NCBI RefSeq assembly: GCF_900176365.1
Contig: NZ_FWXY01000007.1
Span: 62,001 to 126,000 of the forward strand
Length of the DNA stretch: 64,000 bases
Direction of reading: 5' to 3'
Source of the DNA: Desulfocicer vacuolatum DSM 3385
Lineage (GTDB): Bacteria; Desulfobacterota; Desulfobacteria; Desulfobacterales; Desulfobacteraceae
Position 1 is the first letter of the stretch; each line of letters starts with the position of its first letter. Of the stretch, positions 1-64,000 are shown in pieces. Under the pieces are notes generated by a model that saw only the letters and a list, made by a program, of their open reading frames with translations, made no database searches and was not told where the DNA came from. Position numbers and translations under genes: made by a program.

Positions 1-359
1 ATCGTAGTAAGAAACCTCATTTGTTGTGTGCCGTAACCCCAAAACTGCATTTTAGTACAAGCCTTACCGTTGCAAGGCTTTAGTATTTTGGACTACATAT
101 TCAAATATCCAGTATGTTTGAATATTGTACTGCATATACAGGCGTTGAACATGAATTTTAACATTTCATTGTAATGTCAACGTGTCCATGAATTGCCCTG
201 GACGGTTAAGATCAGAATGAATGATGTTAAAAAACCGTTTGACACAATGTTATCTTTTTTTGTACATTTAAAGACTCTGTGAATTTAATGGAGATAACGG
301 CAATAAAAATAAAGAAGTAAATATATTATAACCACTAATGCTTTGCAAGGTTAAATTAA
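1..359. other. AT-rich intergenic region before hisB
   Basis: No convincing gene is seen. A small hairpin, AAGCCTT (59-65) with AAGGCTT (74-80), is followed by only a weak T-rich stretch, so a terminator for a gene to the left is possible but not well supported. The remainder is AT-rich upstream sequence of hisB. Confidence 0.5.
239..268 (+). promoter_or_regulatory. Candidate sigma70-type promoter of hisB
   Basis: TTGACA at 239-244 is followed after 18 bases by TACATT at 263-268, about 90 bases upstream of the hisB start. The -35 box is perfect and the -10 is weak; the call rests on motif match only. Confidence 0.4.
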
Positions 360-947
360 ATGGTTCGTACGGCATCACTGACAAGGGAAACCAGAGAAAC
401 AAAAATAGGTATTGAGATCAATATTGACGGAACAGGAAAATCCCGTGTGTCCACAGGGATTGGTTTTTTTGATCATATGCTCACACTTTTCACCGTCCAT
501 GGCTTTTTTGATCTTACTCTTACAGTGCAGGGAGACCTGGAGGTGGATTATCATCACACTGTGGAAGATACCGGTCTGGTGCTGGGTCAGGCAATTTCCA
601 AGGCCCTGGGGGATCGGCATGGCATTGCCCGATATGGGGCCGGGGCTGTTCCCATGGATGAAGCGTTCAGCCGGGTCAATGTTGACCTTTCCAATCGGCC
701 GTACCTGGTATATCATCTTCCTGAAACCATTCGATCTGTGGGGCCCTTTGATGCATATCTTGCCAAGGAGTTTTTCCGGGCATTCAGTGTTCAGGCAGGA
801 CTGAATCTTCATATCAGTTGTGATTATGGTGAAAATGAACATCATATCATTGAATCTATTTTCAAGGCCCTGGGACGTGCAATGAACGCGGCCTGCTGTC
901 TGGATGAAAGGGTCGTAGGTGCTCTTTCCAGTAAAGGGGCACTCTAA
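360..947 (+). CDS. hisB: Imidazoleglycerol-phosphate dehydratase HisB
   Basis: HisB dehydrates imidazole glycerol phosphate to imidazole acetol phosphate, a middle step of cytoplasmic histidine biosynthesis. The 195-residue protein has the usual monofunctional length. It carries the two metal-binding histidine motifs of the family, DYHHTVEDTG in the first half and HHIIESIFKALGRA near the C-terminus, plus the N-terminal GTGKSRVSTGIGFFDHML region. There is no fused phosphatase domain of the enterobacterial type. The ATG at 360 is preceded by a weak AAGG. No other his gene is in view, so it stands alone ahead of dnaG. Confidence 0.97.
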   Translation: MVRTASLTRETRETKIGIEINIDGTGKSRVSTGIGFFDHMLTLFTVHGFFDLTLTVQGDLEVDYHHTVEDTGLVLGQAISKALGDRHGIARYGAGAVPMDEAFSRVNVDLSNRPYLVYHLPETIRSVGPFDAYLAKEFFRAFSVQAGLNLHISCDYGENEHHIIESIFKALGRAMNAACCLDERVVGALSSKGAL

Positions 948-1018
948 ATTCGAACAATTCCAATGGTTCAGCTGCACAAAACATGGGCTTTGGAGTGCTT
1001 TTGTATTTGTGTGGTGTA

Positions 1019-1046
1019 TTGACATCCGGTGACCAGTAATTATTTT
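1019..1046 (+). promoter_or_regulatory. Possible promoter in front of dnaG
   Basis: TTGACA (1019-1024), a 16-base spacer and TATTTT (1041-1046) lie about 140 bases before dnaG. A GTGCGC/GCGCAC hairpin follows at about 1111-1132 in the presumed leader. Weak motif evidence only. Confidence 0.3.
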
Positions 1047-1185
1047 TAAAGTTTTGTGATGCTCCCGGTGAACCCCCCTGGGGCATTTTCGGAGTGTGTC
1101 TTGGTGCGCATTTTGTTTGCGCACATGAAACACATATCCTTACCATGATACTTAAAGATTAGTTTTTTGGAGCCTGGCCCATTCC

Positions 1186-2979
1186 ATGCGTATTCCCGAA
1201 GAAATTATCTCCCGAATTTCAGCTGCCACAGATATTGTTTCCGTGATATCTGAATCTGTTATGCTGAAAAAATCAGGGATGAATTTTTTTGGACTATGCC
1301 CATTTCATTCTGAGAAAACATCCTCTTTTTCCGTAAGCCCCCATAAGCAGATTTTTTATTGTTTTGGGTGCGGTGCCGGAGGAAATGTGTTTTCTTATTT
1401 GATGAAATACCATGGTATCTCTTTTCCTGAGGCCGTGAAAATGGCAGGAAATAAGTGTGGCATTGCCATCGAGACCGAACCTTTAAGCCCGGAAAAAGAA
1501 AGACACATGATGCTTCGGGAGGGGCTTTATCGATTAAATCAACAGGCCATGCTTCATTATACTCATCTTTTGACCCAGACACCGTCCGGTGAACATGCCC
1601 GGAATTATCTTGAACAACGGGGTATCACCCGTGACACCATTAAAGAACTTAACCTTGGATATTCTCCCAATCGTTGGGACGACATGGTTCTGTTCTTAAA
1701 ACAACACAAAGTGACAAAGGCAATGGCCCAGGCCTCGGGGTTTGTGCTCAGCCGCAGGGAAACCAAAGGGTACTATGACCGATTCCGCAACAGGATTATG
1801 TTTCCCATTTTTGATGTTACACGCCAGGTGGCAGGGTTTGGCGGCAGGGTGATGGATGATGCTGTTCCCAAGTATTTAAATTCCCCGGAAACCCCGGTAT
1901 ACAGCAAGGGAAGAATTCTTTACGGCCTTCATTTATCAAAAATCCATTGCAGGCAGGAAGATACTGTTTATATTGTTGAAGGATATTTTGATTTTATTTC
2001 CCTTTATCAATGCGGCATTAAAAATTGTGTGGCCACCCTTGGAACGGCATTGTCAGACTCCCATGTCAGACTCCTGAAAGGGGCGGCTTCCAGGGCCTTT
2101 TTGGTGTTTGATTCAGACATGGCCGGTATTAATGCGGCAAAAAGAAGTATTGGTACCTTCTTAAAAGAGGGGCTGGATGTTCGGATTATTATTTTACCCC
2201 AGGGCCAGGATCCTGATTCCTTTGTGCAGCAGAATGGAAAGTCAGGATTTGAGGCGTGTGCCAAAAAGGCCATGTCTGTTATTCCTTTTTTGACCCGGGC
2301 CGCCGTGGATCAGTTCGGACTTTCCGTGGAGGGGAAAATAAAGATTATCCAGGAAATGAAAGAGCACCTTGCCCGGGTGGATGACCCTGCGGCGCGCTCC
2401 CTTTATATCCATGAGCTGTCACAAACCTTGAACATTGATGAAACCGCTGTTCTGGAAAAGGTGAGGACGGCGTTTCTGGAGTCAGCCGGTGTGTCCGACA
2501 TCGCTTACCTCCCCCGTCAGGATGGAGATACAGCGCCGGAAACGGGCATGGAAAAGGAGAGCGCGCGTAGAGAAAAGCAGATGATTTCCATGATGTTGCA
2601 GTTTCCTCATATCAGGAAAAAGATAGAACAAATGAGGGTCCTGGAGCGTTTTTATTCCCGGGAATTGAAAAAAATAGGTGGGTATGTGCTTGATATGGAA
2701 GGGGATGAAAATATGGTCCCCCGGCTCATGGAGGTGCTTGAAACCGATACCCAGCGACGTTTGGTGGCATCCCTTTCCATGGAGGAGGTTCCCCATGTGG
2801 ATCATGTGGATGCAAAAGTGGAATTTTTGATAAATAGAATTGTAAAGATCTGGAACAAAAACGAAAACAGTCTTACAACTAAAATAAAAATAGCAGAACA
2901 GGACAGTGATTCCAGTCTTTCCTTTGACTTGCTTGCCAGGCGACAAAGGGAAATCCGGAAATTACGTGGCTATGAATAA
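1186..2979 (+). CDS. dnaG: DNA primase DnaG
   Basis: DnaG synthesises RNA primers for replication and works with the replicative helicase. At 597 residues it is normal length. Domain order is an N-terminal CHC2 zinc ribbon with ligands C38, H41, C59 and C62, then the catalytic core with the Toprim motif (EGYFD and DSDMAG around residues 265-310), then a C-terminal region that would contact DnaB. It is followed 62 bases later by rpoD. This dnaG-rpoD order is the widespread bacterial macromolecular-synthesis arrangement, here without rpsU. The ATG at 1186 has only a weak, distant GGAG. Confidence 0.97.
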
Positions 2980-3041
2980 TAAAAAGACTTGGCTCCAAGG
3001 TTGGAATCCAGTCTATAAAAAGCCTTTGGGGGGCATTTTTT

Positions 3042-4910
3042 ATGGCAGCAGCGTCGGTTAAATCCAGTGGAAAAGAGACAATATCCAGAGAAGCACTGAA
3101 GCAGTTGATTGAAAAAGGAAAAAATGAGGGGTCTCTCTCCTATGCCGAAATAAATGAGGCCATTTCAGATGATATAAAATCATCAGATCAGATTGATAAC
3201 ATTTTAACTATGTTTAAAAAACTGGGCATTGAACTGGTTGATCTGGAAAAAGAAAAATCAAAGCCCCGTACTGTTAAGGGGAAAAAAGGAGCCACAAAGA
3301 GCCCTTCCCGGGAAAAAACGGCCACATCTTCATCCGGTAATTCCAAGGATTCGAAACCGGCAACGGCAAAGGAAAAAACTGCACGAAAAACCTCCTTTTC
3401 CGCCGGAGGCACCGATGCTGATATGGAGTTTGGTGCGGTGACGGACCCCGTTAAAATGTATCTCCGGGAAATGGGCATGGTGACGCTGCTCAGCCGTGAG
3501 GGAGAGATTGTTATTGCCAAAAAAATCGAGGTGGGAGAACGGGAAGTTCTAAAGGTGATGCTGGCAAGTCCACTCACCGTTGTGAAACTCCTTGGTATTG
3601 GTGATAAAATGGAGGGGCAAAAGCTTCGTCCCAAGCATATTCTCCGGGATGTGGATGAAGGGGACGGCATCGCTGATGAAGCGGCCAAGCTTGAAAAATT
3701 TTTAAGCACTGTCAGTGGTATCCGGGAAATTCATTTTGAGAATCAGAAAAAAAGGGATTTGCTCATGGCCGGGGAGCAACCACCGGCATCTGTTCGGAAA
3801 CTGAGAGAAGAGATCCGTAACAATAATGAAAAAATTTATGACTATCTCAAAGGCTGGCGTTTTGAATCCGGTATTTTGGACAACATTGAAAAAAGTCTCA
3901 GGGCTAATATCAAGTGGTTTGATACCATGGATGGCCTGTTAAAACGCTGTTCCGGTACTTTTAAAGCCAAACGGGATGATATGTGCCAGTTGCTGGTAGA
4001 TGGTGACGAGTTTGTGGCCTGGGCCATGGATCGATCCAATATCACCCGGGAACGCGCTGTGATACTACATCAGGATCTGTCTGCCATTGTTGCCCAGATT
4101 GAAAAACGAAAGGATGATCTCAAGGGAGATGCAAGTTCCCTTCGTAAAATTATAAAAGGGGTGGACAAGGGCAGGGCCAAGGCTAAATATGCCAAAAGTG
4201 AATTGGTCCGTGCCAATTTAAGGCTGGTGGTGAGTATTGCCAAGAAATATACCAATCGGGGCCTTCAGTTCCTGGATTTGATCCAGGAGGGTAACATCGG
4301 TTTAATGAAAGCGGTGGATAAATTTGAGTACCGCCGGGGGTATAAATTCAGCACCTATGCCACCTGGTGGATTCGCCAGGCCATCACCCGGGCCATTGCA
4401 GATCAGGCAAGAACCATTCGTATTCCGGTTCACATGATTGAGACCATCAATAAATTGATCAGAACTTCCCGGTACCTTGTTCAGGAGATGGGGAAAGAAC
4501 CCTCCCCGGAGGAAATTGCCGAAAAAATGGAAATTCCCCTGGATAAAGTGCGGCGGGTGTTGAAAATTGCAAGGGAACCCATCTCCCTTGAGACACCCAT
4601 TGGAGAGGAAGAGGACAGTCATCTTGGTGATTTTATTGAGGATAAAAAGTTTTCTCTGCCTTCGGAAGCGGCCATTAATCTGAATCTGGCTGAACAGACC
4701 CGGAAGGTCTTGGCCACCTTGACTCCCAGGGAAGAAAAGGTGCTTCGCATGCGCTTTGGCATAGGAGAAAAAGCAGATCATACCCTGGAAGAGGTGGGGC
4801 GGGATTTTACGGTGACCCGGGAGCGTATCCGTCAGATTGAAGCCAAGGCATTACGAAAACTGCGGCATCCCACACGGAGTAAAAAATTAAAGAGTTTTAT
4901 CGAAATTTAA
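3042..4910 (+). CDS. rpoD: Primary sigma factor RpoD (sigma70)
   Basis: This is the housekeeping sigma factor that directs RNA polymerase to -35/-10 promoters. The 622-residue protein has an N-terminal region 1.1-like segment, then a lysine/serine/threonine-rich linker (about residues 70-125). Region 1.2 begins near [11 protein letters not shown]. Regions 2.1-2.4 (from about residue 387, containing [12 protein letters not shown] and [10 protein letters not shown]), region 3, and the region 4.2 helix-turn-helix ([18 protein letters not shown], about 590-607) follow. The start has a strong G-rich ribosome site (GGGGGGC). It follows dnaG closely and is probably co-transcribed with it. Confidence 0.97.
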
Positions 4911-4913
4911 TCC

Positions 4914-4941
4914 TTGACAATATGAATGAAAATTATATAAT
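4914..4941 (+). promoter_or_regulatory. Near-consensus promoter of the tRNA gene
   Basis: Perfect TTGACA (4914-4919) and perfect TATAAT (4936-4941) are separated by 16 bases. The tRNA begins 22 bases after the -10 box. It starts just after the rpoD stop codon, so the tRNA has its own strong sigma70 promoter. Confidence 0.85.
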
Positions 4942-4963
4942 TGTCGAGTTCTCCAAATCGGAG

Positions 4964-5040
4964 GGGCCCATAGCTCAGTCTGGTAGAGCCACCGGCTCAT
5001 AACCGGTCGGTCCCTGGTTCGAATCCAGGTGGGCCCACCA
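4964..5040 (+). tRNA. tRNA with CAT anticodon (elongator Met, or Ile-CAU type)
   Basis: A full 77-base cloverleaf with genome-encoded CCA. Acceptor arms GGGCCCA and TGGGCCC pair perfectly. The D stem is GCTC/GAGC, the anticodon stem ACCGG/CCGGT with loop CTCATAA, and the T stem CCTGG/CCAGG with loop TTCGAAT. The first base pair is G-C rather than the mismatch of bacterial initiator tRNA, so this is an elongator. Methionine is most likely, but a tRNA-Ile whose C34 is modified by TilS cannot be excluded from the anticodon alone. Confidence 0.93.
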
Positions 5041-5436
5041 AATTTTGGTTGGCAATGGATGTTAATGGTGGATTTTACCCGGGGAGCAGGCTGGGTGAGA
5101 AAAAATAAAAACAGGATATATACACTTATATGACTGTGGCAACACCTGAAAATGATGATTTTAAAAGCGTGGTATTTAAATACCACGCTTTTTTTGTTTT
5201 GGTAACCTGACAGCCTGATTAGAAAAAGATGAAGTGGTTGCAACTTTATGAGAACGATTCTCAATTTTCCCAGACTTTCGGTCACAATTCCGGCTCTTAA
5301 CAGAAAATTTGAGAAAATTGGTTCTTGTTTTCATGAGATTTTATTTCGATTTTTTGATTTTTAAACAGGTTTTGACGGTTAGAAATGTAAAGAATCTGAT
5401 CAGAAACTCATTTTTTAAGATTCCAGGGGGAGATGT
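5041..5436. other. Intergenic region between tRNA and NIF3-family gene
   Basis: Holds a terminator at 5163-5195 and otherwise AT-rich sequence. No gene-like reading frame with a ribosome site was seen. Confidence 0.6.
5163..5195 (+). terminator. Intrinsic terminator
   Basis: A near-perfect palindrome, AAAAGCGTGGTATTT paired with AAATACCACGCTTTT, is followed by a T run. It would end transcripts from the tRNA (and rpoD). The A/T flanks make it potentially bidirectional. Confidence 0.85.
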
Positions 5437-6255
5437 ATGACCTCTACAGTTTATGATTTTCTTGGACACCTTGATGGTATTGCTCCCTTTACCCTTGCCG
5501 AAAGCTGGGATAATTGCGGCCTCCAGGCAGGTGATGCAGATGGCCCTGTGACACGGGTCATGGTGGCACTGGATGTTACCATGGATGTGATGAATGCCGC
5601 CTTAAAATGGGGGGCGGACCTGGTATTAACCCATCACCCCCTGATGATTAAACCCCTGGCCCGGCTTAATTTTAATAAAATGCCGGGATCAGCCATTGCC
5701 ATGGCAGCCACGCATCAGATAGCCATTGTTTCACTGCACACCAATCTTGATAAGGCCCGGGGGGGATTAAATGATCGGTTCGCCGCCATACTGGGCCTGG
5801 AAAACCTTTCTTGTCTTCAGCCATCCAGCCATAAAGACATGTCGGATGACTCTCTGGAAGGGCTCGGCAGGGTGGGAAACCTTTCCCGGGTCATGACATT
5901 GGAAGCACTTGCAGAACGGGTGAAATCTGTGTTTAAAATCCCCCATGTCAGGATGGTGGGGGATTTGAATATGATGGTTAAGACCGTTGCCGTGTGCACA
6001 GGCAGTGGAGAGTCTTTACTGAATGATGTCTTTTCTTCCGGTGCCCAGGCTTATATCACCGGAGATATGAAGTATCATGGTGCCCGAGACATTGAAATGT
6101 CAGGAATGGGGGGGATTGATGTGGGGCATTTTGCTTCAGAGCACATTGCCATTGACCTTCTGGTGGAAAAAGTCAAAGCGCTTTCTGTTCAGGAGCATCT
6201 GGGTCTTGAAGTGAAAGGTTATATTGGGGAAACTGATCCGTTTGTTGTAAAGTAG
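5437..6255 (+). CDS. NIF3-family dinuclear metal-centre protein
   Basis: The 272-residue protein matches the NIF3/YbgI family, which binds a pair of metal ions with conserved histidines and acidic residues. The best established role, for a family member, is as a GTP cyclohydrolase I type enzyme; for most members the function is unknown. Visible motifs are WDNCGLQ near residue 25, the metal-binding TLTHHP-like segment (LVLTHHPL, about residue 65), the SLHTNLD motif, and the C-terminal GHFASEHIA motif carrying the remaining ligands. The start has a strong GGGGGAG site. It lies just before the zinc-ribbon/rnpB pair. Confidence 0.9.
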   Translation: MTSTVYDFLGHLDGIAPFTLAESWDNCGLQAGDADGPVTRVMVALDVTMDVMNAALKWGADLVLTHHPLMIKPLARLNFNKMPGSAIAMAATHQIAIVSLHTNLDKARGGLNDRFAAILGLENLSCLQPSSHKDMSDDSLEGLGRVGNLSRVMTLEALAERVKSVFKIPHVRMVGDLNMMVKTVAVCTGSGESLLNDVFSSGAQAYITGDMKYHGARDIEMSGMGGIDVGHFASEHIAIDLLVEKVKALSVQEHLGLEVKGYIGETDPFVVK

Positions 6256-6451
6256 TCAAGCCTGTGAACCCTTGGAATATCTGGGGTGTCGGGTTTGTAT
6301 CGTTGAATTATTGATTCTAAATATAGATGGTTGGCAAAAGTCAAAACAGCACAAGCCTGATCCCGATGTGACATCCGGTTAAAGGGATGGTCACATTAAA
6401 AACGGGCGTCAGTCGTTGGCTTTGTCACGCCGACGTCGCAGGGGAAAAATT

Positions 6452-7183
6452 ATGGCAGCAATTACTAAAAACGAGATGGATGTGCTTATTCGGCTCCAGA
6501 AAGCTGAGACAGAAACCGTTCGCATACTGTCTTATCTTGAGAGTATTGATAAAGAAAAAGATGCTCTGGAATCAAAATTGACCACCTTTGTCAGGGCTTT
6601 GGACAGAAAAAAAAATACCCTTGACGCTGTTAGCAAAGAGATCAAGGATATAGAAATTGAAATCCAGACCACAGATGATCGCATTCAAAAAAGCAATGAT
6701 ACTTTGAGGCAGGTTAAGACCGACAAGGAATATCAGGTACTTCAGCGTGAAATAGATAATAATAAAAAGCGCCTGGAAACTCTGGAAAGTGAACTTTTGA
6801 AAAAATTTGAAGACAAAGATATCCAGGAAAAAATTGTCCAGGAGCAGATGGTTGATGTTGAACAGGCAACTGCAAAAATCAGATCTGATCAGGCAGCCAT
6901 TGATAAAAAGTGCGAAGATGATCGGGAATTGCTTGAGACATATAAACTGCAACGGGAAGATATCGGAGCCTCTTTGTCCCCTGAATTTTTAAGGGTTTTT
7001 AATGAAATTTCCGACGCCAGCGGCGGTCTTGCCGTGGTGGAAGTCAAAAAAGAGGTGTGTCGGGGATGTTTCATGAATATTCCTCCCCAGCTTTACATTG
7101 AGGTGCAACGTGGGAAAGACTTGATTTTATGCCCGCAATGCAATAGAATCCTCTATTTTAATGATGCAGATGAAGCGGAATAA
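6452..7183 (+). CDS. Coiled-coil protein with C-terminal C4 zinc ribbon
   Basis: About 243 residues. Residues about 5-170 form a long alpha-helical coiled coil, strongly charged and heptad-like. The C-terminal fifth carries a C4 zinc ribbon: CRGCFMNIPPQ and later CPQC. This is the family formerly called DUF164, whose molecular function is not firmly known. The ATG at 6452 (MAAITKNEMD) is chosen over an upstream TTG because GGGG sits directly before it. The stop codon touches the P1 helix of rnpB, so the protein gene and rnpB are probably on one transcript. Confidence 0.85.
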   Translation: MAAITKNEMDVLIRLQKAETETVRILSYLESIDKEKDALESKLTTFVRALDRKKNTLDAVSKEIKDIEIEIQTTDDRIQKSNDTLRQVKTDKEYQVLQREIDNNKKRLETLESELLKKFEDKDIQEKIVQEQMVDVEQATAKIRSDQAAIDKKCEDDRELLETYKLQREDIGASLSPEFLRVFNEISDASGGLAVVEVKKEVCRGCFMNIPPQLYIEVQRGKDLILCPQCNRILYFNDADEAE

Positions 7184-7184
7184 A

Positions 7185-7589
<405 letters not shown>

Positions 7590-7590
7590 T

Positions 7591-7778
7591 AACTCAACTT
7601 TCGGGCTTCATTTCAATGCCGGCATTTTTAAATGTACCGATGGGCTCAGTGTGCCGACGGGGTCAGGCTTTTGTTATTGATGTTATCGATCAAGGCCTTT
7701 GCCAACGAAAAAAGCCTCGATAATGTCAATAACGAAAGCCTGACCCCACCACGAAATGCGAATACCGAAAGTTGAGTT
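7591..7778. repeat. Palindromic MITE-like element, family C, copy 1
   Basis: 188 bases bounded by the inverted repeat AACTCAACTTTCGG / CCGAAAGTTGAGTT. Inside is a second nested hairpin (GGGGTCAGGCTTTTGTTATT pairing with a segment ending in AAAGCCTGACCCC). A second copy at 52066-52236 has the same ends and interior. This copy has about 17 extra bases after GATGGG. It carries no transposase and sits directly behind the rnpB terminator. It looks like a non-autonomous mobile element. Confidence 0.8.
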
Positions 7779-7795
7779 TTTTAAACTATATTTGT

Positions 7796-7885
7796 GCCAT
7801 GTTTCATTCCCGTTTTACATTTTTCATGGCAATGGTTTCCATTTGGGAGTATTTTCAAAAAAGTGCAAGCTGCTTTTGGGATCTA
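7796..7885. repeat. Intergenic repeat family D, copy 1
   Basis: About 90 bases resembling 42742-42826. Shared blocks are GCATGTTTCATT (with CCATGTTTCATT here), TTTTACA, and TTTTCAAAAAAGTG followed by CAAGCTGCTTTTG versus TAAACTACTTTTG. Only two copies were noticed; its nature is unknown. Confidence 0.5.
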
Positions 7886-7961
7886 ACTATGGATATCACA
7901 TTTGTTTGATTGTTTGTTGTGTCGGTGCTCGGCATGATTGACTGTAGGAAAGGACATATAC

Positions 7962-8717
7962 ATGCTACTGATTGAAGAGCTTAAGGTGGAGGTGGGAGAT
8001 AAAGAGATTCTCCAGAATGTCAATCTTCATGTGCCGCCCGGAGAGACCCATATCCTTTTTGGACCCAACGGGTCCGGTAAAACAAGTCTGATGATGACCA
8101 TCATGGGTTTTTCCGGATATCGAATCACCCGGGGAAAAATCACTTTTAAAGGTGAGGATGTAACCCATATGCCTCTCCATGAGCGGGCACGCTTGGGCAT
8201 TGGCGTACTTTTTCAACGCCCCCCCACCATTAACGGATTGACCACCCGTCGCATGGTGGAGTTGTGTGCCGGGGATCGCTGTGTGGATGTGGATCAGCTC
8301 TCTTCCCATCTTCAATTTGACAATTTTCTGGAACGGGATGTGAACCACAATCTTTCCGGCGGAGAGATTAAACGTTCGGAAATGCTTCAGCTCATGGCCC
8401 AGGAACCGGACATGGTGCTGCTGGATGAACCGGAATCCGGTGTGGACCTGGAGTCCATTGCCCTTTTAGGAGAAAGTATCAATACTGTTTTGAACAGGGG
8501 CATTAAAAGAAACCCTTCCTGCCAAAAAGGAATTATTTCAGAGAAACCCAAATCGGCCCTGGTCATTACCCACACCGGTCATATTCTGGACTATATCACA
8601 GCAGACAGAGGACAGGTGCTCTATAAAGGACAGCTACGCTGCTCTCGAAATGCAAGGGAAATTTTAAAGTGGATTCATGAATATGGTTATGAGGAGTGTG
8701 TTGGATGCACAGTGTAA
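7962..8717 (+). CDS. SufC-like Fe-S assembly ATPase (minimal Suf/SMS type)
   Basis: A cytoplasmic ABC ATPase of the SufC family, about 251 residues. It has Walker A GPNGSGKTS (34-42), the Q-loop region FQRPP, signature NLSGGEIKRSE and Walker B VLLDEPESGVD. SufC drives conformational change of the SufB scaffold during Fe-S cluster building. The ATG at 7962 follows AGGAAAGG, so it is preferred to the upstream TTG at 7938. The C-terminus ends in CVGC-TV, a CxxC not found in E. coli SufC. The next gene starts inside its 3' end (13-base overlap). Only a C-B pair is present, with no SufD, SufS or SufE. Confidence 0.88.
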   Translation: MLLIEELKVEVGDKEILQNVNLHVPPGETHILFGPNGSGKTSLMMTIMGFSGYRITRGKITFKGEDVTHMPLHERARLGIGVLFQRPPTINGLTTRRMVELCAGDRCVDVDQLSSHLQFDNFLERDVNHNLSGGEIKRSEMLQLMAQEPDMVLLDEPESGVDLESIALLGESINTVLNRGIKRNPSCQKGIISEKPKSALVITHTGHILDYITADRGQVLYKGQLRCSRNAREILKWIHEYGYEECVGCTV

Positions 8718-9883
8718 ATGATAAAACCATTGTTAATTTATCTGATTTTAACAGCCGGGCCGAAAAAAACGAATATGCTTATATTGACAGCCTTGAGGCC
8801 ATGGAAAAAACCGATGCAGACGAATTTGTCAAGGTGGGCATTGAAACCGATGCATCCCTGAGGGCCGGTACATTTATCCAGAAAGATAACGCGGTTGTTC
8901 ACTGTAGCAACTCCTCAGACGGGACAGACGTCATGGGTATTGCCGGGGCACTGGAGGCTTTTCCCTGGCTTGAATCCCATGTGTGGAAACTGTTATCCCC
9001 TGAAAAGGATGACATGACACGGGAAGCTGCCCAAAGCCCCCTCCAGGGATTTTTCATTCGCAGTCACAAAGATGTAAAAATAGAAAAACCTCTGCAAACC
9101 TGTCTTCACATTGCCCAGGATAAATTTTCCCAGAAGGTTCACAATATTGTCATTGCCGAAGAGAATTCTGAGGTACATATCATTGCAGGGTGTTCCACCT
9201 CCCCGCACTTGACCACGGGTCTTCACATCGGTGTGTCTGAATTTTATGTAAAAAAGGGAGCCACCCTGAAATACACCATGATCCATGACTGGGGGGAGAA
9301 TGTCTTTGTTCGTCCCAGAACCGCGGTGCATGTGGAAGAGGGCGGCGTTTTTATTTCAAATTACATTTCCCTGAAACCGGTGGGATCCTTAGAATCCAAC
9401 CCTGTTACATATCTGGAAAAGAATGCAACAGCCACCATGAACAGTATCCTTGTGGCCGGTGAAGGCGCTCATATGGATGTGGGATCTGTGGTGGAACTCA
9501 ACGGTGAAGGTGCCCGGGCGGAAATTATTTCCCGGGCCATTGTTGCCGGGGGGACCATTATTTCCAGGGGGCATCTCAAAGGCAATGTCCATGGGGTAAA
9601 AGGACATCTTGAATGCAAGGGGCTTATCTTAAAAGATGGGCTTCTCCATGCCATTCCAGAGCTTTCAGGGGCAGTGCCCGGTGTTGAAATGTCCCATGAA
9701 GCCGCAGTGGGCAAAATTGACAGGCGGGAGATAGAGTATCTCATGGCCCGGGGCCTCACCGAAGATGATGCCGTCTCCACCATTGTACGCGGTTTTCTCA
9801 ATGTGGACATTGAAGGATTGCCCGAAGAGCTGGCCCAAAAGATGGACCAGGCTGTAAAAGACACAGAACAGGATATGATGTAA
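8705..9883 (+). CDS. SufB/SufD-family Fe-S scaffold protein
   Basis: The 392-residue protein belongs to the SufB/SufD beta-helix family and would partner the SufC-like ATPase as cluster scaffold. Visible hallmarks are the long run of beta-helix repeats (about residues 130-290, with EGGVFISNYISLKPVGS and HMDVGSVVELNGEGARAEI type segments). The C-terminal helical part contains PELSGAVPGVEMSHEAAVGKID and the DAVSTIVRGFLN motif. The ATG at 8705 has GAGGAG eight bases upstream. As the only SufB/D-type gene here it probably forms a homodimer, as in archaeal and other minimal SufBC systems. Confidence 0.88.
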   Translation: MHSVNDKTIVNLSDFNSRAEKNEYAYIDSLEAMEKTDADEFVKVGIETDASLRAGTFIQKDNAVVHCSNSSDGTDVMGIAGALEAFPWLESHVWKLLSPEKDDMTREAAQSPLQGFFIRSHKDVKIEKPLQTCLHIAQDKFSQKVHNIVIAEENSEVHIIAGCSTSPHLTTGLHIGVSEFYVKKGATLKYTMIHDWGENVFVRPRTAVHVEEGGVFISNYISLKPVGSLESNPVTYLEKNATATMNSILVAGEGAHMDVGSVVELNGEGARAEIISRAIVAGGTIISRGHLKGNVHGVKGHLECKGLILKDGLLHAIPELSGAVPGVEMSHEAAVGKIDRREIEYLMARGLTEDDAVSTIVRGFLNVDIEGLPEELAQKMDQAVKDTEQDMM

Positions 9884-9905
9884 GGAAAGACAGGAACGAG
9901 ACCAT

Positions 9906-11216
9906 ATGAGCCTTTCGTGCGATATCTCATTCAGGGAAAAAGCCAAACAGTTTTCATTTGAGTACTTGAAGTGCCTGATGTCTGTGGCAGAAATGGAATC
10001 CGAAGCCTATCTTCTGACCAAAAAACTTTATTCAAAATTGATCACTTCTTCTCATCTGCTGGAAGATTTTCTGGATTTCCACGGTGCTAAAAATAATCGA
10101 GAGTGGGTGTTCTACAGAGAACTCACCGCTGCGGTGCGGCATCTTTCCCTGGCCGGTTACTCCCAGAAACATATTTATAATCGCATAGGGTTTTATGAAT
10201 TTGAAAAAAATTATGACACCTTTGCACTGGAGGCCAGGGATACACTTTTAATGATCCAGGGCTCGTTACAACTGGCAGCCCCGGTGATTCTTCAGGAGGC
10301 GGTAAAACTTGGCATAGATATTCCGTCCATGGGGTATGAACCGGGCTATTTCCCGGGTATTGCCACGGGAGAACAGCTGGAACATAATATTGATGACCAG
10401 GAAAGTCGACAGCATCAGCAGCAGAAAAACCTCACCATCATTGCCAGTGATTTTCTGGCCCTGGTGGATCGATTTGAACAGTTCGCCTTTTATGAAAGAT
10501 ATCCAAGCACCCAGATTCGAAAAATTGTGCCGGATAAAGTCAATGAGGTGGAGATTCGCCGATTTGAAATGCTTTTGCATAATCTCCAATCCTCCTTTGA
10601 CTCCTATGTAATCCATGGCGGTTTTTTCCATGGTAACCGCAAGTTAAAACAGCTTCGGAGTCACTTTTCCATTGTATTTCATATCCTCCAGGTCATGGGA
10701 CGTTTACTTCATTTCTATGAGCGACATCTCCATGATGTGGAGTACAAAGATGTGTATAAAAGTGTCAGCGAGGCCCTCACAGAACTTATTGATCCCGATG
10801 TATTACTGGACAGGGCCGTGAATTATTGTCTGTTTTATGCCTGGCAGTTTTTATCGTCGGGAAAACGTCTGGCATCTGAAGTACTCAATGAGAATATTGA
10901 TCGTGACTCCATCACTGTGGGGATTCCCCAGGAAAGGGGGTTCCATTCCCGTCCCAGCCTTTTGGTGGCTAAAATTGTACAGTATTACGGCGGTGAGGTG
11001 GAATTACTGGTGGGGCCGGATCGCTTTGATGCTTCAAGTGTTCTGGATATTCAGTGGGCCGGGGGGAAAATTAAAAAAGAAGAGGTGGAGCAGGTGGTTT
11101 TTGAAGGGGATACCCGGGCGCTTGCTGATATCAAAATCCTTGCCGGTGTTAACTATGGGGAAGATCACATTGGAAAGGGCGTTCCCCTTCCCAAAGAACT
11201 GTCTTATTTGAGGTAG
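9906..11216 (+). CDS. Protein with C-terminal HPr-like phosphocarrier domain
   Basis: 436 residues. The N-terminal 330 or so are alpha-helical, with no family I can name. The last 90 residues resemble HPr of the phosphotransferase system, with the active-site-like motif ERGFHSRPSLLVAKIVQYYG (H347) and a following DASSVLDIQWAGG segment where HPr has its regulatory-serine region. In HPr the histidine is phosphorylated by enzyme I; no PTS enzyme gene is in view, so a signalling role rather than sugar transport is inferred. It follows the SufB-like gene by 22 bases and precedes ispD by 9, so it is probably in the same operon. Confidence 0.7.
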   Translation: MSLSCDISFREKAKQFSFEYLKCLMSVAEMESEAYLLTKKLYSKLITSSHLLEDFLDFHGAKNNREWVFYRELTAAVRHLSLAGYSQKHIYNRIGFYEFEKNYDTFALEARDTLLMIQGSLQLAAPVILQEAVKLGIDIPSMGYEPGYFPGIATGEQLEHNIDDQESRQHQQQKNLTIIASDFLALVDRFEQFAFYERYPSTQIRKIVPDKVNEVEIRRFEMLLHNLQSSFDSYVIHGGFFHGNRKLKQLRSHFSIVFHILQVMGRLLHFYERHLHDVEYKDVYKSVSEALTELIDPDVLLDRAVNYCLFYAWQFLSSGKRLASEVLNENIDRDSITVGIPQERGFHSRPSLLVAKIVQYYGGEVELLVGPDRFDASSVLDIQWAGGKIKKEEVEQVVFEGDTRALADIKILAGVNYGEDHIGKGVPLPKELSYLR

Positions 11217-11225
11217 GTGCAAAAT

Positions 11226-11927
11226 ATGGCTCAACCCAGGGTGGCTGTTATTGTTGTGGCCGGAGGAAGCGGGCAGCGCATGAACGCTTCCATACGAAAA
11301 CAGTACATGAGCCTGGCCGGTCTGCCTGTTCTGGTGAGAACTTTAAATGTATTTGCCCCCATGAACGTTCCCATTTTTCTTGTGATTCCCCAGGGGGATA
11401 TGGCCTTTTGTGAAGAAACGATTTTGGCCCCCCACCTCCTTGACAAGCAAGTTCAGTTGGTCCATGGGGGCAAAGAGCGCCAGGCATCGGTTAAAAATGG
11501 TCTTGACGCTCTTCACAGTACAGGATTTTCCCGCAATGGCATTGTATTGATCCATGACGGGGTCCGGCCTTTTGTGGAAAAATCCATGCTTGATCGATGC
11601 ATTGAAGGGGCTTTTACCCATGGTGCCTGCATTCCGGCGGTGGCGGTGGTGGATACTTTAAAAAGGGTGGATCATCAGGGAAAAATCGTGTCCACTGTGT
11701 CCAGGGACAATCTTTATCAAGTACAGACCCCCCAGGCCTTTCGGTTTGATTTGGTCATCAAGGCCCATGAACATGCCCTGGTCCGGGGGATCAAAGGAAC
11801 CGATGACGCCTCCCTTGTGGAGGCCATGGGGGAAGCTGTGTATTTTACCCCGGGAAGTGTGGATAATATAAAGCTCACCACCCCCGGAGACCTGGAAAGA
11901 GGAGAATTTATTGCCACCCGGTTTTGA
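11226..11927 (+). CDS. ispD: 2-C-methyl-D-erythritol 4-phosphate cytidylyltransferase IspD
   Basis: IspD activates methylerythritol phosphate with CTP in the MEP isoprenoid pathway. The protein is about 233 residues. It has the nucleotide-binding start VIVVAGGSGQRMNAS, the central GKERQASVKNGL region, HDGVRPF, and DNLYQVQTPQAFRFD; the C-terminal GTDDASLVE and IKLTTPGDLE are also typical. The ATG at 11226 is preferred over the GTG at 11217 because AGGTAGG lies at good spacing. No ispF is fused or adjacent. Confidence 0.95.
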   Translation: MAQPRVAVIVVAGGSGQRMNASIRKQYMSLAGLPVLVRTLNVFAPMNVPIFLVIPQGDMAFCEETILAPHLLDKQVQLVHGGKERQASVKNGLDALHSTGFSRNGIVLIHDGVRPFVEKSMLDRCIEGAFTHGACIPAVAVVDTLKRVDHQGKIVSTVSRDNLYQVQTPQAFRFDLVIKAHEHALVRGIKGTDDASLVEAMGEAVYFTPGSVDNIKLTTPGDLERGEFIATRF

Positions 11928-12032
11928 ATTCTTTAACAAAGCTTGAAATATGCTTTTGATTTTCATGCGTTGTGTGTGGGAGAGCCATTACAATTTCGGC
12001 ATGGCAGTGAAGAGTAGCACACGGGAGTAATT

Positions 12033-13775
12033 TTGAAGATTGATTCAATAATACATCATGATTTTTTCCGCTGTTTAAACGTCTTTCATACCCTTTGGGA
12101 TCACTTTAAATATTGTCTGGGTATTTTTCTGACCGTATTTTTTGCCTCCATGTTTCTGTTTTTGCCATGGCAGGTATGTGCAAATGAGACCACCCTTGAT
12201 CCCTTGGCATCGGCAATGGCCGAATATCTGGAATGCTATCCCCTTGAATTGTTGACATTGAAAGATCAGTTACCCTCTGCCGCATCCCAGAATTTATGTT
12301 TGGCCACCATTTACCATAAAAAAGGATTGGTCCCGCTGTGGGTGACCTCCCGGGGCCCCGGTGCCCGGGCAGCCATTATTCTTGATGTGCTGGGAAAGGC
12401 CCATGAAGAAGGGCTGAACCCTGATGATTATGAGGTGGCGCAAATCCGCGGACTGTGGCGTTCCCTGGAACCGTCGTCCCTGGCCCGTCTGGATACATTG
12501 ATTACCTTTAATCTCATTAAATATATTCATGATGTGAGTCGGGGGCAGATCAAGCTTCGCCACATGGACCCGATATTGTTTGCCGAGGCCGGAGATGTTG
12601 ATTTTGATCCCCTGGCCACTGTGGATGAGTCACTTGGGGTTGTGGATCTTGCTGTACACCTGGCCTCATTGCCCCCGGCCCATCGACATTACACTGATTT
12701 AAAAAAGGCTTTGAGGTTTTATCGTATCCTTGCCACGCGGGGGGGCTGGGAAAAAATTCCAACGGGTAAAACCATTCGACCCGGTGATGTGGACCATCGA
12801 ATTCCTGCCATTATAAAACGGCTTGCCGTTACCAAAGATTTAGAGCTGCCCCTGGATGGAGATAAAGATGTTTATGTCCCGGAATTGATACCTTCTGTGA
12901 AAAAATTTCAGACCCGGCATGGCCTGAAAACCGATGGTGTTGTGGGACCAAACACCCTGAAAGCTCTAAATATTCCAGTACACCGAGCCATCCGAAAAAT
13001 TATGATCAACATGGCTCGGTGGCGGTGGCAGGAGCACGCTCTGGGTGAGAAATATATTTTGGTGAACATCGCAGGATTTGATCTGGCCGGATTTGAAAGG
13101 GGGGAGATGAAAATTCATTTTCCTGTCATTGTGGGTAAGTTACAGCACCAGACTCCTGTGTTCAGTGATAAGGTCATGTATATTGATTTTAATCCCTATT
13201 GGAATATTACGCCCAGTATTGCCCGCAATGAAGAATTGCCTGCGCTCCGCAAAGACCCCACCCATTTGATGAAACGACATATCCGGCTGTTTTCCAGCTG
13301 GAAAGCCAATGCTGTGGAACTGGATTCCACCACCATGGACTGGCATGCAATTTCCCCGGGGAAGATGGCCGGGTTCAAACTTCGCCAGGATCCGGGACCC
13401 TGGAATGCCCTGGGAAAAGTTAAATTTATTTTTCCCAACAAATATGATGTATATATGCATGACACCCCCACCCAGCATCTTTTCAACCGCAATAAAAGAA
13501 ATTTCAGCCACGGATGCATCCGGGTGAGCGATCCCCCGGGCCTTGCCCTGTTTATTCTTTCCCATGAAAACAGTGGATGGGATCGGGAAAAAATCGATGC
13601 CATTTTAAAATCAAGGAAACGAAAAGTGGTACGTCCGGATGCTCTTATCCCTGTTCACATTACCTATCAAACAGCATGGGTTGACAAAGATAAATTGGTT
13701 TGTTTTAACAGGGACATCTATGGTCGGGACAGAAAACTGGGTAGGGCCCTTTTCCCGGAAGATGTAGTGGACTGA
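12033..13775 (+). CDS. Murein L,D-transpeptidase (YcbB/LdtD type)
   Basis: 580 residues with the YcbB architecture. An N-terminal membrane/signal segment (about 27-50, FLTVFFASMFLFLPW) comes first. A scaffold region, a peptidoglycan-binding domain (about 290-320, VKKFQTRHGLKTDGVVGPNTLKAL) and a YkuD catalytic domain follow. The YkuD active site is SHGCIRVSDP, with the catalytic cysteine in HGC. It would form 3-3 (mDAP-mDAP) crosslinks in the periplasm. The likely start is TTG at 12033, five bases after GGGAG. The next gene is a MepK-like endopeptidase, the enzyme that cuts such links in E. coli. Confidence 0.93.
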   Translation: MKIDSIIHHDFFRCLNVFHTLWDHFKYCLGIFLTVFFASMFLFLPWQVCANETTLDPLASAMAEYLECYPLELLTLKDQLPSAASQNLCLATIYHKKGLVPLWVTSRGPGARAAIILDVLGKAHEEGLNPDDYEVAQIRGLWRSLEPSSLARLDTLITFNLIKYIHDVSRGQIKLRHMDPILFAEAGDVDFDPLATVDESLGVVDLAVHLASLPPAHRHYTDLKKALRFYRILATRGGWEKIPTGKTIRPGDVDHRIPAIIKRLAVTKDLELPLDGDKDVYVPELIPSVKKFQTRHGLKTDGVVGPNTLKALNIPVHRAIRKIMINMARWRWQEHALGEKYILVNIAGFDLAGFERGEMKIHFPVIVGKLQHQTPVFSDKVMYIDFNPYWNITPSIARNEELPALRKDPTHLMKRHIRLFSSWKANAVELDSTTMDWHAISPGKMAGFKLRQDPGPWNALGKVKFIFPNKYDVYMHDTPTQHLFNRNKRNFSHGCIRVSDPPGLALFILSHENSGWDREKIDAILKSRKRKVVRPDALIPVHITYQTAWVDKDKLVCFNRDIYGRDRKLGRALFPEDVVD

Positions 13776-13787
13776 CCTTTGATAGGG

Positions 13788-13842
13788 CGTTTCAAATTTC
13801 GTTGTGTCCGCCGGGACATGTGGATTATAAGATAATTTAAAC
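13788..13842. repeat. Remnant of palindromic repeat family A
   Basis: Between the L,D-transpeptidase and MepK-like genes. It contains TTTCAAATTTCGTTGTGTCC followed by GCCGGGACATG, matching the inner part of A-type copies at 23401, 52605 and 55607. Truncated. Confidence 0.5.
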
Positions 13843-13869
13843 TTAAGGTAACCAAAAGACCTCACTCTT

Positions 13870-14412
13870 ATGAAAATCAAAACAACTCGACGTCAATTCC
13901 TCCGGTTTTCCGCCACTGCCATGGCCGGTTTTTTTATCAGCTCACCCCTGGCTGCCATGGCAACCACCCACAGGCAACGCTCCCTTACTTTTTTTCATAC
14001 CCACACCGAAGAGTATCTTAAAATTCGCCATGCCCCGGGAGTCAGGTCCATTGCCAATCAACGGAAAATAAATAAATTTCTCAGGGATTTTCGCACAGAG
14101 ACAGTCCATCCCATTGATCCCGGGTTGCTTGATATCATCTGTGCCGTTCAAAATCGAGCAAGCAGTAATGGTGTCATTGAAGTGATTTCTGCCTATCGTT
14201 CCCCCCAGACCAACCGGGCATTGCGGAAAAAAAGTCGGGGGGTGGCCAAGAAAAGTCTGCACATGGAGGGCCGGGCCATTGATATCAGGATTCGGGATCT
14301 TTCCACCCGTCATCTCAGAGATGTGGCCGCTTACCTGGGTGCCGGGGGGGTGGGCTATTATTCCAAATCAGATTTTGTTCATCTGGATACCGGAGATCGT
14401 AGAACCTGGTAA
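13870..14412 (+). CDS. DUF882/MepK-like (YcbK) murein endopeptidase
   Basis: 180 residues. The N-terminus is a Tat signal: TTRRQFLRF, a hydrophobic stretch and a PLAAMA cleavage region, so the product is exported folded. The mature part is the M15-like DUF882 fold with zinc-site motifs SAYRSPQTNRAL, H-containing SLHMEGRAIDIR, and DFVHLDTG. E. coli MepK/YcbK splits mDAP-mDAP crosslinks. Adjacency to a YcbB-like transpeptidase suggests a make-and-break pair, as in the E. coli ycbB-ycbK neighbourhood. Confidence 0.9.
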   Translation: MKIKTTRRQFLRFSATAMAGFFISSPLAAMATTHRQRSLTFFHTHTEEYLKIRHAPGVRSIANQRKINKFLRDFRTETVHPIDPGLLDIICAVQNRASSNGVIEVISAYRSPQTNRALRKKSRGVAKKSLHMEGRAIDIRIRDLSTRHLRDVAAYLGAGGVGYYSKSDFVHLDTGDRRTW

Positions 14413-14492
14413 ACATTGGGGTTAAGTGAAGAGAAATTTTTATTTGTAACTTTTTTGTCCGTTAATTTATTGTTGTTGATTTACCATTTTGT

Positions 14493-14545
14493 ACCCACGG
14501 GCGGATTTTATTGTGATTCCAGTCCGCCCACATCAAAACATACAA
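14493..14545. repeat. Degenerate copy of repeat family A
   Basis: ACCCACGGGCGGA and TCCGCCCACA form a hairpin (arms 14499-14505 and 14523-14529) like the first hairpin of full family A elements. Confidence 0.45.
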
Positions 14546-15015
14546 ATGTTGAGACCTCTCCCGGCGCATTGCATCTTCGGTGTAGCCAAAATCAATGATT
14601 TTAAAATCAAGCGATGAAATTACTCAATTTTTTCGCAGAATTATCGTCAAATATCTCCAAAGAAGTCATTTTCCATCGCTGTTTCTCCCCATTGATCCAT
14701 AATTTTTTTTGAGGGGTTTCTGATTCCTTTTTTTATTTTAAACCGCTTCAATATATTATAAAATTACGGCATTCTTTATATGAATGTTTTTTTGTTTAAG
14801 AATTTAACTGTTTAAAAATAAACAATTTTATTGATAGATCAAAATTTGATTTTATATGTAATTGACCATAATGGATATTGTATTTTAAAGGCACATATCC
14901 ATGTGTGATTATCCCTTTTAGTTCAACGGTAAAACAGGCTGGCTTTAATCTCACCATGCCCCTTGCATCAATGATTGAAGAAAAATCGTGGTAGGCTGTT
15001 TTTTTGCGATACTAT

Positions 15016-15044
15016 TTGACACTTATATATGACATTGTTATTAT
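15016..15044 (+). promoter_or_regulatory. Candidate sigma70 promoter of the prkA operon
   Basis: TTGACA (15016-15021), 17-base spacer, TATTAT (15039-15044): five of six matches in the -10 box and ideal spacing. It lies about 260 bases upstream of prkA and abuts an A-family repeat, which would be in the leader. Motif evidence only. Confidence 0.45.
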
Positions 15045-15046
15045 TT

Positions 15047-15138
15047 ATATAACTGCCACGGGCGGACCGTATTCTGACCTCGTTCCGCCCACAACAAAGC
15101 TTGAAATACCCCCCTGTTTTGAGGTGTATTTCTTACAA
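15047..15138. repeat. Palindromic repeat family A, full copy
   Basis: Begins TATAACTGCCACGGGCGGAC and contains two hairpins. The first is GGGCGGA with TCCGCCC. The second is GAAATAC with GTATTTC. The same order is found, in either orientation, at 23655, 24750, 40919 and 57253. Confidence 0.75.
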
Positions 15139-15304
15139 AACTAAATTCAATGGGTTATGTGTTTTTCGCAAAGCACCGTCATTGAGGATAAACGTCCAAG
15201 ATTCCACTACAGAGTCCCACACAATTTTCATCAAACAGGTTTTCCGTGATTTACTTTATATATGATCGGCAGCAAAAACCTCGATGCTGCCCAGGGAGGG
15301 AACA

Positions 15305-17368
15305 ATGGATGATAACAGCACGTCAAAATCGTTTTCCAATCACATTCAACTTGTAAAAACTGAAAAAAGGACCTTTGAAGATTGCTTCCAGGGTGTTTCC
15401 CGCATGATTTTGAGCAGCGGGGTGGATAAAATCAGTGTCAAAGGCCGGACCACCTATCATTTTGATCTGTTCAGCAAAGGGAAAAAGCATCTTGTGGGGA
15501 TGTACGACGAAATCAATAGTTTTGTTTCTTTTGTAAAAGATGCCTCCGAAGGGGGCTCTTCCAGGGAGATGGCTTTTGTGCTGGTGGGTGAGCCGGGGAA
15601 CGGTAAAACATTTTTTGTGGATTACCTTTGTGAAGCTTATCGCAATTTTATTTTTCAGCCGGAAAATCGTAAATTTACCTTTCGATTTAAAGGGTTGGAC
15701 CATTTGGAAGGATATGGGAAAATTACCAGTGTGGAATCCCAGACCTATGAAGATCCCATGATTCTTGCCATGGCCCTTGATGAAACAAGGGCAGCTTCCC
15801 TGGAATACCTGGGTGAAAAATTTGGTTTTTCAGACAGGGAGCTGGAAGTGCTCATTGGAAAATACCGTCCGTTGGGAGCTTGTTCTTCCTATATTTGGAA
15901 CCAGATCCGGGAGTATTGTAATGGCGACATTGAAAAAATGCTTTCCTTTGTGGAGGTGGTTCCGGTGCCCATGATTGAAAGCATGGGTACACTGACCGGT
16001 AAATATCCGGCCAAGGATAAAATAACTTCCTCTGCCGTGGATCTTCTGGGGGAAGAGTCCATACAGCGCCTGCTCCATATCACAGACACCAATAACCCTT
16101 ATCGATTTGATTTGAGGCGGGGGGCCCTTGCCCGGGTGGCCGGTGGCGGCATTCATTTCAGTGATGAGATTTATAAGAATAAAAAAGATCTGGTCCAGGT
16201 GTATCTTGGGGTGATCCAGAACAGAAATATTGAAATTGACGGGTATAAGTGGCCCATTGATACTCTTATTGTGGCCACCAGCAATAACTCTGAGTTTAAT
16301 ACGTTTCTTGCAGAAAAGGAAGAAGCACCCATTGTGGATCGCTGTCGCATCTGTTATGTGGCCCATAACACCGATTATAAACTCCAGAATGAATTGACTT
16401 CATATGCCATTGGGGGGGACACCAAAAGTACCTTAAACATGGAAAAACTACACCAGGACCCCAACCTGAACTATGCGGCATCCGTGGGTGTGGTGCTCAC
16501 CCGTCTGCCCCGGTCGGAAAAGCTGACCCCGGTGGAGACCATGAAACTGGCTGCAGGGGAGGTGGCAGGTGAAAAAAGCCTTAAAACCCTTTCTGAACTC
16601 ATTGACACTTTAAATCAGGATACAGATATCACCAAACGGTTTGGTCAAAAGGGGCTGGGCCAGAGAAATCTGGGCCGGGCCATTCAGTTGCTGCTGGAAA
16701 GTTCCGAAACCAATGAGGGCACCTGCATGTTTGCCCTGGATATTTTTACCACCCTGGAGAAAGTGGTGCTGGATTATGTAACAGAGCCTTCTGACCGTAC
16801 CAAGTTCATGGAAGACCTTCACACAGCCCGGGGGCTTTACCGTGAACGCATCATGACCGAAATTTTCAATGCCTATATGGATGAACCCCTGGCCATTAAA
16901 AAAGATGTCATGAACTATGTGAATATGATCATCGGCATTGATGCCGAACATCTGGGGCCGGACATGATGTGGAAGTATAAAGATCCCCAGTCCAATGAGC
17001 TTAAATCCATGAAGATAGATGAGCGTTATATTAAAAATGTTGAAGAGCGACTGGGCCTTAAAACCGATGAGCAGCGCTCTTCTTTTCGGAACACCATTCG
17101 AAAAATTTACGGACAGAAAATCTCCGTGGATCCCAACTATGATTTCATGGACAACCTGGAACTTGTCAAGGCCATCACCGATGTGCGGCTTAAATCTGAT
17201 ATCGCCGGTGCCGGCAGTCTTGTGGGTGCCCTTGCCAATCGCACCAACGAGGAGAATAAAAAGCTCCATGACCGGATGATCAATACCATGATGGATAAAC
17301 TGGGATATTGCAGCACCTGTGCCCAGAAGACCATTGAATACTTTTGCAGTCAGGAGGATGATAAATAA
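15305..17368 (+). CDS. prkA: PrkA-family AAA serine protein kinase (YeaG-like)
   Basis: About 687 residues. PrkA proteins combine an AAA+ ATPase module with a C-terminal kinase-like domain and act in stationary-phase, starvation or sporulation responses. Walker A is GEPGNGKTFFVDYL (about residues 98-111), and a sensor segment (TLIVATSNNSEFNTFL) lies near 325. The C-terminal part holds the PrkA domain and CSTCAQKT close to the end. The ATG at 15305 follows AGGGAGGG and is preferred to the upstream ATG at 15284. Its stop overlaps the start of the YeaH-like gene (TAATG), indicating translational coupling. Confidence 0.92.
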   Translation: MDDNSTSKSFSNHIQLVKTEKRTFEDCFQGVSRMILSSGVDKISVKGRTTYHFDLFSKGKKHLVGMYDEINSFVSFVKDASEGGSSREMAFVLVGEPGNGKTFFVDYLCEAYRNFIFQPENRKFTFRFKGLDHLEGYGKITSVESQTYEDPMILAMALDETRAASLEYLGEKFGFSDRELEVLIGKYRPLGACSSYIWNQIREYCNGDIEKMLSFVEVVPVPMIESMGTLTGKYPAKDKITSSAVDLLGEESIQRLLHITDTNNPYRFDLRRGALARVAGGGIHFSDEIYKNKKDLVQVYLGVIQNRNIEIDGYKWPIDTLIVATSNNSEFNTFLAEKEEAPIVDRCRICYVAHNTDYKLQNELTSYAIGGDTKSTLNMEKLHQDPNLNYAASVGVVLTRLPRSEKLTPVETMKLAAGEVAGEKSLKTLSELIDTLNQDTDITKRFGQKGLGQRNLGRAIQLLLESSETNEGTCMFALDIFTTLEKVVLDYVTEPSDRTKFMEDLHTARGLYRERIMTEIFNAYMDEPLAIKKDVMNYVNMIIGIDAEHLGPDMMWKYKDPQSNELKSMKIDERYIKNVEERLGLKTDEQRSSFRNTIRKIYGQKISVDPNYDFMDNLELVKAITDVRLKSDIAGAGSLVGALANRTNEENKKLHDRMINTMMDKLGYCSTCAQKTIEYFCSQEDDK

Positions 17369-18546
17369 TGATAACCCTGGATGAACTCCTGGAAAAGGAC
17401 CGGAAGCGGGAAGAGGACGGATTTAAACGAAAAATCCGTATTGGCCGTATTGTGAAACCTGTCCAGGGCGGCAGGGAAAGGATCATTGTTGTACCCACCA
17501 CGGTGGAGGAAAAGTTAGTTCATGATGAAATCGTTCTGGATGAAGAGGGTGAAGCCCAGCCCACCGGAGGCACCGGCACCGGAGAAGAGGGTGAAGTGAT
17601 CGGTGAAGAACCCATTCGCCCCGAGGAAGGAGAAGGTGAAGGCACCGGAGAAGGTGATGGTGAGGGCCCGGGGGAGGGCAGTGGAGGTGAGCATGAGTTT
17701 GAATCCAATGCCTATGATCTGGGAAGAACCTTGGCCGAGGATTTTGAGTTGCCCAACCTGGTGGACAAGGGGGGGAAAAGAACCCTGGTGCGGTATGTCT
17801 ATGACATGACCGACCGCAATCGCGGGTTTGGCCAGATTCTTGACAAAAAAGCCACCATGAAAAGAATTGTCCAGACCAATATCAGCCTTGGGAATATCCC
17901 GGATGTTTCCAATATTGATGCGGAAAAATTCCTGGTGGCACCTTCGGACATGATTTACCGGGTGCTCTCCAGGGAAAAACATTATGAATCCCAGGCCCTG
18001 GTCTTTTTTCTAAGGGATTATTCTGGGTCCATGGGGGGCAAACCCACCCAGACCGTGGTGTCCCAGCATGTCATGATTTATTCCTGGCTGCTGTATCAGT
18101 ATGAAAAGCAGGTGGAGACCCGTTTTATCCTCCATGACACCGATGCACGGGAGGTGGCGGATTTCTATAAATACTACTCTTATAAGGTGGCCGGGGGCAC
18201 CAAGGTGGTGTCTGCCTTTCGCATGGTCAATGAAATTGTGGAAAGGGAAAACCTTGCAAGGGATTACAATATTTATGTTTTCCACGGCACCGATGGGGAT
18301 GACTGGGACACCGACGGCAAAGAGGCCCTGGTGGAGCTTGAAAAAATGGTCACCTATGCCGCCAGGATCGGTATCACCGTTGCCAAGCACAGTTATGCCA
18401 GAAACAAAGAGACAGAAGTGGAAAAATACATTACTGCCTCGGGGCTCCTTGAGAAACAGAAGAATCATATTCGCATGGACGTGATGCCCGAGGATGCAGA
18501 AGACAGCCGGATAATTGAAGGAATTAAAAATCTTCTGGGCAGTTAA
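17368..18546 (+). CDS. YeaH/YhbH-family protein (DUF444)
   Basis: 392 residues of the DUF444 family, which is normally encoded beside prkA and is thought to act with it. It has a charged N-terminus with conserved RIGRIVKPVQGGRERI, then a low-complexity Gly/Glu stretch (about residues 68-110). The C-terminal von Willebrand A-like region contains FFLRDYSGSMGG, a MIDAS-like DxSxS metal site, and FHGTDGDDWD. The molecular activity is not established. Translationally coupled to prkA. Confidence 0.9.
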   Translation: MITLDELLEKDRKREEDGFKRKIRIGRIVKPVQGGRERIIVVPTTVEEKLVHDEIVLDEEGEAQPTGGTGTGEEGEVIGEEPIRPEEGEGEGTGEGDGEGPGEGSGGEHEFESNAYDLGRTLAEDFELPNLVDKGGKRTLVRYVYDMTDRNRGFGQILDKKATMKRIVQTNISLGNIPDVSNIDAEKFLVAPSDMIYRVLSREKHYESQALVFFLRDYSGSMGGKPTQTVVSQHVMIYSWLLYQYEKQVETRFILHDTDAREVADFYKYYSYKVAGGTKVVSAFRMVNEIVERENLARDYNIYVFHGTDGDDWDTDGKEALVELEKMVTYAARIGITVAKHSYARNKETEVEKYITASGLLEKQKNHIRMDVMPEDAEDSRIIEGIKNLLGS

Positions 18547-18577
18547 ACCCCAACCTTAACAAGGGGGGAGGTTCACC

Positions 18578-20239
18578 ATGGAAATAGTTGATCAGCACGT
18601 AAAATCCATTATGGAGGGATGTAAAGAGCGGGCCAGGGATGCGGGCCTCTCCTTTGAAGATGAAACCCTGGAATATGTTGTCACCAATCGGGATATGGTG
18701 GAGCTGAGTCCCAAGGTGATGATGCCCACCTTGTACGATTACTGGGTGCATGATGTCCGGGTTCTTTCGGGTAAGGGAATGTATGAACTGTATCCAAATA
18801 ATCCCTATGAGACTGTCATCAACACCCGCCCTGCCATCTCGTTTTACAATGATAATAATCCTGACTGGCTCAATGTGATGATTTTTTATCATGTGCTTGG
18901 ACACATTGATTTCTTCCAGAATAATTTGTTTTTCAAGCACACCTGGGACATTGATTTCAATGGGCAGGCCCTGGCAGATAAAAGACTCATTGCCAGGTAC
19001 CGTTCAGAAAAGGGGCGATGGGTGGATTATGTCATTGAATTTGCCCGGGGCATTGATAATCTGGTGGGATACCATGACACCATTTCCCGTACCACCCGGG
19101 AAGGCAGTCCCAGATATTTAAGCTCGCTTGATTATTATTTTGATATTTTTCTTCAAAGCGAAAAAGGGTTTTCCCAGAATGAGTATTTAAAAGAGATAGA
19201 ACGGTACAATGAGATCCTTGCCACCCACCGGAATGACACAGAGGATCAATTTTTCATTGATGTGAAGATAAAATTTCCCGAATTTGATGCTTTTTATAAA
19301 CGCTATCTGGACAAAAAAGAGCAGGGTCGACCGGATGTGCTCCAGTTTATCATGGATCATTCCTCCTTTTTAAACAAAGAGGAAAATAAGTGGATGAAGT
19401 CTGTGATATCGGTGGTGAGAAAGACTTCGTTGTTTTTTCAACCCCAGATTCGCACCAAGATCATGAATGAGGGATGGGCCAGTTACTGGCATGAAACGTT
19501 GTTCATGGGGGATGACAGAATTAAGGGACATGAAGTTGATTTTGCCAAGGTCAACGCCGGTGTTACGGCCATGCCCAAGGTGGGACTCAATCCCTATGCC
19601 CTTGGTATGCGGCTTTTGTATCACATTGAAGATATGGAAAACAGGGGATGCTACTCCCTGGAATATGATCAGATCAAGGATGAAGTAAAACAGAAAAACT
19701 ACGATAGGAACCTTTCCATTGGCCGGAAGCGTATTTTCTCCATTCGGGAAAATTTGTGCGACTTTACTTTTATCAACACTTACATTGATCAGGAATTCAT
19801 GAAACGTCATAATCTGTTTGTTACGGGCAAACGCTTGAATCCCCAACGCAAATCCTGGGAGTATTATGTAAAGTCCAGAAGTGCAGATGCCTACCGGGAG
19901 ATGGTGGCAGATACCCTGTACCATCCCCCGGTCATAAAAATTAATAAAGAAAAAACCGACCAGGGGCCCCTTTATCTGGAACATGTTTTTGAAGGCAAAC
20001 CCCTGAAAACCGACTTCATAGAAAATACCCTGGTGGGAATTGAATACCTCTGGGGACGCTCGGTGCGACTTGAAACCAGTGAACCCGTAAAGGCTTCCTC
20101 GCCCCAGCAGCGCTACATTGATTTTTGGAGTCCGCCCTCTCCGGCCCCTTTGGATCAAGAAAAAAAGACGGACAATTTGGAGTGGAAACGGGTATTGTAT
20201 GTGATGGAAGACAGAAAGCTTCTTAAAAGGGGGGTGTGA
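18578..20239 (+). CDS. SpoVR-family protein (YcgB-like)
   Basis: 553 residues. SpoVR proteins influence spore cortex formation in Bacillus and are widespread in non-sporulating bacteria (YcgB in E. coli), where they accompany prkA/yeaH in stress-response gene sets; the biochemical role is unknown. Recognisable segments are the NVMIFYHVLGHIDFFQNN region, MNEGWASYWHE (HExxH-like surroundings), and VGLNPYALGMRLLYHIEDM. A strong AAGGGGGGAGG site lies before the ATG. The next gene starts three bases after its stop. Confidence 0.92.
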   Translation: MEIVDQHVKSIMEGCKERARDAGLSFEDETLEYVVTNRDMVELSPKVMMPTLYDYWVHDVRVLSGKGMYELYPNNPYETVINTRPAISFYNDNNPDWLNVMIFYHVLGHIDFFQNNLFFKHTWDIDFNGQALADKRLIARYRSEKGRWVDYVIEFARGIDNLVGYHDTISRTTREGSPRYLSSLDYYFDIFLQSEKGFSQNEYLKEIERYNEILATHRNDTEDQFFIDVKIKFPEFDAFYKRYLDKKEQGRPDVLQFIMDHSSFLNKEENKWMKSVISVVRKTSLFFQPQIRTKIMNEGWASYWHETLFMGDDRIKGHEVDFAKVNAGVTAMPKVGLNPYALGMRLLYHIEDMENRGCYSLEYDQIKDEVKQKNYDRNLSIGRKRIFSIRENLCDFTFINTYIDQEFMKRHNLFVTGKRLNPQRKSWEYYVKSRSADAYREMVADTLYHPPVIKINKEKTDQGPLYLEHVFEGKPLKTDFIENTLVGIEYLWGRSVRLETSEPVKASSPQQRYIDFWSPPSPAPLDQEKKTDNLEWKRVLYVMEDRKLLKRGV

Positions 20240-20242
20240 CCC

Positions 20243-22561
20243 ATGAATAAAAAATCCCTTGGAATCACCATTGATAATAAGGAACGTGCCCGGGAAGCCC
20301 TTGCCTTTTTAAGTGATAATATCGGCGAATATGAAAAATTCAAACCCATTGATTTTGCGCAATACCTGGAAATGATCGCTCAAGACCCGGTTAAGATGAT
20401 TCGTAATATTTTCCAGGTATTCCATGATATGATGACCTCCCATGTGAAACGCCTGGAAGACGCTGATGAGCAGGACGAACTCGACAGGATTGATTATGAC
20501 TGCACCCGGCTTTTTGTGGAGGGATCGGAAAATCCCTATTTTACGGATCGGTTGTTTGCCAATCGCCTCATGAAACACATGGAAGGGTTGCGCCATGGTG
20601 CCCAGCAGAACCAGATCTATATTTTCCACGGTCCCCATGGGTGCGGTAAAAGCACCTTTTTAAATAACATGCTCAAAAAATTTGAAAGCTATGCCAACAG
20701 TGACGCCGGGATGCGATACGAAATTGTGTGGCGCCTTGACATGGCCAAGCTGGGGGAGGGGCGCAAGGTGGAATCTGTATCTGCCATTGAACGCCTGGTT
20801 AATTTCATTGAACACCCCCATGGGGATGTCTCCAAAAAGGTCACCGAGGCGTGCATATCACCGGCATTCCATTCGGACTTTATAGAGATTCCCTGTATAT
20901 CCCATGATAATCCCATTTTGCTTATTCCTAAGAAACATCGGCGTAAAGTGCTGGATAAACTGGTTCCCAACGATAAGGTGAAATGGAAAATTTTCACTGA
21001 AAAGGAATATGAATGGGTTTTCAGCCATGAACCCTGCACCATTTGTGAGTCCATCTACCAGGCATTGCTGGAACGGCTGGGTTCCCCGGAAAAGGTGTTT
21101 GATATGGTGTATGCCAGACCCTATTCTTTTAATCGGCGGCTGGGAAACGGGATTTCGGTTTTTAACCCCGGGGATGTGCCGTTAAAACAAAATGTCATGG
21201 GCAATCAGATGCTCCAGCATCGTATTAACAATCTGTTCCGGGACAGTAACTTGATCAATTATACCTATTCCCGTTTTTCCAAAACCAATAACGGGATCTA
21301 TGCGTTGATGGATATTAAATCCCACAATGTTGAACGTATGGTGGAGCTTCACAATATCATCAGTGAGGCGGTGCACAAGGTGGAAGACATTGAAGAAAAT
21401 GTCAATTCCCTTTTTCTGGCTTTGATGAACCCGGAAGATAAAAAAAATATTCGTGATTTTCCCTCTTTTACCGATCGGATTCGATATATTAATATTCCCT
21501 ATGTGCTGGATATTGAAACTGAGATGAAGATTTACAATAATATTTTCGGTCGACATGTCAGGGATGCGTTTTTACCCATGGTCATGGATAATTTTGCAAG
21601 GATCATTGTCTCCTCCCGGCTTAAACCCAAATCTGATGCTCTTCTGGAGTGGATCAAAGATCCTTCAAAGTATCGTTTATATTGTGATGAACTGCTTATG
21701 TTACTGAAAATGGAAATTTATTCAGGCCATATACCCGACTGGCTGGATGATGCAGACCGCAAGGCCCTTGACGGCAAAATGTGGAAAAGAATTTTCAATG
21801 AGTCGGAAAATGAAGGAAATTACGGGTTTTCCGGCCGGGATTCCATTCGTATTTTTGATCGGTTTTACTCCATGTATGCAAGGGAAAACCGTTTGATTAA
21901 CATGCCTGTCTTGTGCTCGTTTTTTAAAGGGGTGATGAAGGACTATCCTAAGATGGTGCCAGGAGGGTTTCTTGAGTCCCTTTTGCGCATGTATGATTAC
22001 AATGTGCTTCAGCAGGTAAAAGAGTCTCTTTATTATTATAATGAAGAGCAGATTGCCAAAGATATTAAAAATTATATCTCTGCCCTCACCTTTGAATTGG
22101 GTGCCCAGGGAAAATGCCTTTTCACCGGTGAAGAAATTCATGTGACAGAATCCTTTTTAAGCTCCATTGAAAGTCGCCTTTTCACCGAAGGTATCACCAT
22201 GGAACGGCGCATGGAGATGCGCAGTGATGTTTTAAATCAATACACCACCTACGCCCTTCCCCGGGAGATGATGGTGGAAGAGAAAGATATCACTGAAACC
22301 AAACTTTTTTTATCCCTGTATGAGCGCTATGTTTATAATCTTAAAAAAAGGGTTCTGGAACCCTTTTTAAGCAATGAAAATTTCAGGCGGGCCATACGGG
22401 ATTTTGACACCGCTGATTTTAAAACCTATGACAAGCGCATCAGAAGTGATGTGAAATTCCTTATTAAGAATATGGCTGATAAATTTGAATATACTGAACA
22501 GGGAGCCAAGGAGGTTTGTATTTACGTCATTGATTCCAATCTGGCCGGTAAGTTCAAATAG
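20243..22561 (+). CDS. Second PrkA-like AAA ATPase
   Basis: 772 residues, larger than and clearly different from the PrkA at 15305 but of the same superfamily. Walker A is GPHGCGKSTFLNNM (about residues 131-144). The central region includes RYINIPYVLDIETEMKIYN, which aligns with PrkA-type proteins, and the C-terminal third contains the PrkA-like AQGKCLFTGEEIHV segment. It is the last gene of the prkA-yeaH-spoVR operon, with a good GGGGGGTG site. Whether it keeps kinase activity or is an ATPase partner cannot be judged from sequence. Confidence 0.8.
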   Translation: MNKKSLGITIDNKERAREALAFLSDNIGEYEKFKPIDFAQYLEMIAQDPVKMIRNIFQVFHDMMTSHVKRLEDADEQDELDRIDYDCTRLFVEGSENPYFTDRLFANRLMKHMEGLRHGAQQNQIYIFHGPHGCGKSTFLNNMLKKFESYANSDAGMRYEIVWRLDMAKLGEGRKVESVSAIERLVNFIEHPHGDVSKKVTEACISPAFHSDFIEIPCISHDNPILLIPKKHRRKVLDKLVPNDKVKWKIFTEKEYEWVFSHEPCTICESIYQALLERLGSPEKVFDMVYARPYSFNRRLGNGISVFNPGDVPLKQNVMGNQMLQHRINNLFRDSNLINYTYSRFSKTNNGIYALMDIKSHNVERMVELHNIISEAVHKVEDIEENVNSLFLALMNPEDKKNIRDFPSFTDRIRYINIPYVLDIETEMKIYNNIFGRHVRDAFLPMVMDNFARIIVSSRLKPKSDALLEWIKDPSKYRLYCDELLMLLKMEIYSGHIPDWLDDADRKALDGKMWKRIFNESENEGNYGFSGRDSIRIFDRFYSMYARENRLINMPVLCSFFKGVMKDYPKMVPGGFLESLLRMYDYNVLQQVKESLYYYNEEQIAKDIKNYISALTFELGAQGKCLFTGEEIHVTESFLSSIESRLFTEGITMERRMEMRSDVLNQYTTYALPREMMVEEKDITETKLFLSLYERYVYNLKKRVLEPFLSNENFRRAIRDFDTADFKTYDKRIRSDVKFLIKNMADKFEYTEQGAKEVCIYVIDSNLAGKFK

Positions 22562-22623
22562 GGGTCTGATTACACCATCAAACCGTTGGTCCCGGATGAT
22601 GAAAAATGATCAGGCAAATAGCC

Positions 22624-23376
22624 TTAAACAGGTGTGTCCGGGGACAGGGCAATTTTCATGGCTTCAAGGGCCGCAATGTAGCCAAAGATTCCGCTGATCA
22701 TGGGTAGACTGCCCATGGGATTGCGTTGCCTGCCGCTGTTAAAGAAGTTTTCTTCTGTCTCCCGGGATACAGAGCTTTTCTCCACCACCTCTGTGGAATA
22801 AACCGTGTGGATGCCCGAGGTTACCCCCATGCGCCTTAATCGTTTTCTCACCGACCGTGCCAGGGGGCAGGCTGAAGTCTGGGAAATATCCCCGGTGGTG
22901 ATGGCCGTGGGGTCCATGCGTCTTGCCGCCCCCATGCTGGATACCACCGGCATATGACGCTGCACCAGCTCAAACAGAATATTGACCTTTGGGTTCAGAC
23001 TATCAATGGCATCCACCACCACATGGGTGGGGTGTTCAAAAACTTCATCAAAGGTATCTTTGTGACATAATGTATTGAATACCTCCACTGTCATGTCCGG
23101 GTTAATCTGAAGCAGACGTTCCCGGGCCGCATGGGTTTTTAATCGCCCCACATTGGATTCAACAGCCAGAAGCTGTCGATTGAAATTGCTGATACCCACC
23201 TCATCAAAATCCACAATTCTTAATGTGCCCACCCCGCTCCTTGCCAGGGCTTCAATGGCATGGGAACCCACCGCACCCAGACCGATGACGGTGATGTTTG
23301 ATTTTTCCAGGCGGTCCATGGCATCTTTGCCCAGGAGCAGTTCTGTTCGTTTAAATTTTTCTCTGTTAAATCCCAT
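22624..23376 (-). CDS. tcdA: ThiF-family tRNA threonylcarbamoyladenosine dehydratase TcdA
   Basis: About 250 residues of the E1-like ThiF/MoeB/TcdA family. TcdA cyclises t6A to ct6A at position 37 of ANN-decoding tRNAs using ATP. Visible are the nucleotide-binding GLGAVGSHAIEALARSGVG (about 30-48), DFDEVGISNFNRQL, and the DISQTSACPLAR region with conserved cysteine. The start chosen is MGFNREKF, preceded by AAGGA, rather than an upstream ATG. It converges on the prkA operon and reads away from a dense repeat cluster. Confidence 0.9.
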   Translation of the reverse strand: MGFNREKFKRTELLLGKDAMDRLEKSNITVIGLGAVGSHAIEALARSGVGTLRIVDFDEVGISNFNRQLLAVESNVGRLKTHAARERLLQINPDMTVEVFNTLCHKDTFDEVFEHPTHVVVDAIDSLNPKVNILFELVQRHMPVVSSMGAARRMDPTAITTGDISQTSACPLARSVRKRLRRMGVTSGIHTVYSTEVVEKSSVSRETEENFFNSGRQRNPMGSLPMISGIFGYIAALEAMKIALSPDTPV

Positions 23377-23400
23377 GAATTTCCTTGTATATGTTGTTTT

Positions 23401-23500
23401 ATATGAAACTCTGTCCAACGCAGCGTAATAAGTAGAGCTTCAAATTTCGTTGTGGGCAGGTCAGATCCCCAATAAAATCTGCTCATGGCAGTTATATGAA
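23401..23500. repeat. Repeat family A, variant 2
   Basis: Reads TATGAAACTCTGTCCAA at one end and CTCATGGCAGTTATATGA at the other, with TTTCGTTGTGGGCAGGTCA in the middle. The same variant is at 52685-52785 and, cut short, at 57345-57405. It lies just upstream of tcdA. Confidence 0.65.
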
Positions 23501-23519
23501 AAGGTAGCCTCCAAGTTTA

Positions 23520-23612
23520 CCTCAGCAGAGCCCCCCCCGAGGGGCAATAGGAACCGGCCAATTGAGCTGTCTACAGTTCCGGCCGGGTCCATTGCCCCTC
23601 GGGGGGGCGGCA
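23520..23612. repeat. GC-rich cruciform repeat family B, copy 1
   Basis: Outer arms are GCCCCCCCCGAGGGGCAATA and CATTGCCCCTCGGGGGGGCG. Inner arms are built on GGAACCGG / CCGG around AGCTGTCTACAGTTCC. Near-identical copies occur at 42881, 51739 and 55719. It is flanked on the right by an A-type segment. Confidence 0.8.
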
Positions 23613-23654
23613 TAATACTCTTTTCAATATTCGTTGTGTCCGGCAGGACGTGCC

Positions 23655-23746
23655 CGTTGATCTGAAATACTCCGCAAATCAGGGGCGTATGTAAGCTTTG
23701 TTGTGGGCAGAGCTGGATCAAAATACGGTTTGCCCGTGGCAGTTTA
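23655..23746. repeat. Repeat family A, abutting the truA stop codon
   Basis: Inverted relative to the copy at 15047: GAAATACTCC ... GGGGCGTAT, then TTGTTGTGGGCAGAGC and finally GCCCGTGGCAGTTTAA. The last bases include the reverse complement of the truA TAA stop at 23744-23746. Confidence 0.7.
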
Positions 23747-24517
23747 ACAAAAATTGATTTTGTTTAAGATCAGACCGGAGGAAGGCGCAATAAATCTCAA
23801 TGGCTGCATTGCTTTATTATTCAGCGTTTCTTTTATTTTATTTAAAGTGGTTTCTCCCCGTCCAAGGCAAAAAAGCTGTCCCATGACCAAACGGACCTGA
23901 TATCGCAGAAACCCCTTGGCATGGATATGATAGACATAGCTCTTTTCGGGGAAAAAATTGGCTTTTAAAATGGTGTTTTCCTCAATTTTACTCTCCAGAA
24001 TTTCCCGGTCAAAAGTGGTTTGGGAGCCGGGTTTTGTGCAATAGTTGATAAAGCTGTGCTTTCCTTTAAAGAGGCGGGCTCCCTGTTTCATCAATTCAAT
24101 GTCAAGAAGCTTTATGGATGAGTGCATAAAAGGGGCGCAAAAGGGATGCATTTTTTCTCCATGTGAAAATAGATATAGATATTCCTTTGTTCTGGGAGTC
24201 TGGATGATATTAAATGTTTTATCCACGCTTTCAATTTTTAAAATTTTAATATCATTGGGTAAATTTTTATTGAAGTTTAAAAAAAATATTTTCGGGTCCA
24301 GGGGTTCATTTACAAACAATTCAAATGCAGAGTGGTTGGCTGACACCTTTGCATCTGTTCGACTGCTTCCCAGGATTTTAAAATCATTGTGGCCTAAAAC
24401 AAATTTTATTGTTTTTTCCACCATGGATTCAACGGTTCTCAATCCCGGCTGTTTAAGCCAGCCGTGGTAGCGAAATCCCAGGTATTGGATGTGAACCAGG
24501 TAACGGTATTGTGTCAT
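23744..24517 (-). CDS. truA: tRNA pseudouridine(38-40) synthase TruA
   Basis: 257 residues. TruA converts U38-U40 in the tRNA anticodon stem to pseudouridine. The catalytic aspartate is D55 in GSSRTDAKVSA. Other family landmarks are the N-terminal IQYLGFRYHGWLKQ, the FLRYQVRLVMGQL segment, and a C-terminal APSSGLILNKINF. The gene reads leftward; its stop codon coincides with the edge of an A-family repeat, so its last residues could have been altered by the insertion. Confidence 0.95.
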   Translation of the reverse strand: MTQYRYLVHIQYLGFRYHGWLKQPGLRTVESMVEKTIKFVLGHNDFKILGSSRTDAKVSANHSAFELFVNEPLDPKIFFLNFNKNLPNDIKILKIESVDKTFNIIQTPRTKEYLYLFSHGEKMHPFCAPFMHSSIKLLDIELMKQGARLFKGKHSFINYCTKPGSQTTFDREILESKIEENTILKANFFPEKSYVYHIHAKGFLRYQVRLVMGQLFCLGRGETTLNKIKETLNNKAMQPLRFIAPSSGLILNKINFC

Positions 24518-25007
24518 GGAGTTGTCTCTTTATGTGTATATGTCATTTTTTATATTTTATAAATCGGTAAAAATGAGAAGGGCCGTCCCGGTTGTGAAGC
24601 CCACAATGACGGAATTATCCGCAGCGGAAGTTCCTTAAAGGGAAGTTCCGGGGGGGATGCGGTTTTCATAGGGCAGCTCCTGGTATGATTTTCCAATGTT
24701 CCGGGCAGTAGCATCTGGAGATGCTGCCGGGCGCTTTGATACTACTTTTTTTATATGAAATACTCCGCAATTCAGAGGCGTATTTCAAGCTTTGTTGTGG
24801 GCAAAGCCGTGGATCATAATACGGTCTGCCCATGGCAGTTACATGAAGAAATATTATCATTGATTTTTGTGAAACGCCACAGCCTTTTGCCATGTGAAAT
24901 GATCCTGCTTTACCATTTTTTAAAAATTTATGTCCCTATTTTAAAGGAATGGCTGGAAAAATGCGCGGCATATTGCACTATTTATTTATTTAGGTTAACA
25001 TCTTGCC
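24518..25007. other. Intergenic region with hairpins and an A repeat
   Basis: Between the divergent truA (-) and the roadblock gene (+). It contains a short direct repeat GGAAGTTCC (twice near 24626-24650), a hairpin-like CCGGGCAG..AGCATC / GATGCTGCCGGG at about 24699-24733 followed by T-rich sequence, and an A-family repeat. No gene recognised. Confidence 0.5.
24750..24848. repeat. Repeat family A, full copy
   Basis: Same orientation as the copy at 23655: ATATGAAATACTCCGC, GAGGCGTATTTC, CTTTGTTGTGGGC, and TGCCCATGGCAGTTACATGA. The GTATTTC/GAAATAC hairpin is intact. Confidence 0.75.
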
Positions 25008-25385
25008 ATGTTTAATATAAAGCAACTAAATGCCATTGATAATATTCTCAAAAAAAATCTGATATCCTCTGGAATTGACCATGTCATTTTTATGGATATG
25101 GGGGGCAATGCCATTGCCAAACTTGATAACGGCACTGCCAAATTTGACTCCACCGCATTTGCTGCCCTTGCTGCCGGTAATTTTGCCGCAGTGGATGCCA
25201 TGGCAAAACTTGTGGGGGAATCTGAATTTTCCTTATTGTTTCACAAGGGTGAAAAGTCCAGTATTCATTTCAATAAAGTAAATGATGACATGCTGCTTAT
25301 TTCCATGTTTAATAAAGATATTTCCCTGGGTTTGGTTCGGTTGAAAGTTGCCGCAACCATAAAGGAACTCAATGAGATTTTATAG
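25008..25385 (+). CDS. Roadblock/LC7-domain protein (MglB-like)
   Basis: 125 residues making a single roadblock/LC7 fold. It begins with a helix, then GIDHVIFMDMGGNAIAK, an alanine-rich helix (AFAALAAGNFAAVDAMAKLVGE), HKGEKSSIHF, and the closing DISLGLVRLKVAATIKEL. Proteins of this type act as partners or GAPs of MglA-like small GTPases. It starts a run of co-directional genes that includes such a GTPase 142 bases downstream. The ribosome site is weak. Confidence 0.8.
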   Translation: MFNIKQLNAIDNILKKNLISSGIDHVIFMDMGGNAIAKLDNGTAKFDSTAFAALAAGNFAAVDAMAKLVGESEFSLLFHKGEKSSIHFNKVNDDMLLISMFNKDISLGLVRLKVAATIKELNEIL

Positions 25386-25527
25386 ATGAAACCATGGCCG
25401 GAAAGGTAGCTGTTTTTACCTTTCATTGCATATTTGTTCATGGTCATGCAGGGAATTATAGTTATTCATGTATGGATTTTAAAATTTTAAACCCACGAAT
25501 CCGAAAAAAGGCTTGGGGAGGGCGGAT

Positions 25528-26133
25528 TTGGCGCTCATCAATGTAAAAACCAAAGAAATTCAGATTAAAATTGTTTACTATGGCCCGGGGCGGGGCGGTA
25601 AAACCACCAATCTGGAATATATAAATCATAATTACAGGGATCGGATCAAAACAGAGATGGTCAGCTTGAAAACCCATGATGACCGAACGCTTTTTTTTGA
25701 TTTTTTACCCTTTGATGTGGGTAAGATAAAAGGGTTTGAGGTCACCATACAATTGTATACCGTTCCCGGACAGGCCAAATATAATGCAACCAGACGATTG
25801 GTGCTAAGGGGCGTTGACGGCATCGTATTTGTGGCAGATGTCCAAAAAGAGCAGCGTAAAAAAAATATTGAATCCCTGAACCAGTTGTACGAAAATCTTA
25901 AAACCTACGATCTTAATATCTTTAAAATTCCCCTTGTCATGCAATATAATAAAATAGATTTAAAAGAGTTGGATATCCCCATCCTGTCTTCTAAAATCAT
26001 GCAGAAAGACTTAAACTCTCAATTGAGAGTTCCCGCATTTGAGGCCAGTGCCCTGACCGGGGGAAACGTTATTCCCACTTTGAAAAAAGTGATAACCATG
26101 ACATTGGCATCCATCCAGGATCAGTTCTTTTAA
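25528..26133 (+). CDS. MglA-like Ras-superfamily GTPase
   Basis: About 201 residues. MglA GTPases set cell polarity and motility direction in myxobacteria and occur widely in Desulfobacterota. Motifs are Walker A YYGPGRGGKTTN, a switch/PM3 region TVPGQAKYNATRRLVLRGVD, and NKID for guanine recognition. The TTG at 25528 (ALINVKTKEIQ) is chosen because GGAGG lies six bases upstream and because MglA proteins usually start at this point. The PM3 has threonine where Ras has aspartate, as is usual for MglA. Confidence 0.9.
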   Translation: MALINVKTKEIQIKIVYYGPGRGGKTTNLEYINHNYRDRIKTEMVSLKTHDDRTLFFDFLPFDVGKIKGFEVTIQLYTVPGQAKYNATRRLVLRGVDGIVFVADVQKEQRKKNIESLNQLYENLKTYDLNIFKIPLVMQYNKIDLKELDIPILSSKIMQKDLNSQLRVPAFEASALTGGNVIPTLKKVITMTLASIQDQFF

Positions 26134-26143
26134 GGAGGCTTTT

Positions 26144-27880
26144 TTGAATTCAACCATGGATCTTGAACAAGTCATTGGTGCCTTGAAATCCAATGTTCAA
26201 AAAAATGAGATTGACCTATTTCAAAAGCAGCTTTTAAATTTTAAAGATCAGTTTCAAGGCAATACCCGGGTGGCATCCATTATTAAAATGATGCAATCCA
26301 TTGGAAAATATATTGCAGCCCGGAAAGACAGCGCCCATAAAGATGCGTTGCCTGTTTTAGATTTCATCACCGGTCAGCTTGAAAAAATATCCCAGAATCC
26401 GAACCTTAAAAAAGAACAGGCCGATGAAATTTTATCCCGGTGTGCTCAACATTTCAATCGCCTGAAAAAGTCCATTGCCGACGGTCCCGGGGTTTCAAAT
26501 AAAGAAATACAGGATTTAAAGTCTGTTATTTTTGCCATTGACTGGGAAATCTCCCCCTCAACCTTAAAGGGCTTAAATGACGTGGTCACCCGGTTGATGG
26601 TAAAATTTAAATCCCATAAAATTCATTATACTTTTTTAAAAATCATCAATAATGTCGGGCAGTATATTGCCAGGGAAAAGGCCCATGCCCATACAGATTC
26701 CATCCCTTTTTTGCATTCTGTTTTTGAGCATTTTGAAAAGGTCGTTCAAACCCCTGAAATGCCGTTGAATGAGAAAAAAACGCTTTTAAAAAAGGATATG
26801 ATACGGTTCAAGAGCTTTAGCCGGACAACAGAGCAACCGGATCATCAGATATCACCCCGGTCCGGGGATGGGGAGCAGGAGGAATCTATTCAACCGGCCT
26901 TGTTCCATCTTGGATCGTCCCCCTCCCAGTCATCTGATGATATTCCGGAATTGAACCTTCTTTCTGAAAATGAGTCCAGGTTGACGGCAAAAAAAGCGGC
27001 ACCGGCACCCTTGACATCTGCATTGGCGGATAAAGAAAAGATGCCTTCGACACCACGGGATGTCATGGATGATCTTTTCACCGTTAAAAAAACATCTGCA
27101 GATGATTTGCTGGATGCCATTCATCTGGGTAATGGTCATGAAAGTGAAATAGCCGCACAATTAGATGCTGATGCTGAGATCGAGGGGGTAAAAAAAATTA
27201 TTCCCCGTCGTTTGGACAATGAACCCATACCGGAGATCGGCAGCCGTTTGGATCAATTTTTTAATCTTGAGGATGATTCTGAAGTTGAAACACCCGGAGC
27301 GTTGTCAGACAGGGAAAAGGTCCTTGAAAATGATCCAGAGGAAGGCATTGTGCCATTTCAATATGAAGATGAAATTTCAGAGGCTATTCCAAGGGATATG
27401 GGTTCGTCCCAGGGTGCAATGGATGATCTGATAAATATCTTGAAAGAGCCGGGCAATTGTCTGGATCATGAAGTCGTTAAGAAAATTAATGAAGAGATAC
27501 ATAAACTTGAGACCCTGTGGGAAAATGATTCTGATAAGCTTCTTTTATTGAAGAGCATCTCTTGCCTGGTTCAGTTCATCAATGAGTCCAATGCTCCGGA
27601 ACCTTTCCCCATGGAACCGACAGATGATGCGGCCATGGCTTCTGAATCTGATCATGGAAAGTTAACGGATTCTGGATTAATTGATGTAAAATCAGCAGCG
27701 TCTGAAATCACTGGGACAGAGGATATAACGATTCCCGGACCAGATGATTCTCAAACCACAACTTCCGGGGCAACAGATTCTGATGGGACAGCCATGGAAA
27801 CGCCTTCCCCGGTATCCCCGGTATCACAAGGGGCTTCCAAAGGAATATGGCAGAAAATTAAATCCGTTTTTATTAAATAG
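26144..27880 (+). CDS. Uncharacterised acidic protein with internal repeats
   Basis: 578 residues, no family I can name. Residues about 8-115 and 120-225 are two related helical units, sharing the pattern G(K/Q)YIARxKxxAHxDxxPxL, visible as GKYIAARKDSAHKDALPVL and GQYIAREKAHAHTDSIPFL. A weaker third unit sits near 435-485 (LLLKSISCLVQFINES). Between and after these are long acidic, Ser/Pro-rich, probably disordered stretches. The final residues KGIWQKIKSVFIK form a basic amphipathic tail. TTG at 26144 is the likely start, five bases after AAGGAGG. It lies 10 bases after the GTPase gene and one base before the next start. Confidence 0.8.
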   Translation: MNSTMDLEQVIGALKSNVQKNEIDLFQKQLLNFKDQFQGNTRVASIIKMMQSIGKYIAARKDSAHKDALPVLDFITGQLEKISQNPNLKKEQADEILSRCAQHFNRLKKSIADGPGVSNKEIQDLKSVIFAIDWEISPSTLKGLNDVVTRLMVKFKSHKIHYTFLKIINNVGQYIAREKAHAHTDSIPFLHSVFEHFEKVVQTPEMPLNEKKTLLKKDMIRFKSFSRTTEQPDHQISPRSGDGEQEESIQPALFHLGSSPSQSSDDIPELNLLSENESRLTAKKAAPAPLTSALADKEKMPSTPRDVMDDLFTVKKTSADDLLDAIHLGNGHESEIAAQLDADAEIEGVKKIIPRRLDNEPIPEIGSRLDQFFNLEDDSEVETPGALSDREKVLENDPEEGIVPFQYEDEISEAIPRDMGSSQGAMDDLINILKEPGNCLDHEVVKKINEEIHKLETLWENDSDKLLLLKSISCLVQFINESNAPEPFPMEPTDDAAMASESDHGKLTDSGLIDVKSAASEITGTEDITIPGPDDSQTTTSGATDSDGTAMETPSPVSPVSQGASKGIWQKIKSVFIK

Positions 27881-27881
27881 A

Positions 27882-28352
27882 ATGATTTTATTTTGTGAAG
27901 ATTGTGGGCAAAAAAATGAATTAAAAGAGGGGTATGCCCGGAAAAAGCATGTTGTCTTTCGATGTGCTCATTGTAATTATCTCAATTCTTATCCGATTCC
28001 GGTATCCGCAAAAAAACACACTCTCACGGGGGATGAATTTTTAAAAAAACTTAAAACATTTCCCGAAATAATTGGTGTTTTTTTATACCATGAAAAAAAA
28101 GGTGTCATTGAAAATCAAATGCCGGGAATCTTGCAGGATGAAGATATTGATATATTGGGACGCTATTTAAGTGATAGCTTTATCACGGGGCAGGCTTTTG
28201 ATGCAAATATCCATCAGATGATGGCGGTGATATCAGATAAATATATTACAATTCAAAGGGTTGAGCCCCATGTGTTTATTCTTTTTGCCGGCAAAACCCC
28301 TTCTTTGCCCCAAAAAATACAGGATCTTTTGGAAATAAGATGGTCGCTTTAA
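27882..28352 (+). CDS. Small zinc-ribbon protein in the GTPase cluster
   Basis: 156 residues. The N-terminus has a C4 zinc ribbon: CEDCGQKNELK, then CAHCNYLNSYP. The remaining 110 residues may form a degenerate roadblock-like fold (FPEIIGVFLYHEKKGVIENQ, ... QRVEPHVFILFAGKT), a weak inference from pattern and context. It starts one base after the preceding stop and its end overlaps the next start by 13 bases, so the genes are translationally coupled. Confidence 0.7.
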   Translation: MILFCEDCGQKNELKEGYARKKHVVFRCAHCNYLNSYPIPVSAKKHTLTGDEFLKKLKTFPEIIGVFLYHEKKGVIENQMPGILQDEDIDILGRYLSDSFITGQAFDANIHQMMAVISDKYITIQRVEPHVFILFAGKTPSLPQKIQDLLEIRWSL

Positions 28353-28690
28353 GAGATTTTTTGCAAATTGCCGGGGTGGAAGGGGTGGATAAATATATTT
28401 TTCTGGACAGCCGGGGAAAAATTTTAGTCAATACCATGAAACATCCCGCCACATCTTCCACCATGGTTTTTAATTGTGGCCGGAACCTGTCACTCATTGG
28501 CCGGAGCAATTTTAAATATGTTGTTTTTTCAAAAAGAGACGGAAAAAATATTTTAATTTTTCCGGTTGGCAAGTATACTCTTGGGGTGGTAAAACAACAA
28601 GGTATCAAAAATCAAGTTGTGGCAGATGCTGTTTTGGTATTTTTAAATATTCTAAGAAAAAAGGCATATACTAAAGGAGAAGATTCATGA
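28340..28690 (+). CDS. Roadblock-like protein
   Basis: 116 residues. GVDKYIFLDSRGKILVNTM near the N-terminus and YTLGVVKQQGIKNQVVADAV near the C-terminus fit the roadblock/LC7 pattern of strand-helix-strands-helix, though divergently. The gene overlaps both neighbours (13 bases upstream, 4 downstream). It would give the cluster a second or third potential GTPase partner. Confidence 0.65.
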   Translation: MVALRDFLQIAGVEGVDKYIFLDSRGKILVNTMKHPATSSTMVFNCGRNLSLIGRSNFKYVVFSKRDGKNILIFPVGKYTLGVVKQQGIKNQVVADAVLVFLNILRKKAYTKGEDS

Positions 28691-28962
28691 CCGCACAGAT
28701 GACCATCTCGGTTTTCACCCTGGTGATATATCTCATTATTATATTTGTATTTAATAACGCTCGAATTAAATATGCCGGTGGGAAAGTTGGAAAGGTTATT
28801 AATCTTATTCTGGTAACGGTGTGCCTTTTGTTTGTTGCTGATTATGTTGAAATTTTTCATCCGTTTGTAAATCCGGAAATTCTGGATATCATCAAGGCGT
28901 TGTTCAGAACTGCGGCACTTTCCTTTCTGGCCTATGGCGGAGCCAAGGTGGCGGAATCATAA
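28687..28962 (+). CDS. Small integral membrane protein
   Basis: 91 residues with about three predicted membrane segments: ISVFTLVIYLIIIFVF (6-21), VINLILVTVCLLFVADYV (36-53) and FRTAALSFLAYGGA (73-86). No recognised family. It is the last gene of the GTPase run, overlapping the roadblock-like gene by four bases (ATGA), and could be the membrane anchor of the system. Confidence 0.65.
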   Translation: MTAQMTISVFTLVIYLIIIFVFNNARIKYAGGKVGKVINLILVTVCLLFVADYVEIFHPFVNPEILDIIKALFRTAALSFLAYGGAKVAES

Positions 28963-28971
28963 AAAAAGCTG

Positions 28972-30204
28972 TTAAAAAAAAGAGAACCACCCTTTTTTGT
29001 TTTTTTTCGATTTTTTGTCAATATTAAAATGTGACCGTAAAAGTTCGATGATTCGTGTCATATCATTAACTATTTTTTCCTTTCCCTTTGAGTCAGTTTG
29101 ATAGGTTGCCACGTAATCCAGGATTTTTTCGATGTCCTTTAAGGAGTTGTTCAAAGGCTGAGTGCCTAAGAGATCACCGGTGGCCTGTAAAACCAGACCA
29201 CAATATTCTGAGAATCCTGAAATTAAAAAGTTATTTGTTTTTTCAATGTGCGGCATTGCTTCCAGGGCAGATTCAATGGCCTGCAAATTTGTATTTTCAT
29301 CATTATCCGGATGATAATTTTTAAATACTGTTTTAAGCTCCATGACAAGCTTTTGTTTACTTTCCTTAAATAGAGACTCTGATCGGTTAGCACCTATTTC
29401 CTCCACAATGTTTTTTTTTATGGCTTGAAATATATCGTTGAAGATAATTATTGCTTCGGAATAATTTTCAGATGTCTCCCCATGGGAAGCGGTTGTTGTT
29501 TCTTCCTTTTGTTCAATCAACCCCGAGGAGATCACAGAAAATAAAATCTTGTACACAGCAAACTCATCATAACCGCTTTCAGTGGTAATCTGACCTACTG
29601 TTCGAATGCCGTCAATCAGGGAAAGGACTCTCCATTCATTGGCATTGAGCTTTATTTCTTCATTACTCTGAACCTTTCCGGATATTTTAAATACCAGTTC
29701 ATCGCTGGGGATTAGCTCCCTGAGAACAGAAAGTTCGTCAATTCTTCGGGATGCTTCAAGAATCAGCTTCATGGGATTGAGCTGAATGATGATCATGCCT
29801 TTTAAATTCAGTTGTGCATCCTGGTATTTAAATTTGCCCTTTTTCCAGAAAAAAATATTGTAGAGTATGGTTTCTGCTTGTTTGGTACTGTATTTTTTCA
29901 AGGTATCAATGGAAATATATCCCTTGTCCACCAATATTTTTCCCAGATGAACCCTTGTTTCTTTTCCAGTGGCGATGGATTCCTTGAGTTGCCGGGCCGA
30001 TGTGACGTTGTCATTTCGCAGCAAAAATCCAAGCCGGGTTTCCTTGAGAGATGATGATGCGTAAACAATGGTTCCATGTTCAAAAAATACACGGCTTTTT
30101 TCATTCTCACAGGTTACAGTGAGCACACCTGTTTTTTGTTCATTGCATAAAAGCTGAAGAACGCTTGCAAGCGTCAGGCCTTCGAAATCACCCTGGAGAT
30201 TCAT
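28972..30204 (-). CDS. DUF4388 domain protein
   Basis: 410 residues. The N-terminal 100 are a DUF4388 (PatA N-terminal-like) domain, with LQGDFEGLTLASVLQLLCNEQKTGVLTV and a GTIVYASSS segment. A central winged-helix-like part includes LSLIDGIRTVGQITTESGYDEFAVYKIL (about 190-225). The C-terminal half is alpha-helical and ends in KKSKKNKKGWFSFF, a basic/aromatic tail reminiscent of the tail of the 578-residue protein. DUF4388 proteins often accompany roadblock/MglA systems. It converges on the GTPase operon with nine bases between the stop codons. Confidence 0.8.
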   Translation of the reverse strand: MNLQGDFEGLTLASVLQLLCNEQKTGVLTVTCENEKSRVFFEHGTIVYASSSLKETRLGFLLRNDNVTSARQLKESIATGKETRVHLGKILVDKGYISIDTLKKYSTKQAETILYNIFFWKKGKFKYQDAQLNLKGMIIIQLNPMKLILEASRRIDELSVLRELIPSDELVFKISGKVQSNEEIKLNANEWRVLSLIDGIRTVGQITTESGYDEFAVYKILFSVISSGLIEQKEETTTASHGETSENYSEAIIIFNDIFQAIKKNIVEEIGANRSESLFKESKQKLVMELKTVFKNYHPDNDENTNLQAIESALEAMPHIEKTNNFLISGFSEYCGLVLQATGDLLGTQPLNNSLKDIEKILDYVATYQTDSKGKEKIVNDMTRIIELLRSHFNIDKKSKKNKKGWFSFF

Positions 30205-30526
30205 AGTACCCTTTCAGTCACATATGGTGGCTTTTAGTTTAAACTGTTTTTTATAACTGCCACGGGTAGACCGATGTGCAGTATGAACTCCTCCCATGGC
30301 AATTATAAAAATAATGCCATATTATGTCATATTCTTTTTTTCAATACAACCATCAAAAATATGGATATAATTCATTTAAATTAAACCTGAAAATTATCAT
30401 TTCAGCAAGTGGAATATTTTGCAAAAAGAACGTGGAAAATCGGGAAATTCAACGCTGGCTTTTAATGGGTTGACACTTGATGGAAACCCTGCGATAAATC
30501 CTCTTTTTAAAAAAGAGGGGATAAAA
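30205..30526. other. Divergent intergenic region with a short A repeat
   Basis: Lies between the DUF4388 gene (-) and rapA (+). It holds a 60-base A-family derivative at 30250-30309 and AT-rich sequence that must contain both promoters; none is convincing by eye. Confidence 0.5.
30250..30309. repeat. Internally deleted repeat family A copy
   Basis: TTTATAACTGCCACGGG at one side and CCCATGGCAATTATAAA at the other form 17-base inverted ends with few mismatches. The interior of the full element is missing. Confidence 0.65.
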
Positions 30527-33175
30527 ATGTTTAAAAAAGGGCAGCGGTGGATCAGCCGCATGGAGCCGGAACTGGGCTTGGGCACACTCCGTGCGGTGGA
30601 AAACAACGGGAGAAGGGTGTGCATTCAATTTGAGGCAAGCGATTTGGTCCGGCATTATTCCATGGAGAGTGCCCCCCTTGAAAGGGCCTGCTTTTCTCCG
30701 GGGGATGTTGTTTTCTTAAGGGATTCAAGCACGTTTACAGTGACCAAAGTGGAAACCAAAGACGGGCTTTTTCATTACCATGGCAAGGGCAATGTTGTTT
30801 CAGAGGAGAAGCTTTCCGACACCATGTCCTTTTCCACGCCTAAGGAACGTCTGGGGGCCGGGTTATTTGATGCCACATCCACCTTTGATTTGAGACTGCA
30901 GGCCAGAAATCTTTTGCATCAATACCACCGTTCCAGCGTTATGGGGTTTCTTGGGGGACGTGTGGAATTGATTCCCCACCAGTTTTATATTGCAGGGGCG
31001 GTTGCATCCCGCTATCTTCCCCGTGTTTTACTGGCCGATGAAACAGGGCTTGGCAAGACCATTGAGGCCAGTCTGATCATGCATCGCCTTTTGTTGAGCG
31101 AGCGAATTTCCCGGGTATTGATTCTGGTGCCGGACTCTCTGGTGCACCAGTGGTTTGTGGAGATGTACCGTCGCTTTAATCTCTCTTTTTCCATTGTAAA
31201 TGAGTCGTTTTTGGCCTGCATAAAAAAAACCGACAACCTTTTTCTGGAAGAACAGCTGTTCATCTGTCCCATGCACTGCATGGAGGAAAATTTCTTTTTA
31301 AAACAGCGGGCCCTTGATGCCCCATGGGACATGGTGGTGGTGGATGAGGCCCATCATGTGGATCCTTGTGGTGAGACCCATGGGTTTTTAAAACACATTG
31401 GCCACGGATCTGCCGGAATGATGCTTCTTACAGCCACCCCGGAACAATTGGGTGTTGAACGTCACTTTGCCCATTTAAAACTTCTTGATCCCCACAGATA
31501 TACCACCCTTGATGCCCATCGGAAGGAAGCAGCCGCCTATGAGAAAACCGTTCAGGAACTGAGCGCGCACATGGAAAAGCAGGTGGGTAGGGATGGAACA
31601 TTGGGTAAATCCCTTGAAATGCGCTTGGATTGTTATGGACCGGGCCGCTCAATTTTTAGAAATACCCGGGCCGTGATTAAAGGCTTTCCTGTTCGAAAAG
31701 GTGAAATTTATCCTCTGTTGTCCCCCCATGACGAGATAAGGTGGCTTGCCCGGCTGTTAAAACAGTTGAAATCGGAAAAAGTGCTTTTGATTTGCAGCAC
31801 CAGAGAGCGTGCAATGGCCATTGGCAAGGTATTAAGGGAGGTAATGACACTAAAATTCACCCAGTTTGATGAGTCCATGACCCTTCTCCAGCGGGATCGC
31901 AGCGCTGCCTGGTTTTCGGAAAAAGAGGGTGCCAGACTCATGATTTGCTCCGAAATCGGGTCTGAAGGTCGAAATTTCCAATTTTGCCATCATCTGGTGT
32001 TGTTTGATCTTCCCCGCAATCCAGAGCTTCTGGAGCAGCGCATCGGACGGCTGGATCGCATTGGCCAGGCCCGGGACATAGAAATCCATGTCCCCTTTTT
32101 AAAGGGCAGTTCCCAGGAGGTGCTGGCCCGGTGGTACAAAGACGGCACCGGTATTTTTCACGGTCATGTCAGCGGGCTTTGCCAGATCCATGGGCGTTTT
32201 AAGTCCACATTAAATTCTCTTTGCAATGCCTGTGACCAGGGGAATACCCTGGATGGCCGGGCCCTTGATGAACTTATTAAGGAAACCCACATCCACACCC
32301 GGGCAATTGAAGCGTCCCTGTCCCGGGGAAAAGATCGACTTCTGGAGCTTAATTCCTTCCGGCCCCAACCGGCCAGGGCCCTTATCAAGTCCATTGAGGC
32401 CCAGGACAATGACACCACCCTGGAGATGTTTTTATTATCTGTTTTTGATTTTTTCAATGTATTCCATGATGAAGTCATGCCACGGACACACACCCTTACC
32501 TTTGACATGGCCCATCCCGGCTTTCCTGTACCGGCCCTGAAGCAGGACGGCATGACCGTTACCTTTGACAGAAACATTGCCGTCACCCGGGGGGAGATGG
32601 ACTTTATCACCTGGGATCACCCCCTGGTCCATGGTGCCATGGAATTGTTGCTGGGAACGGAAAAAGGAAATTGTGCCTTTGTTCAATACCGGTCCGATGG
32701 AGAGTTTTCATTGTTTTTGGAAGCAATTTATCTGTTGGAATGTGTGGTTCCGGCACATCTTCACATGGACAGATTTCTGCCGGTCACCCCCATCCGGGTG
32801 GTGGTGAATCATCGCCTTGAAGATGTAACAAAGGAATATGTCGGGCAAATTTTTTCAAAAAGACTCATGGATGGAACAGGGGCATTTTTACGCGAATATC
32901 CTGAAATAAAAGAGGTGTTGCTGCCGGGGATGATCCGGGCATGTGCTGACCTGGCTGAAAAGCAATCAAAGCAGATCATGGCAACGGCCGGTGAAGAGAT
33001 GGGCCTTGTACTGGGAAAAGAGGTGGAGCGCCTGACCCGGCTTCAACAGAAAAACCCCGCAGTGGGTGGAGATGAAGTTGACCTGGCCCGCACCCATCTT
33101 CAAGATCTTAAAAAAGGCCTTGCAACGGCCAGGCCCAGGCTGGATGCCCTTCGCATGATCTACCAGTCAGTTTGA
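30527..33175 (+). CDS. rapA: RapA-like SNF2 ATPase (RNA polymerase recycling)
   Basis: About 882 residues. RapA binds RNA polymerase and helps recycle it, using an SNF2-type ATPase. The N-terminus has the RapA tudor-like start GQRWISRMEPELGLGTL. Helicase motif I is DETGLGKTIEA, motif II DEAHH, motif III LLTATPEQLG. The C-terminal helicase half contains EIGSEGRNFQFCHHLVLFDL and QRIGRLDRIGQ. The start MFKKGQRW with GAGGGG upstream is preferred to an upstream in-frame start. Its last nine bases overlap the 3' end of the convergent histidine kinase gene. Confidence 0.92.
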   Translation: MFKKGQRWISRMEPELGLGTLRAVENNGRRVCIQFEASDLVRHYSMESAPLERACFSPGDVVFLRDSSTFTVTKVETKDGLFHYHGKGNVVSEEKLSDTMSFSTPKERLGAGLFDATSTFDLRLQARNLLHQYHRSSVMGFLGGRVELIPHQFYIAGAVASRYLPRVLLADETGLGKTIEASLIMHRLLLSERISRVLILVPDSLVHQWFVEMYRRFNLSFSIVNESFLACIKKTDNLFLEEQLFICPMHCMEENFFLKQRALDAPWDMVVVDEAHHVDPCGETHGFLKHIGHGSAGMMLLTATPEQLGVERHFAHLKLLDPHRYTTLDAHRKEAAAYEKTVQELSAHMEKQVGRDGTLGKSLEMRLDCYGPGRSIFRNTRAVIKGFPVRKGEIYPLLSPHDEIRWLARLLKQLKSEKVLLICSTRERAMAIGKVLREVMTLKFTQFDESMTLLQRDRSAAWFSEKEGARLMICSEIGSEGRNFQFCHHLVLFDLPRNPELLEQRIGRLDRIGQARDIEIHVPFLKGSSQEVLARWYKDGTGIFHGHVSGLCQIHGRFKSTLNSLCNACDQGNTLDGRALDELIKETHIHTRAIEASLSRGKDRLLELNSFRPQPARALIKSIEAQDNDTTLEMFLLSVFDFFNVFHDEVMPRTHTLTFDMAHPGFPVPALKQDGMTVTFDRNIAVTRGEMDFITWDHPLVHGAMELLLGTEKGNCAFVQYRSDGEFSLFLEAIYLLECVVPAHLHMDRFLPVTPIRVVVNHRLEDVTKEYVGQIFSKRLMDGTGAFLREYPEIKEVLLPGMIRACADLAEKQSKQIMATAGEEMGLVLGKEVERLTRLQQKNPAVGGDEVDLARTHLQDLKKGLATARPRLDALRMIYQSV

Positions 33176-35098
33176 CCCATCCAACACTTCACGCACCGCA
33201 GTGGCCAGCTCATGTCGATCCAGAGGTTTGGCAAGAAATCGCCTGATCCCCAGACTTGCGGCATCCAGGGCATTTATTTTTTCGGTGAATCCGGTACACA
33301 AAATAATGGGAATCTCCGGTCGAATTTCAAGAAGATTCCGGGCCAGTTCATCTCCGGAAAGATCTGCCATGGTCATGTCGGTGATCACCAGATCAAAGTC
33401 CCGGGGGGTTGTTGTAAATTGTGCCAGTGCATTCCGGGGGGTATTATGACAGGTCACCTTGTAACCCAGTCGTTCCAGCATTTTATGGGCCAGTTTCAAC
33501 AAAGAGGGCTCATCATCCACAAACAAAATATGCTCATTTCCCCCTGGGATTGCATGATCCGTGGCCGGGACTGTTCCGGGACCATGGGGCACTGCCGGAA
33601 AAATAACATGCACTTTGGTTCCTTTTTCCGGTGAGGAATCAATGGCAATGGCACCATCATGGTTGCTCACAATACCGTGGACAACGGCTAGCCCAAGCCC
33701 TGTGCCCTTTCCCACATCCTTGGTGGTAAAATAAGGATCAAATATTTTTTCCATGATTGCAGGATCAATTCCCCCACCGGTGTCATGCACAGTTAACCGC
33801 ACATACTCCCCGGGGGGCATTTTTTTAAAGTGCTGAGATAATTGAAATTCTTTTTGAAGATGCATTGTATCAAGGGAGATGGTCAGTGTGCCCTGACGGT
33901 TTTCCATGGCATGGGCACCGTTGGTACTTAAATTAAGAATAATCTGCTGAATCTGGGTGGCATCGGCATCAATGGCCGGTAGGGTTTCCGGGATTTTTGA
34001 TTTTATTTCAATGGTGGTGGGAATGGATGCCCGTAACAGCGCCACAGATTCCCCGGCAAGGGCATTGATTGCAATGGGCTTACGATTGACTTCTGTTTTG
34101 CGACTGAAACTTAAAAGTTGCCGAACCACATCCTTGGCCCTGAGGGTGGCTGTTTTGATTTCCTGCAAATTAAGCCGGGCCGGATTCCAGTCCGGTACAT
34201 CATCCATGGCAAGTTCCATATTTCCCAGAATAATACCCAGGATATTATTAAAATCATGGGCAATTCCCCCACTCAGGGTGCCAATGGCCTCCATTTTATG
34301 GGCATGCTGGAGCTGGGCCTCCATGTCTTTTTCCCTGGTGATGTCCATGATAAACCCTTCTATGCAGTCAATGCCTTCAGAATCATCATCCGTCATCACC
34401 CCGATCCCCTTTTCCCATACCCATCGGGTTCTCCCGTTTTTATCAATAAGGGGGTACTTGATTTGAAAATGATCTTTTACACCCAGGGCCGCTTGAACTT
34501 CATCCCAGACTTTTTTTCGATGGGATGCTGCAATAAGATCCCCAAAGGCAACCACCCGATTGTTTTCCACTTCATCCCGGTTATAACCGGTGAGTTGCCG
34601 GCACCCTTCACTGACAAATTCCATGCTCCATTTGAAATCATTTTTACATCGATAGGCCATGCCCGGCAGGTTGGAGAGCAACCGTTTCAAAGCCACCCTG
34701 TTTTCCCGGACTTCCTGCTGGGCTTTTTTCCGCGCGGCCACCTGATAAACAAATGATAAAAGACGATCCATGTTCACCGGTTTAATTTCATATCCAATGA
34801 CCTGGGGGACCTTCACCGATTCAATGGCACTTTCCAGGGAGGCGTTGCCGGTTATCATGATAAACTCAGTGGCAGGGGCCGGTAAGGTGAGTTTTTTCAC
34901 CAGCTCCTGCCCTGCTGTGTCAGGAAGTTTCACATCCACAAAGGCAAGATCAAACGGCTCTTGTTTAAAAAGCACAAGTGCTTCTTTACCACTATTGGCA
35001 ACAGCCACCTGATAGGAAGCCAGTTCAAAAATATCTTTTATATTTTCTGCCAGATGTTTGTCATCATCCACCACAGCAATTTTAAAAATGCCGGCCAT
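33167..35098 (-). CDS. Hybrid histidine kinase REC-PAS-HisKA-HATPase-REC
   Basis: About 643 residues, no membrane segment, so cytoplasmic. Domain order: a receiver with phosphoacceptor in AFVDVKLPD (about 5-125), coiled linker, PAS domain (about 160-270), HisKA with IAHDFNNILG, HATPase with GTGLGLAVVHG, and a C-terminal receiver (LVITDMTMADLSG). Starting with a receiver suggests that it takes phosphate from another kinase, plausibly the membrane kinase just upstream, whose stop is 19 bases before this start. The start MAGIFKIAVVDDD follows AGAGGAT. Target unknown. Confidence 0.9.
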   Translation of the reverse strand: MAGIFKIAVVDDDKHLAENIKDIFELASYQVAVANSGKEALVLFKQEPFDLAFVDVKLPDTAGQELVKKLTLPAPATEFIMITGNASLESAIESVKVPQVIGYEIKPVNMDRLLSFVYQVAARKKAQQEVRENRVALKRLLSNLPGMAYRCKNDFKWSMEFVSEGCRQLTGYNRDEVENNRVVAFGDLIAASHRKKVWDEVQAALGVKDHFQIKYPLIDKNGRTRWVWEKGIGVMTDDDSEGIDCIEGFIMDITREKDMEAQLQHAHKMEAIGTLSGGIAHDFNNILGIILGNMELAMDDVPDWNPARLNLQEIKTATLRAKDVVRQLLSFSRKTEVNRKPIAINALAGESVALLRASIPTTIEIKSKIPETLPAIDADATQIQQIILNLSTNGAHAMENRQGTLTISLDTMHLQKEFQLSQHFKKMPPGEYVRLTVHDTGGGIDPAIMEKIFDPYFTTKDVGKGTGLGLAVVHGIVSNHDGAIAIDSSPEKGTKVHVIFPAVPHGPGTVPATDHAIPGGNEHILFVDDEPSLLKLAHKMLERLGYKVTCHNTPRNALAQFTTTPRDFDLVITDMTMADLSGDELARNLLEIRPEIPIILCTGFTEKINALDAASLGIRRFLAKPLDRHELATAVREVLDGSN

Positions 35099-35117
35099 AT
35101 TATCCTCTTTGCTTTTT

Positions 35118-36614
35118 TTATGCATCTTCTGCCCGACCCACAATGGGAAGTGTTATGAGAAAAGTGGCGCCATTGTCCTTTTCCGATGTCACGGTGATAT
35201 CGCCATGGTGTTTTTCAATGACATTGTGGGTAATGGAAAGCCCAAATCCCATTCCTTTGGCCCGGGTGGTAAAAAGGGGTTCAAACACCCGGTGAAGAAT
35301 GGCCTTGTCAATGCCCGGGCCTGTATCTGAAAAGTAAATATAAAGATAATCAGTATCTTTATATTTTCCTCTAATATCAAGTGTGCCATGGCCCTCCATG
35401 GACAACACAGCGTTTTTTATAATATTTTTAAAGGCCAGCAGCAACGCCTCCTTATCCCCGTCAACCGTGATATCGTCATCTGGGAAATTTATAGTCACTG
35501 CCACGTCCAGAAGATCTGATGTTTCAATGGCGTTGCCAATGAGGGAAACCACATTTAATAATTTAAACTCAAGGGTGGTTACCTGGGTGAGATTGGCAAG
35601 GCTTCGAATGACGCTGTCTCCTGCCCCCACTGCAGATTTAATGCGATCCAGGTGGGTTTTTACCTTTTCATCGGCATCAACCAATACCATACTGAGAAAA
35701 TATGCCGAGCTGTCAATTACCCCAAGGGAGTTTTTCAACTCATGGGAGATATTGCCGGACAATTCCCCAATGGTTGCAAGTTTTTCTTTTCTCAACAGCG
35801 ATTCCTGGGCAAGATTTAACTCTCTGGTTCTTTTCTTAACAATTTCTTCCAGGTGATTCCTGTGCGCCTGTAGGGCCTTTTCTGCCTTTATCCGTTGAGT
35901 AATTTCATGATCCAGTTCATCCCGTGATGCTGTAACTGCTTTGATATTTTGAATCATCTGACGAAATGTCCGGGCCAGATTTCCAATTTCGTTTGTTGCG
36001 GTTACATCAATGGTGGCATTAAAATTTCCCATGGAAATTTTTCTGGCCGATCGTTCCAGACTGGATAGCGGCGTAAAAAAATATTTCCGGGAAAGCCAGA
36101 AAACAGTAAAAACAATGGAGGTCACAAGGGTAATTAATAAGAAAACAGTCATAAAGCTGGTGAATAAAATCTGTTTTTTTACGCGGTCCAATGTCATTGC
36201 AATGAAAATTTCACCAATGGGGGTGGCATCATTTAAAATAGACACGGTTTTGTGGATAAATCGATGGTCTGTTTTAAAAAATTCAGTGTTTTCCCCCCGG
36301 TACCGGGGGATTGCCCGGGTTTTGATGTTTTGATGATCATCCCTGACATTGACATACACAATATCTTCATAGAAAAAAAGGGAATCAACATAGTCATTGA
36401 CATATTCGTGATTGTACTGCCACAAGGCAATGACAAGGCTTTTTTCGGCTCGGGAGGCGATTTTATTGAGCTGCGCGTATAATTTTTTTTCAATGGCCTG
36501 AATATTGTAAAGCGTCAGGCCACACGAAAAAAGAATAATAATCACAGTGACCACCGTCACCAGCCCAAAGGTGAACTGGCTACGGATACTGCCTCTATCC
36601 GGTAAAATGTTCAT
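35118..36614 (-). CDS. Membrane sensor histidine kinase with HAMP domain
   Basis: About 498 residues. Two membrane segments (about 15-38 and 150-175) flank a short periplasmic sensor. Then come a HAMP domain, a coiled coil with KKRTRELNLAQESLLRKEKLA, an H-box GNISHELKNSLGV, and a HATPase with GPGIDKAILHRVFEPLF and GMGFGLSITHN. No receiver of its own. MNILPDRG is chosen as start because GGAG is eight bases upstream. It is the first gene of a two-gene signalling operon with the hybrid kinase. Confidence 0.9.
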   Translation of the reverse strand: MNILPDRGSIRSQFTFGLVTVVTVIIILFSCGLTLYNIQAIEKKLYAQLNKIASRAEKSLVIALWQYNHEYVNDYVDSLFFYEDIVYVNVRDDHQNIKTRAIPRYRGENTEFFKTDHRFIHKTVSILNDATPIGEIFIAMTLDRVKKQILFTSFMTVFLLITLVTSIVFTVFWLSRKYFFTPLSSLERSARKISMGNFNATIDVTATNEIGNLARTFRQMIQNIKAVTASRDELDHEITQRIKAEKALQAHRNHLEEIVKKRTRELNLAQESLLRKEKLATIGELSGNISHELKNSLGVIDSSAYFLSMVLVDADEKVKTHLDRIKSAVGAGDSVIRSLANLTQVTTLEFKLLNVVSLIGNAIETSDLLDVAVTINFPDDDITVDGDKEALLLAFKNIIKNAVLSMEGHGTLDIRGKYKDTDYLYIYFSDTGPGIDKAILHRVFEPLFTTRAKGMGFGLSITHNVIEKHHGDITVTSEKDNGATFLITLPIVGRAEDA

Positions 36615-36731
36615 GATGGCCGCTCCGGGAAAAGCAAATAATTGAGGGAGGCAATTTTTTACCATGTATCATCTTACATGTTTTTCACGTTTTTTCAACG
36701 CAATACCGCCAAAATTTAAAAAACAGCGTCA

Positions 36732-37721
36732 TCAGTGGGCATTGGCAAGGAAAATTGCCCGCACCGGGGCCGGATAACCTTCAACGGTTTTACCGGGGTC
36801 TGCCGGGTCCAGGAAATCATCCAGGGATTCTGTTTGAATCCATGGGGTTTTTCGCTGCTCCCCAGGGGTGGTGGCAGAGACATCCACACACCGAATATTG
36901 TGAAACCCGGTGCGCTTGAGCCAAGAAGTCATGGCTTTAATACTGGGGATGAAAAACACATTTCGCATCTTGGCGTATCTATTTTCAGGAAAAAGACAAA
37001 CATCATCGGTGGAATCAATAATGAGGTTTTCCAATACCAGTTCTCCCCCTTTTTTAAGGGAGTCATGGATTTTTTTCAACATATCCAGGGGAGATTTGCG
37101 GTGGTAAAGGACACCCATGCAAAAAACAGTATCAAAATAGTGATCTGCCACGGGAAATTCATCAAAGGTAAAGGGAAGATTGGCCACCCGGGGCAATTTT
37201 AAATATTTTTGCAGGGCAAGATATTGAAAGTAAAAGGTGTGCTGGGGTTCCAGCCCCACCACCAGGGATGGATCAAAGGCGGCCATGCGAAACATATAAT
37301 AACCGTTGCTTGCGCCTATATCTAAAATGCGCCTGCGATGAAGGGGGGCAATGTGTGGAATAAACCGGTCCCATTTGATGAAACTTTGCCATTCAGTATC
37401 AATAAAGGTGCCAAACAGTTCAAAGGGGCCCTTGCGCCAGGGGCACATGCGGTACAAGGCTGCTTCCAGCCCAGACTTCTGGGTCTGGGAAATATCTCCA
37501 CACCCGCCCCCTGTAACGGTTTGGGATGCAAGATCACAGCTTGAAGGTATAATGTCGGGAAGGGTATCAATGGCTGTGGCGTATTTTAAAATATTTCCCC
37601 GGGGTGTTTCAAAAAGAGATCTTTTTTGTTCCAGGGCTTTATTGAGCTGATCTTTAAAAGGGGGTTCATTTAACTGCTCAATCAGTACTTTGTTAAATTC
37701 ATCAACAATTTCAGGAATCAT
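36732..37721 (-). CDS. cmoB: tRNA U34 carboxymethyltransferase CmoB
   Basis: 329 residues. CmoB transfers a carboxymethyl group from carboxy-SAM to 5-hydroxyuridine-34, giving cmo5U in wobble-reading tRNAs. The typical central part is WRKGPFELFGTFIDTEWQSF, then RRILDIGASNGYYMFRM for SAM binding, VFCMGVLYHRKSPLDML, and a C-terminal GEQRKTPWI/ESLDDFLDP. Length is close to the E. coli protein. It follows cmoA by 12 bases, so both steps of the pathway are encoded together. Confidence 0.95.
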   Translation of the reverse strand: MIPEIVDEFNKVLIEQLNEPPFKDQLNKALEQKRSLFETPRGNILKYATAIDTLPDIIPSSCDLASQTVTGGGCGDISQTQKSGLEAALYRMCPWRKGPFELFGTFIDTEWQSFIKWDRFIPHIAPLHRRRILDIGASNGYYMFRMAAFDPSLVVGLEPQHTFYFQYLALQKYLKLPRVANLPFTFDEFPVADHYFDTVFCMGVLYHRKSPLDMLKKIHDSLKKGGELVLENLIIDSTDDVCLFPENRYAKMRNVFFIPSIKAMTSWLKRTGFHNIRCVDVSATTPGEQRKTPWIQTESLDDFLDPADPGKTVEGYPAPVRAIFLANAH

Positions 37722-37733
37722 GAATTTTCTATC

Positions 37734-38459
37734 CTATTTAACGGCAAGCATGGCAGCAAAATTAAACCATTTAAGCCAGGTGTCCATTTTTGTGAATCCG
37801 GCCAGCATCAATCGATCCCGGTGCTGTTCCAAAGTGTCCGGCACCAGAACATCCTCCAGTGCATCCCGTTTCTGGCTTATTTCAAGGTCTGAGTAACCGT
37901 TTTCCCGTTTGAATTTTCTATAAAATTTTTGCTGGAGCAAATCAATATCAACGGTGTCATGAATAACTTTTTCCGTAAGGAGCAAAATCCCCCCGGGGTT
38001 AAGCCCTTGATAAATTGATTGAATGAGCCCATCTCTTTTGTCCGGGGAGATAAACTGAAGGGTAAGGTTGAGCACCACCACCGAGGCATTTGCAATGGGA
38101 ATATTTTCCACAAAGTCACACACCAGTGATAAAGAGGTGTTGAACTCTTTTTTCTTTAATCGCTTTTGATATTGATCCAGCATGGGTTGAGAACTGTCCA
38201 CTGCCACCATATTAAAGGCTGTCTCTTTCATATTATGATGAAACTGCATCCCAAAATTACCGTGGGAACACCCAAGATCATAAATCCGGGTTCCTTTTTG
38301 ATAAAAGCCAGCAGCCAGTTGGGCCTGACGTCGGACACACTCCTTATATAAAGGTACAGAGCGTGTTATCATATCATCAAATACATGGACCACCTTTTCA
38401 TTGAATTCAAAGGGCGGTACCAGATCTTTTTTTTCTTTAAACAATGTGTCTTTTTTCAT
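37734..38459 (-). CDS. cmoA: Carboxy-S-adenosyl-L-methionine synthase CmoA
   Basis: About 241 residues. CmoA makes carboxy-SAM from SAM and prephenate for CmoB. Key parts are MKKDTLF at the start, VFDDMITRSVPLY, YDLGCSHGNFGMQ, SVVVLNLTLQFI, YQGLNPGGILLL, and FKRENGYSDLEISQKRDAL. It matches E. coli CmoA almost end to end, which fixes the start at 38459 rather than the longer open frame. No clear ribosome site; an IS605-like hairpin lies 20-45 bases upstream and may have replaced native leader sequence. Confidence 0.95.
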   Translation of the reverse strand: MKKDTLFKEKKDLVPPFEFNEKVVHVFDDMITRSVPLYKECVRRQAQLAAGFYQKGTRIYDLGCSHGNFGMQFHHNMKETAFNMVAVDSSQPMLDQYQKRLKKKEFNTSLSLVCDFVENIPIANASVVVLNLTLQFISPDKRDGLIQSIYQGLNPGGILLLTEKVIHDTVDIDLLQQKFYRKFKRENGYSDLEISQKRDALEDVLVPDTLEQHRDRLMLAGFTKMDTWLKWFNFAAMLAVK

Positions 38460-38477
38460 AAAAAATCGGCAAAAGAA

Positions 38478-38505
38478 CTCCCGGGGCTTTAGGCCCGGGG
38501 AGGAA
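38478..38505 (+). repeat. Hairpin resembling an IS200/IS605 right end
   Basis: CTCCCGGGGCTTTAGGCCCG with GGGAGGAATTGCC immediately after. This CCCGGG-TTTA-CCCGGG form, followed by GAGG, resembles the ends of IS200/IS605 elements and the 3' part of their omega RNAs. No TnpA or TnpB gene is adjacent, so it is at most a solo end or remnant. Recognition is by shape only. Confidence 0.4.
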
Positions 38506-38698
38506 TTGCCGCTTCCATTTTGTAATTGTCGTTTGTATGGAAAACTGTTTAATACTCCCGTCAAATATGGCGGGTTTCCTTTTTTTGTCAACCAGACATC
38601 ATACATTATCCGGCCAATTTAGTTAAGTGCTTTTTCATTATAACTACCATGGGTAGACCGTATTGTTACCGATTCTGACCGGCGGCACTGTTCAACAA

Positions 38699-38807
38699 CG
38701 TTTTATCAATAATCCCGCTTACCGAAACCAACGATTCAGTAATAACGAAGGATTTTAGAAAATCTCATTGCCTTGTCTTCTCTGTGGGCGGGACTATTGA
38801 TAAAACG
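38699..38807. repeat. Inverted repeat element with 20-base ends
   Basis: CGTTTTATCAATAATCCCGC (38699-38718) and GCGGGACTATTGATAAAACG (38788-38807) are inverted copies with one mismatch. The 69-base interior contains a GATTTT-AGA-AAATC mini-hairpin. No second copy was found in this window. Confidence 0.6.
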
Positions 38808-38814
38808 CTTTTAG

Positions 38815-39128
38815 TTACAAGGATGGCGAGAGCAGTGATGGACAATCGTTCGATAATATGTCAGCACCGTGATTTTGCAATGCGGCCGCTTAACATGCTT
38901 TAACCCTGTCTCCTGAATCCTGGGCTTTGACATGTTGTGCTGGCTTACCCGGAGACCAGGCCTTATATGCTGTTTCTGTTCGTCGGCTCATAGTTTTGCG
39001 CTCCAACTTCCTTTAGACGGTTCCGCCCTTGTTTTCGGCTAATACTTGTGTTAACTGTAGCTCGGTTAACAGAATTCACGTATAGGGGACTTGCACCCCA
39101 TAAGTTCATGCCCATGCCGGGCGTACAC
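38815..39128 (-). mobile_element. Truncated group II intron, 5' (domain I) part
   Basis: On the minus strand the sequence starts GTGTACGCCCGGCATGGGC, a bacterial group II intron 5' end, and continues with GGGGTGCAAGTCCCC, AACCGAGCTAC, TTAGCCGAAAACAAGGGCGG, GGAAGTTGGAGCGCAAAAC and GACGAACAGAAAC, all typical of domain I. No reverse transcriptase or domain V follows, so it is a 5' fragment. The left limit is approximate. Confidence 0.7.
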
Positions 39129-39378
39129 AAAGCACTACAGCGAACATAGTCGCTGAATTAAGAGTTATTATAATCTATACCGGTACTCAAAAAATTTGCC
39201 CCCATTTTTTTGAGAAAGTTCCGGATGCAGTAATTGTTTTATTAAAAATTCCGAGATGTAATTATCAGCTTCAATATATTGATTTTAAAGTTGATTAAAA
39301 AATAAAATGTTGTAGGACTTTTGATGGAGTCTTACATTCTTCTGAGATATTATTAATTCTGACTTACAGGAGCTTTCT

Positions 39379-40242
39379 ATGAATCTGACTGAAAATCTGG
39401 GTAAAAAATTTGTTATCACCACCGAACTCGGGCCGGTAAAAGGTGTCCTTGCAGATAAATCTCTGGAAAAAGCCGGTGAGTATCTTTCATTGGACGGTAT
39501 CAATATTCACGACTGCCCGATGGGTAATCTGCGGATAAATTCGGTTGCTATGGCGAGCCTGGTTCAGAATAAACTCGGTATAGAAGCCGTACCTCATTTC
39601 ACATGCAGAGACCGGAGTCTTCTGGGTACTCAGGCCGATCTGCTCGGTGCTCACGCTCTGGGTATACGCAATATTCTGGTGACAACCGGTGACCCCCCGA
39701 AACACGGGCCTTATCCGTCTAAACCGGTTTATGACTACAGCACCTTCGAGCTTATCCGGCTTATCAGAAAAATGAACAGCGGGCTGGACTACAATGAAAA
39801 GGAATTCGGAGGGAAAACAGATTTTAAAATCGCATGTACGGCCATGCCGACAGCAAGAAATCCCGAACGCGAACTGGAAAGAATGAAAAAGAAAATATCA
39901 GCCGGAGCGGATTTTTTTCAGAGCCAGGTTGTGTATGATTCCGAAAAAGCTGTAAGTTTTCTAAGAGAAGCCCGGAAGCTTGGTAAACCTATACTGACAG
40001 GGGTGATGCCTTTAAAAAGTGTGAAGATGGCAAGGTTTATGAATAAGAATGTGGAAGGCATTGATGTTCCCGAAGAGGTTATCTCCCGCATGGAAAATGA
40101 CGGGGCAGACGGAATTGAAATCACCTGTGATTTTATAAAAGAAATCGCCGAACATACTGACGGTATTCATATTATGGCAATGGGTGATGTGAAAGGCACA
40201 AACCGTATTATCGAATTTGTAAATACACTGGTCGGCAGATAA
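39379..40242 (+). CDS. Methylenetetrahydrofolate reductase-like protein (MetF family)
   Basis: 287 residues of the MetF TIM-barrel family. Visible are VITTELGPVKGV at the start, FTCRDRSLLGTQADLLGAHALGIRNILVTTGDPP (substrate/FAD region), and the later GADFFQSQVVYD and LTGVMPLKS. The family reduces methylene-H4F to methyl-H4F using FAD. This copy is on the plus strand and apart from the metF-hdr operon, next to intron debris, so it may be an acquired paralogue or serve a different methyl pathway. AGGAG lies six bases before the ATG. Confidence 0.85.
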   Translation: MNLTENLGKKFVITTELGPVKGVLADKSLEKAGEYLSLDGINIHDCPMGNLRINSVAMASLVQNKLGIEAVPHFTCRDRSLLGTQADLLGAHALGIRNILVTTGDPPKHGPYPSKPVYDYSTFELIRLIRKMNSGLDYNEKEFGGKTDFKIACTAMPTARNPERELERMKKKISAGADFFQSQVVYDSEKAVSFLREARKLGKPILTGVMPLKSVKMARFMNKNVEGIDVPEEVISRMENDGADGIEITCDFIKEIAEHTDGIHIMAMGDVKGTNRIIEFVNTLVGR

Positions 40243-40436
40243 TAGAAGATAGAGTTTCAGAAAGATAAGAATACCGGAAATGCTCACAAGGGCTAACCCG
40301 GCGCTGCACACGGACACAGATGGCCGGCTCCTCCGCCCTCTGTGCCGGTGATCTTGACGTTATCTTCCAAAAACAACGTTGAAAACATAAATAATTGGTT
40401 CAAAAAATAATTATTTTTTTCTAAAACGGAGCAACT

Positions 40437-40742
40437 ATGGTTACTTGTTATTTAAAATACGTAATTGATCCCTATAAAATTGAAGAGTTCGAAGTTTATG
40501 CAAAAATGTGGATACCTTTGGTAAACAAATTTGGTGGAACTCACCATGGATATTTTCTACCGCATGAAGGAGCGAATAACATTGCGGTTGCTTTATTCAG
40601 CTTTCCATCTTTGGCAGATTATGAGACCTACCGAAATAAAATGTGGAAAGATCCAGACTGTATGAAAGCATTTGAACATTCTGAAAAAACCAGATGTATC
40701 GTAAGTTATGAACGTAGTTTTATGAATCCGATTTTTGAATAA
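40437..40742 (+). CDS. NIPSNAP-family small protein
   Basis: 101 residues forming a ferredoxin-like alpha-beta fold of the NIPSNAP family: TCYLKYVIDPYKIEEFEVYAKMWIPLVNKFGG, then HHGYFLPHEG and a C-terminal helix-strand pair. Function in bacteria is not established. The gene is visibly AT-richer than the surrounding operons, which fits recent acquisition along with the accessory patch. A GGAGCAACT site precedes the ATG. Confidence 0.75.
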   Translation: MVTCYLKYVIDPYKIEEFEVYAKMWIPLVNKFGGTHHGYFLPHEGANNIAVALFSFPSLADYETYRNKMWKDPDCMKAFEHSEKTRCIVSYERSFMNPIFE

Positions 40743-41189
40743 AAAAACAAAGGGTTTAGGTGTCCTTGTCAAGGATTTTAAAAGGTTAATTCCTGACACT
40801 TAAAGATACCGCAGATTCCCAGTCATCCCCCGTGTAGTCTGACTCAGTCTCTATGATGAGAAGAGTCCTCAATTGTTTCATTCAGATTTAAAGAGTTTGA
40901 AAAACGGATTACAGTCTTCCATATAACCGCCACGGGTGGACCGCATTCTGACCTCGCTCCGCCCACAACAAAGTTAGAAATACTCCCCTGGTTAACGGAG
41001 TATTTCATATAAAAAACGTATAGTGGCCCAGCTTATGATTAACCCCAAACTTCAATTTGCGTAAATTGCCGAATCTAAGGCTTAACCAGACCGCGAGAAT
41101 CTCTACTGCTTTTCTGGAGGTTGGTGGCGCGGCTGATTAGTTTTGCATTCACGGCGGCTCCGCCGCCGTGTTAAAAGCACAAACATTGT
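40743..41189. other. Intergenic region with an A repeat and a GC hairpin
   Basis: Holds a full A-family element (40919-41014) and a perfect GC-rich hairpin at 41150-41170 (CACGGCGG / CCGCCGTG) just downstream of the leftward DUF4242 gene, with no T run. No gene recognised. Confidence 0.5.
40919..41014. repeat. Repeat family A, full copy
   Basis: Same orientation as 15047: ATAACCGCCACGGGTGGACC, CTCCGCCCACAACAAAG, then GAAATACTCC / GGAGTATTTC and CATATAAA. Confidence 0.75.
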
Positions 41190-41489
41190 TTACAATAGAT
41201 TTTGTTCCAGCAGGTGTTTTTCCCATCCTTTTCCCCAAAGATCCGGAACGGTCTCTTCAACGGGCAGAATAGATTCATAGCTTACATTAAACCCATCGAA
41301 AATTTTGATTAACACATCTTTGTCCTGTGCAAGCCAGATACAATACCGTATCCCCTCCTTCTCATTAAAGTATGTCCGTACCCAGGTTGCTGACTCCACC
41401 TTTGCCATTTTTTGCCAATTGGACTGCACCACCTTTAAATCCATATCTAAATTTTTGTGGACAGTCATAAATTGTCTCATCTTAGCCAT
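41190..41489 (-). CDS. DUF4242-like small protein
   Basis: 99 residues. The pattern SATWVRTYFNEKEGIRYCIWLAQDKDVLIKIF matches the DUF4242 family, small ferredoxin-fold proteins of which one member binds nickel. Function here is unknown. GGGAGGC precedes the ATG. It sits alone between repeats and the metF end of the hdr operon and is relatively AT-rich like the NIPSNAP gene. Confidence 0.65.
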   Translation of the reverse strand: MAKMRQFMTVHKNLDMDLKVVQSNWQKMAKVESATWVRTYFNEKEGIRYCIWLAQDKDVLIKIFDGFNVSYESILPVEETVPDLWGKGWEKHLLEQNLL

Positions 41490-41783
41490 TTTCAGCCTCC
41501 CTTAGGAATGGGTTATAAATAACTTACCCATTTCAGAACACAGATCTGTTGAACCACGGAACATGTAGATTTTAAGATGGGAATGTTATTTCGTGCTCAT
41601 TCCTTAATATTACAATGGTTCGATAATCATTGTGCTACCGCAGCACTCCGAAAATTAAGGCGTTAGTTATAGAATTAAGGTAGGTTTTAATTTAGTATAT
41701 AGTGTTGTGGACCCCCTTGGCAAGACAAAATTTCATGGTTCCATTCTCTATCTTCATGGTGACAGGATGCTCTGCCATGTGGG

Positions 41784-42716
41784 TTAAACGGAAGGCCTGG
41801 GAAGGACTCGGCATCGTTCCGCGATTTCAGGCACCATATGTTCCCACTCAATGGCCATCATATGGACCCCGGCAATGCCCTCCATCTCTTTAAATTCCTC
41901 CACCTGTTCTATCGCAAATTTGATGCCCTCCTCTGCCTGGTCTTTTTTTTCAACCCCTTTGAGACGTTTAATAACACTGTCCGGCACATCCATACCGGGA
42001 ACAAATTTTTTCATGAAATTTGCCATGCCCACATTTTTCATGGGGGTCACCCCGGCAAGGATATAACATTTTTCGTGGAGTCCCATGTCCACGGCCCGGC
42101 GCATGAATTCCCTGAATTTATCCATGTTGTAAATGCACTGGGTCTGGATAAAATCTGCCCCTGCGTTTATCTTGGCTGCCAGGCGGTATACCCTGTAATC
42201 AAAGGGATCTGCAAAGGGGTTGCAGGCGGCCCCCACAAACAGCCGGGGGGGGACATCAATCTCTTCACCGTTGGCAAAGGTGCCCTCATCCCGCATGGTG
42301 GTCACAAGTTTAATTAACTGCATGGAATCAATGTCATGGACGTTTTTGGCCTGGGGATGGTTCCCAAAGGTTTGATGATCCCCGGAAAGACAGAGCATGT
42401 TTTTAATGCCCAATGCCTGGGCTCCCAGTATGTCAGCGGTGATGGCCAGGCGGTTTCTGTCCCGGCACACCATTTGGAAATTGGGTTCCATGCCTTCATG
42501 CACCATGAGGTGGGATGCGGCAAGGCTGGACATTCTCACCACAGCTGTTTGATTGTCTGTGATGTTCACAGCATCCACATTGCCTTTAAGATGTTGAAAT
42601 TTTTCCACAAGATGTTCCACATTGGCCCCTTTGGGGGGGCCGCATTCGCCGGTGAAGGCAAAATGTCCGGCAGTGAGCACTTTTTCAAGATTGCTTCCTG
42701 ATTTCAGATCACTCAT
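41784..42716 (-). CDS. metF: Methylenetetrahydrofolate reductase MetF
   Basis: 310 residues. MetF catalyses the methylene-H4F to methyl-H4F step, in either direction, of the Wood-Ljungdahl pathway. Motifs are FTGECGPPKGANVE, VNITDNQTAVVRMSS, QMVCRDRNRLAITADILGAQALGIKNMLCLSGDH, and GADFIQTQCIYNMDKF. AAGGAGAATAACCC precedes the ATG. It is the last gene after mvhD and metV, but repeats of families B and D (323 bases in all) separate it from metV. A conventional MetFV complex would need both proteins. Confidence 0.92.
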   Translation of the reverse strand: MSDLKSGSNLEKVLTAGHFAFTGECGPPKGANVEHLVEKFQHLKGNVDAVNITDNQTAVVRMSSLAASHLMVHEGMEPNFQMVCRDRNRLAITADILGAQALGIKNMLCLSGDHQTFGNHPQAKNVHDIDSMQLIKLVTTMRDEGTFANGEEIDVPPRLFVGAACNPFADPFDYRVYRLAAKINAGADFIQTQCIYNMDKFREFMRRAVDMGLHEKCYILAGVTPMKNVGMANFMKKFVPGMDVPDSVIKRLKGVEKKDQAEEGIKFAIEQVEEFKEMEGIAGVHMMAIEWEHMVPEIAERCRVLPRPSV

Positions 42717-42741
42717 GGGTTATTCTCCTTATTTGCATTTT

Positions 42742-42826
42742 TTGGCATGTTTCATTTATGGTTTACACTTTCCAGAACAATGTTCCCATTTTGAGGATAA
42801 ATTTTCAAAAAAGTGTAAACTACTTT
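42742..42826. repeat. Intergenic repeat family D, copy 2
   Basis: Shares GCATGTTTCATT, a GTTTACA-type block and TTTTCAAAAAAGTG with 7796-7885, about 70 percent alike by eye. It lies immediately upstream of the metF ribosome site. Confidence 0.5.
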
Positions 42827-42880
42827 TGAAGTTGTATGAAAGATGCCTATTTTTTTATTAACAATAAAATTTCCGGCTAA

Positions 42881-42974
42881 CCTCAGCAGAGCCCCCCCCC
42901 GAGGGGTAATAGGAACCGGCCAATGGAGCTGTCTACAGTTCCGGGCCGGGACCATTACCCCTCGGGGGGGCGGC
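42881..42974. repeat. Cruciform repeat family B, copy 2
   Basis: CCTCAGCAGAG, a C run, GAGGGGTAATAGGAACCGGC, central CTGTCTACAGTTCCGG and the returning CCATTACCCCTCGGGGG. Compensating changes (GGGGTAAT / ATTACCCC here versus GGGGCAAT / ATTGCCCC at 23520) keep the outer stem paired. Confidence 0.8.
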
Positions 42975-43039
42975 GTAATGCCGTTTTTTATATTCGTGAT
43001 GGTCAAACCGAGCTGGGATATGAGTTCTGCCCGGGCCGG

Positions 43040-43708
43040 TTATTGGGTTAATTCTTCCCGGATGCTTTGCCGGGGACCGCCGTCCCTGGCAGAGCGCCAG
43101 TCCCTTAGCTCCCTAACCTTCATAAGGTCCTCCAGTTTTCCCAGCTCCATTTTTCTTGCAACAATGTGATCCCAGATGCACTGGGTGTCAGGATTGATTT
43201 CACATTTGGTTTGGGATGATCCGCCGCAGGGACCGTGGAGAAGGCTTTTGGCACACCGGGCAATGGGACAAAGGCCTTCAAAATCGTGGATAATACAGGT
43301 GCCGCAACCGGCGCACCGCTCTTCCCAGATGCCATGGGCCACTGCCCCGCCGTAAAAGGTGGTGTTCACAGCGGGATAAAACTTCTGGCCGGGGTAGGCC
43401 TCGGACAGAAATTGGGGACCCACTCCGCAGGCCATGGAGAGTACAGCGTCATAATCGTTGACTTTATCCCTTAATTGCTCAACATATTCGTTGTCGCACT
43501 GGCGTTCAATGATGGTGGTGTCTATGGTCAAAGGGCGATTTTCTTTTTTTCGGGCAATGCCCAGGGAGGATGCCAGGATTTCCACCTCCTTGAGTCCACC
43601 GGTGTTGCAAACGGTGACGCACCCTTTACATCCCACAATGAGAATTTTTTCTTGGGCCTCTATCATTGTCAATATTTCCGTTAATGGCTTACGATCGGCA
43701 ACTATCAT
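43040..43708 (-). CDS. metV: MetV-type methylenetetrahydrofolate reductase small subunit
   Basis: 222 residues. MetV-like zinc/Fe-S proteins accompany MetF in acetogens and sulfate reducers. Cysteine motifs are VGCKGCVTVCNTGG near the N-terminus, CAGCGTCIIHDFEGLCPIARC and GPCGGSSQTKCEI in the C-terminal part, the latter being the MTHFR_C zinc/Fe-S motif. It starts with AGAGGTG ahead of the ATG, 15 bases after the mvhD stop. It presumably links the MetF flavoprotein with the Hdr electron-transfer module. Confidence 0.88.
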   Translation of the reverse strand: MIVADRKPLTEILTMIEAQEKILIVGCKGCVTVCNTGGLKEVEILASSLGIARKKENRPLTIDTTIIERQCDNEYVEQLRDKVNDYDAVLSMACGVGPQFLSEAYPGQKFYPAVNTTFYGGAVAHGIWEERCAGCGTCIIHDFEGLCPIARCAKSLLHGPCGGSSQTKCEINPDTQCIWDHIVARKMELGKLEDLMKVRELRDWRSARDGGPRQSIREELTQ

Positions 43709-43723
43709 GGTTCACCTCTATTT

Positions 43724-44137
43724 TTATTTTTTTATGGGTGTGGGACCGAGTTTATGGATTTTTTCGGTCATTTCATGGGCAATCTCTGCAAATCGTCCCC
43801 CTTGGGCCGAGGAGAGATTATACATTTCCACCCGATCTGGATTCATGCCGATTTCTTCAAGTATTTTTTTTACATAGATTACTTTTTTTTTGGTTTTTAT
43901 ATTCCCGGTGAGAAAGTGACACTCTCCTTCCAGACATCCTGCCACATAGACACCGTCTGCACCGTCTTCAATGGCTTTGAGCAGATGGAGAATATCCACC
44001 CTGCCGGTGCACGGCACCTGCAGCACCTTTACTTCACTGGGATAGTTTAATCTCATGGAACCTGCCAGGTCCCCGGCTGCATAGGCTCAGTATTGACAGC
44101 AAAACGCAATGATGCGGGGTTCAAAGGAATCTGTCAT
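43724..44137 (-). CDS. mvhD: MvhD-family selenoprotein (in-frame UGA, Sec17)
   Basis: 137 residues when UGA at 44087-44089 is read as selenocysteine. MvhD carries a 2Fe-2S cluster and passes electrons into HdrA. From the ATG at 44137 (behind AAGGAGGAG) the frame reads MTDSFEPRIIAFCCQY, then UGA, then AYAAGDLAGSM and continues without a break. MvhD proteins normally have CCxxC here (as in CCNWCSY), so UGA replaces the third cysteine. A hairpin with a G-starting loop follows 13 bases after the UGA (see SECIS entry). Automatic gene finders would start at the internal ATG at 44056 and lose the cluster-binding end. Confidence 0.88.
44057..44086 (-). promoter_or_regulatory. Candidate bacterial SECIS element in mvhD
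   Basis: On the minus strand, beginning 13 bases after the UGA, GGGACCT pairs with AGGTTCC (one G-T) around a GGC loop. A stem of 7 pairs with the loop about 20 bases from UGA and G in the first loop positions fits the loose bacterial SECIS rule. Confidence 0.6.
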
Positions 44138-44148
44138 GGCGCTCCTCC

Positions 44149-47100
44149 TTATGCCACATTGAACAGGGCATGGGTTTTGGCAAGTATCTGCCGATCGGTG
44201 AAATGGTTCAGGGTGATGGCCTTGGCCGGACATTCTGACACACATAGTCCACAGCCGTGGCACTCTCCGGGATCAATGACAGCATACCCCTCTTCATGGA
44301 TGTAGGGGATTTCATAGGGACAGGTTCTCACACAGGTGAGACACACAGCACATTGATCCTGCTCCACCGTTGCCACAATGCCCCCCACCATGATGTCATC
44401 CCGGGAGATGATGCGCATGGCCCTTGCCGCCGCAGCCAGTGCCTGGGCAATGGTCTCTTCAACGGGTTTGGGAAAGTGGGCCAGACCTGCCACAAATAGA
44501 CCATCCGAGGCAAAATCAACCGGCCTTAGTTTTGCATGGGCCTCCACCAGAAAGCCCTCTTCATTTACCGGAATTTTACAGGTTCCAAAGAGCTGTTTAT
44601 TTTCATGGGGAACAATGCCCGATGCCAGCACCAGAAAATCAGGACGGATGGTGACGGGCATTTTGAGCACATGGTCTTCCACAATTAACTTCAAGCTATT
44701 GGTATCATCAATTTTAACCATGGGCTTTTTTTCAAGGTCATACCGGATGAAAACGATGCCCATTTCCCGGGCTTTTTGATAGAGATCCTCTCGGAATCCA
44801 TAGGCCCTGATATCCCGGTAGAGAATATACACCCGGGCCTGGGGAGACAGGGTTTTCACCTCCATGGCACTTTTCAGGCTGTGGGTGCAGCATACCTTGC
44901 TGCAATAGGGGTTTTCATTGTTCCGGGAGCCCACACACTGGATGAACACCACGGATCGGCTTTTTTGAATGCGGGGTGTTTCGTTTTCAAGGACCTTGTC
45001 CATTTCAAGGTGGGTGAGAACATGGGGATGTTCACCATGGCAGTACTCCTTGGGCCGGTATTCCTTTCCGCCGGTGGCAATGACGGTGGCCCCATGTTCC
45101 ACGGCTTCCCCAGAGGAGAGGGTGGTGATAAAATTACCCAGACTGCCCGTGGTTGATTTCACCTGGGTGTTTAAGAAAACTTTGATGTGCTCATGGCTTT
45201 CAACCTGGGTGATCCTTTCTTTAAGGTAGGGTTGAATGGGCTCTCCCTGCCAGGTGGATCTTAGCTCCCGGGCCACACCGCCCAGGCAATCCTCCCTTTC
45301 CACCAGCCATACCTGGAACCCCTGCCGGGCCACGGACAGGGCAGCCTCCATACCTGCAATACCGCCTCCCACCACCAACAGCGCTTTTTTAATGGAAAGT
45401 TTCACCTGATGCAGGGGTTCCACATGGGCCGCCTTGGCCACGGCCATGCGCACCAGATCCTTGGCTTTCTGGGTGGCTTTTTCCGGTTGGTTCATGTGGA
45501 CCCAGGTGTTCTGGTCCCTTATGTTGGCCATTTCAAAGAGGTATTTGTTCAGGCCTGCGTCCCTTATGGTTTCCTGGAACAGGGCTTCATGGGTACGGGG
45601 GGAGCACGAGGCCACCACCACCCGGTTGATCTCCTTTTCCAGGATGATCTCTTTAATCTGTTCCTGGGTATCCTGGGAACAGGTGAACAGATTCTCCTCC
45701 ACATGCACCACATAGGGCAGGGTGACGGCATAGTCCCGCACCGCAGGTACATCAGCAATGCCGCCGATGTTAATGCCGCAGTTGCACACAAATACACCAA
45801 TGCGCGGAGCCATGCCGGAAAAGTCTCGTTCCGGCGGCAGTTCCCGGGTCCGGGTGAGGCGCCAGCGCTCCTGGGCCAGCAGGGTGGCGGCCATGGTGGC
45901 TGCTGCCGAGGCTTCCATGACAGACATGGGAATATCCTTGGGTTCCTGGAATGCGCCGCACACAAAAATTCCTTCCCGGGTGGTGTTCACAGGGGTCAGG
46001 TCCCGTGTGGATGCAAATTGATGACGGTTGAGGTCAATGTCCATTACCCTTGCCAGTTCCCGGGCGTTGCTGCAAGGGGCAAGGCCCACGGAAAGCACCA
46101 CCATGTCAAAAATCTCCTGGGCTGTGGAGCCCGATTCTGTGGCATAATCAATGCGCAGTCTTTGATCTTTCATGGGAAAAATGGAGTGGATTCTGGAGCG
46201 AATAAAACGCACACCGTTTTCGTCTTCGGCCCGGATATTGTATTTGTCAAACTCCTTGCCATGGGTTCGCATGTCCATGAAGAAAATGGCGGTGTCCAGG
46301 GGGTGCTCACTGTGCTCCTTGGCAATCACCGCCTGTTTGTTGGCATACATGCAGCACACACCGGAGCAGTAACTGTGATCCCCCTGGTTGATGTCCCGGG
46401 AGCCCACGCACTGGAGCCAGGCAATTTTTCTGGGTTCTGTCTCATCCGAGGGGCATATTAGATGGCCTTCATGGGGGCCGGAGGCAGACAAAAGACGTTC
46501 AAACTCAATGCTGGTGACAATGTTGGGACAGGTGCCGTACCCATAGGTTTGATAAGGTGATGGATCAAAGGGGGTAAAACCCGGAGATAAAATCACGGCC
46601 CCCACCTGGATCTTCTGGACCACCGGGGTCATGGTGTGATCCACAGCTCCGGCAAGGCAGGCATCCACGCAGGCCATGCATTCCGAGCAATAGCCGCAGT
46701 TGAGACAGCGTTCGGCCTCCTTTTGCCCTTGTGTTTCCTCAAACCCCAGTTCCACTTCCTCAAAGTTGCCCCGGCGCTGTGCCAGGGGCAATTCCTGGAT
46801 TTTGTGACGACGGGTTGGTGGAATCTCCTTGGAAAGCGGGGTATAGTCGCTTGCTTCTTCCATCTGATCATGGGCTGGGGTGGCCATGCTTCTACCGGCT
46901 TTCATATCTTTTCCTGCAAGGTATCTTGCAATGGATTCTGCTGTTTCCATGCCTGCGGCAATGGCAGAAATGGCCACACCGGGACCGGTTTGCACATCTC
47001 CTGCGGCAAAGACACCCTTTTGTCGTGTTTCAAAGGTGATCCCGTCCACCTCGGTGGTGCCCCACCGGGTGAGGGATATTTTTTCATTGGGGGAGATGGC

Positions 47101-48585
47101 CGACGTATCCGGTGTCTGGCCAATGGCCAGGATTAATTGATCAATGGAAATGTCATGATCACTACCCGGGATGGGAACGGGACGTCGTCGTCCGGATTTA
47201 TCGGGTTCTCCAAGTTCCATATCAATGCATTTCAGTCCGGTGAGGACCTCATTGTGGCTTAACACTTCCCGGGGAGCACACAGATAAACGATTTCAACCC
47301 CTTCGGCTTGGGCAGCAGCTATCTCCTCTTCCCAGGCGGGCATCTCCTCCCGGGTTCTCCGGTAAAGGATGGTGGTCTTTTCTGCCCCCAGTCTCACTGC
47401 ACTTCTTGCCACGTCAATGGCCACATTACCGCCGCCGATGATGGCCACATTTTTGCCCACACGGGTGGTGCCGGTTAAATTCAATTCCCTTAAAAAATCA
47501 ACCCCCTGGCGCACATTATCAAGATTTTCACCGGGGATGCCAAGTTCAATGCCCTTGTGGGCACCCAGGCCCAGAAAAATAGCATCAAATCCCTCTGCCA
47601 GAAGGGAATCAACGGTGAGATTCTTTCCCAGGGGTGTGTTGAGCTTTATCTCAACCCCCAGCCGGGTGATCACCTCAATGTCTTTATCCAGGACATCCGG
47701 TGGCAGGCGATGGTCAGGAATCCCCACCCGGAGCATGCCGCCCGGTTTGGAAAGGGCCTCAAATATGGTGGCTTTTATACCCTTTCTGGCCAGGTGATAG
47801 GCACAGGAGAGACCGGCAGGGCCGGACCCGATGACAGCCACTTTTTTGCCTGTGTCCGGGGCACATTTAATGTCAATGTCCCTGGCATCATATTGATCTG
47901 CGGCCAGTCGCTTCAGGTCCCGGATGGCAATGGGCTCATCCACCTCGCACCGGCGGCAGGCATCTTCGCATTCATGGGGGCAGATCCGTCCCAGAACCCC
48001 GGGCAGGGGCAGCTGTTCCATTATGATTTCAAGGGCTTTTTTGTAATTACCCTGTTTTACCATTTGAACATAGCCCTGGACATTGAGGCCGGCAGGGCAG
48101 GTGAGGGTGCAGGGTGCCCGGTCCCCCTTGTCAATGGCAAATGCACTGGGCATGGCCTGGGGATAGAGTTTAAATGCAGCCCTTTTGGATGACAGACCTT
48201 CATCAAAGGCATTGGGCAGATCCACCGGACATACGGTGTGACACTCGCCACAGGCGGTGCATTTTTCCAAATCAACGAACCGGGGAGCCTTTGTGAGGGT
48301 CACTGTGAAATCTCCGGCACTGCCGTTAACGGCATTCACCGTGGTCATGGGCATCAATTCAATGTTGAGATGACGTCCTGCCTCCACAAGTTTCGGAGAG
48401 ATGATACACATGGAGCAGTCATTGGTGGGAAAGGTTTTATCCAGTTGCGCCATTACGCCGCCAATGGCGGTGTCCTTTTCCACAAGATAGACAAGATAGC
48501 CTGCATCGGCAAGGTCCAGGGAGGCTTGAATCCCTGCAATGCCGGCGCCGACAACCATTACGGAGCCTGTTGTGTTTCCGGTCAT
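44149..48585 (-). CDS. hdrA: Giant HdrA with inserted NADPH-oxidoreductase-like module
   Basis: 1478 residues, more than twice archaeal HdrA. From the N-terminus: FAD site VVGAGIAGIQASLDLADAG with the HdrA-typical DCSMCIISPKL; a 4Fe-4S site CTACGECHTVCP; an inserted GltD/NfnB-like module (about 150-580) with CPHECEDACRR, a second FAD site VIGSGPAGLSCAYHLA, and NAD(P)-site IIGGGNVAIDVARSA; CGYCSECMACVDAC; HdrA continuation with VCNCG; a third FAD site VVGGGIAGMEAALS; and C-terminal ferredoxin motifs CAVCLTCVRTCP and CHGCGLCVSECP. It would act as the flavin hub of the complex, with NAD(P)H access. Start overlaps the upstream stop (TAATG). Confidence 0.93.
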   Translation of the reverse strand: MTGNTTGSVMVVGAGIAGIQASLDLADAGYLVYLVEKDTAIGGVMAQLDKTFPTNDCSMCIISPKLVEAGRHLNIELMPMTTVNAVNGSAGDFTVTLTKAPRFVDLEKCTACGECHTVCPVDLPNAFDEGLSSKRAAFKLYPQAMPSAFAIDKGDRAPCTLTCPAGLNVQGYVQMVKQGNYKKALEIIMEQLPLPGVLGRICPHECEDACRRCEVDEPIAIRDLKRLAADQYDARDIDIKCAPDTGKKVAVIGSGPAGLSCAYHLARKGIKATIFEALSKPGGMLRVGIPDHRLPPDVLDKDIEVITRLGVEIKLNTPLGKNLTVDSLLAEGFDAIFLGLGAHKGIELGIPGENLDNVRQGVDFLRELNLTGTTRVGKNVAIIGGGNVAIDVARSAVRLGAEKTTILYRRTREEMPAWEEEIAAAQAEGVEIVYLCAPREVLSHNEVLTGLKCIDMELGEPDKSGRRRPVPIPGSDHDISIDQLILAIGQTPDTSAISPNEKISLTRWGTTEVDGITFETRQKGVFAAGDVQTGPGVAISAIAAGMETAESIARYLAGKDMKAGRSMATPAHDQMEEASDYTPLSKEIPPTRRHKIQELPLAQRRGNFEEVELGFEETQGQKEAERCLNCGYCSECMACVDACLAGAVDHTMTPVVQKIQVGAVILSPGFTPFDPSPYQTYGYGTCPNIVTSIEFERLLSASGPHEGHLICPSDETEPRKIAWLQCVGSRDINQGDHSYCSGVCCMYANKQAVIAKEHSEHPLDTAIFFMDMRTHGKEFDKYNIRAEDENGVRFIRSRIHSIFPMKDQRLRIDYATESGSTAQEIFDMVVLSVGLAPCSNARELARVMDIDLNRHQFASTRDLTPVNTTREGIFVCGAFQEPKDIPMSVMEASAAATMAATLLAQERWRLTRTRELPPERDFSGMAPRIGVFVCNCGINIGGIADVPAVRDYAVTLPYVVHVEENLFTCSQDTQEQIKEIILEKEINRVVVASCSPRTHEALFQETIRDAGLNKYLFEMANIRDQNTWVHMNQPEKATQKAKDLVRMAVAKAAHVEPLHQVKLSIKKALLVVGGGIAGMEAALSVARQGFQVWLVEREDCLGGVARELRSTWQGEPIQPYLKERITQVESHEHIKVFLNTQVKSTTGSLGNFITTLSSGEAVEHGATVIATGGKEYRPKEYCHGEHPHVLTHLEMDKVLENETPRIQKSRSVVFIQCVGSRNNENPYCSKVCCTHSLKSAMEVKTLSPQARVYILYRDIRAYGFREDLYQKAREMGIVFIRYDLEKKPMVKIDDTNSLKLIVEDHVLKMPVTIRPDFLVLASGIVPHENKQLFGTCKIPVNEEGFLVEAHAKLRPVDFASDGLFVAGLAHFPKPVEETIAQALAAAARAMRIISRDDIMVGGIVATVEQDQCAVCLTCVRTCPYEIPYIHEEGYAVIDPGECHGCGLCVSECPAKAITLNHFTDRQILAKTHALFNVA

Positions 48586-49886
48586 TATGCGTCCTCCTTT
48601 TCAAGGCCATGGTCTGCCAGGTCCGGGCCAAGATAGGTGCGTTCATTTTCACCCAGAATACCCATGGCAAGACAGATGATGGTCCAGAGGTGGACCGTAT
48701 GGTAAGAACCGCCGTAGTGGTGGCACATGTCTTCAATCTGAGCATGGCAGTTGTGGCAGGGGGTGATGACATAATCTGCCCCGGTTTCAATGATTTGATC
48801 AAATTTTATTTTTCCATAGGCCCGTCGCTGTTCTGTGTGACCTGCCTGGAGGGCACCGCCGCCACCGCCGCAGCAAAAATTGTTGGATCGGTTGGGAACC
48901 ATGTCTATGAAATTTTCTTCACCCACCACTGTTTTAATGACAAATCTTAAGTCATTCACAATGTGATCAGATTCAATTTTTCTGGCGATGTTACAAGGGT
49001 CCTGCACAGTGAATTTTATTTTAAGATCCTTGTTCCAGTCTGAATTGACTTTCAAGGTGCCTTGTTTGATCCAAAGGGCAAACAGTTCAATGATGCTTTT
49101 TAACTCAAAGGTGTGGGGGATGTTGAATTTTCTCAATCCTTCCAGGATTGAATAGTAAGAATGTCCTCATTCCGTGTTGACCACCACTTTGGCCTTGATG
49201 TTATGTTCAATGTGGTGGGCAAACTCCTCCATGATATATCGCCACCCCTCATCATCGGCCAGGAACATGCAGTAATTTTCCCCTCCCCACATCACCGTGG
49301 GATAGGTCCAGTCCACACCGGTGAGGTGAAGCACTTTCCACAAAGGGCTCATCTCATCGGGTTCGGTGACCGGTTCCCGGGAGTTCTGGTTCAGCACCAT
49401 ATGGGCACCGGGACGGTCTGCGGTGATATTGAGGCCTTTAAAATCAGGTTGTTCCTCTTTGATTTCTTCTGCCACATCTTCAATGGTAAATACAAAATCT
49501 TCCTTGGGAACGCCCATGGCATTACCCGATCTGATGTGCTGGTCACAGGAGCCCCGGATGCCTTTGGGTCTTTTTTCCCGGGGCCAGGCTGCCCTGACAT
49601 TGAAAATAAATTTGGGAATATTAATTTTCATGGGGCAGGCCGTTACACAGCGGCCGCACATGGTACACACCCAGGCCCAGGGATTTTTAACAATCTCTTC
49701 ATCCATGCCTAAGAGGAGCATGCGTAAAAATTTTCTGGGGTCCATGTCATATTGTCCGCTGGCCGGACACCCGCCGGTGCAGGCCCCACAGGTGAGACAC
49801 AGATCAAGATTTGCATCGGGCACACGGCTTGCCACCTGGTTTTTCAGTTCACAGGTGAGCTCATCAAGCGCAATTGAATCAGTCAT
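48585..49886 (-). CDS. HdrC/HdrD-like Fe-S selenoprotein (in-frame UGA, Sec240)
   Basis: 433 residues if UGA at 49167-49169 is selenocysteine. The N-terminal half has two 4Fe-4S motifs of HdrC type: CLTCGACTGGCP and CTMCGRCVTACP. The second half is a CCG-domain protein like HdrB/HdrD/DsrK, with VQDPCNIARK, FCCGGGGG and ITPCHNC. The frame VVVNTE-UGA-GHSYYSILEGL aligns with the ECGH motif of DsrK/HdrD proteins, so UGA replaces that cysteine. A hairpin follows the UGA. GGAGGG precedes the ATG. Without recoding it would be mistaken for two broken genes. It probably takes the HdrBC place in the complex. Confidence 0.88.
49133..49151 (-). promoter_or_regulatory. Candidate bacterial SECIS element in the HdrD-like gene
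   Basis: On the minus strand, TCAATCC pairs with GGATTGA around loop TGGAA. The loop begins 22 bases after the UGA and has G at its second position, fitting bacterial SECIS rules. Confidence 0.65.
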
Positions 49887-49984
49887 TTTTTATTATCCCT
49901 CCTTAAAAATCAGGATATTTAAAGTGCTTGCGGCAATGATTTCTCTATTTTCCACCTTGCTTTTAATGAAAAAGCCGGTAGCAT

Positions 49985-50016
49985 GTACTGGGTACTGGGT
50001 ACTGGGTACTGGGTAC
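49985..50016. repeat. Seven-base tandem repeat (GTACTGG)n
   Basis: About 4.6 perfect head-to-tail units of GTACTGG in the 161-base gap between two genes of the metF-hdr operon. Tandem units of this kind can change copy number. Confidence 0.85.
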
Positions 50017-50047
50017 ATAAAAAATAGAGCGTGCCGTGCACACAGAC

Positions 50048-50926
50048 TTATCGTAATTTAGCGGCATCAAGATATTCGCCAAGCTTTTCTTCTCCGCCAA
50101 TGGTGATGATGTGTACCCCCTGGCACAGATCTTTAAGCCCTTTAATTGTATCGGCAAACAGCTCAATGCTTGCCCGGGTTTTATCCGGGGCCTTTAAAAG
50201 TTTTTGAACGGCCCATTCCGGCACCAGTCCGGATTTGAAATGGCGGTTGAGAAATTTCGCCATGCCCCCGGTGCGAAGGATCATAACCTCGGCGATGACC
50301 GGTACCCCAAAGGTGTTCACCTGTTTAATGAATTTTTCAAATTGATCCAGGTCAAAGATGGGGGTGGTGAGAAAATAGCCTGTTCCCACATTGATCATAT
50401 CTTCCATTTCCTCCATGCCCCGTTTGGGAAGATTTTTCCCCCAGGGGGTTTCCACCCCGGAACCCAGCATAAAATCCACCTTTTTATCCAGGGCATTACC
50501 GTCAATGGTCTGGCCCTGTTTCATGTGGTCCAGTACGGATGAAAGTTTTCCTGAATCCACATGGAAAAACATGGACTCCTGGAGGCTGTCCCCGGAGATA
50601 CGATAATCTTCGGTGAATACCAGAAGATTTTCAACACCTGCTTCGTGGGCCAGGGTGAGATCCCGCTGCAGTTGAAATCGGTTTTTATCCCTTGTGGTGG
50701 TCTGATAAATGGCGTTGAAACGATTTTTACGAAGTAAATCACAGGTTTGAATACTGTCTCCCACCACCCCTTCAAGTTCAACCTCAGACAAAGATACGCC
50801 ATCCACCCGGCCCTTAACCCTGTTCAGACTTTTGATCAGTTCCTGGGGATCATCATCTCCCATGGGGGCCTGTATTTCCGAAGTTACAACAAATTTCTTT
50901 TTTTTCAGTGAATCTTTCAAGTTCAT
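50048..50926 (-). CDS. Divergent MetF-like protein
   Basis: About 292 residues. It keeps the MetF barrel outline: FVVTSEIQAPMGDD, RVDGVSLSEVELEGVVGDS, TTTRDKNRFQLQRDLTLAHEAGVENLLVFTED, and YFLTTPIFDLDQFEKFI with VPVIAEVMILRTGGMAKFLN. It lacks the GD-P/H of the usual flavin region (TEDY here), so substrate or cofactor use may differ. The ATG at 50926 follows AGGAGG; its gene starts 10 bases after the regulator and leads into the Hdr genes, suggesting it is a component or accessory of the same complex. Confidence 0.8.
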   Translation of the reverse strand: MNLKDSLKKKKFVVTSEIQAPMGDDDPQELIKSLNRVKGRVDGVSLSEVELEGVVGDSIQTCDLLRKNRFNAIYQTTTRDKNRFQLQRDLTLAHEAGVENLLVFTEDYRISGDSLQESMFFHVDSGKLSSVLDHMKQGQTIDGNALDKKVDFMLGSGVETPWGKNLPKRGMEEMEDMINVGTGYFLTTPIFDLDQFEKFIKQVNTFGVPVIAEVMILRTGGMAKFLNRHFKSGLVPEWAVQKLLKAPDKTRASIELFADTIKGLKDLCQGVHIITIGGEEKLGEYLDAAKLR

Positions 50927-50936
50927 GATCGGCCTC

Positions 50937-51512
50937 CTATTCTTTAAGTCCAAGCAGCCTTGCCACTTCATTTTTTAACTGGGACAGTGGCAATGGTTTT
51001 GACAGGCACATGTCCGCACCGTTATCCTTCATCTGCTGAAATTTTTCATCGTCAAGATAGGCAGAAAGGACAATGATTTTGATGTGGGCGGTTTCTTCTG
51101 TTGATTTTATTTTTTTACACACCTCATAGCCCTTGATGTCAGGCATCATGATGTCAAGGATGAGCAGGTCCGGTTTAAAATGGTTGACCTGGAGCCCTGC
51201 TTCAAATCCGTCCGAGGCTGAAATGACTTCATAATCATATTCGTCCTCCTCCAGGGACTGGACAATGGATTCCACAATGATCATGTCGTCATCCACCACC
51301 AGGATTTTTTTTCCGGTGCCGTTTTCCCGTTTGTCAGGAATGGGGATGCCCTGGACCTCCATGAATTCTTCAAGGTCTGCTTTTTTGATTCTGCGGTGGC
51401 CCCCCACGGTTTTGTAAGCCTTGATGTGACCGGCCTCCACCCAGTTGATGATGGTTTTTGATGATACATTGCAATGTTTACTTGCGGTAAATACGGTCAT
51501 GGTGTCTTCCAT
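50937..51512 (-). CDS. Response regulator with N-terminal excisionase/MerR-type HTH
   Basis: About 191 residues. Residues 1-55 are an excisionase/MerR-like winged helix (MTVFTASKHCNVSSKTIINWVEAGHIKAYKT, GGHRRI). Residues 70-190 are a receiver with phosphoacceptor in LLILDIMMPD and conserved lysine in LSKPLP. This order, DNA-binding first, is less common than receiver first. AGGAGGG precedes the ATG at 51512. As first gene of the metF-hdr operon, it probably senses a phosphorelay signal and may control the operon. No partner kinase is adjacent. Confidence 0.88.
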   Translation of the reverse strand: MEDTMTVFTASKHCNVSSKTIINWVEAGHIKAYKTVGGHRRIKKADLEEFMEVQGIPIPDKRENGTGKKILVVDDDMIIVESIVQSLEEDEYDYEVISASDGFEAGLQVNHFKPDLLILDIMMPDIKGYEVCKKIKSTEETAHIKIIVLSAYLDDEKFQQMKDNGADMCLSKPLPLSQLKNEVARLLGLKE

Positions 51513-51648
51513 GAATCGACCCTCCTTTTTTATTGATGACATTCGCCTTGGGCTGTGGTGCGAAATATGAGAGGTCTGGGTGGATTAAGTGATCTTTATT
51601 CTGTGTCACTCTCCGGGGAACAGGAAAAAATGAATAAACCCAAGATTT

Positions 51649-51850
51649 TTTATAACTGCCATGGGCAGATCATATTGGGATTTGACCTGTCCACAACGAA
51701 TATAGGCTCGTAGACGCGGAGCCAAATGGTATTATACCGCCGCCCCCCGACGGACAATGGGCCCGGACCGGAACTGTAGACAGCTCAATTGTCCGGTTCC
51801 TATTGCCCGTCGGGGGGCGGCTCTGCTGAGGTTAACTTGGAAGATGCTTT
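51649..51850. repeat. Composite A + B repeat, copy 3 of family B
   Basis: Starts TATAACTGCCATGGGCAGAT, passes through CACAACGAATATAGG and GGTATTATACCGCC, then family B (51739-51830) with GCCCCCCGACGGACAATGG and CATTGCCCGTCGGGG-type arms, ending GCTCTGCTGAGGTTAACTTGG. Confidence 0.75.
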
Positions 51851-51972
51851 TTCATATAACGGTCATGATGCGCTGCATCACAACAAATAATGAAAGTCTA
51901 TTATAAAAATATCCGAATGGTTCTACCGTTCTGTATGTGTCTGAAATTATGATATTTAAAATTACTTTCTTA

Positions 51973-52035
51973 TAAACCGCCACGGGCGGACCTTATTCTG
52001 GCTCGATCCCCCACAATAAAGCTTAAAACTCCCAT
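51973..52035. repeat. Partial repeat family A
   Basis: TATAAACCGCCACGGGCGGA, CCCCCACAATAAAGCTT and AAAACTCCC; second hairpin incomplete. Confidence 0.55.
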
Positions 52036-52065
52036 GATTACAGCATTTTGGGCAGAATTTTATAT

Positions 52066-52236
52066 AACTCAGCTTTCGGGCTTCATTTCAAAGCCGGCAT
52101 TTTTAAATGTACCGATGGGGTCAGGCTTTTGTTATTGATGTTATCGACCAAGGCCTTTGCCAACGAAAAAAGCCTCGATAATGTCAATAACGAAAGCCTG
52201 ACCCCACCACGAAATGCGAACACCGAAAGTTGAGTT
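52066..52236. repeat. Palindromic MITE-like element, family C, copy 2
   Basis: 171 bases with ends AACTCAGCTTTCGG / CCGAAAGTTGAGTT and the same nested GGGGTCAGGC / GCCTGACCCC hairpin as copy 1. It is flanked by TATAT on both sides, which may be a target duplication or an extension of the inverted ends. Confidence 0.8.
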
Positions 52237-52401
52237 ATATAAAATAACATACATGGCTCTAACCTCCAGCTGCGATCAGTCGGGGTGGATAAAACATTAG
52301 CGTGAACGAATTTCCATGGGGGGTGCCGGGTGAGGAGTGTTCTGTGATCAAAAAAATCGCGGATCAAAATAGGCTGGGGAGGATTGTAAAATTAATTATC
52401 T

Positions 52402-52476
52402 ATAGTTATTTTATTTATTGCATTTTTTATTGGTTGTCAATAGTTAATTTGTTTTAAATATAAATAAAATAACTAT
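52402..52476. repeat. AT-rich inverted repeat
   Basis: ATAGTTATTTTATTTA (52402-52417) and TAAATAAAATAACTAT (52461-52476) are perfect 16-base inverted copies separated by 43 bases. Nature unknown. Confidence 0.6.
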
Positions 52477-52604
52477 AATAAATAAAATAAATGAAATATG
52501 TTTATTATAAATTGGTTCAATATGATGGGCCAAAGCGCGGGTTCACCGCCATGAAGTCCCATATTCAGGGCTTGATCATAAGCTGGGCCATTATACGTGA
52601 GATA

Positions 52605-52785
52605 AAATTTTATTGGCGGTATAATACCATTTGGATCCGCGTTTACGACCCTATATTTGTTGTGTCCGAGAGGACATGCCCGTTTATATAAAACTCCATC
52701 CAAAGCTCTGTAATAGTTAGAGTTTCATTTTTCGTTGTGGGCAGGTCAAACCCCAATATGATCTGCCCATGGCAGTTATATAAAA
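52605..52785. repeat. Joined A-type repeats (variants 3 and 2)
   Basis: GGCGGTATAATACCATTTGG to GGACATGCCCG is the reverse of the segment at 55607; it is followed by an A2 variant from ATAAAACTCC through TTTCGTTGTGGGCAGGTCA to CCCATGGCAGTTATATAA. Confidence 0.65.
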
Positions 52786-52865
52786 AAATTATGATAAAGC
52801 ATGGTTTTTATTTTTAGATAGAATGTCTTGACAACTTGACATATTTACTGCATGCTGGTTTCAGG

Positions 52866-52880
52866 TTTATCGTGGATAAA
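52866..52880. promoter_or_regulatory. Candidate GntR operator
   Basis: A perfect palindrome TTTATC-GTG-GATAAA lies 23 bases upstream of the gntR start, a typical place for an autoregulatory GntR-family site. Two overlapping TTGACA boxes (52828 and 52836) lie just upstream. Confidence 0.5.
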
Positions 52881-52903
52881 AAATAAAAATACCGGGTAAA
52901 ACA

Positions 52904-53635
52904 ATGTTGAATACAGAATCTCCTCTGCCGCTGTACCATCAGTTGGCAGAGATTTTAATATCAAAAATAAGATCAGGAGAGTATGCCTCCGGAACCCGTA
53001 TCCCGGCGGAAACGGCCCTTGCCAAAACCTACGGCATTGGACGTCCCACAGCCCGGCAGGCCGTGGATATTTTAACGAGAAAAGGATTGGTCAAGAGACG
53101 ACGGGGGGCGGGTACCTTTGTGGCGGAACAAAGGGATGATGTGGACCTTTTTTCCCTTGCAGGTACTTCATCCGCTTTTCATCGCAAGGGCATTGACATT
53201 GATATTCAAATGCTGGCACCCGTGAGCCTTAAATCAGTTTCAGGTGAGCATGAAAACCCCTTTTCCGGGGGGGAGGCCTATTGCATCATCCGGTTAACCA
53301 TGGCAAGGAAGTTGCCGGTGCTTTTAGAAACAATTTATCTTCATCCCACCTTGTTCAGCGGTATTGAGCACATGGACCTCACGGGAAAGTCCCTGGCCGG
53401 GGTGGTGTCTGATAAATTTTATATGGTGCCTGACCGAGGGCGTCAAAATTTCAGGGTCATCCGGCCTGATAAATTCCAAAGAAAGTTTCTTAAGCTTGGC
53501 ATGGATGAACCTGTTTTGTTAGTAAAACGATTTCTGGATTTTCCCCAGGCGGAAAATGCAGTTTACTCAGAATTGCTGTGTCGTACCGATCAATTTGTTT
53601 TTTCACAGACACTTGGAGGAAATATACATGGATAA
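52904..53635 (+). CDS. GntR-family (HutC/UTRA) transcriptional regulator
   Basis: 243 residues. The N-terminal winged helix (about 6-72) shows PLYHQLAEILISKIRSGEY, IPAETALAKTYGIGRPTARQAVDIL and RRRGAGTFV. The C-terminal part is a UTRA-type effector domain. Its gene overlaps the trpB start by eight bases, so it is translationally coupled with trpB and presumably regulates the gntR-trpB-trpA operon. The effector is unknown; UTRA domains often bind small metabolites such as sugars or amino acids. Confidence 0.9.
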   Translation: MLNTESPLPLYHQLAEILISKIRSGEYASGTRIPAETALAKTYGIGRPTARQAVDILTRKGLVKRRRGAGTFVAEQRDDVDLFSLAGTSSAFHRKGIDIDIQMLAPVSLKSVSGEHENPFSGGEAYCIIRLTMARKLPVLLETIYLHPTLFSGIEHMDLTGKSLAGVVSDKFYMVPDRGRQNFRVIRPDKFQRKFLKLGMDEPVLLVKRFLDFPQAENAVYSELLCRTDQFVFSQTLGGNIHG

Positions 53636-54857
53636 ACGCGGATATTACGGGGAGTTCGGCGGTGCATTTATCCCCGAGATTCTATCAGCCACCTTTGATG
53701 ATCTGGTGGCGCATTTTAACGGGATAAAGAATGACCCCCTGTTTTGGGACTCCTATGTGGATCTCATGTCCACGTATTCCTGCCGGGCCACTCCGTTGAC
53801 CTATGCTGAAAATTTGACAAACCATTTTGGTGGAGCAAAAATTTACATCAAACGGGAAGATCTCAATCACACCGGGGCACACAAGGCCAATAATGTCATG
53901 GGGCAGGGACTTCTGGTGAAAAAAATGGGTAAAACCCGGGTCATTGCAGAGACCGGGGCAGGGCAGCACGGGGTGGCCACGGCCACCATGGCAGCTAAGT
54001 TCGGGTTTGACTGTACCATATATATGGGGGAGGTGGATGTAAAACGCCAGCGACCCAATGTGTTCTGGATGGAACAGATGGGGGCCACTGTGATTCCGGT
54101 CACCGATGGCACCCGGATATTAAAGGATGCCATCAACGAAGCCTTCCGGGACTGGGTCACCAACATGGAGACCACCCATTATGTGTTGGGAACCGCCTGC
54201 GGGCCCCACCCCTTTCCCGAAATGGTGAGTTATTTTCAATCCATCATTGGAAAAGAAGCCAGAAAACAGATCCTGGAACGGGAAGGAAAGTTGCCTGCCC
54301 GGGTGTATGCCTGTGTGGGGGGAGGCTCCAATGCCATGGGAATTTTCAGTGGATTTCTGCCCGATGCCGGGGTGACCTGCGTGGGGGTGGAAGCGGCCGG
54401 TCGCGGCCTTGCCACCGGGGAGCATGCCTCCCGCCTTTGTACAGACGATGCCTCGGTGGGGGTGGCCCAGGGGTATAAAACTTTTTTTCTCCAGGATGAC
54501 GACGGGCAGATGAAAGAGACCCATTCCATTGCAGCAGGTCTTGATTATGTGGGGGTTTCCCCCATTTTGTCCCAATTGCATGTGGAGAAAAAGGCACGAT
54601 TTGAATCTGCCACAGATGAAGAGGTCATTGCCGCACTGAAGCTCACCATGCAAAAAGAGGGCATTATTCCGGCCCTGGAGTCGGCCCATGCCTTTGCAGG
54701 GGCCTTTAAAGAGGTGGGAAATCTTCCCCCGGATCAGTGCATTATTATCAATCAATCGGGCAGGGGAGACAAGGATATTTTCACCGTGGCCGATGCCTTT
54801 GATGATCCTCAATGGAAAGCATTTATCAAGGAAAAGGCAGGTGACTATCGTGCTTGA
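53628..54857 (+). CDS. trpB: Tryptophan synthase beta subunit TrpB
   Basis: 409 residues. TrpB condenses indole with serine using PLP. The PLP lysine is K86 in HTGAHKANN, close to E. coli K87. Also visible are AETGAGQHGVATA, the phosphate-binding GGGSNAMG, and SAGLDYVGVSP-like AAGLDYVGVSPI. The start at 53628 follows GGAGGA and overlaps gntR. Only trpB and trpA are present; the rest of the trp pathway is not in view, so this is either a split pathway or a second trpBA pair. Confidence 0.95.
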   Translation: MDKRGYYGEFGGAFIPEILSATFDDLVAHFNGIKNDPLFWDSYVDLMSTYSCRATPLTYAENLTNHFGGAKIYIKREDLNHTGAHKANNVMGQGLLVKKMGKTRVIAETGAGQHGVATATMAAKFGFDCTIYMGEVDVKRQRPNVFWMEQMGATVIPVTDGTRILKDAINEAFRDWVTNMETTHYVLGTACGPHPFPEMVSYFQSIIGKEARKQILEREGKLPARVYACVGGGSNAMGIFSGFLPDAGVTCVGVEAAGRGLATGEHASRLCTDDASVGVAQGYKTFFLQDDDGQMKETHSIAAGLDYVGVSPILSQLHVEKKARFESATDEEVIAALKLTMQKEGIIPALESAHAFAGAFKEVGNLPPDQCIIINQSGRGDKDIFTVADAFDDPQWKAFIKEKAGDYRA

Positions 54858-55611
54858 AGCCTATATCAGAGAAAAAAGAGAAAAAAAAGATATTCTGCTC
54901 ATGACCCACATTGTCCTGGGATATCCATCCATGGAAGCCTCCATGGAGATCGTGGCACAGATGGTGGCGGCCGGGGTGGATCTCATGGAGCTTCAGATTC
55001 CCTTTTCCGAACCCATGGCTGACGGCCCTGTTATTTTAAAGGCCAATCAAAAAGCATTGGAGGCCGGGGTCCGTGTGGCTGACTGTTTTAAATTTGCCAA
55101 GGAAGCAACAAAGCGATTTGAGATTCCCTTTTTATTCATGACCTACACCAATATTTTATTTAAATACGGCATGGAGGCCTTTGCCGGAGATATGGCCCGG
55201 GCAGGGATAAAAGGGGCCATTGTGCCGGATCTTCCCCCGGAGGAGGGGGATGCTTATCTCAATGCCATGGCAGAGCAGGGCTGCCATCCTGTTTATATTT
55301 TTTCCCCCACCACCACAGATGAGCGCATGGAGCTTTTATCCGGCAAAGGATCGGGATTGATGTACTGCATGGCCAGAAAAGGCGTCACCGGAAAAGAAAC
55401 CACCTTTTCCCATGATCTGGATACCTATCTTGATCGGTGTAAAAAAGCCACAGATCTTCCCCTGGCCGTGGGGTTTGGGGTGAAAGACAAAGAAGATGTG
55501 GCATATTTAAAAGGCAAGGCTGATATAGCCGTCATCGGTTCCCAGACCATTCGTATTGTTAATGAACAGGGCATTGATGCTGTGGGACCCTTTATTCGAA
55601 ATCTTCAATAA
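54850..55611 (+). CDS. trpA: Tryptophan synthase alpha subunit TrpA
   Basis: About 253 residues. TrpA releases indole from indole-3-glycerol phosphate. The catalytic glutamate is in MELQIPFSEPMADGP (ELQIPFSEP is a variant of the usual E-GIPFSDP). LPPEE and the phosphate-binding LAVGFGVKDKEDV are also present. GTG at 54850 overlaps the trpB stop; another GTG at 54841 is possible. Translationally coupled to trpB. The sequence belongs to a diverged TrpA type rather than the enterobacterial one. Confidence 0.88.
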   Translation: MLEAYIREKREKKDILLMTHIVLGYPSMEASMEIVAQMVAAGVDLMELQIPFSEPMADGPVILKANQKALEAGVRVADCFKFAKEATKRFEIPFLFMTYTNILFKYGMEAFAGDMARAGIKGAIVPDLPPEEGDAYLNAMAEQGCHPVYIFSPTTTDERMELLSGKGSGLMYCMARKGVTGKETTFSHDLDTYLDRCKKATDLPLAVGFGVKDKEDVAYLKGKADIAVIGSQTIRIVNEQGIDAVGPFIRNLQ

Positions 55612-55925
55612 TGGGCATGTCCCGGCGGACACAACGAATATAGGATCGTAAACGCGGAGCCAAATAGCATTATGCCGCCCTCCCCCCCTTAGGTAAACTT
55701 GAAGAATGGTATTATACCGCCGCCCCCCGACGGGCAATGGTCCCGGACCGGAACTGTAGACAGCTCAATTGTCCGGTTCCTATTGCCCATCAGGGGGGCG
55801 GCTCTGCCTTAGCTTACCTTGGAGGCTGCCTTGTATATAACTGCCACGGGCGGACCGTATTCTGATCCAGCTTTGCCCACAACGCGGAGTATTTCATATA
55901 AACTGCCACGGGCAGACCTTATTCT
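55607..55925. repeat. Nested A and B repeats downstream of trpA
   Basis: From the trpA stop: GGGCATGTCC, GGACACAACGAATATAGG, AGCATTATGCCGCC, an interruption, then GGTATTATACCGCC and family B copy 4 (55719-55808), then A-type starts TATATAACTGCCACGGGCGG (about 55836) and TATAAACTGCCACGGGCAGA (about 55896), the latter truncated. It fills the space between trpA and rho. Confidence 0.75.
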
Positions 55926-55960
55926 GATGAAGAATAAGAATAATTAAAATGGGAACCGGG

Positions 55961-57034
55961 CTATTTATTTTTAAGATAATCAATAAAAGCGGCCATGGCA
56001 TCGGTTTCATCCATATCGCTGATACCCCTTCGAATATCTGATATTTCCTGGAGCTCCTCTTCATCCATTAGCAAGGCTTCTTTCCGGGTACCTGATTGAT
56101 TAATATCAATGGCGGGCCATATGCGCTGTTCTGCACAATTGCGGTTCAGCATGAGATCCATATTGCCGGTGCCTTTAAATTCTTGGAAAATTACATCATC
56201 CATGCGGCTGCCGGTTTCCACCAGTATGGTGGCAATGATGGTAAGGGAGCCTCCGTTTTCGGTTTTGCGGGCCGCTCCGAAAATTTTTCTGGGAATATGC
56301 ATGGAATTGGCCCCCAGCCCACCGGTCATGGTTCTGCCATGGCTTTCTGTCTGGGTGTTAAATGCCCGTGTCATGCGGGTGAGAGAATCAATGAACACCA
56401 CGGAATTGCGTCCCAGTTCCGCACAGCAGATGGCCGTGTGCATGGCCAGACGGGTCATGCGCATGTGCTGACCGATCTGCTGATCAGCCGAGGAATAAAG
56501 GACATGTGCATCTTTAAGACCCCTTTTAAAGTCAGTGACCTCTTCGGGGCGTTCATCCACAAGAAGAATGAACACTTCGGTGTCGGGATGGTTGGTGACA
56601 ACAGCATTGGCCATGTGTCTGAGCAGGGTGGTTTTTCCGGTTTTTGGGGGGGCGATGATAAGCCCCCTTTGACCAAGTCCCATGGGAACAATGCGATCCA
56701 ACGCTTTTCCGGTGAGGTCATCGGGTCCCATGGTCATTTTCAGACGTTCATAGGGATTAATGCTCACCTGGTCCTGTAAAGACACCGTTTTCAAGGTCTC
56801 TTTTAAGGGAACACCGTTGATGGTATCAATGTGAGTCAGTGCCAGATTTTTATTTTGGGGATTCTTTTTTTCTCCGGTTCCCTGGATGAAGCCCCCTTCA
56901 CTGAGTTTGAAGCGGTTGATCAGCTTATTGGGGACATAGGTATTTTCAGGAAGGGGTTGAAAATTATTTTCAATTTGCCTGAGAAATCCAAATCCCTGAT
57001 CCATAATTTCCAGGTATCCTTGTACAGATTTCAC
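55961..57034 (-). CDS. rho: Transcription termination factor Rho, N-terminally short
   Basis: About 357 residues against about 419 in E. coli. Rho is the hexameric RNA translocase that ends transcription. The RNA-binding cold-shock-like domain (GYLEIMDQGFGFLR) starts at residue 5. Walker A is APPKTGKTTLLR, then LVDERPEEVTD, DSLTRMTRAFN, the Q/R-loop area and FKGTGNMDL. The N-terminal helical Rho_N domain is absent: the GTG at 57034 has AAAGGAG directly upstream, and the sequence further upstream in frame does not resemble Rho_N. It may be the sole Rho or a short paralogue. Confidence 0.92.
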   Translation of the reverse strand: MKSVQGYLEIMDQGFGFLRQIENNFQPLPENTYVPNKLINRFKLSEGGFIQGTGEKKNPQNKNLALTHIDTINGVPLKETLKTVSLQDQVSINPYERLKMTMGPDDLTGKALDRIVPMGLGQRGLIIAPPKTGKTTLLRHMANAVVTNHPDTEVFILLVDERPEEVTDFKRGLKDAHVLYSSADQQIGQHMRMTRLAMHTAICCAELGRNSVVFIDSLTRMTRAFNTQTESHGRTMTGGLGANSMHIPRKIFGAARKTENGGSLTIIATILVETGSRMDDVIFQEFKGTGNMDLMLNRNCAEQRIWPAIDINQSGTRKEALLMDEEELQEISDIRRGISDMDETDAMAAFIDYLKNK

Positions 57035-57925
57035 GATGGGTCTCCTTTGCGGCGTTATTTTGTTGGCTTGTGATCGTAATTTGTGGGGCGTAAGTTCCCA
57101 GAGCCATTGCTGTGTGGGGAGTCTATATATTTTTACCACTGCATATGGAATGGCAAGACAAAGAACTTATGCCTGGCGGGATCATAACCTGGGCCATTGT
57201 TCATAATTTTTGAAGTTTTAATTGAAGTCTTTGGGGGTATGATCAAGCCTTTTTTATATGAAATGCTCCGTAAATAAGAGGCGTATTTCATGCTTTGTTG
57301 TGGGCAGAGCCGTATCAGAATACGGTCCGCCCGTGGCGGTTATATGAAACACCGTCCAAAGTTCTGGAATCATGAGAGTTTCATTTTTCGTTGTGGCTGG
57401 TGGTTACAGCCATGTATGCTATATTAAATTTATCCTTTGGATATTATGGATGCATAAGGGCTCTAAGAGATATAATTTCCTTTTGCTGTAATCCAGACTT
57501 TTTAGAATAAAATCCCGATAAATCAGGAAAATTTTCATGCTTTACTGTGGGTGGACCAAGGCCAGAACGAGCTCCACACCCGGCGGTTGTTCAGGAATAC
57601 TTAATTTGCCTACATTTCACTTGGAACACGATTCTGGCATGTATGGTGTGGAAAGCGAAAATAAACCCAAGCCTGAAAGTAAGAATATTGACTGTCTGGG
57701 TTTTGGAGCTGATTTTAAGATTGATTGCTCTGTTTGGGGTACATAGTAACGATAAATGGTTCTGCTGTCAAATAAATTACCCCTTTTGACTGCGATTTTT
57801 ACCTGTGAAATAAAGAAAATTATGATAAAAAGCATAAATGTTTAGGCTTGCTGATATAAAATAGAAATTTTTCACCTTAAAAAGTTCAACAGCCGTTTAT
57901 CACCATCACCAAAGGGGGACATACT
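57035..57925. other. Intergenic region between rho and DUF3786 gene
   Basis: About 890 bases. A-family repeats occupy 57253-57405. A 69-codon open frame at 57537-57746 has no ribosome site or recognisable protein. Nothing else seen. Confidence 0.55.
57253..57405. repeat. Two adjoining A-family repeats
   Basis: A full inverted A1 copy (ATATGAAATGCTCCG, GAGGCGTATTTCATG, GTTGTGGGCAGAGCCGTAT, GGTCCGCCCGTGGCGGTTAT) runs directly into a truncated A2 copy (ATGAAACACCGTCCAAAG to TTTCGTTGTGGCTGG). Confidence 0.7.
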
Positions 57926-58531
57926 TTGACGGACAATTATGCAAAAATCGTTCAACACAATCTTGATAAATTGTATGATGATCTTCCCCGGGATCTTGAA
58001 AAGAAACTACCCGGAATCCGGGATGGTCGGCGCTTTTTGTTTGATGCCTTTGGGGAGGCGTGTGTCATTTCTCCCCATGGCATCACTCTTGGAGGAAAAG
58101 AAACCCCCTCCATTCTGGGTATTTTGATTTCCCTTTATGCGCTTAATGTTACTTCGGATATTTGTTTGCTCTCTCCCTTTAAAGCTTTTCGAGAGATTCC
58201 CGACAGTATGCCCTATGTGGGGGCCTTTGCCACCCACACAGAACAGTTCCTGGTTGGGCATGTGGAGAAAATTAAAGGGAGACAGAAATCCATTGTCCAT
58301 GCGTTAAGGGGTGAGAATGTACCCGTTCAATCAGGGGGAGATTTTTCTTTTACCCTGTTTCCCCTGCCAAAGATTGCCTTGTGCTATGTCTTTTATGAAG
58401 CCGATGAGGATTTTCCTGCCTCGGTTACCTGTCTTTTTTCCCAAAATGCCAATCTGTTTTTACCCGTGGACGGCCTCGCAGATGTGGGCGAATACACCTC
58501 CAGGAAAATTTTGGATTTGGCACTTTCTTAA
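57926..58531 (+). CDS. DUF3786-family protein
   Basis: 201 residues. The pattern FGEACVISPHGITLGGKETPSILGILISLYAL with a central PSLPYVGAFATH-like stretch (DSMPYVGAFATHTEQFLVGH) and FPLPKIALCYVFYEADEDFPASVTCLFSQNANLFLP fits DUF3786, a family of anaerobes with no firm function. The likely start is TTG at 57926, seven bases after AAAGGGGG. It converges on a PAS kinase gene 22 bases away. Confidence 0.75.
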   Translation: MTDNYAKIVQHNLDKLYDDLPRDLEKKLPGIRDGRRFLFDAFGEACVISPHGITLGGKETPSILGILISLYALNVTSDICLLSPFKAFREIPDSMPYVGAFATHTEQFLVGHVEKIKGRQKSIVHALRGENVPVQSGGDFSFTLFPLPKIALCYVFYEADEDFPASVTCLFSQNANLFLPVDGLADVGEYTSRKILDLALS

Positions 58532-58553
58532 AAATATTGTTCCCCCGGATTGT

Positions 58554-60377
58554 TTAGGTGGCAACGGGTAAAAGGATGGTGAAGGTGGTACCTTTGCTCA
58601 ACTGACTGTCAACGGTTAGATCTCCCCCATGGTCTTTGATAAATCCATAGCACACCGAAAGTCCAAGCCCCACCCCTTTGACACTGTCTGTCTTAGTGGT
58701 GAAAAAGGAGTCAAATACCTTTTCCAGGTGTTCGGCCTTAATGCCCACACCCGTGTCAGAGATGGTGATGCACACCTTATTGCCCTGGCAGGTGGTTTTA
58801 ATGATTAGCTTGCCGCCGTCGGGCATGGCATCCATGGCATTGGAAATCATATTTAAAAATACCTGGCGCAGTTGATCTTTGGAAGCATACACCAGGGGCA
58901 GATCTGCTGTTGCATCAAAATTAAACTTTACACTGTGCTCCCGGAATCTTTTTTCATACAGCAAAATGATTTCATCCAGGACAGTGTTGAGGTTAATATT
59001 AATTTTTTCTTCCTGGTCCGGTCGGGAAAAGGAGAGCATCTTTTTTAACATGTCGGCAAGCCTTACGGTTTCTGACAGGGACATGTCAAGGAGTCTTCTG
59101 CGTTTGTTTCCGGGAGATATTTCGGTTTTCATCAACTCCAGGGTGTTCATGATGCCAAAGAGGGGATTGTTCAGTTCATGGGCAATCTGGGAGGTGAGCC
59201 GCCCCATGGCTGCCAGTTTTTCCGATTGTAAAAGGTGTTGCTGGGTTTCACTCAGGGTCCGTTCCATTTCCAGGCGTTGCCTCAGATCCACAAAAATACC
59301 CACAGATGCACTTTCCTGGCCGTTCTCATCGTGGAGAAGACTGGCTGACAGGGTGCCCTCAAGGTTCTCCCCGTCTCGGCTTATAAAGGTGATGGGATAG
59401 GATTTAAGTTTCCCTGCCCCCCCGTTATCCCGGGAGCGCATGAGCTTCATCACCTGTTTTGCCACCCCTTTGGGATAGATATCAGCAATGTTCATTTTTC
59501 CAATGACATCCCGGGCCGCATATCCAAAGGTCTCTTCAGCGCCCTGATTCCAGATGAGCACCTCTCCTTTAAGATTTGCCGCCATGATGGCATTGGGGTT
59601 ACAGGCAATGATCTGGTCCAGAAAATCCAATGCTTTCCGGGTCCGGGCCTCCATGGTTTTACGGTGGGATTGATCAATGACCACCCCTTCATATCCCAAT
59701 ACATTGCCCTGGGCATCGTACCGCACGTGGCTGGTGAGCAGCACCTGGATAATATGGCCGTCCCGGCGGCGCCATTCCAGCTCATAGTCCACCACTCGTC
59801 CTGTTTTTTCCACTTTTTCCTGGTATTGGTGGCGAATTTCGGGTTTCAGGTAGAGATCTGTTGCAATGTCCATGGCAAGGAAATTGTCTTTGTCCGTGTA
59901 ACCCAGCATTTTAAGAAGTGCCGGGTTGACATCCAGAAACCGGCCCTTTTTGCTGCTGATGAATACACCGCACCCTGCATGGTTAAACAGACGCTTGTAA
60001 TCATCCTCCGATGATTTGAGTTTGGCTTCCTGCTCCCTGGTGGCGGTGATATCCCGGTAAATGGACAGTTTTGACCGGGTGCCGTTCCGGTTGGTTACGG
60101 GAAGTTCAACGAGATTAAATGTTTTGTCAAGATGCTCAATGTACACCTCATGGTGGTGGGTTTCTCCCTTTTCAAAGACATCTTTATACCGGCACCAATT
60201 GCATCTTTCAGAAGTGTGGTTGATCACCTCATGGCATTTTTTACCCACATGATCTCCAAAAAAGGAGATCATGGTGCGGTTCATGTATTGAATTTCGTGT
60301 TCGGCATTAATGATGTAAATGCCGTCTTCAATGGCTTCCAGGGCTTCAATGAGTCGTGCGGTGTTGATATCGGGCAT
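58554..60377 (-). CDS. Multi-PAS sensor histidine kinase
   Basis: 607 residues, soluble. Three PAS domains (about 8-115, with a cysteine-containing NHTSERCNWCRY segment; 125-245; 255-375) precede a HisKA domain with SQIAHELNNPLFG and a HATPase with SDTGVGIKAEHLEKVFDSFF and GVGLGLSVCYG. It has no receiver. The Cys residues in the first PAS could bind a cofactor or metal. It is encoded 17 bases after the histidine phosphatase gene on the same strand, so both probably form an operon. The cognate regulator is not adjacent. Confidence 0.88.
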   Translation of the reverse strand: MPDINTARLIEALEAIEDGIYIINAEHEIQYMNRTMISFFGDHVGKKCHEVINHTSERCNWCRYKDVFEKGETHHHEVYIEHLDKTFNLVELPVTNRNGTRSKLSIYRDITATREQEAKLKSSEDDYKRLFNHAGCGVFISSKKGRFLDVNPALLKMLGYTDKDNFLAMDIATDLYLKPEIRHQYQEKVEKTGRVVDYELEWRRRDGHIIQVLLTSHVRYDAQGNVLGYEGVVIDQSHRKTMEARTRKALDFLDQIIACNPNAIMAANLKGEVLIWNQGAEETFGYAARDVIGKMNIADIYPKGVAKQVMKLMRSRDNGGAGKLKSYPITFISRDGENLEGTLSASLLHDENGQESASVGIFVDLRQRLEMERTLSETQQHLLQSEKLAAMGRLTSQIAHELNNPLFGIMNTLELMKTEISPGNKRRRLLDMSLSETVRLADMLKKMLSFSRPDQEEKININLNTVLDEIILLYEKRFREHSVKFNFDATADLPLVYASKDQLRQVFLNMISNAMDAMPDGGKLIIKTTCQGNKVCITISDTGVGIKAEHLEKVFDSFFTTKTDSVKGVGLGLSVCYGFIKDHGGDLTVDSQLSKGTTFTILLPVAT

Positions 60378-60394
60378 GGCGGTGCTCCTTTATT

Positions 60395-61102
60395 TTAAGG
60401 ATGGTCATCGCGGGGAATTTGCAGCAGCACGGGATTTGACTGGTAATTTTTCATGTAATGCTTACCCCCCTTTTCATAAACCACAAGCCCTTCCATGAAT
60501 CCCACGGTGCCGTGTTCTTCATGGGAAAGTCCCAGTTTGAACTCCTTTAAAGGAAAAAGATTCCAGTCATGGGAGACACACACCGCCATCTCCCCCGGTG
60601 ATATGCTGTTAAGTCTGTCCACCAGAAAACCGGCGATGGTATTGGCGGTTTCTTCCGGGTTACACATGATGGTGTCATCAATTTCAAAGTTAAACCAGGA
60701 GCGAAGAAAGGCCGGAGTACCCACCTGGGACATCAAGGCAATGGCTTTTGTTAAGTCCTTGACATAAAAGGGGGCAAGTTCTTCTGCCAGGATATTGTGA
60801 TCACTGAAAATATCATGGGCCTTGATGTAGCCCTTGTCCATGACAAAGGCTGTTTCAATGCATCGACCAAAAAAGCTGGAAAAAAAATGGGGTTGAAGCG
60901 CCAATGGCAGCCATGTGCCAAGCTCAAAGGCATGGGCTTTCCCTTTTTCCGTTAATCCCAGAAAAGGTTCTCTGGCACTGTCTTCACCGAAATGTCTGTG
61001 GGAATGACGCATGATAACAGCCATTTTTTCTATTCCGTCATCCATAAGGCGGGTGATGGTCTCCAGGGTTTCTTTGTGTCTCATTACATCTTTGGGTCTC
61101 AT
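60395..61102 (-). CDS. Histidine phosphatase superfamily protein
   Basis: 235 residues. The catalytic RH motif is IMRHSHRHF (R32-H33), with GLTEKGKAHAFELG and a later VCVSHDWN containing the second histidine. The superfamily includes phosphoglycerate mutase-like and protein histidine phosphatases (SixA). The substrate cannot be told. Co-directional and closely spaced with the PAS kinase, it could dephosphorylate a histidine protein, but this is only a contextual inference. Confidence 0.82.
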   Translation of the reverse strand: MRPKDVMRHKETLETITRLMDDGIEKMAVIMRHSHRHFGEDSAREPFLGLTEKGKAHAFELGTWLPLALQPHFFSSFFGRCIETAFVMDKGYIKAHDIFSDHNILAEELAPFYVKDLTKAIALMSQVGTPAFLRSWFNFEIDDTIMCNPEETANTIAGFLVDRLNSISPGEMAVCVSHDWNLFPLKEFKLGLSHEEHGTVGFMEGLVVYEKGGKHYMKNYQSNPVLLQIPRDDHP

Positions 61103-61348
61103 GGTCTGGATGGGGTTCCTTTCTGATTTGGTCGGGATTCTGTTTGAGGGGTATTATTCTTAAATTTTATTGTAGAGAATCGGCCCTCTGGGTCAGGAAT
61201 GTCACGATCATGGTTTTGATGGGGTTTAAGGTTGAATGAAATTCATATGTTATGATATATCTTCCTTGGAAAGACTGCAACAGTAAGGTTATATTTTTAC
61301 CGGGTGGTGAAGTTAGCTTGAGCATTGAAAGACAAACAGGGATGAATA

Positions 61349-62245
61349 ATGGGAAAAAAAATTAGAATCATCGGTGTCCCCATGGATTTCGGTCAGCATC
61401 ACCGGGGGGTGGACATGGGGCCTGCGGCCCTGCGTTATTCCGGTCTTGCTTCAGAATTACGGGGACTTGGGTATGAAGTGGAAGATTCCGGGGATGTTCT
61501 GGTGCCTGTGAGGGATCAGGGACCGGACACGGAACCGGGGCCCAAAAATTATGTTTCAGAGATCACCCGGGTGTGTCAGCGGGTATATGATGCCGGTAAG
61601 CAGGCCATAAAGGAAAATTATATTCCACTTTTCCTTGGAGGGGATCACTCCATTGCCATGGGTACGGTGGGGGGGGTATCCCATGATGGCCCCACAGGCC
61701 TCATCTGGATGGACGCCCATGGGGATTTTAACACTTCAGAAACATCCCCCAGCGGTAATGTTCATGGAATGCCCCTGGCGGCCCTCATTGGAGAAGGGGA
61801 AAGTTCCCTGGTGAACATGGGACGAAACGGGGCCAAGGTGGACCCGGACCAGGTGGTTCTCATGGGTATAAGGGATCTGGACACAAAGGAACGGAATCGT
61901 CTCAAACAATCGGGCATTACTGTGTACACCATGAGAGATATTGACGAACAGGGCATCAGTGCTGTCACCCATAAGGCATTAATGAAGTTTGTTCACATGA
62001 AAAATATTCATATCAGTGTGGATATGGATGTCATGGACCCGGCCGAAGCACCGGGGGTGGGGACACCGGTTCCCGGTGGACTGACCTACCGGGAGGCCCA
62101 TCTTTTCATGGAAATCATTGCCGACTCCCATAAACTTGCCTCCATGGACATTGTGGAGATCAACCCCATTCTGGATCAGGCCAACAGAACCGCCCGCCTG
62201 GCGGTGGATCTCACAGTGTCGGCATTGGGGAAACGCATTTATTGA
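61349..62245 (+). CDS. rocF: Arginase-family ureohydrolase
   Basis: 298 residues, normal for arginase, which splits arginine into ornithine and urea with two Mn ions. Metal and substrate motifs are GGDHSIAMGT, WMDAHGDFNTSETSPSGNVHGMPLA, and SVDMDVMDPAEAPGVGTPVPGGL. The N-terminus IIGVPMDFGQHHRGVDMGPAALRYSGL is typical of arginase proper rather than agmatinase. The helicase gene starts inside its stop codon (TTGA). Confidence 0.9.
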   Translation: MGKKIRIIGVPMDFGQHHRGVDMGPAALRYSGLASELRGLGYEVEDSGDVLVPVRDQGPDTEPGPKNYVSEITRVCQRVYDAGKQAIKENYIPLFLGGDHSIAMGTVGGVSHDGPTGLIWMDAHGDFNTSETSPSGNVHGMPLAALIGEGESSLVNMGRNGAKVDPDQVVLMGIRDLDTKERNRLKQSGITVYTMRDIDEQGISAVTHKALMKFVHMKNIHISVDMDVMDPAEAPGVGTPVPGGLTYREAHLFMEIIADSHKLASMDIVEINPILDQANRTARLAVDLTVSALGKRIY

Positions 62246-64000
62246 GCCTTGCTGAGTACATTGAATCCCTGAAAAAATATAAAGTTCTGGGGCCGGATAT
62301 TGTATATCATCGCACCCTTCCTGCCAGGGGAGCCTGCTATGCCCGGGAATCCGGTGTCACAAACCCTGTGAAAGCGGTGATCAAGCGTGCCGGTATTCCC
62401 CGGCTTTACGCCCACCAGGAAAGGGCCGTGGCACTTATAAAAAAGGGCATTCACACGGTGGTGGCCACCCCCACGGCCAGCGGAAAAAGTCTTATTTATA
62501 ATCTGCCCGTGCTGGAATCCCTCCTGGAAAATAAAGACAGCCGGGCCTTGTACCTTTTTCCCCTGAAAGCCCTGGCCCGGGATCAACTGGGTACCCTTCA
62601 AAAGCTTTTTGATGACATTGCAATGGATGTTTTGGGAAAGGGGCCTTTCACGGCAGCGGTGTATGACGGGGATCTTTCTTCCCATGCCAGAACCCGCATT
62701 CGCAATGCCCCGCCCCATGCCCTTTTGACCAATCCTGAAATGCTCCATCTTGCCATGCTGGCCCATCACCGGTTGTGGGAGCCTTTTTTTAAAAATCTTA
62801 AATTTGTGGTGGTGGATGAAGTGCATACCTATCGGGGGGTGATGGGGTCCCACATGGCCTGGGTATTTCGACGGCTCAGGCGCATTTGTCGCCATTACGG
62901 CAGTGATCCTGTTTTTGTCTTTTCTTCTGCCACCATTGATAATCCCCGGGAACTTGCCGCTGACCTCACCGGCCTCTGTGTTGAGCTCATCAATGAAAGC
63001 GGGGCCCCTTGCGGTGAAAAGGAAATCCTTCTAATGGGGGGCATGGCAGGGGCGGCCCAAACTGCCATCCAGCTCATGCATGCGGCCATCCATCGTAATT
63101 TAAGAACCATTGTCTATACCCAGTCCAGGAAAATAACCGAACTCATTGCCATGTGGGCCTCCCAGCGGGCCGGTGCCCTGGCATCCAGAATCAGTGCCTA
63201 TCGTGCCGGTTTTCTGCCCGGGGAACGGCGGGACATCGAGGATAAACTTGCCAGTGGTGAACTTCTGGCCGTGGTGTCCACCAGTGCCCTGGAACTTGGT
63301 ATTGACATTGGTAATCTGGATTTGTGTATTCTTGTGGGGTATCCCGGTACCATCATGTCCACCTGGCAGCGGGCCGGTCGGGTGGGGCGGGACGGCGGAG
63401 AGTCTGCCATGATTTTTGTGGCCCATGAAGATGCTCTGGATCATTATTTCATGAACAACCCCAAAGATCTTTTTGACATGCCCCCGGAAAAGGCGGTGAT
63501 AAATCCATTAAACCCGGTGATCATGGCCCGTCATCTGGAGTGTGCCGCGGCGGATCTTGCCCTGGTGGCAGGGGAGGACATTTTGCAGGAATCCGGGGTG
63601 GCTCCCGTTTTGGACAGGCTGGAAAGGGATGCCACCCTTTTAAAGAGCGCAGAGGGTTCCACCTGGTTTTCTGCCCGAAAAAGTCCCCACCGCAGGGTGA
63701 GTCTCAGGGGAACCGGCACCACGGTTCCCATTTTTCTGTCCGGCACCCGGACCCTTCTGGGGCATGTTGACAAGTTGCGTGCTTTTTACGAAACCCACGA
63801 AGGGGCCGTATATATCCACCATGGCAATACCCATGTGGTCAACCGATTTGATCCTGAAAAGTGTATTGTGGAAGTCACCCCACAGGTTGTGGGCTATTAC
63901 ACCCGGGCCCGGTCTGTGAAGTCCACTGAAATACTGGAAGAGACAAGTCACCGGGCCCTGGGCAATACCCGCATGGGATTTGGGACCCTCCGGGTCACCG
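62242..64000 (+). CDS. DEAD/DEAH helicase, YprA/MrfA-like (partial, runs off window)
   Basis: At least 586 residues, without a stop before the end of the window. A TTG start (SLAEYIESLKKYKVLGPDIVYHR) overlaps the arginase stop by four bases. Motifs: I ATPTASGKSLIYN, II VVVDEVHTYRG, III SSATIDNP, V STSALELGIDIG, VI QRAGRVGRDG. The IEDKLASGELLAVVST region and long second half fit the YprA/MrfA (DUF1998) and Hrq1-like group, some of which act in DNA repair. The expected zinc-binding C-terminal domain lies outside the window. Confidence 0.88.
   Translation, partial: MSLAEYIESLKKYKVLGPDIVYHRTLPARGACYARESGVTNPVKAVIKRAGIPRLYAHQERAVALIKKGIHTVVATPTASGKSLIYNLPVLESLLENKDSRALYLFPLKALARDQLGTLQKLFDDIAMDVLGKGPFTAAVYDGDLSSHARTRIRNAPPHALLTNPEMLHLAMLAHHRLWEPFFKNLKFVVVDEVHTYRGVMGSHMAWVFRRLRRICRHYGSDPVFVFSSATIDNPRELAADLTGLCVELINESGAPCGEKEILLMGGMAGAAQTAIQLMHAAIHRNLRTIVYTQSRKITELIAMWASQRAGALASRISAYRAGFLPGERRDIEDKLASGELLAVVSTSALELGIDIGNLDLCILVGYPGTIMSTWQRAGRVGRDGGESAMIFVAHEDALDHYFMNNPKDLFDMPPEKAVINPLNPVIMARHLECAAADLALVAGEDILQESGVAPVLDRLERDATLLKSAEGSTWFSARKSPHRRVSLRGTGTTVPIFLSGTRTLLGHVDKLRAFYETHEGAVYIHHGNTHVVNRFDPEKCIVEVTPQVVGYYTRARSVKSTEILEETSHRALGNTRMGFGTLRVT

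Follow-up and report, generated by a model that had tools for sequence, protein, structure and literature searches.

A very probable UGA-encoded selenocysteine in an HdrD-like protein of the UGH family, in an hdrA-mvhD-metV-metF gene run of Desulfocicer vacuolatum

The window analysed here, a 64,000-nucleotide stretch of Desulfocicer vacuolatum DSM 3385, very probably (roughly 0.8) encodes at 48585-49886 a genuine selenocysteine (Sec) protein of the UGH family, set in an hdrD(Sec)-hdrA-mvhD(Sec)-metV-metF gene run. Retranslation of 48585-49886 on the minus strand gave 433 residues and a stop, with a sole internal TGA at codon 240 (TE-U-GH), in agreement with the coordinates, strand, length and UGA position given in an earlier note on this DNA. 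The stop codon of the gene overlaps the hdrA start by one base (TAATG). The relevant features are as follows.

48585..49886, minus strand: HdrD-like selenoprotein gene (HdrC+HdrB fusion, UGH family), 433 residues with readthrough at UGA240
49167..49169, minus strand: in-frame selenocysteine UGA, codon 240, motif TEUGH at residues 238-242
49133..49151, minus strand: bacterial SECIS-like hairpin TCAATCC-TGGAA-GGATTGA, 7-bp stem, loop 23-27 nt past the UGA
44149..48585, minus strand: HdrA-type flavoprotein, 1478 residues, GltD-like NAD(P)H-binding module, no internal stop
43724..44137, minus strand: MvhD (FlpD, PF02662), FCCQYU, in-frame UGA at codon 17 (44089-44087)
43040..43708, minus strand: MetV-like protein (DUF5981, methylene-THF reductase C terminal)
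41784..42716, minus strand: MetF, methylenetetrahydrofolate reductase (PF02219)
50048..50971, minus strand: second MetF-like protein (PF02219), start approximate, encoded upstream of the selenoprotein gene
50937..51542, minus strand: helix-turn-helix response regulator, likewise encoded upstream of the selenoprotein gene

Codon 240 was compared across a family sample made up of the best 80 of 377 confirmed matches to the Sec query and at least 29 new loci. One of the matches, from Desulfamplus magnetovallimortis, is 84% identical. Matches that failed to span residues 200-260 were excluded beforehand, and the 118 spanning matches were reduced by 10 (identical proteins or duplicate copies of one place, L023-L025) to 108, near-identical sequences being kept. 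Among these 108 distinct listed members, window copy included, codon 240 was TGA in 86, TGC in 16 and TGT in 6, and never another codon; the 86:22 Sec:Cys ratio describes related sequences chosen by similarity to a Sec query and is no census. The Cys codons that replace TGA in 22/108 bear out the earlier note's placement of Sec in the cysteine column of an ECGH motif. Residues 237-239, 241 and 242 were invariant in all listed members and residue 240 was only Cys or Sec; residue 243 varied among S, E, V, I and D. When aligned with its Cys paralogues, the protein matches them past codon 240 as far as the C terminus. A pseudogene, sequencing artefact or assembly error that leaves a nonsense codon at position 240 was rejected as wholly improbable: a stop codon does occur in frame, but TGA is retained in 86 distinct listed sequences, the 3' part is intact, and TAA or TAG was found in none of the 108. 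Decoding of UGA as Trp or another residue in D. vacuolatum has just as negligible a chance, since the frame would indeed be open once UGA counts as sense, but all 22 listed members without UGA have Cys at this codon, tRNA-Sec and selB are present in the genome, and TGA closes the window gene taken to be trpB, so that UGA acts as a stop elsewhere in the window.

The genome search recovered selA, selB, selC and selD, all above cut-off (selC at 75.8 bits), and selD carries an in-frame TGA; both members of the selC/selB pair, whose lack the earlier note had named as speaking against Sec, are thus there. Five family paralogues were found in the D. vacuolatum genome, three with UGA and two with TGC, and one of the latter (L008) is 63% identical with TGC at codon 240. 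The Cys paralogues would serve as selenium-independent versions. Protein alignments comprised 57 sequences (A3), 42 (A4) and 42 plus one DsrK-like outgroup (A5). A quick tree, whose root was disregarded because the branch to the outgroup is so long (10 changes per column), required at least three Sec/Cys state changes, of which starred branches force only one, gain and loss being indistinguishable.

Bacterial SECIS elements are hairpins shortly past the UGA with a G among the first loop bases. The TCAATCC/GGATTGA stem with its TGGAA loop, pointed out in the earlier note and located here at 49151-49133, is conserved across Sec genes: loop base G27 was invariant in the 86 listed Sec genes, and stem pairing held in 95.5% of 553 cells (79 distinct Sec rows) versus 53.2% of 154 cells (22 Cys rows). 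Stem columns 22/34 showed A-U/G-C exchange among Sec rows, and the outermost pair was broken in 24/79. In two of five covariation measures, the Sec stems were no better than shuffles (both-side changes 326/500; further pair types 500/500). Against synonymous recoding, the mean z was -1.96 for the 86 Sec genes and +0.02 for the 22 Cys genes (Mann-Whitney p 1.2e-10, the sequences being related and hence not independent). The signal was strong over the family and weak singly: in the folding check suggested by the earlier note, the window hairpin alone was not significant (z -1.28, equally good folds in 23/200 shuffles). The mvhD hairpin alone was likewise not significant (z -0.30, 69/200 shuffles as good), and Rfam at gathering thresholds reported no SECIS family in the window.

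The selenoprotein contains PF13183 (Fer4) and PF02754 (CCG), both above Pfam gathering, and domain and fold searches place HdrC and HdrB domains within one chain; this HdrD-type architecture fits the HdrC/HdrD-like label it had been given. In the window, metF, metV, mvhD and hdrA cluster with the gene; the cluster has no separate HdrB and HdrC subunit genes, one fused protein standing instead, and no membrane partner gene was found among the six neighbours examined. The 1478-residue flavoprotein is read here as HdrL-like. A further Sec protein in the same gene run had been claimed, and the mvhD UGA was indeed found, although the two selenoprotein genes are not adjacent as the earlier note had them, being separated by the HdrA gene. 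From gene order we infer that the two Sec proteins may share one complex; complex membership and electron direction are guesses on the same grounds.

Gene context was read from listed loci of at least 9,000 bases, giving 63 loci that with the window make 64 places, whose uneven flanks weaken any absence of a neighbour. MetV lay near the family gene at 19/45 Sec places versus 0/19 Cys places. The mvhD gene carried UGA in 13/17 cases at most 2.5 kb from metV and in 0/30 elsewhere (a different codon in 29, no coverage in 1). The second MetF-like gene (its protein query cut from a misplaced start, AGG) and the response regulator gene each accompanied the selenoprotein gene in 12/13 clade-I places. 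Neither MetV nor MvhD turned up in 8 of those 13 places, at least 2 of which have short flanks. The two other Sec paralogues of the genome lie away from hdrA, mvhD and metV, and the Cys paralogue L011 adjoins hdrA and mvhD.

The structure of the selenoprotein was predicted with a pLDDT of 86.5, and the best solved fold for this model was EtfD (VIA Z 25.2 over 371 residues), followed by HdrB chains (Z 20-21). Scores close to those of the HdrB chains were also obtained for 3kwl, a hypothetical H. pylori protein (Z 20.0, 338 residues), and for 9a6l, a LutA model (Z 19.6). The five canonical noncubane cluster ligands C298, C338, C339, C377 and C380 were Cys in 108/108 listed members. HMMER matched U240 to EtfD C581 and H242 to EtfD H583, and MAFFT and hhalign agreed for the corresponding residues of the EtfD homologue L020. 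In the available part of the EtfD paper, C581 ligates the second Fe-S cluster (D1) and H583 reaches the D2 cluster from lobe 1 (PMC13083937). The remaining D1 ligand positions have no Cys in the selenoprotein: C503 falls on S169 (MAFFT) or A161 (HMMER), C538 on G201 (MAFFT) or W193 (HMMER), and C584 on residue 243, never Cys among listed members. A second complete, HdrB-like CCG cluster site is thus absent, its lobe-1 ligands missing apart from residue 240. Because U240 aligns with C581, whose co-ligands are lost, Sec240 is, on the alignments, outside the five noncubane ligands and in the other lobe (lobe 1), where it probably stands beside the surviving noncubane cluster. The plain reading that Sec sits at the catalytic cluster, as the earlier note had it, was therefore rejected, with all five ligands Cys and three alignments placing residue 240 in lobe 1. 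The C-terminal-half profile A4 aligned with HdrB sequences over lobe 2 only, and found no EtfD among PDB sequences at E <= 1; A3 and A5 did.

Two alternatives to selenol chemistry at Sec240 were weighed, both disputing only this mechanism and neither the Sec, family nor gene-run identification. Sec240 may, though we think it unlikely, be an Fe-S ligand (with C206, H242 or others), holding a reduced lobe-1 cluster or capping the lobe-2 noncubane cluster, tuning its potential without selenol-substrate chemistry. The match of residue 240 to cluster ligand C581 in three alignments, the match of H242 to H583 (a D2 ligand from lobe 1 in the same excerpt of PMC13083937) and the invariance of C206 in 108/108 listed members favour it, and C206 might be a second lobe-1 ligand with a small cluster there. 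However, the positions of C503, C538 and C584 are non-Cys, and C206 is offset from C538 by 5 or 13 residues, depending on the alignment, and is absent from L018, a more distant ECGH protein. A C206-U240 selenenylsulfide pair was also weighed and not relied on, L018 lacking C206 despite its invariance in the 108. An equally unlikely option is a plain EtfD-like electron relay to a membrane or soluble partner, in which Sec240 only resists oxidation or suits a docking surface. EtfD, the top fold match, is called an electron wire in the part of PMC13083937 at hand, and the top NCBIfam models are HmcF, TmcB and DsrK, every one under cut-off; yet the invariance of residues 237-239, 241 and 242 among the 108 listed members, with only Cys or Sec at 240, suggests chemistry over packing.

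The selenol mechanism at Sec240 is itself a tentative prediction. On this reading the selenoprotein is soluble and joins a ferredoxin domain of HdrC type, with two [4Fe-4S] sites, to a two-lobed CCG domain of HdrB type; it may carry electrons out of or into a MetFV-MvhD-HdrA complex, which would oxidise (or make) methyl-THF of the Wood-Ljungdahl pathway. Electrons would pass from MetFV/MvhD through the HdrA flavin and two cubane clusters to one noncubane cluster in lobe 2, held by the five Cys ligands. Sec240, in lobe 1 where HdrB and EtfD hold a second cluster, would point its selenol towards the emptied site beside the noncubane cluster and attack a disulfide or persulfide substrate, which might be a small disulfide or a protein of the DsrC type; cluster and selenol might in this way jointly replace the two-cluster function of HdrB. 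Rather doubtful is the fuller proposal that a single selenol replaces the HdrB-type second noncubane cluster and that MetFV-linked operons add a Sec-MvhD, forming a two-selenium electron-confurcating methyl-THF oxidase that feeds a thiol/disulfide carrier of sulfate reduction. HdrB/TmcB-type CCG proteins are predicted to interact with DsrC in the portion consulted of PMC10553843. In Sporomusa, according to an extract of PMC9430772, MetVF was not recovered together with HdrBCA-MvhD on purification, and none of the dithiols tried helped the reaction, results that count against the proposed complex and mechanism.

UGH proteins are known selenoproteins, described as Fe-S oxidoreductase-like (GlpC, COG0247, PTHR43551) in the relevant passages of PMC13188914, PMC9312934 and PMC1794560, the last reporting UGH operons with hdrA and frhD in 2006. 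The window protein belongs to this published family and is not new as a selenoprotein; as such a discovery it is ordinary, UGH selenoproteins having been in print since at least 2006. The likeness extends to the UGH motif, the COG0247-type protein, Deltaproteobacteria and operons with hdrA and frhD/mvhD. The published operons, as far as those passages describe them, differ in running on to the hydrogenase genes frhG-frhA, where the window has metV and metF, and in an in-frame UGA in hdrA that the window gene lacks. We take the COG0247 type to be the Fer4 and CCG domain pair. No UGH protein linked to metF/metV was found in the titles and passages of the open-access literature searched, nor a UGA in mvhD beside metV or the alignment of Sec240 with EtfD Cys581. 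Families such as UGH are still called functionally uncharacterised in the excerpt of a 2026 review (PMC13188914). The MetFV-linked run with two UGA-containing subunits offers a testable assignment, that of methylene-THF reductase electron partner in sulfate reducers, and the match of Sec240 to a cluster site that has been emptied points to a residue for mutation and a spectroscopic signature.

The gene run resembles the MetFV-HdrABC-MvhD methylene-THF reductases of Moorella and Sporomusa in having metF, metV, mvhD and hdrA in one cluster, but HdrB and HdrC are separate there in the parts consulted (PMC6085437, PMC9430772), whereas the window has one fused HdrD-like UGH selenoprotein. EtfD of Mycobacterium smegmatis (9ojn) shares the closest solved fold, the lobe-2 noncubane ligands and the His matching H242, but has, by the same partial account (PMC13083937), a membrane domain with haem, a full lobe-1 cluster and no Sec. 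Methanogen HdrB (5odc_B and relatives) has the same CCG fold with two lobes and, like the selenoprotein, a full set of lobe-2 ligands, but has a second noncubane cluster in lobe 1 and a separate HdrC; methanogen HdrD (HdrDE) shares the one-chain HdrC+HdrB but has two complete CCG sites. The ECGH motif is seen in L012 and L018 of the same genome, read here as proteins of the DsrK, HmcF or TmcB type, with Cys where the selenoprotein has Sec. For the selenoprotein itself these identities were rejected on NCBIfam scores far under cut-off: 116.4 bits against 400 for DsrK (NF045796), 180.6 against 750 for HmcF (NF045711) and 161.1 against 735 for TmcB (NF045724). In 2009, the portion cited of PMC2702500 counted HdrD4 of Desulfobacterium autotrophicum HRM2 among the selenoproteins, and its description is similar: a soluble HdrC+HdrB-type protein of related bacteria, listed as containing Sec. 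The D. autotrophicum MAG locus in our sample (L052) is a Cys form.

The 433 codons at 48585-49886 (- strand) are open save for a TGA at codon 240, as expected from the claim in an earlier note that the UGA splits one continuous protein. Alignment with paralogues in the same genome showed 63% identity to L008 over residues 1-429 with TGC at codon 240, while L009 (62%) and L010 (59%) are alignable with TGA there; thus, the sequences 5' and 3' of the UGA belong to one protein. A further paralogue, L011 (50%), also has TGC, so that UGA occurs in three, and a Cys codon in two, of the five close paralogues, window copy included. The genome search also listed eleven weaker relatives, with a top identity of 32%. 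The own-genome proteins L012 and L018, which we read as DsrK-type, retain ECGH with Cys, and L018 has no equivalent of C206. The genome also holds the selC/selB pair whose lack was named as an argument against selenocysteine: tRNA-Sec scored 75.8 bits (cut-off 47), with five further, weaker matches all below 47, and selB, selA and selD each exceeded their own cut-offs. selD (L138, G000 C63:144301-145227) carries one in-frame TGA, so that the selenophosphate synthetase is probably a selenoprotein itself.

The family sample had three sources. In named genome records, 377 of the 389 stretches considered as candidates were found to encode a relative, and the best 80 of these were used; the window's taxonomic family supplied at least 29 loci not in that set, and the own-genome loci completed the sample. 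The 118 spanning matches in this sample had TGA (94), TGC (18) or TGT (6) at codon 240. Among its 108 distinct proteins the counts were 86, 16 and 6. N237, T238, E239, G241 and H242 were unchanged in 108/108, as were the eight ferredoxin cysteines, C114, C206 and the CCG cysteines C298, C338, C339, C377 and C380. Named relatives include Desulfamplus (84%) and Desulfatitalea; those of Desulfoluna are Cys forms. A match at E <= 1e-60 was present in 85 of 86 genomes of the taxonomic family, own included, and one at E <= 1e-100 in 38 of 297 genomes drawn evenly across the phylum. This kind of HdrD-like selenoprotein is already known, since a 2026 review lists an 'Fe-S oxidoreductase-like protein, PTHR43551, motif UGH', predicted with high confidence (PMC13188914), and the selenoproteins listed in the D. 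autotrophicum genome paper include HdrD4 and four MvhD (PMC2702500). The review also describes a four-selenoprotein operon in Deltaproteobacteria, a GlpC gene with frhA, hdrA and frhD, and calls the interactions unclear (PMC13188914).

A hairpin had also been proposed behind the UGA. In an alignment of 86 Sec genes starting at TGA (79 distinct rows, 553 cells), columns 19-25 were paired with 31-37 in 95.5% of the cells, against 88.6% in shuffles, 0/500 of which were as high. The covariation score exceeded all shuffles; neither the pairs changed on both sides (two) nor the count of further pair types did so, and the outermost pair was broken in 24 rows. In the Cys genes (n = 22), 53.2% of 154 cells in the same columns were paired, which did not exceed the shuffled level. 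The change from A-U to G-C seen at columns 22/34 tracks two sequence groups and may be a single event; therefore, a recoding test was added, in which each 42-nt stretch was recoded 200 times with synonymous codons. Sec genes folded better than their own recodings (mean z -1.96; p <= 0.05 in 45/86), whereas Cys genes did not (mean z 0.02; p <= 0.05 in 1/22; Mann-Whitney p 1.2e-10, with related rows taken as independent). The hairpin thus holds over the Sec family, but the window copy alone is unremarkable (z -1.28), as is that of mvhD (z -0.30).

With Pfam, Fer4 dicluster domains were matched roughly between residues 26 and 89, and a single CCG domain spanned 293-384. An AlphaFold2 model from 57 family sequences (mean pLDDT 86.5, pTM 0.86) gave mycobacterial EtfD (9ojn) as top solved-structure match (Foldseek E 5.4e-10; VIA Z 25.2, 371 residues, rmsd 2.9), followed by HdrB chains (VIA Z 20-21, 244-256 residues). 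Because the structure matches EtfD and HdrB and the sequence matches HdrC chains, the modelled protein is an HdrC-like part followed by two HdrB-like lobes, the CCG model catching lobe 2 only.

EtfD has two clusters: D1, which is linear [3Fe-4S] and is bound by Cys503, 538, 581 and 584, and D2, which is noncubane [4Fe-4S] with Cys637, 672, 673, 709, 712 and His583 as ligands; in HdrB both clusters act on the disulfide, and Cys81 and Cys234 are displaceable bridging cysteines (PMC13083937). Aligning the family profile to EtfD with HMMER matched residue 240 to the leading Cys, and H242 to the His, of the EtfD motif TCPHC. Numbering was set by the own-genome EtfD-like protein L020 (416 bits to 9ojn; CPHC ends at 584), to which hhalign and MAFFT gave concordant alignments at residue 240. 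Since the three methods concur, U240 corresponds to C581, H242 to H583 and residue 243 to C584. MAFFT and HMMER put C503 opposite S169 and A161, respectively, and C538 opposite G201 and W193; though the methods disagree on the residue, none finds Cys at either. The D1 ligand positions thus hold Cys/Sec at 240 only, and all five D2 cysteines are retained, which suggests that Sec240 lies next to the lobe-2 cluster, in a site that has lost its own cluster. We found no earlier description of this mapping, nor of a MetV link with two UGA-containing subunits, in the open-access papers searched.

The HdrD-like gene and hdrA overlap where the stop codon of the former meets the start codon of the latter (TAATG). 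Downstream follow hdrA, mvhD (UGA17), metV and metF; the genes upstream encode a second MetF-like protein and a response regulator. Features of this region and beyond are:
After the HdrD-like gene: hdrA, 1478 residues, with a GltD-like NAD(P)H-binding middle part
50048-50971: MTHFR-like gene, besides metF; this is the second MetF-like gene, upstream of the HdrD-like gene and there without a MetV partner
39379-40242: MTHFR-like gene, besides metF, by reading of the sequence
38860-39024, - strand: group II intron D1-D4-3 (Rfam match), just upstream of an MTHFR-like gene

Gene context was counted at 64 places with flank. In clade I, to which the window and 12 other places belong, an HdrA match was present in 13/13 (12/13 counting only the C-terminal part), the second MetF-like gene and response regulator in 12/13, and HdrA, MvhD and MetV together in 5/13; the other Sec sequences had all three in 14/32. 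Near Cys forms, MvhD occurred in 15/19 places and MetV in 0/19, against 19/45 for MetV near Sec (Fisher p 0.0006, kinship ignored). Of the mvhD copies no more than 2.5 kb from metV, 13/17 had the UGA; of the other copies, 0/30 did (one not covered at the codon, three with TCC). Thus, in this sample of 64 places, the double-UGA arrangement accompanies MetV.

In Moorella, MetFV, HdrABC and MvhD have been proposed as an electron-bifurcating complex; in Sporomusa, contacts were seen by pull-down, MetVF did not copurify with Hdr subunits, and the tested dithiols were no help (PMC6085437, PMC9430772). In syntrophic sulfate reducers, metF adjoins hdrABC (PMC10553843). By analogy, the fused HdrD-like protein would take the place of HdrBC, next to MetFV, HdrA and MvhD. 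The gene order and residues of the run are observed directly; complex formation, electron direction, substrate and the role of the selenol we infer.

The remaining Sec paralogues, L009 and L010, are not near hdrA, mvhD or metV; hdrA and mvhD relatives adjoin the Cys paralogue L011. From reading of translations, L009 lies upstream of a putative arginine decarboxylase gene, and L010 (L024 8231-9550) is tail to tail with putative fadB and fadA of beta-oxidation (L024 4343-8053). With these neighbours, a separate partner for L010 is possible. By eye, a short tandem repeat, TACTGGG, lies upstream of the HdrD-like gene (about 49985-50018), and a GC-rich inverted repeat, CCGCCCCCCGACGGACAATGG followed by its rough complement, lies past the response regulator gene (about 51740-51825), with comparable GC-rich sequence apparently in L023 near 12.7-13.1 kb.
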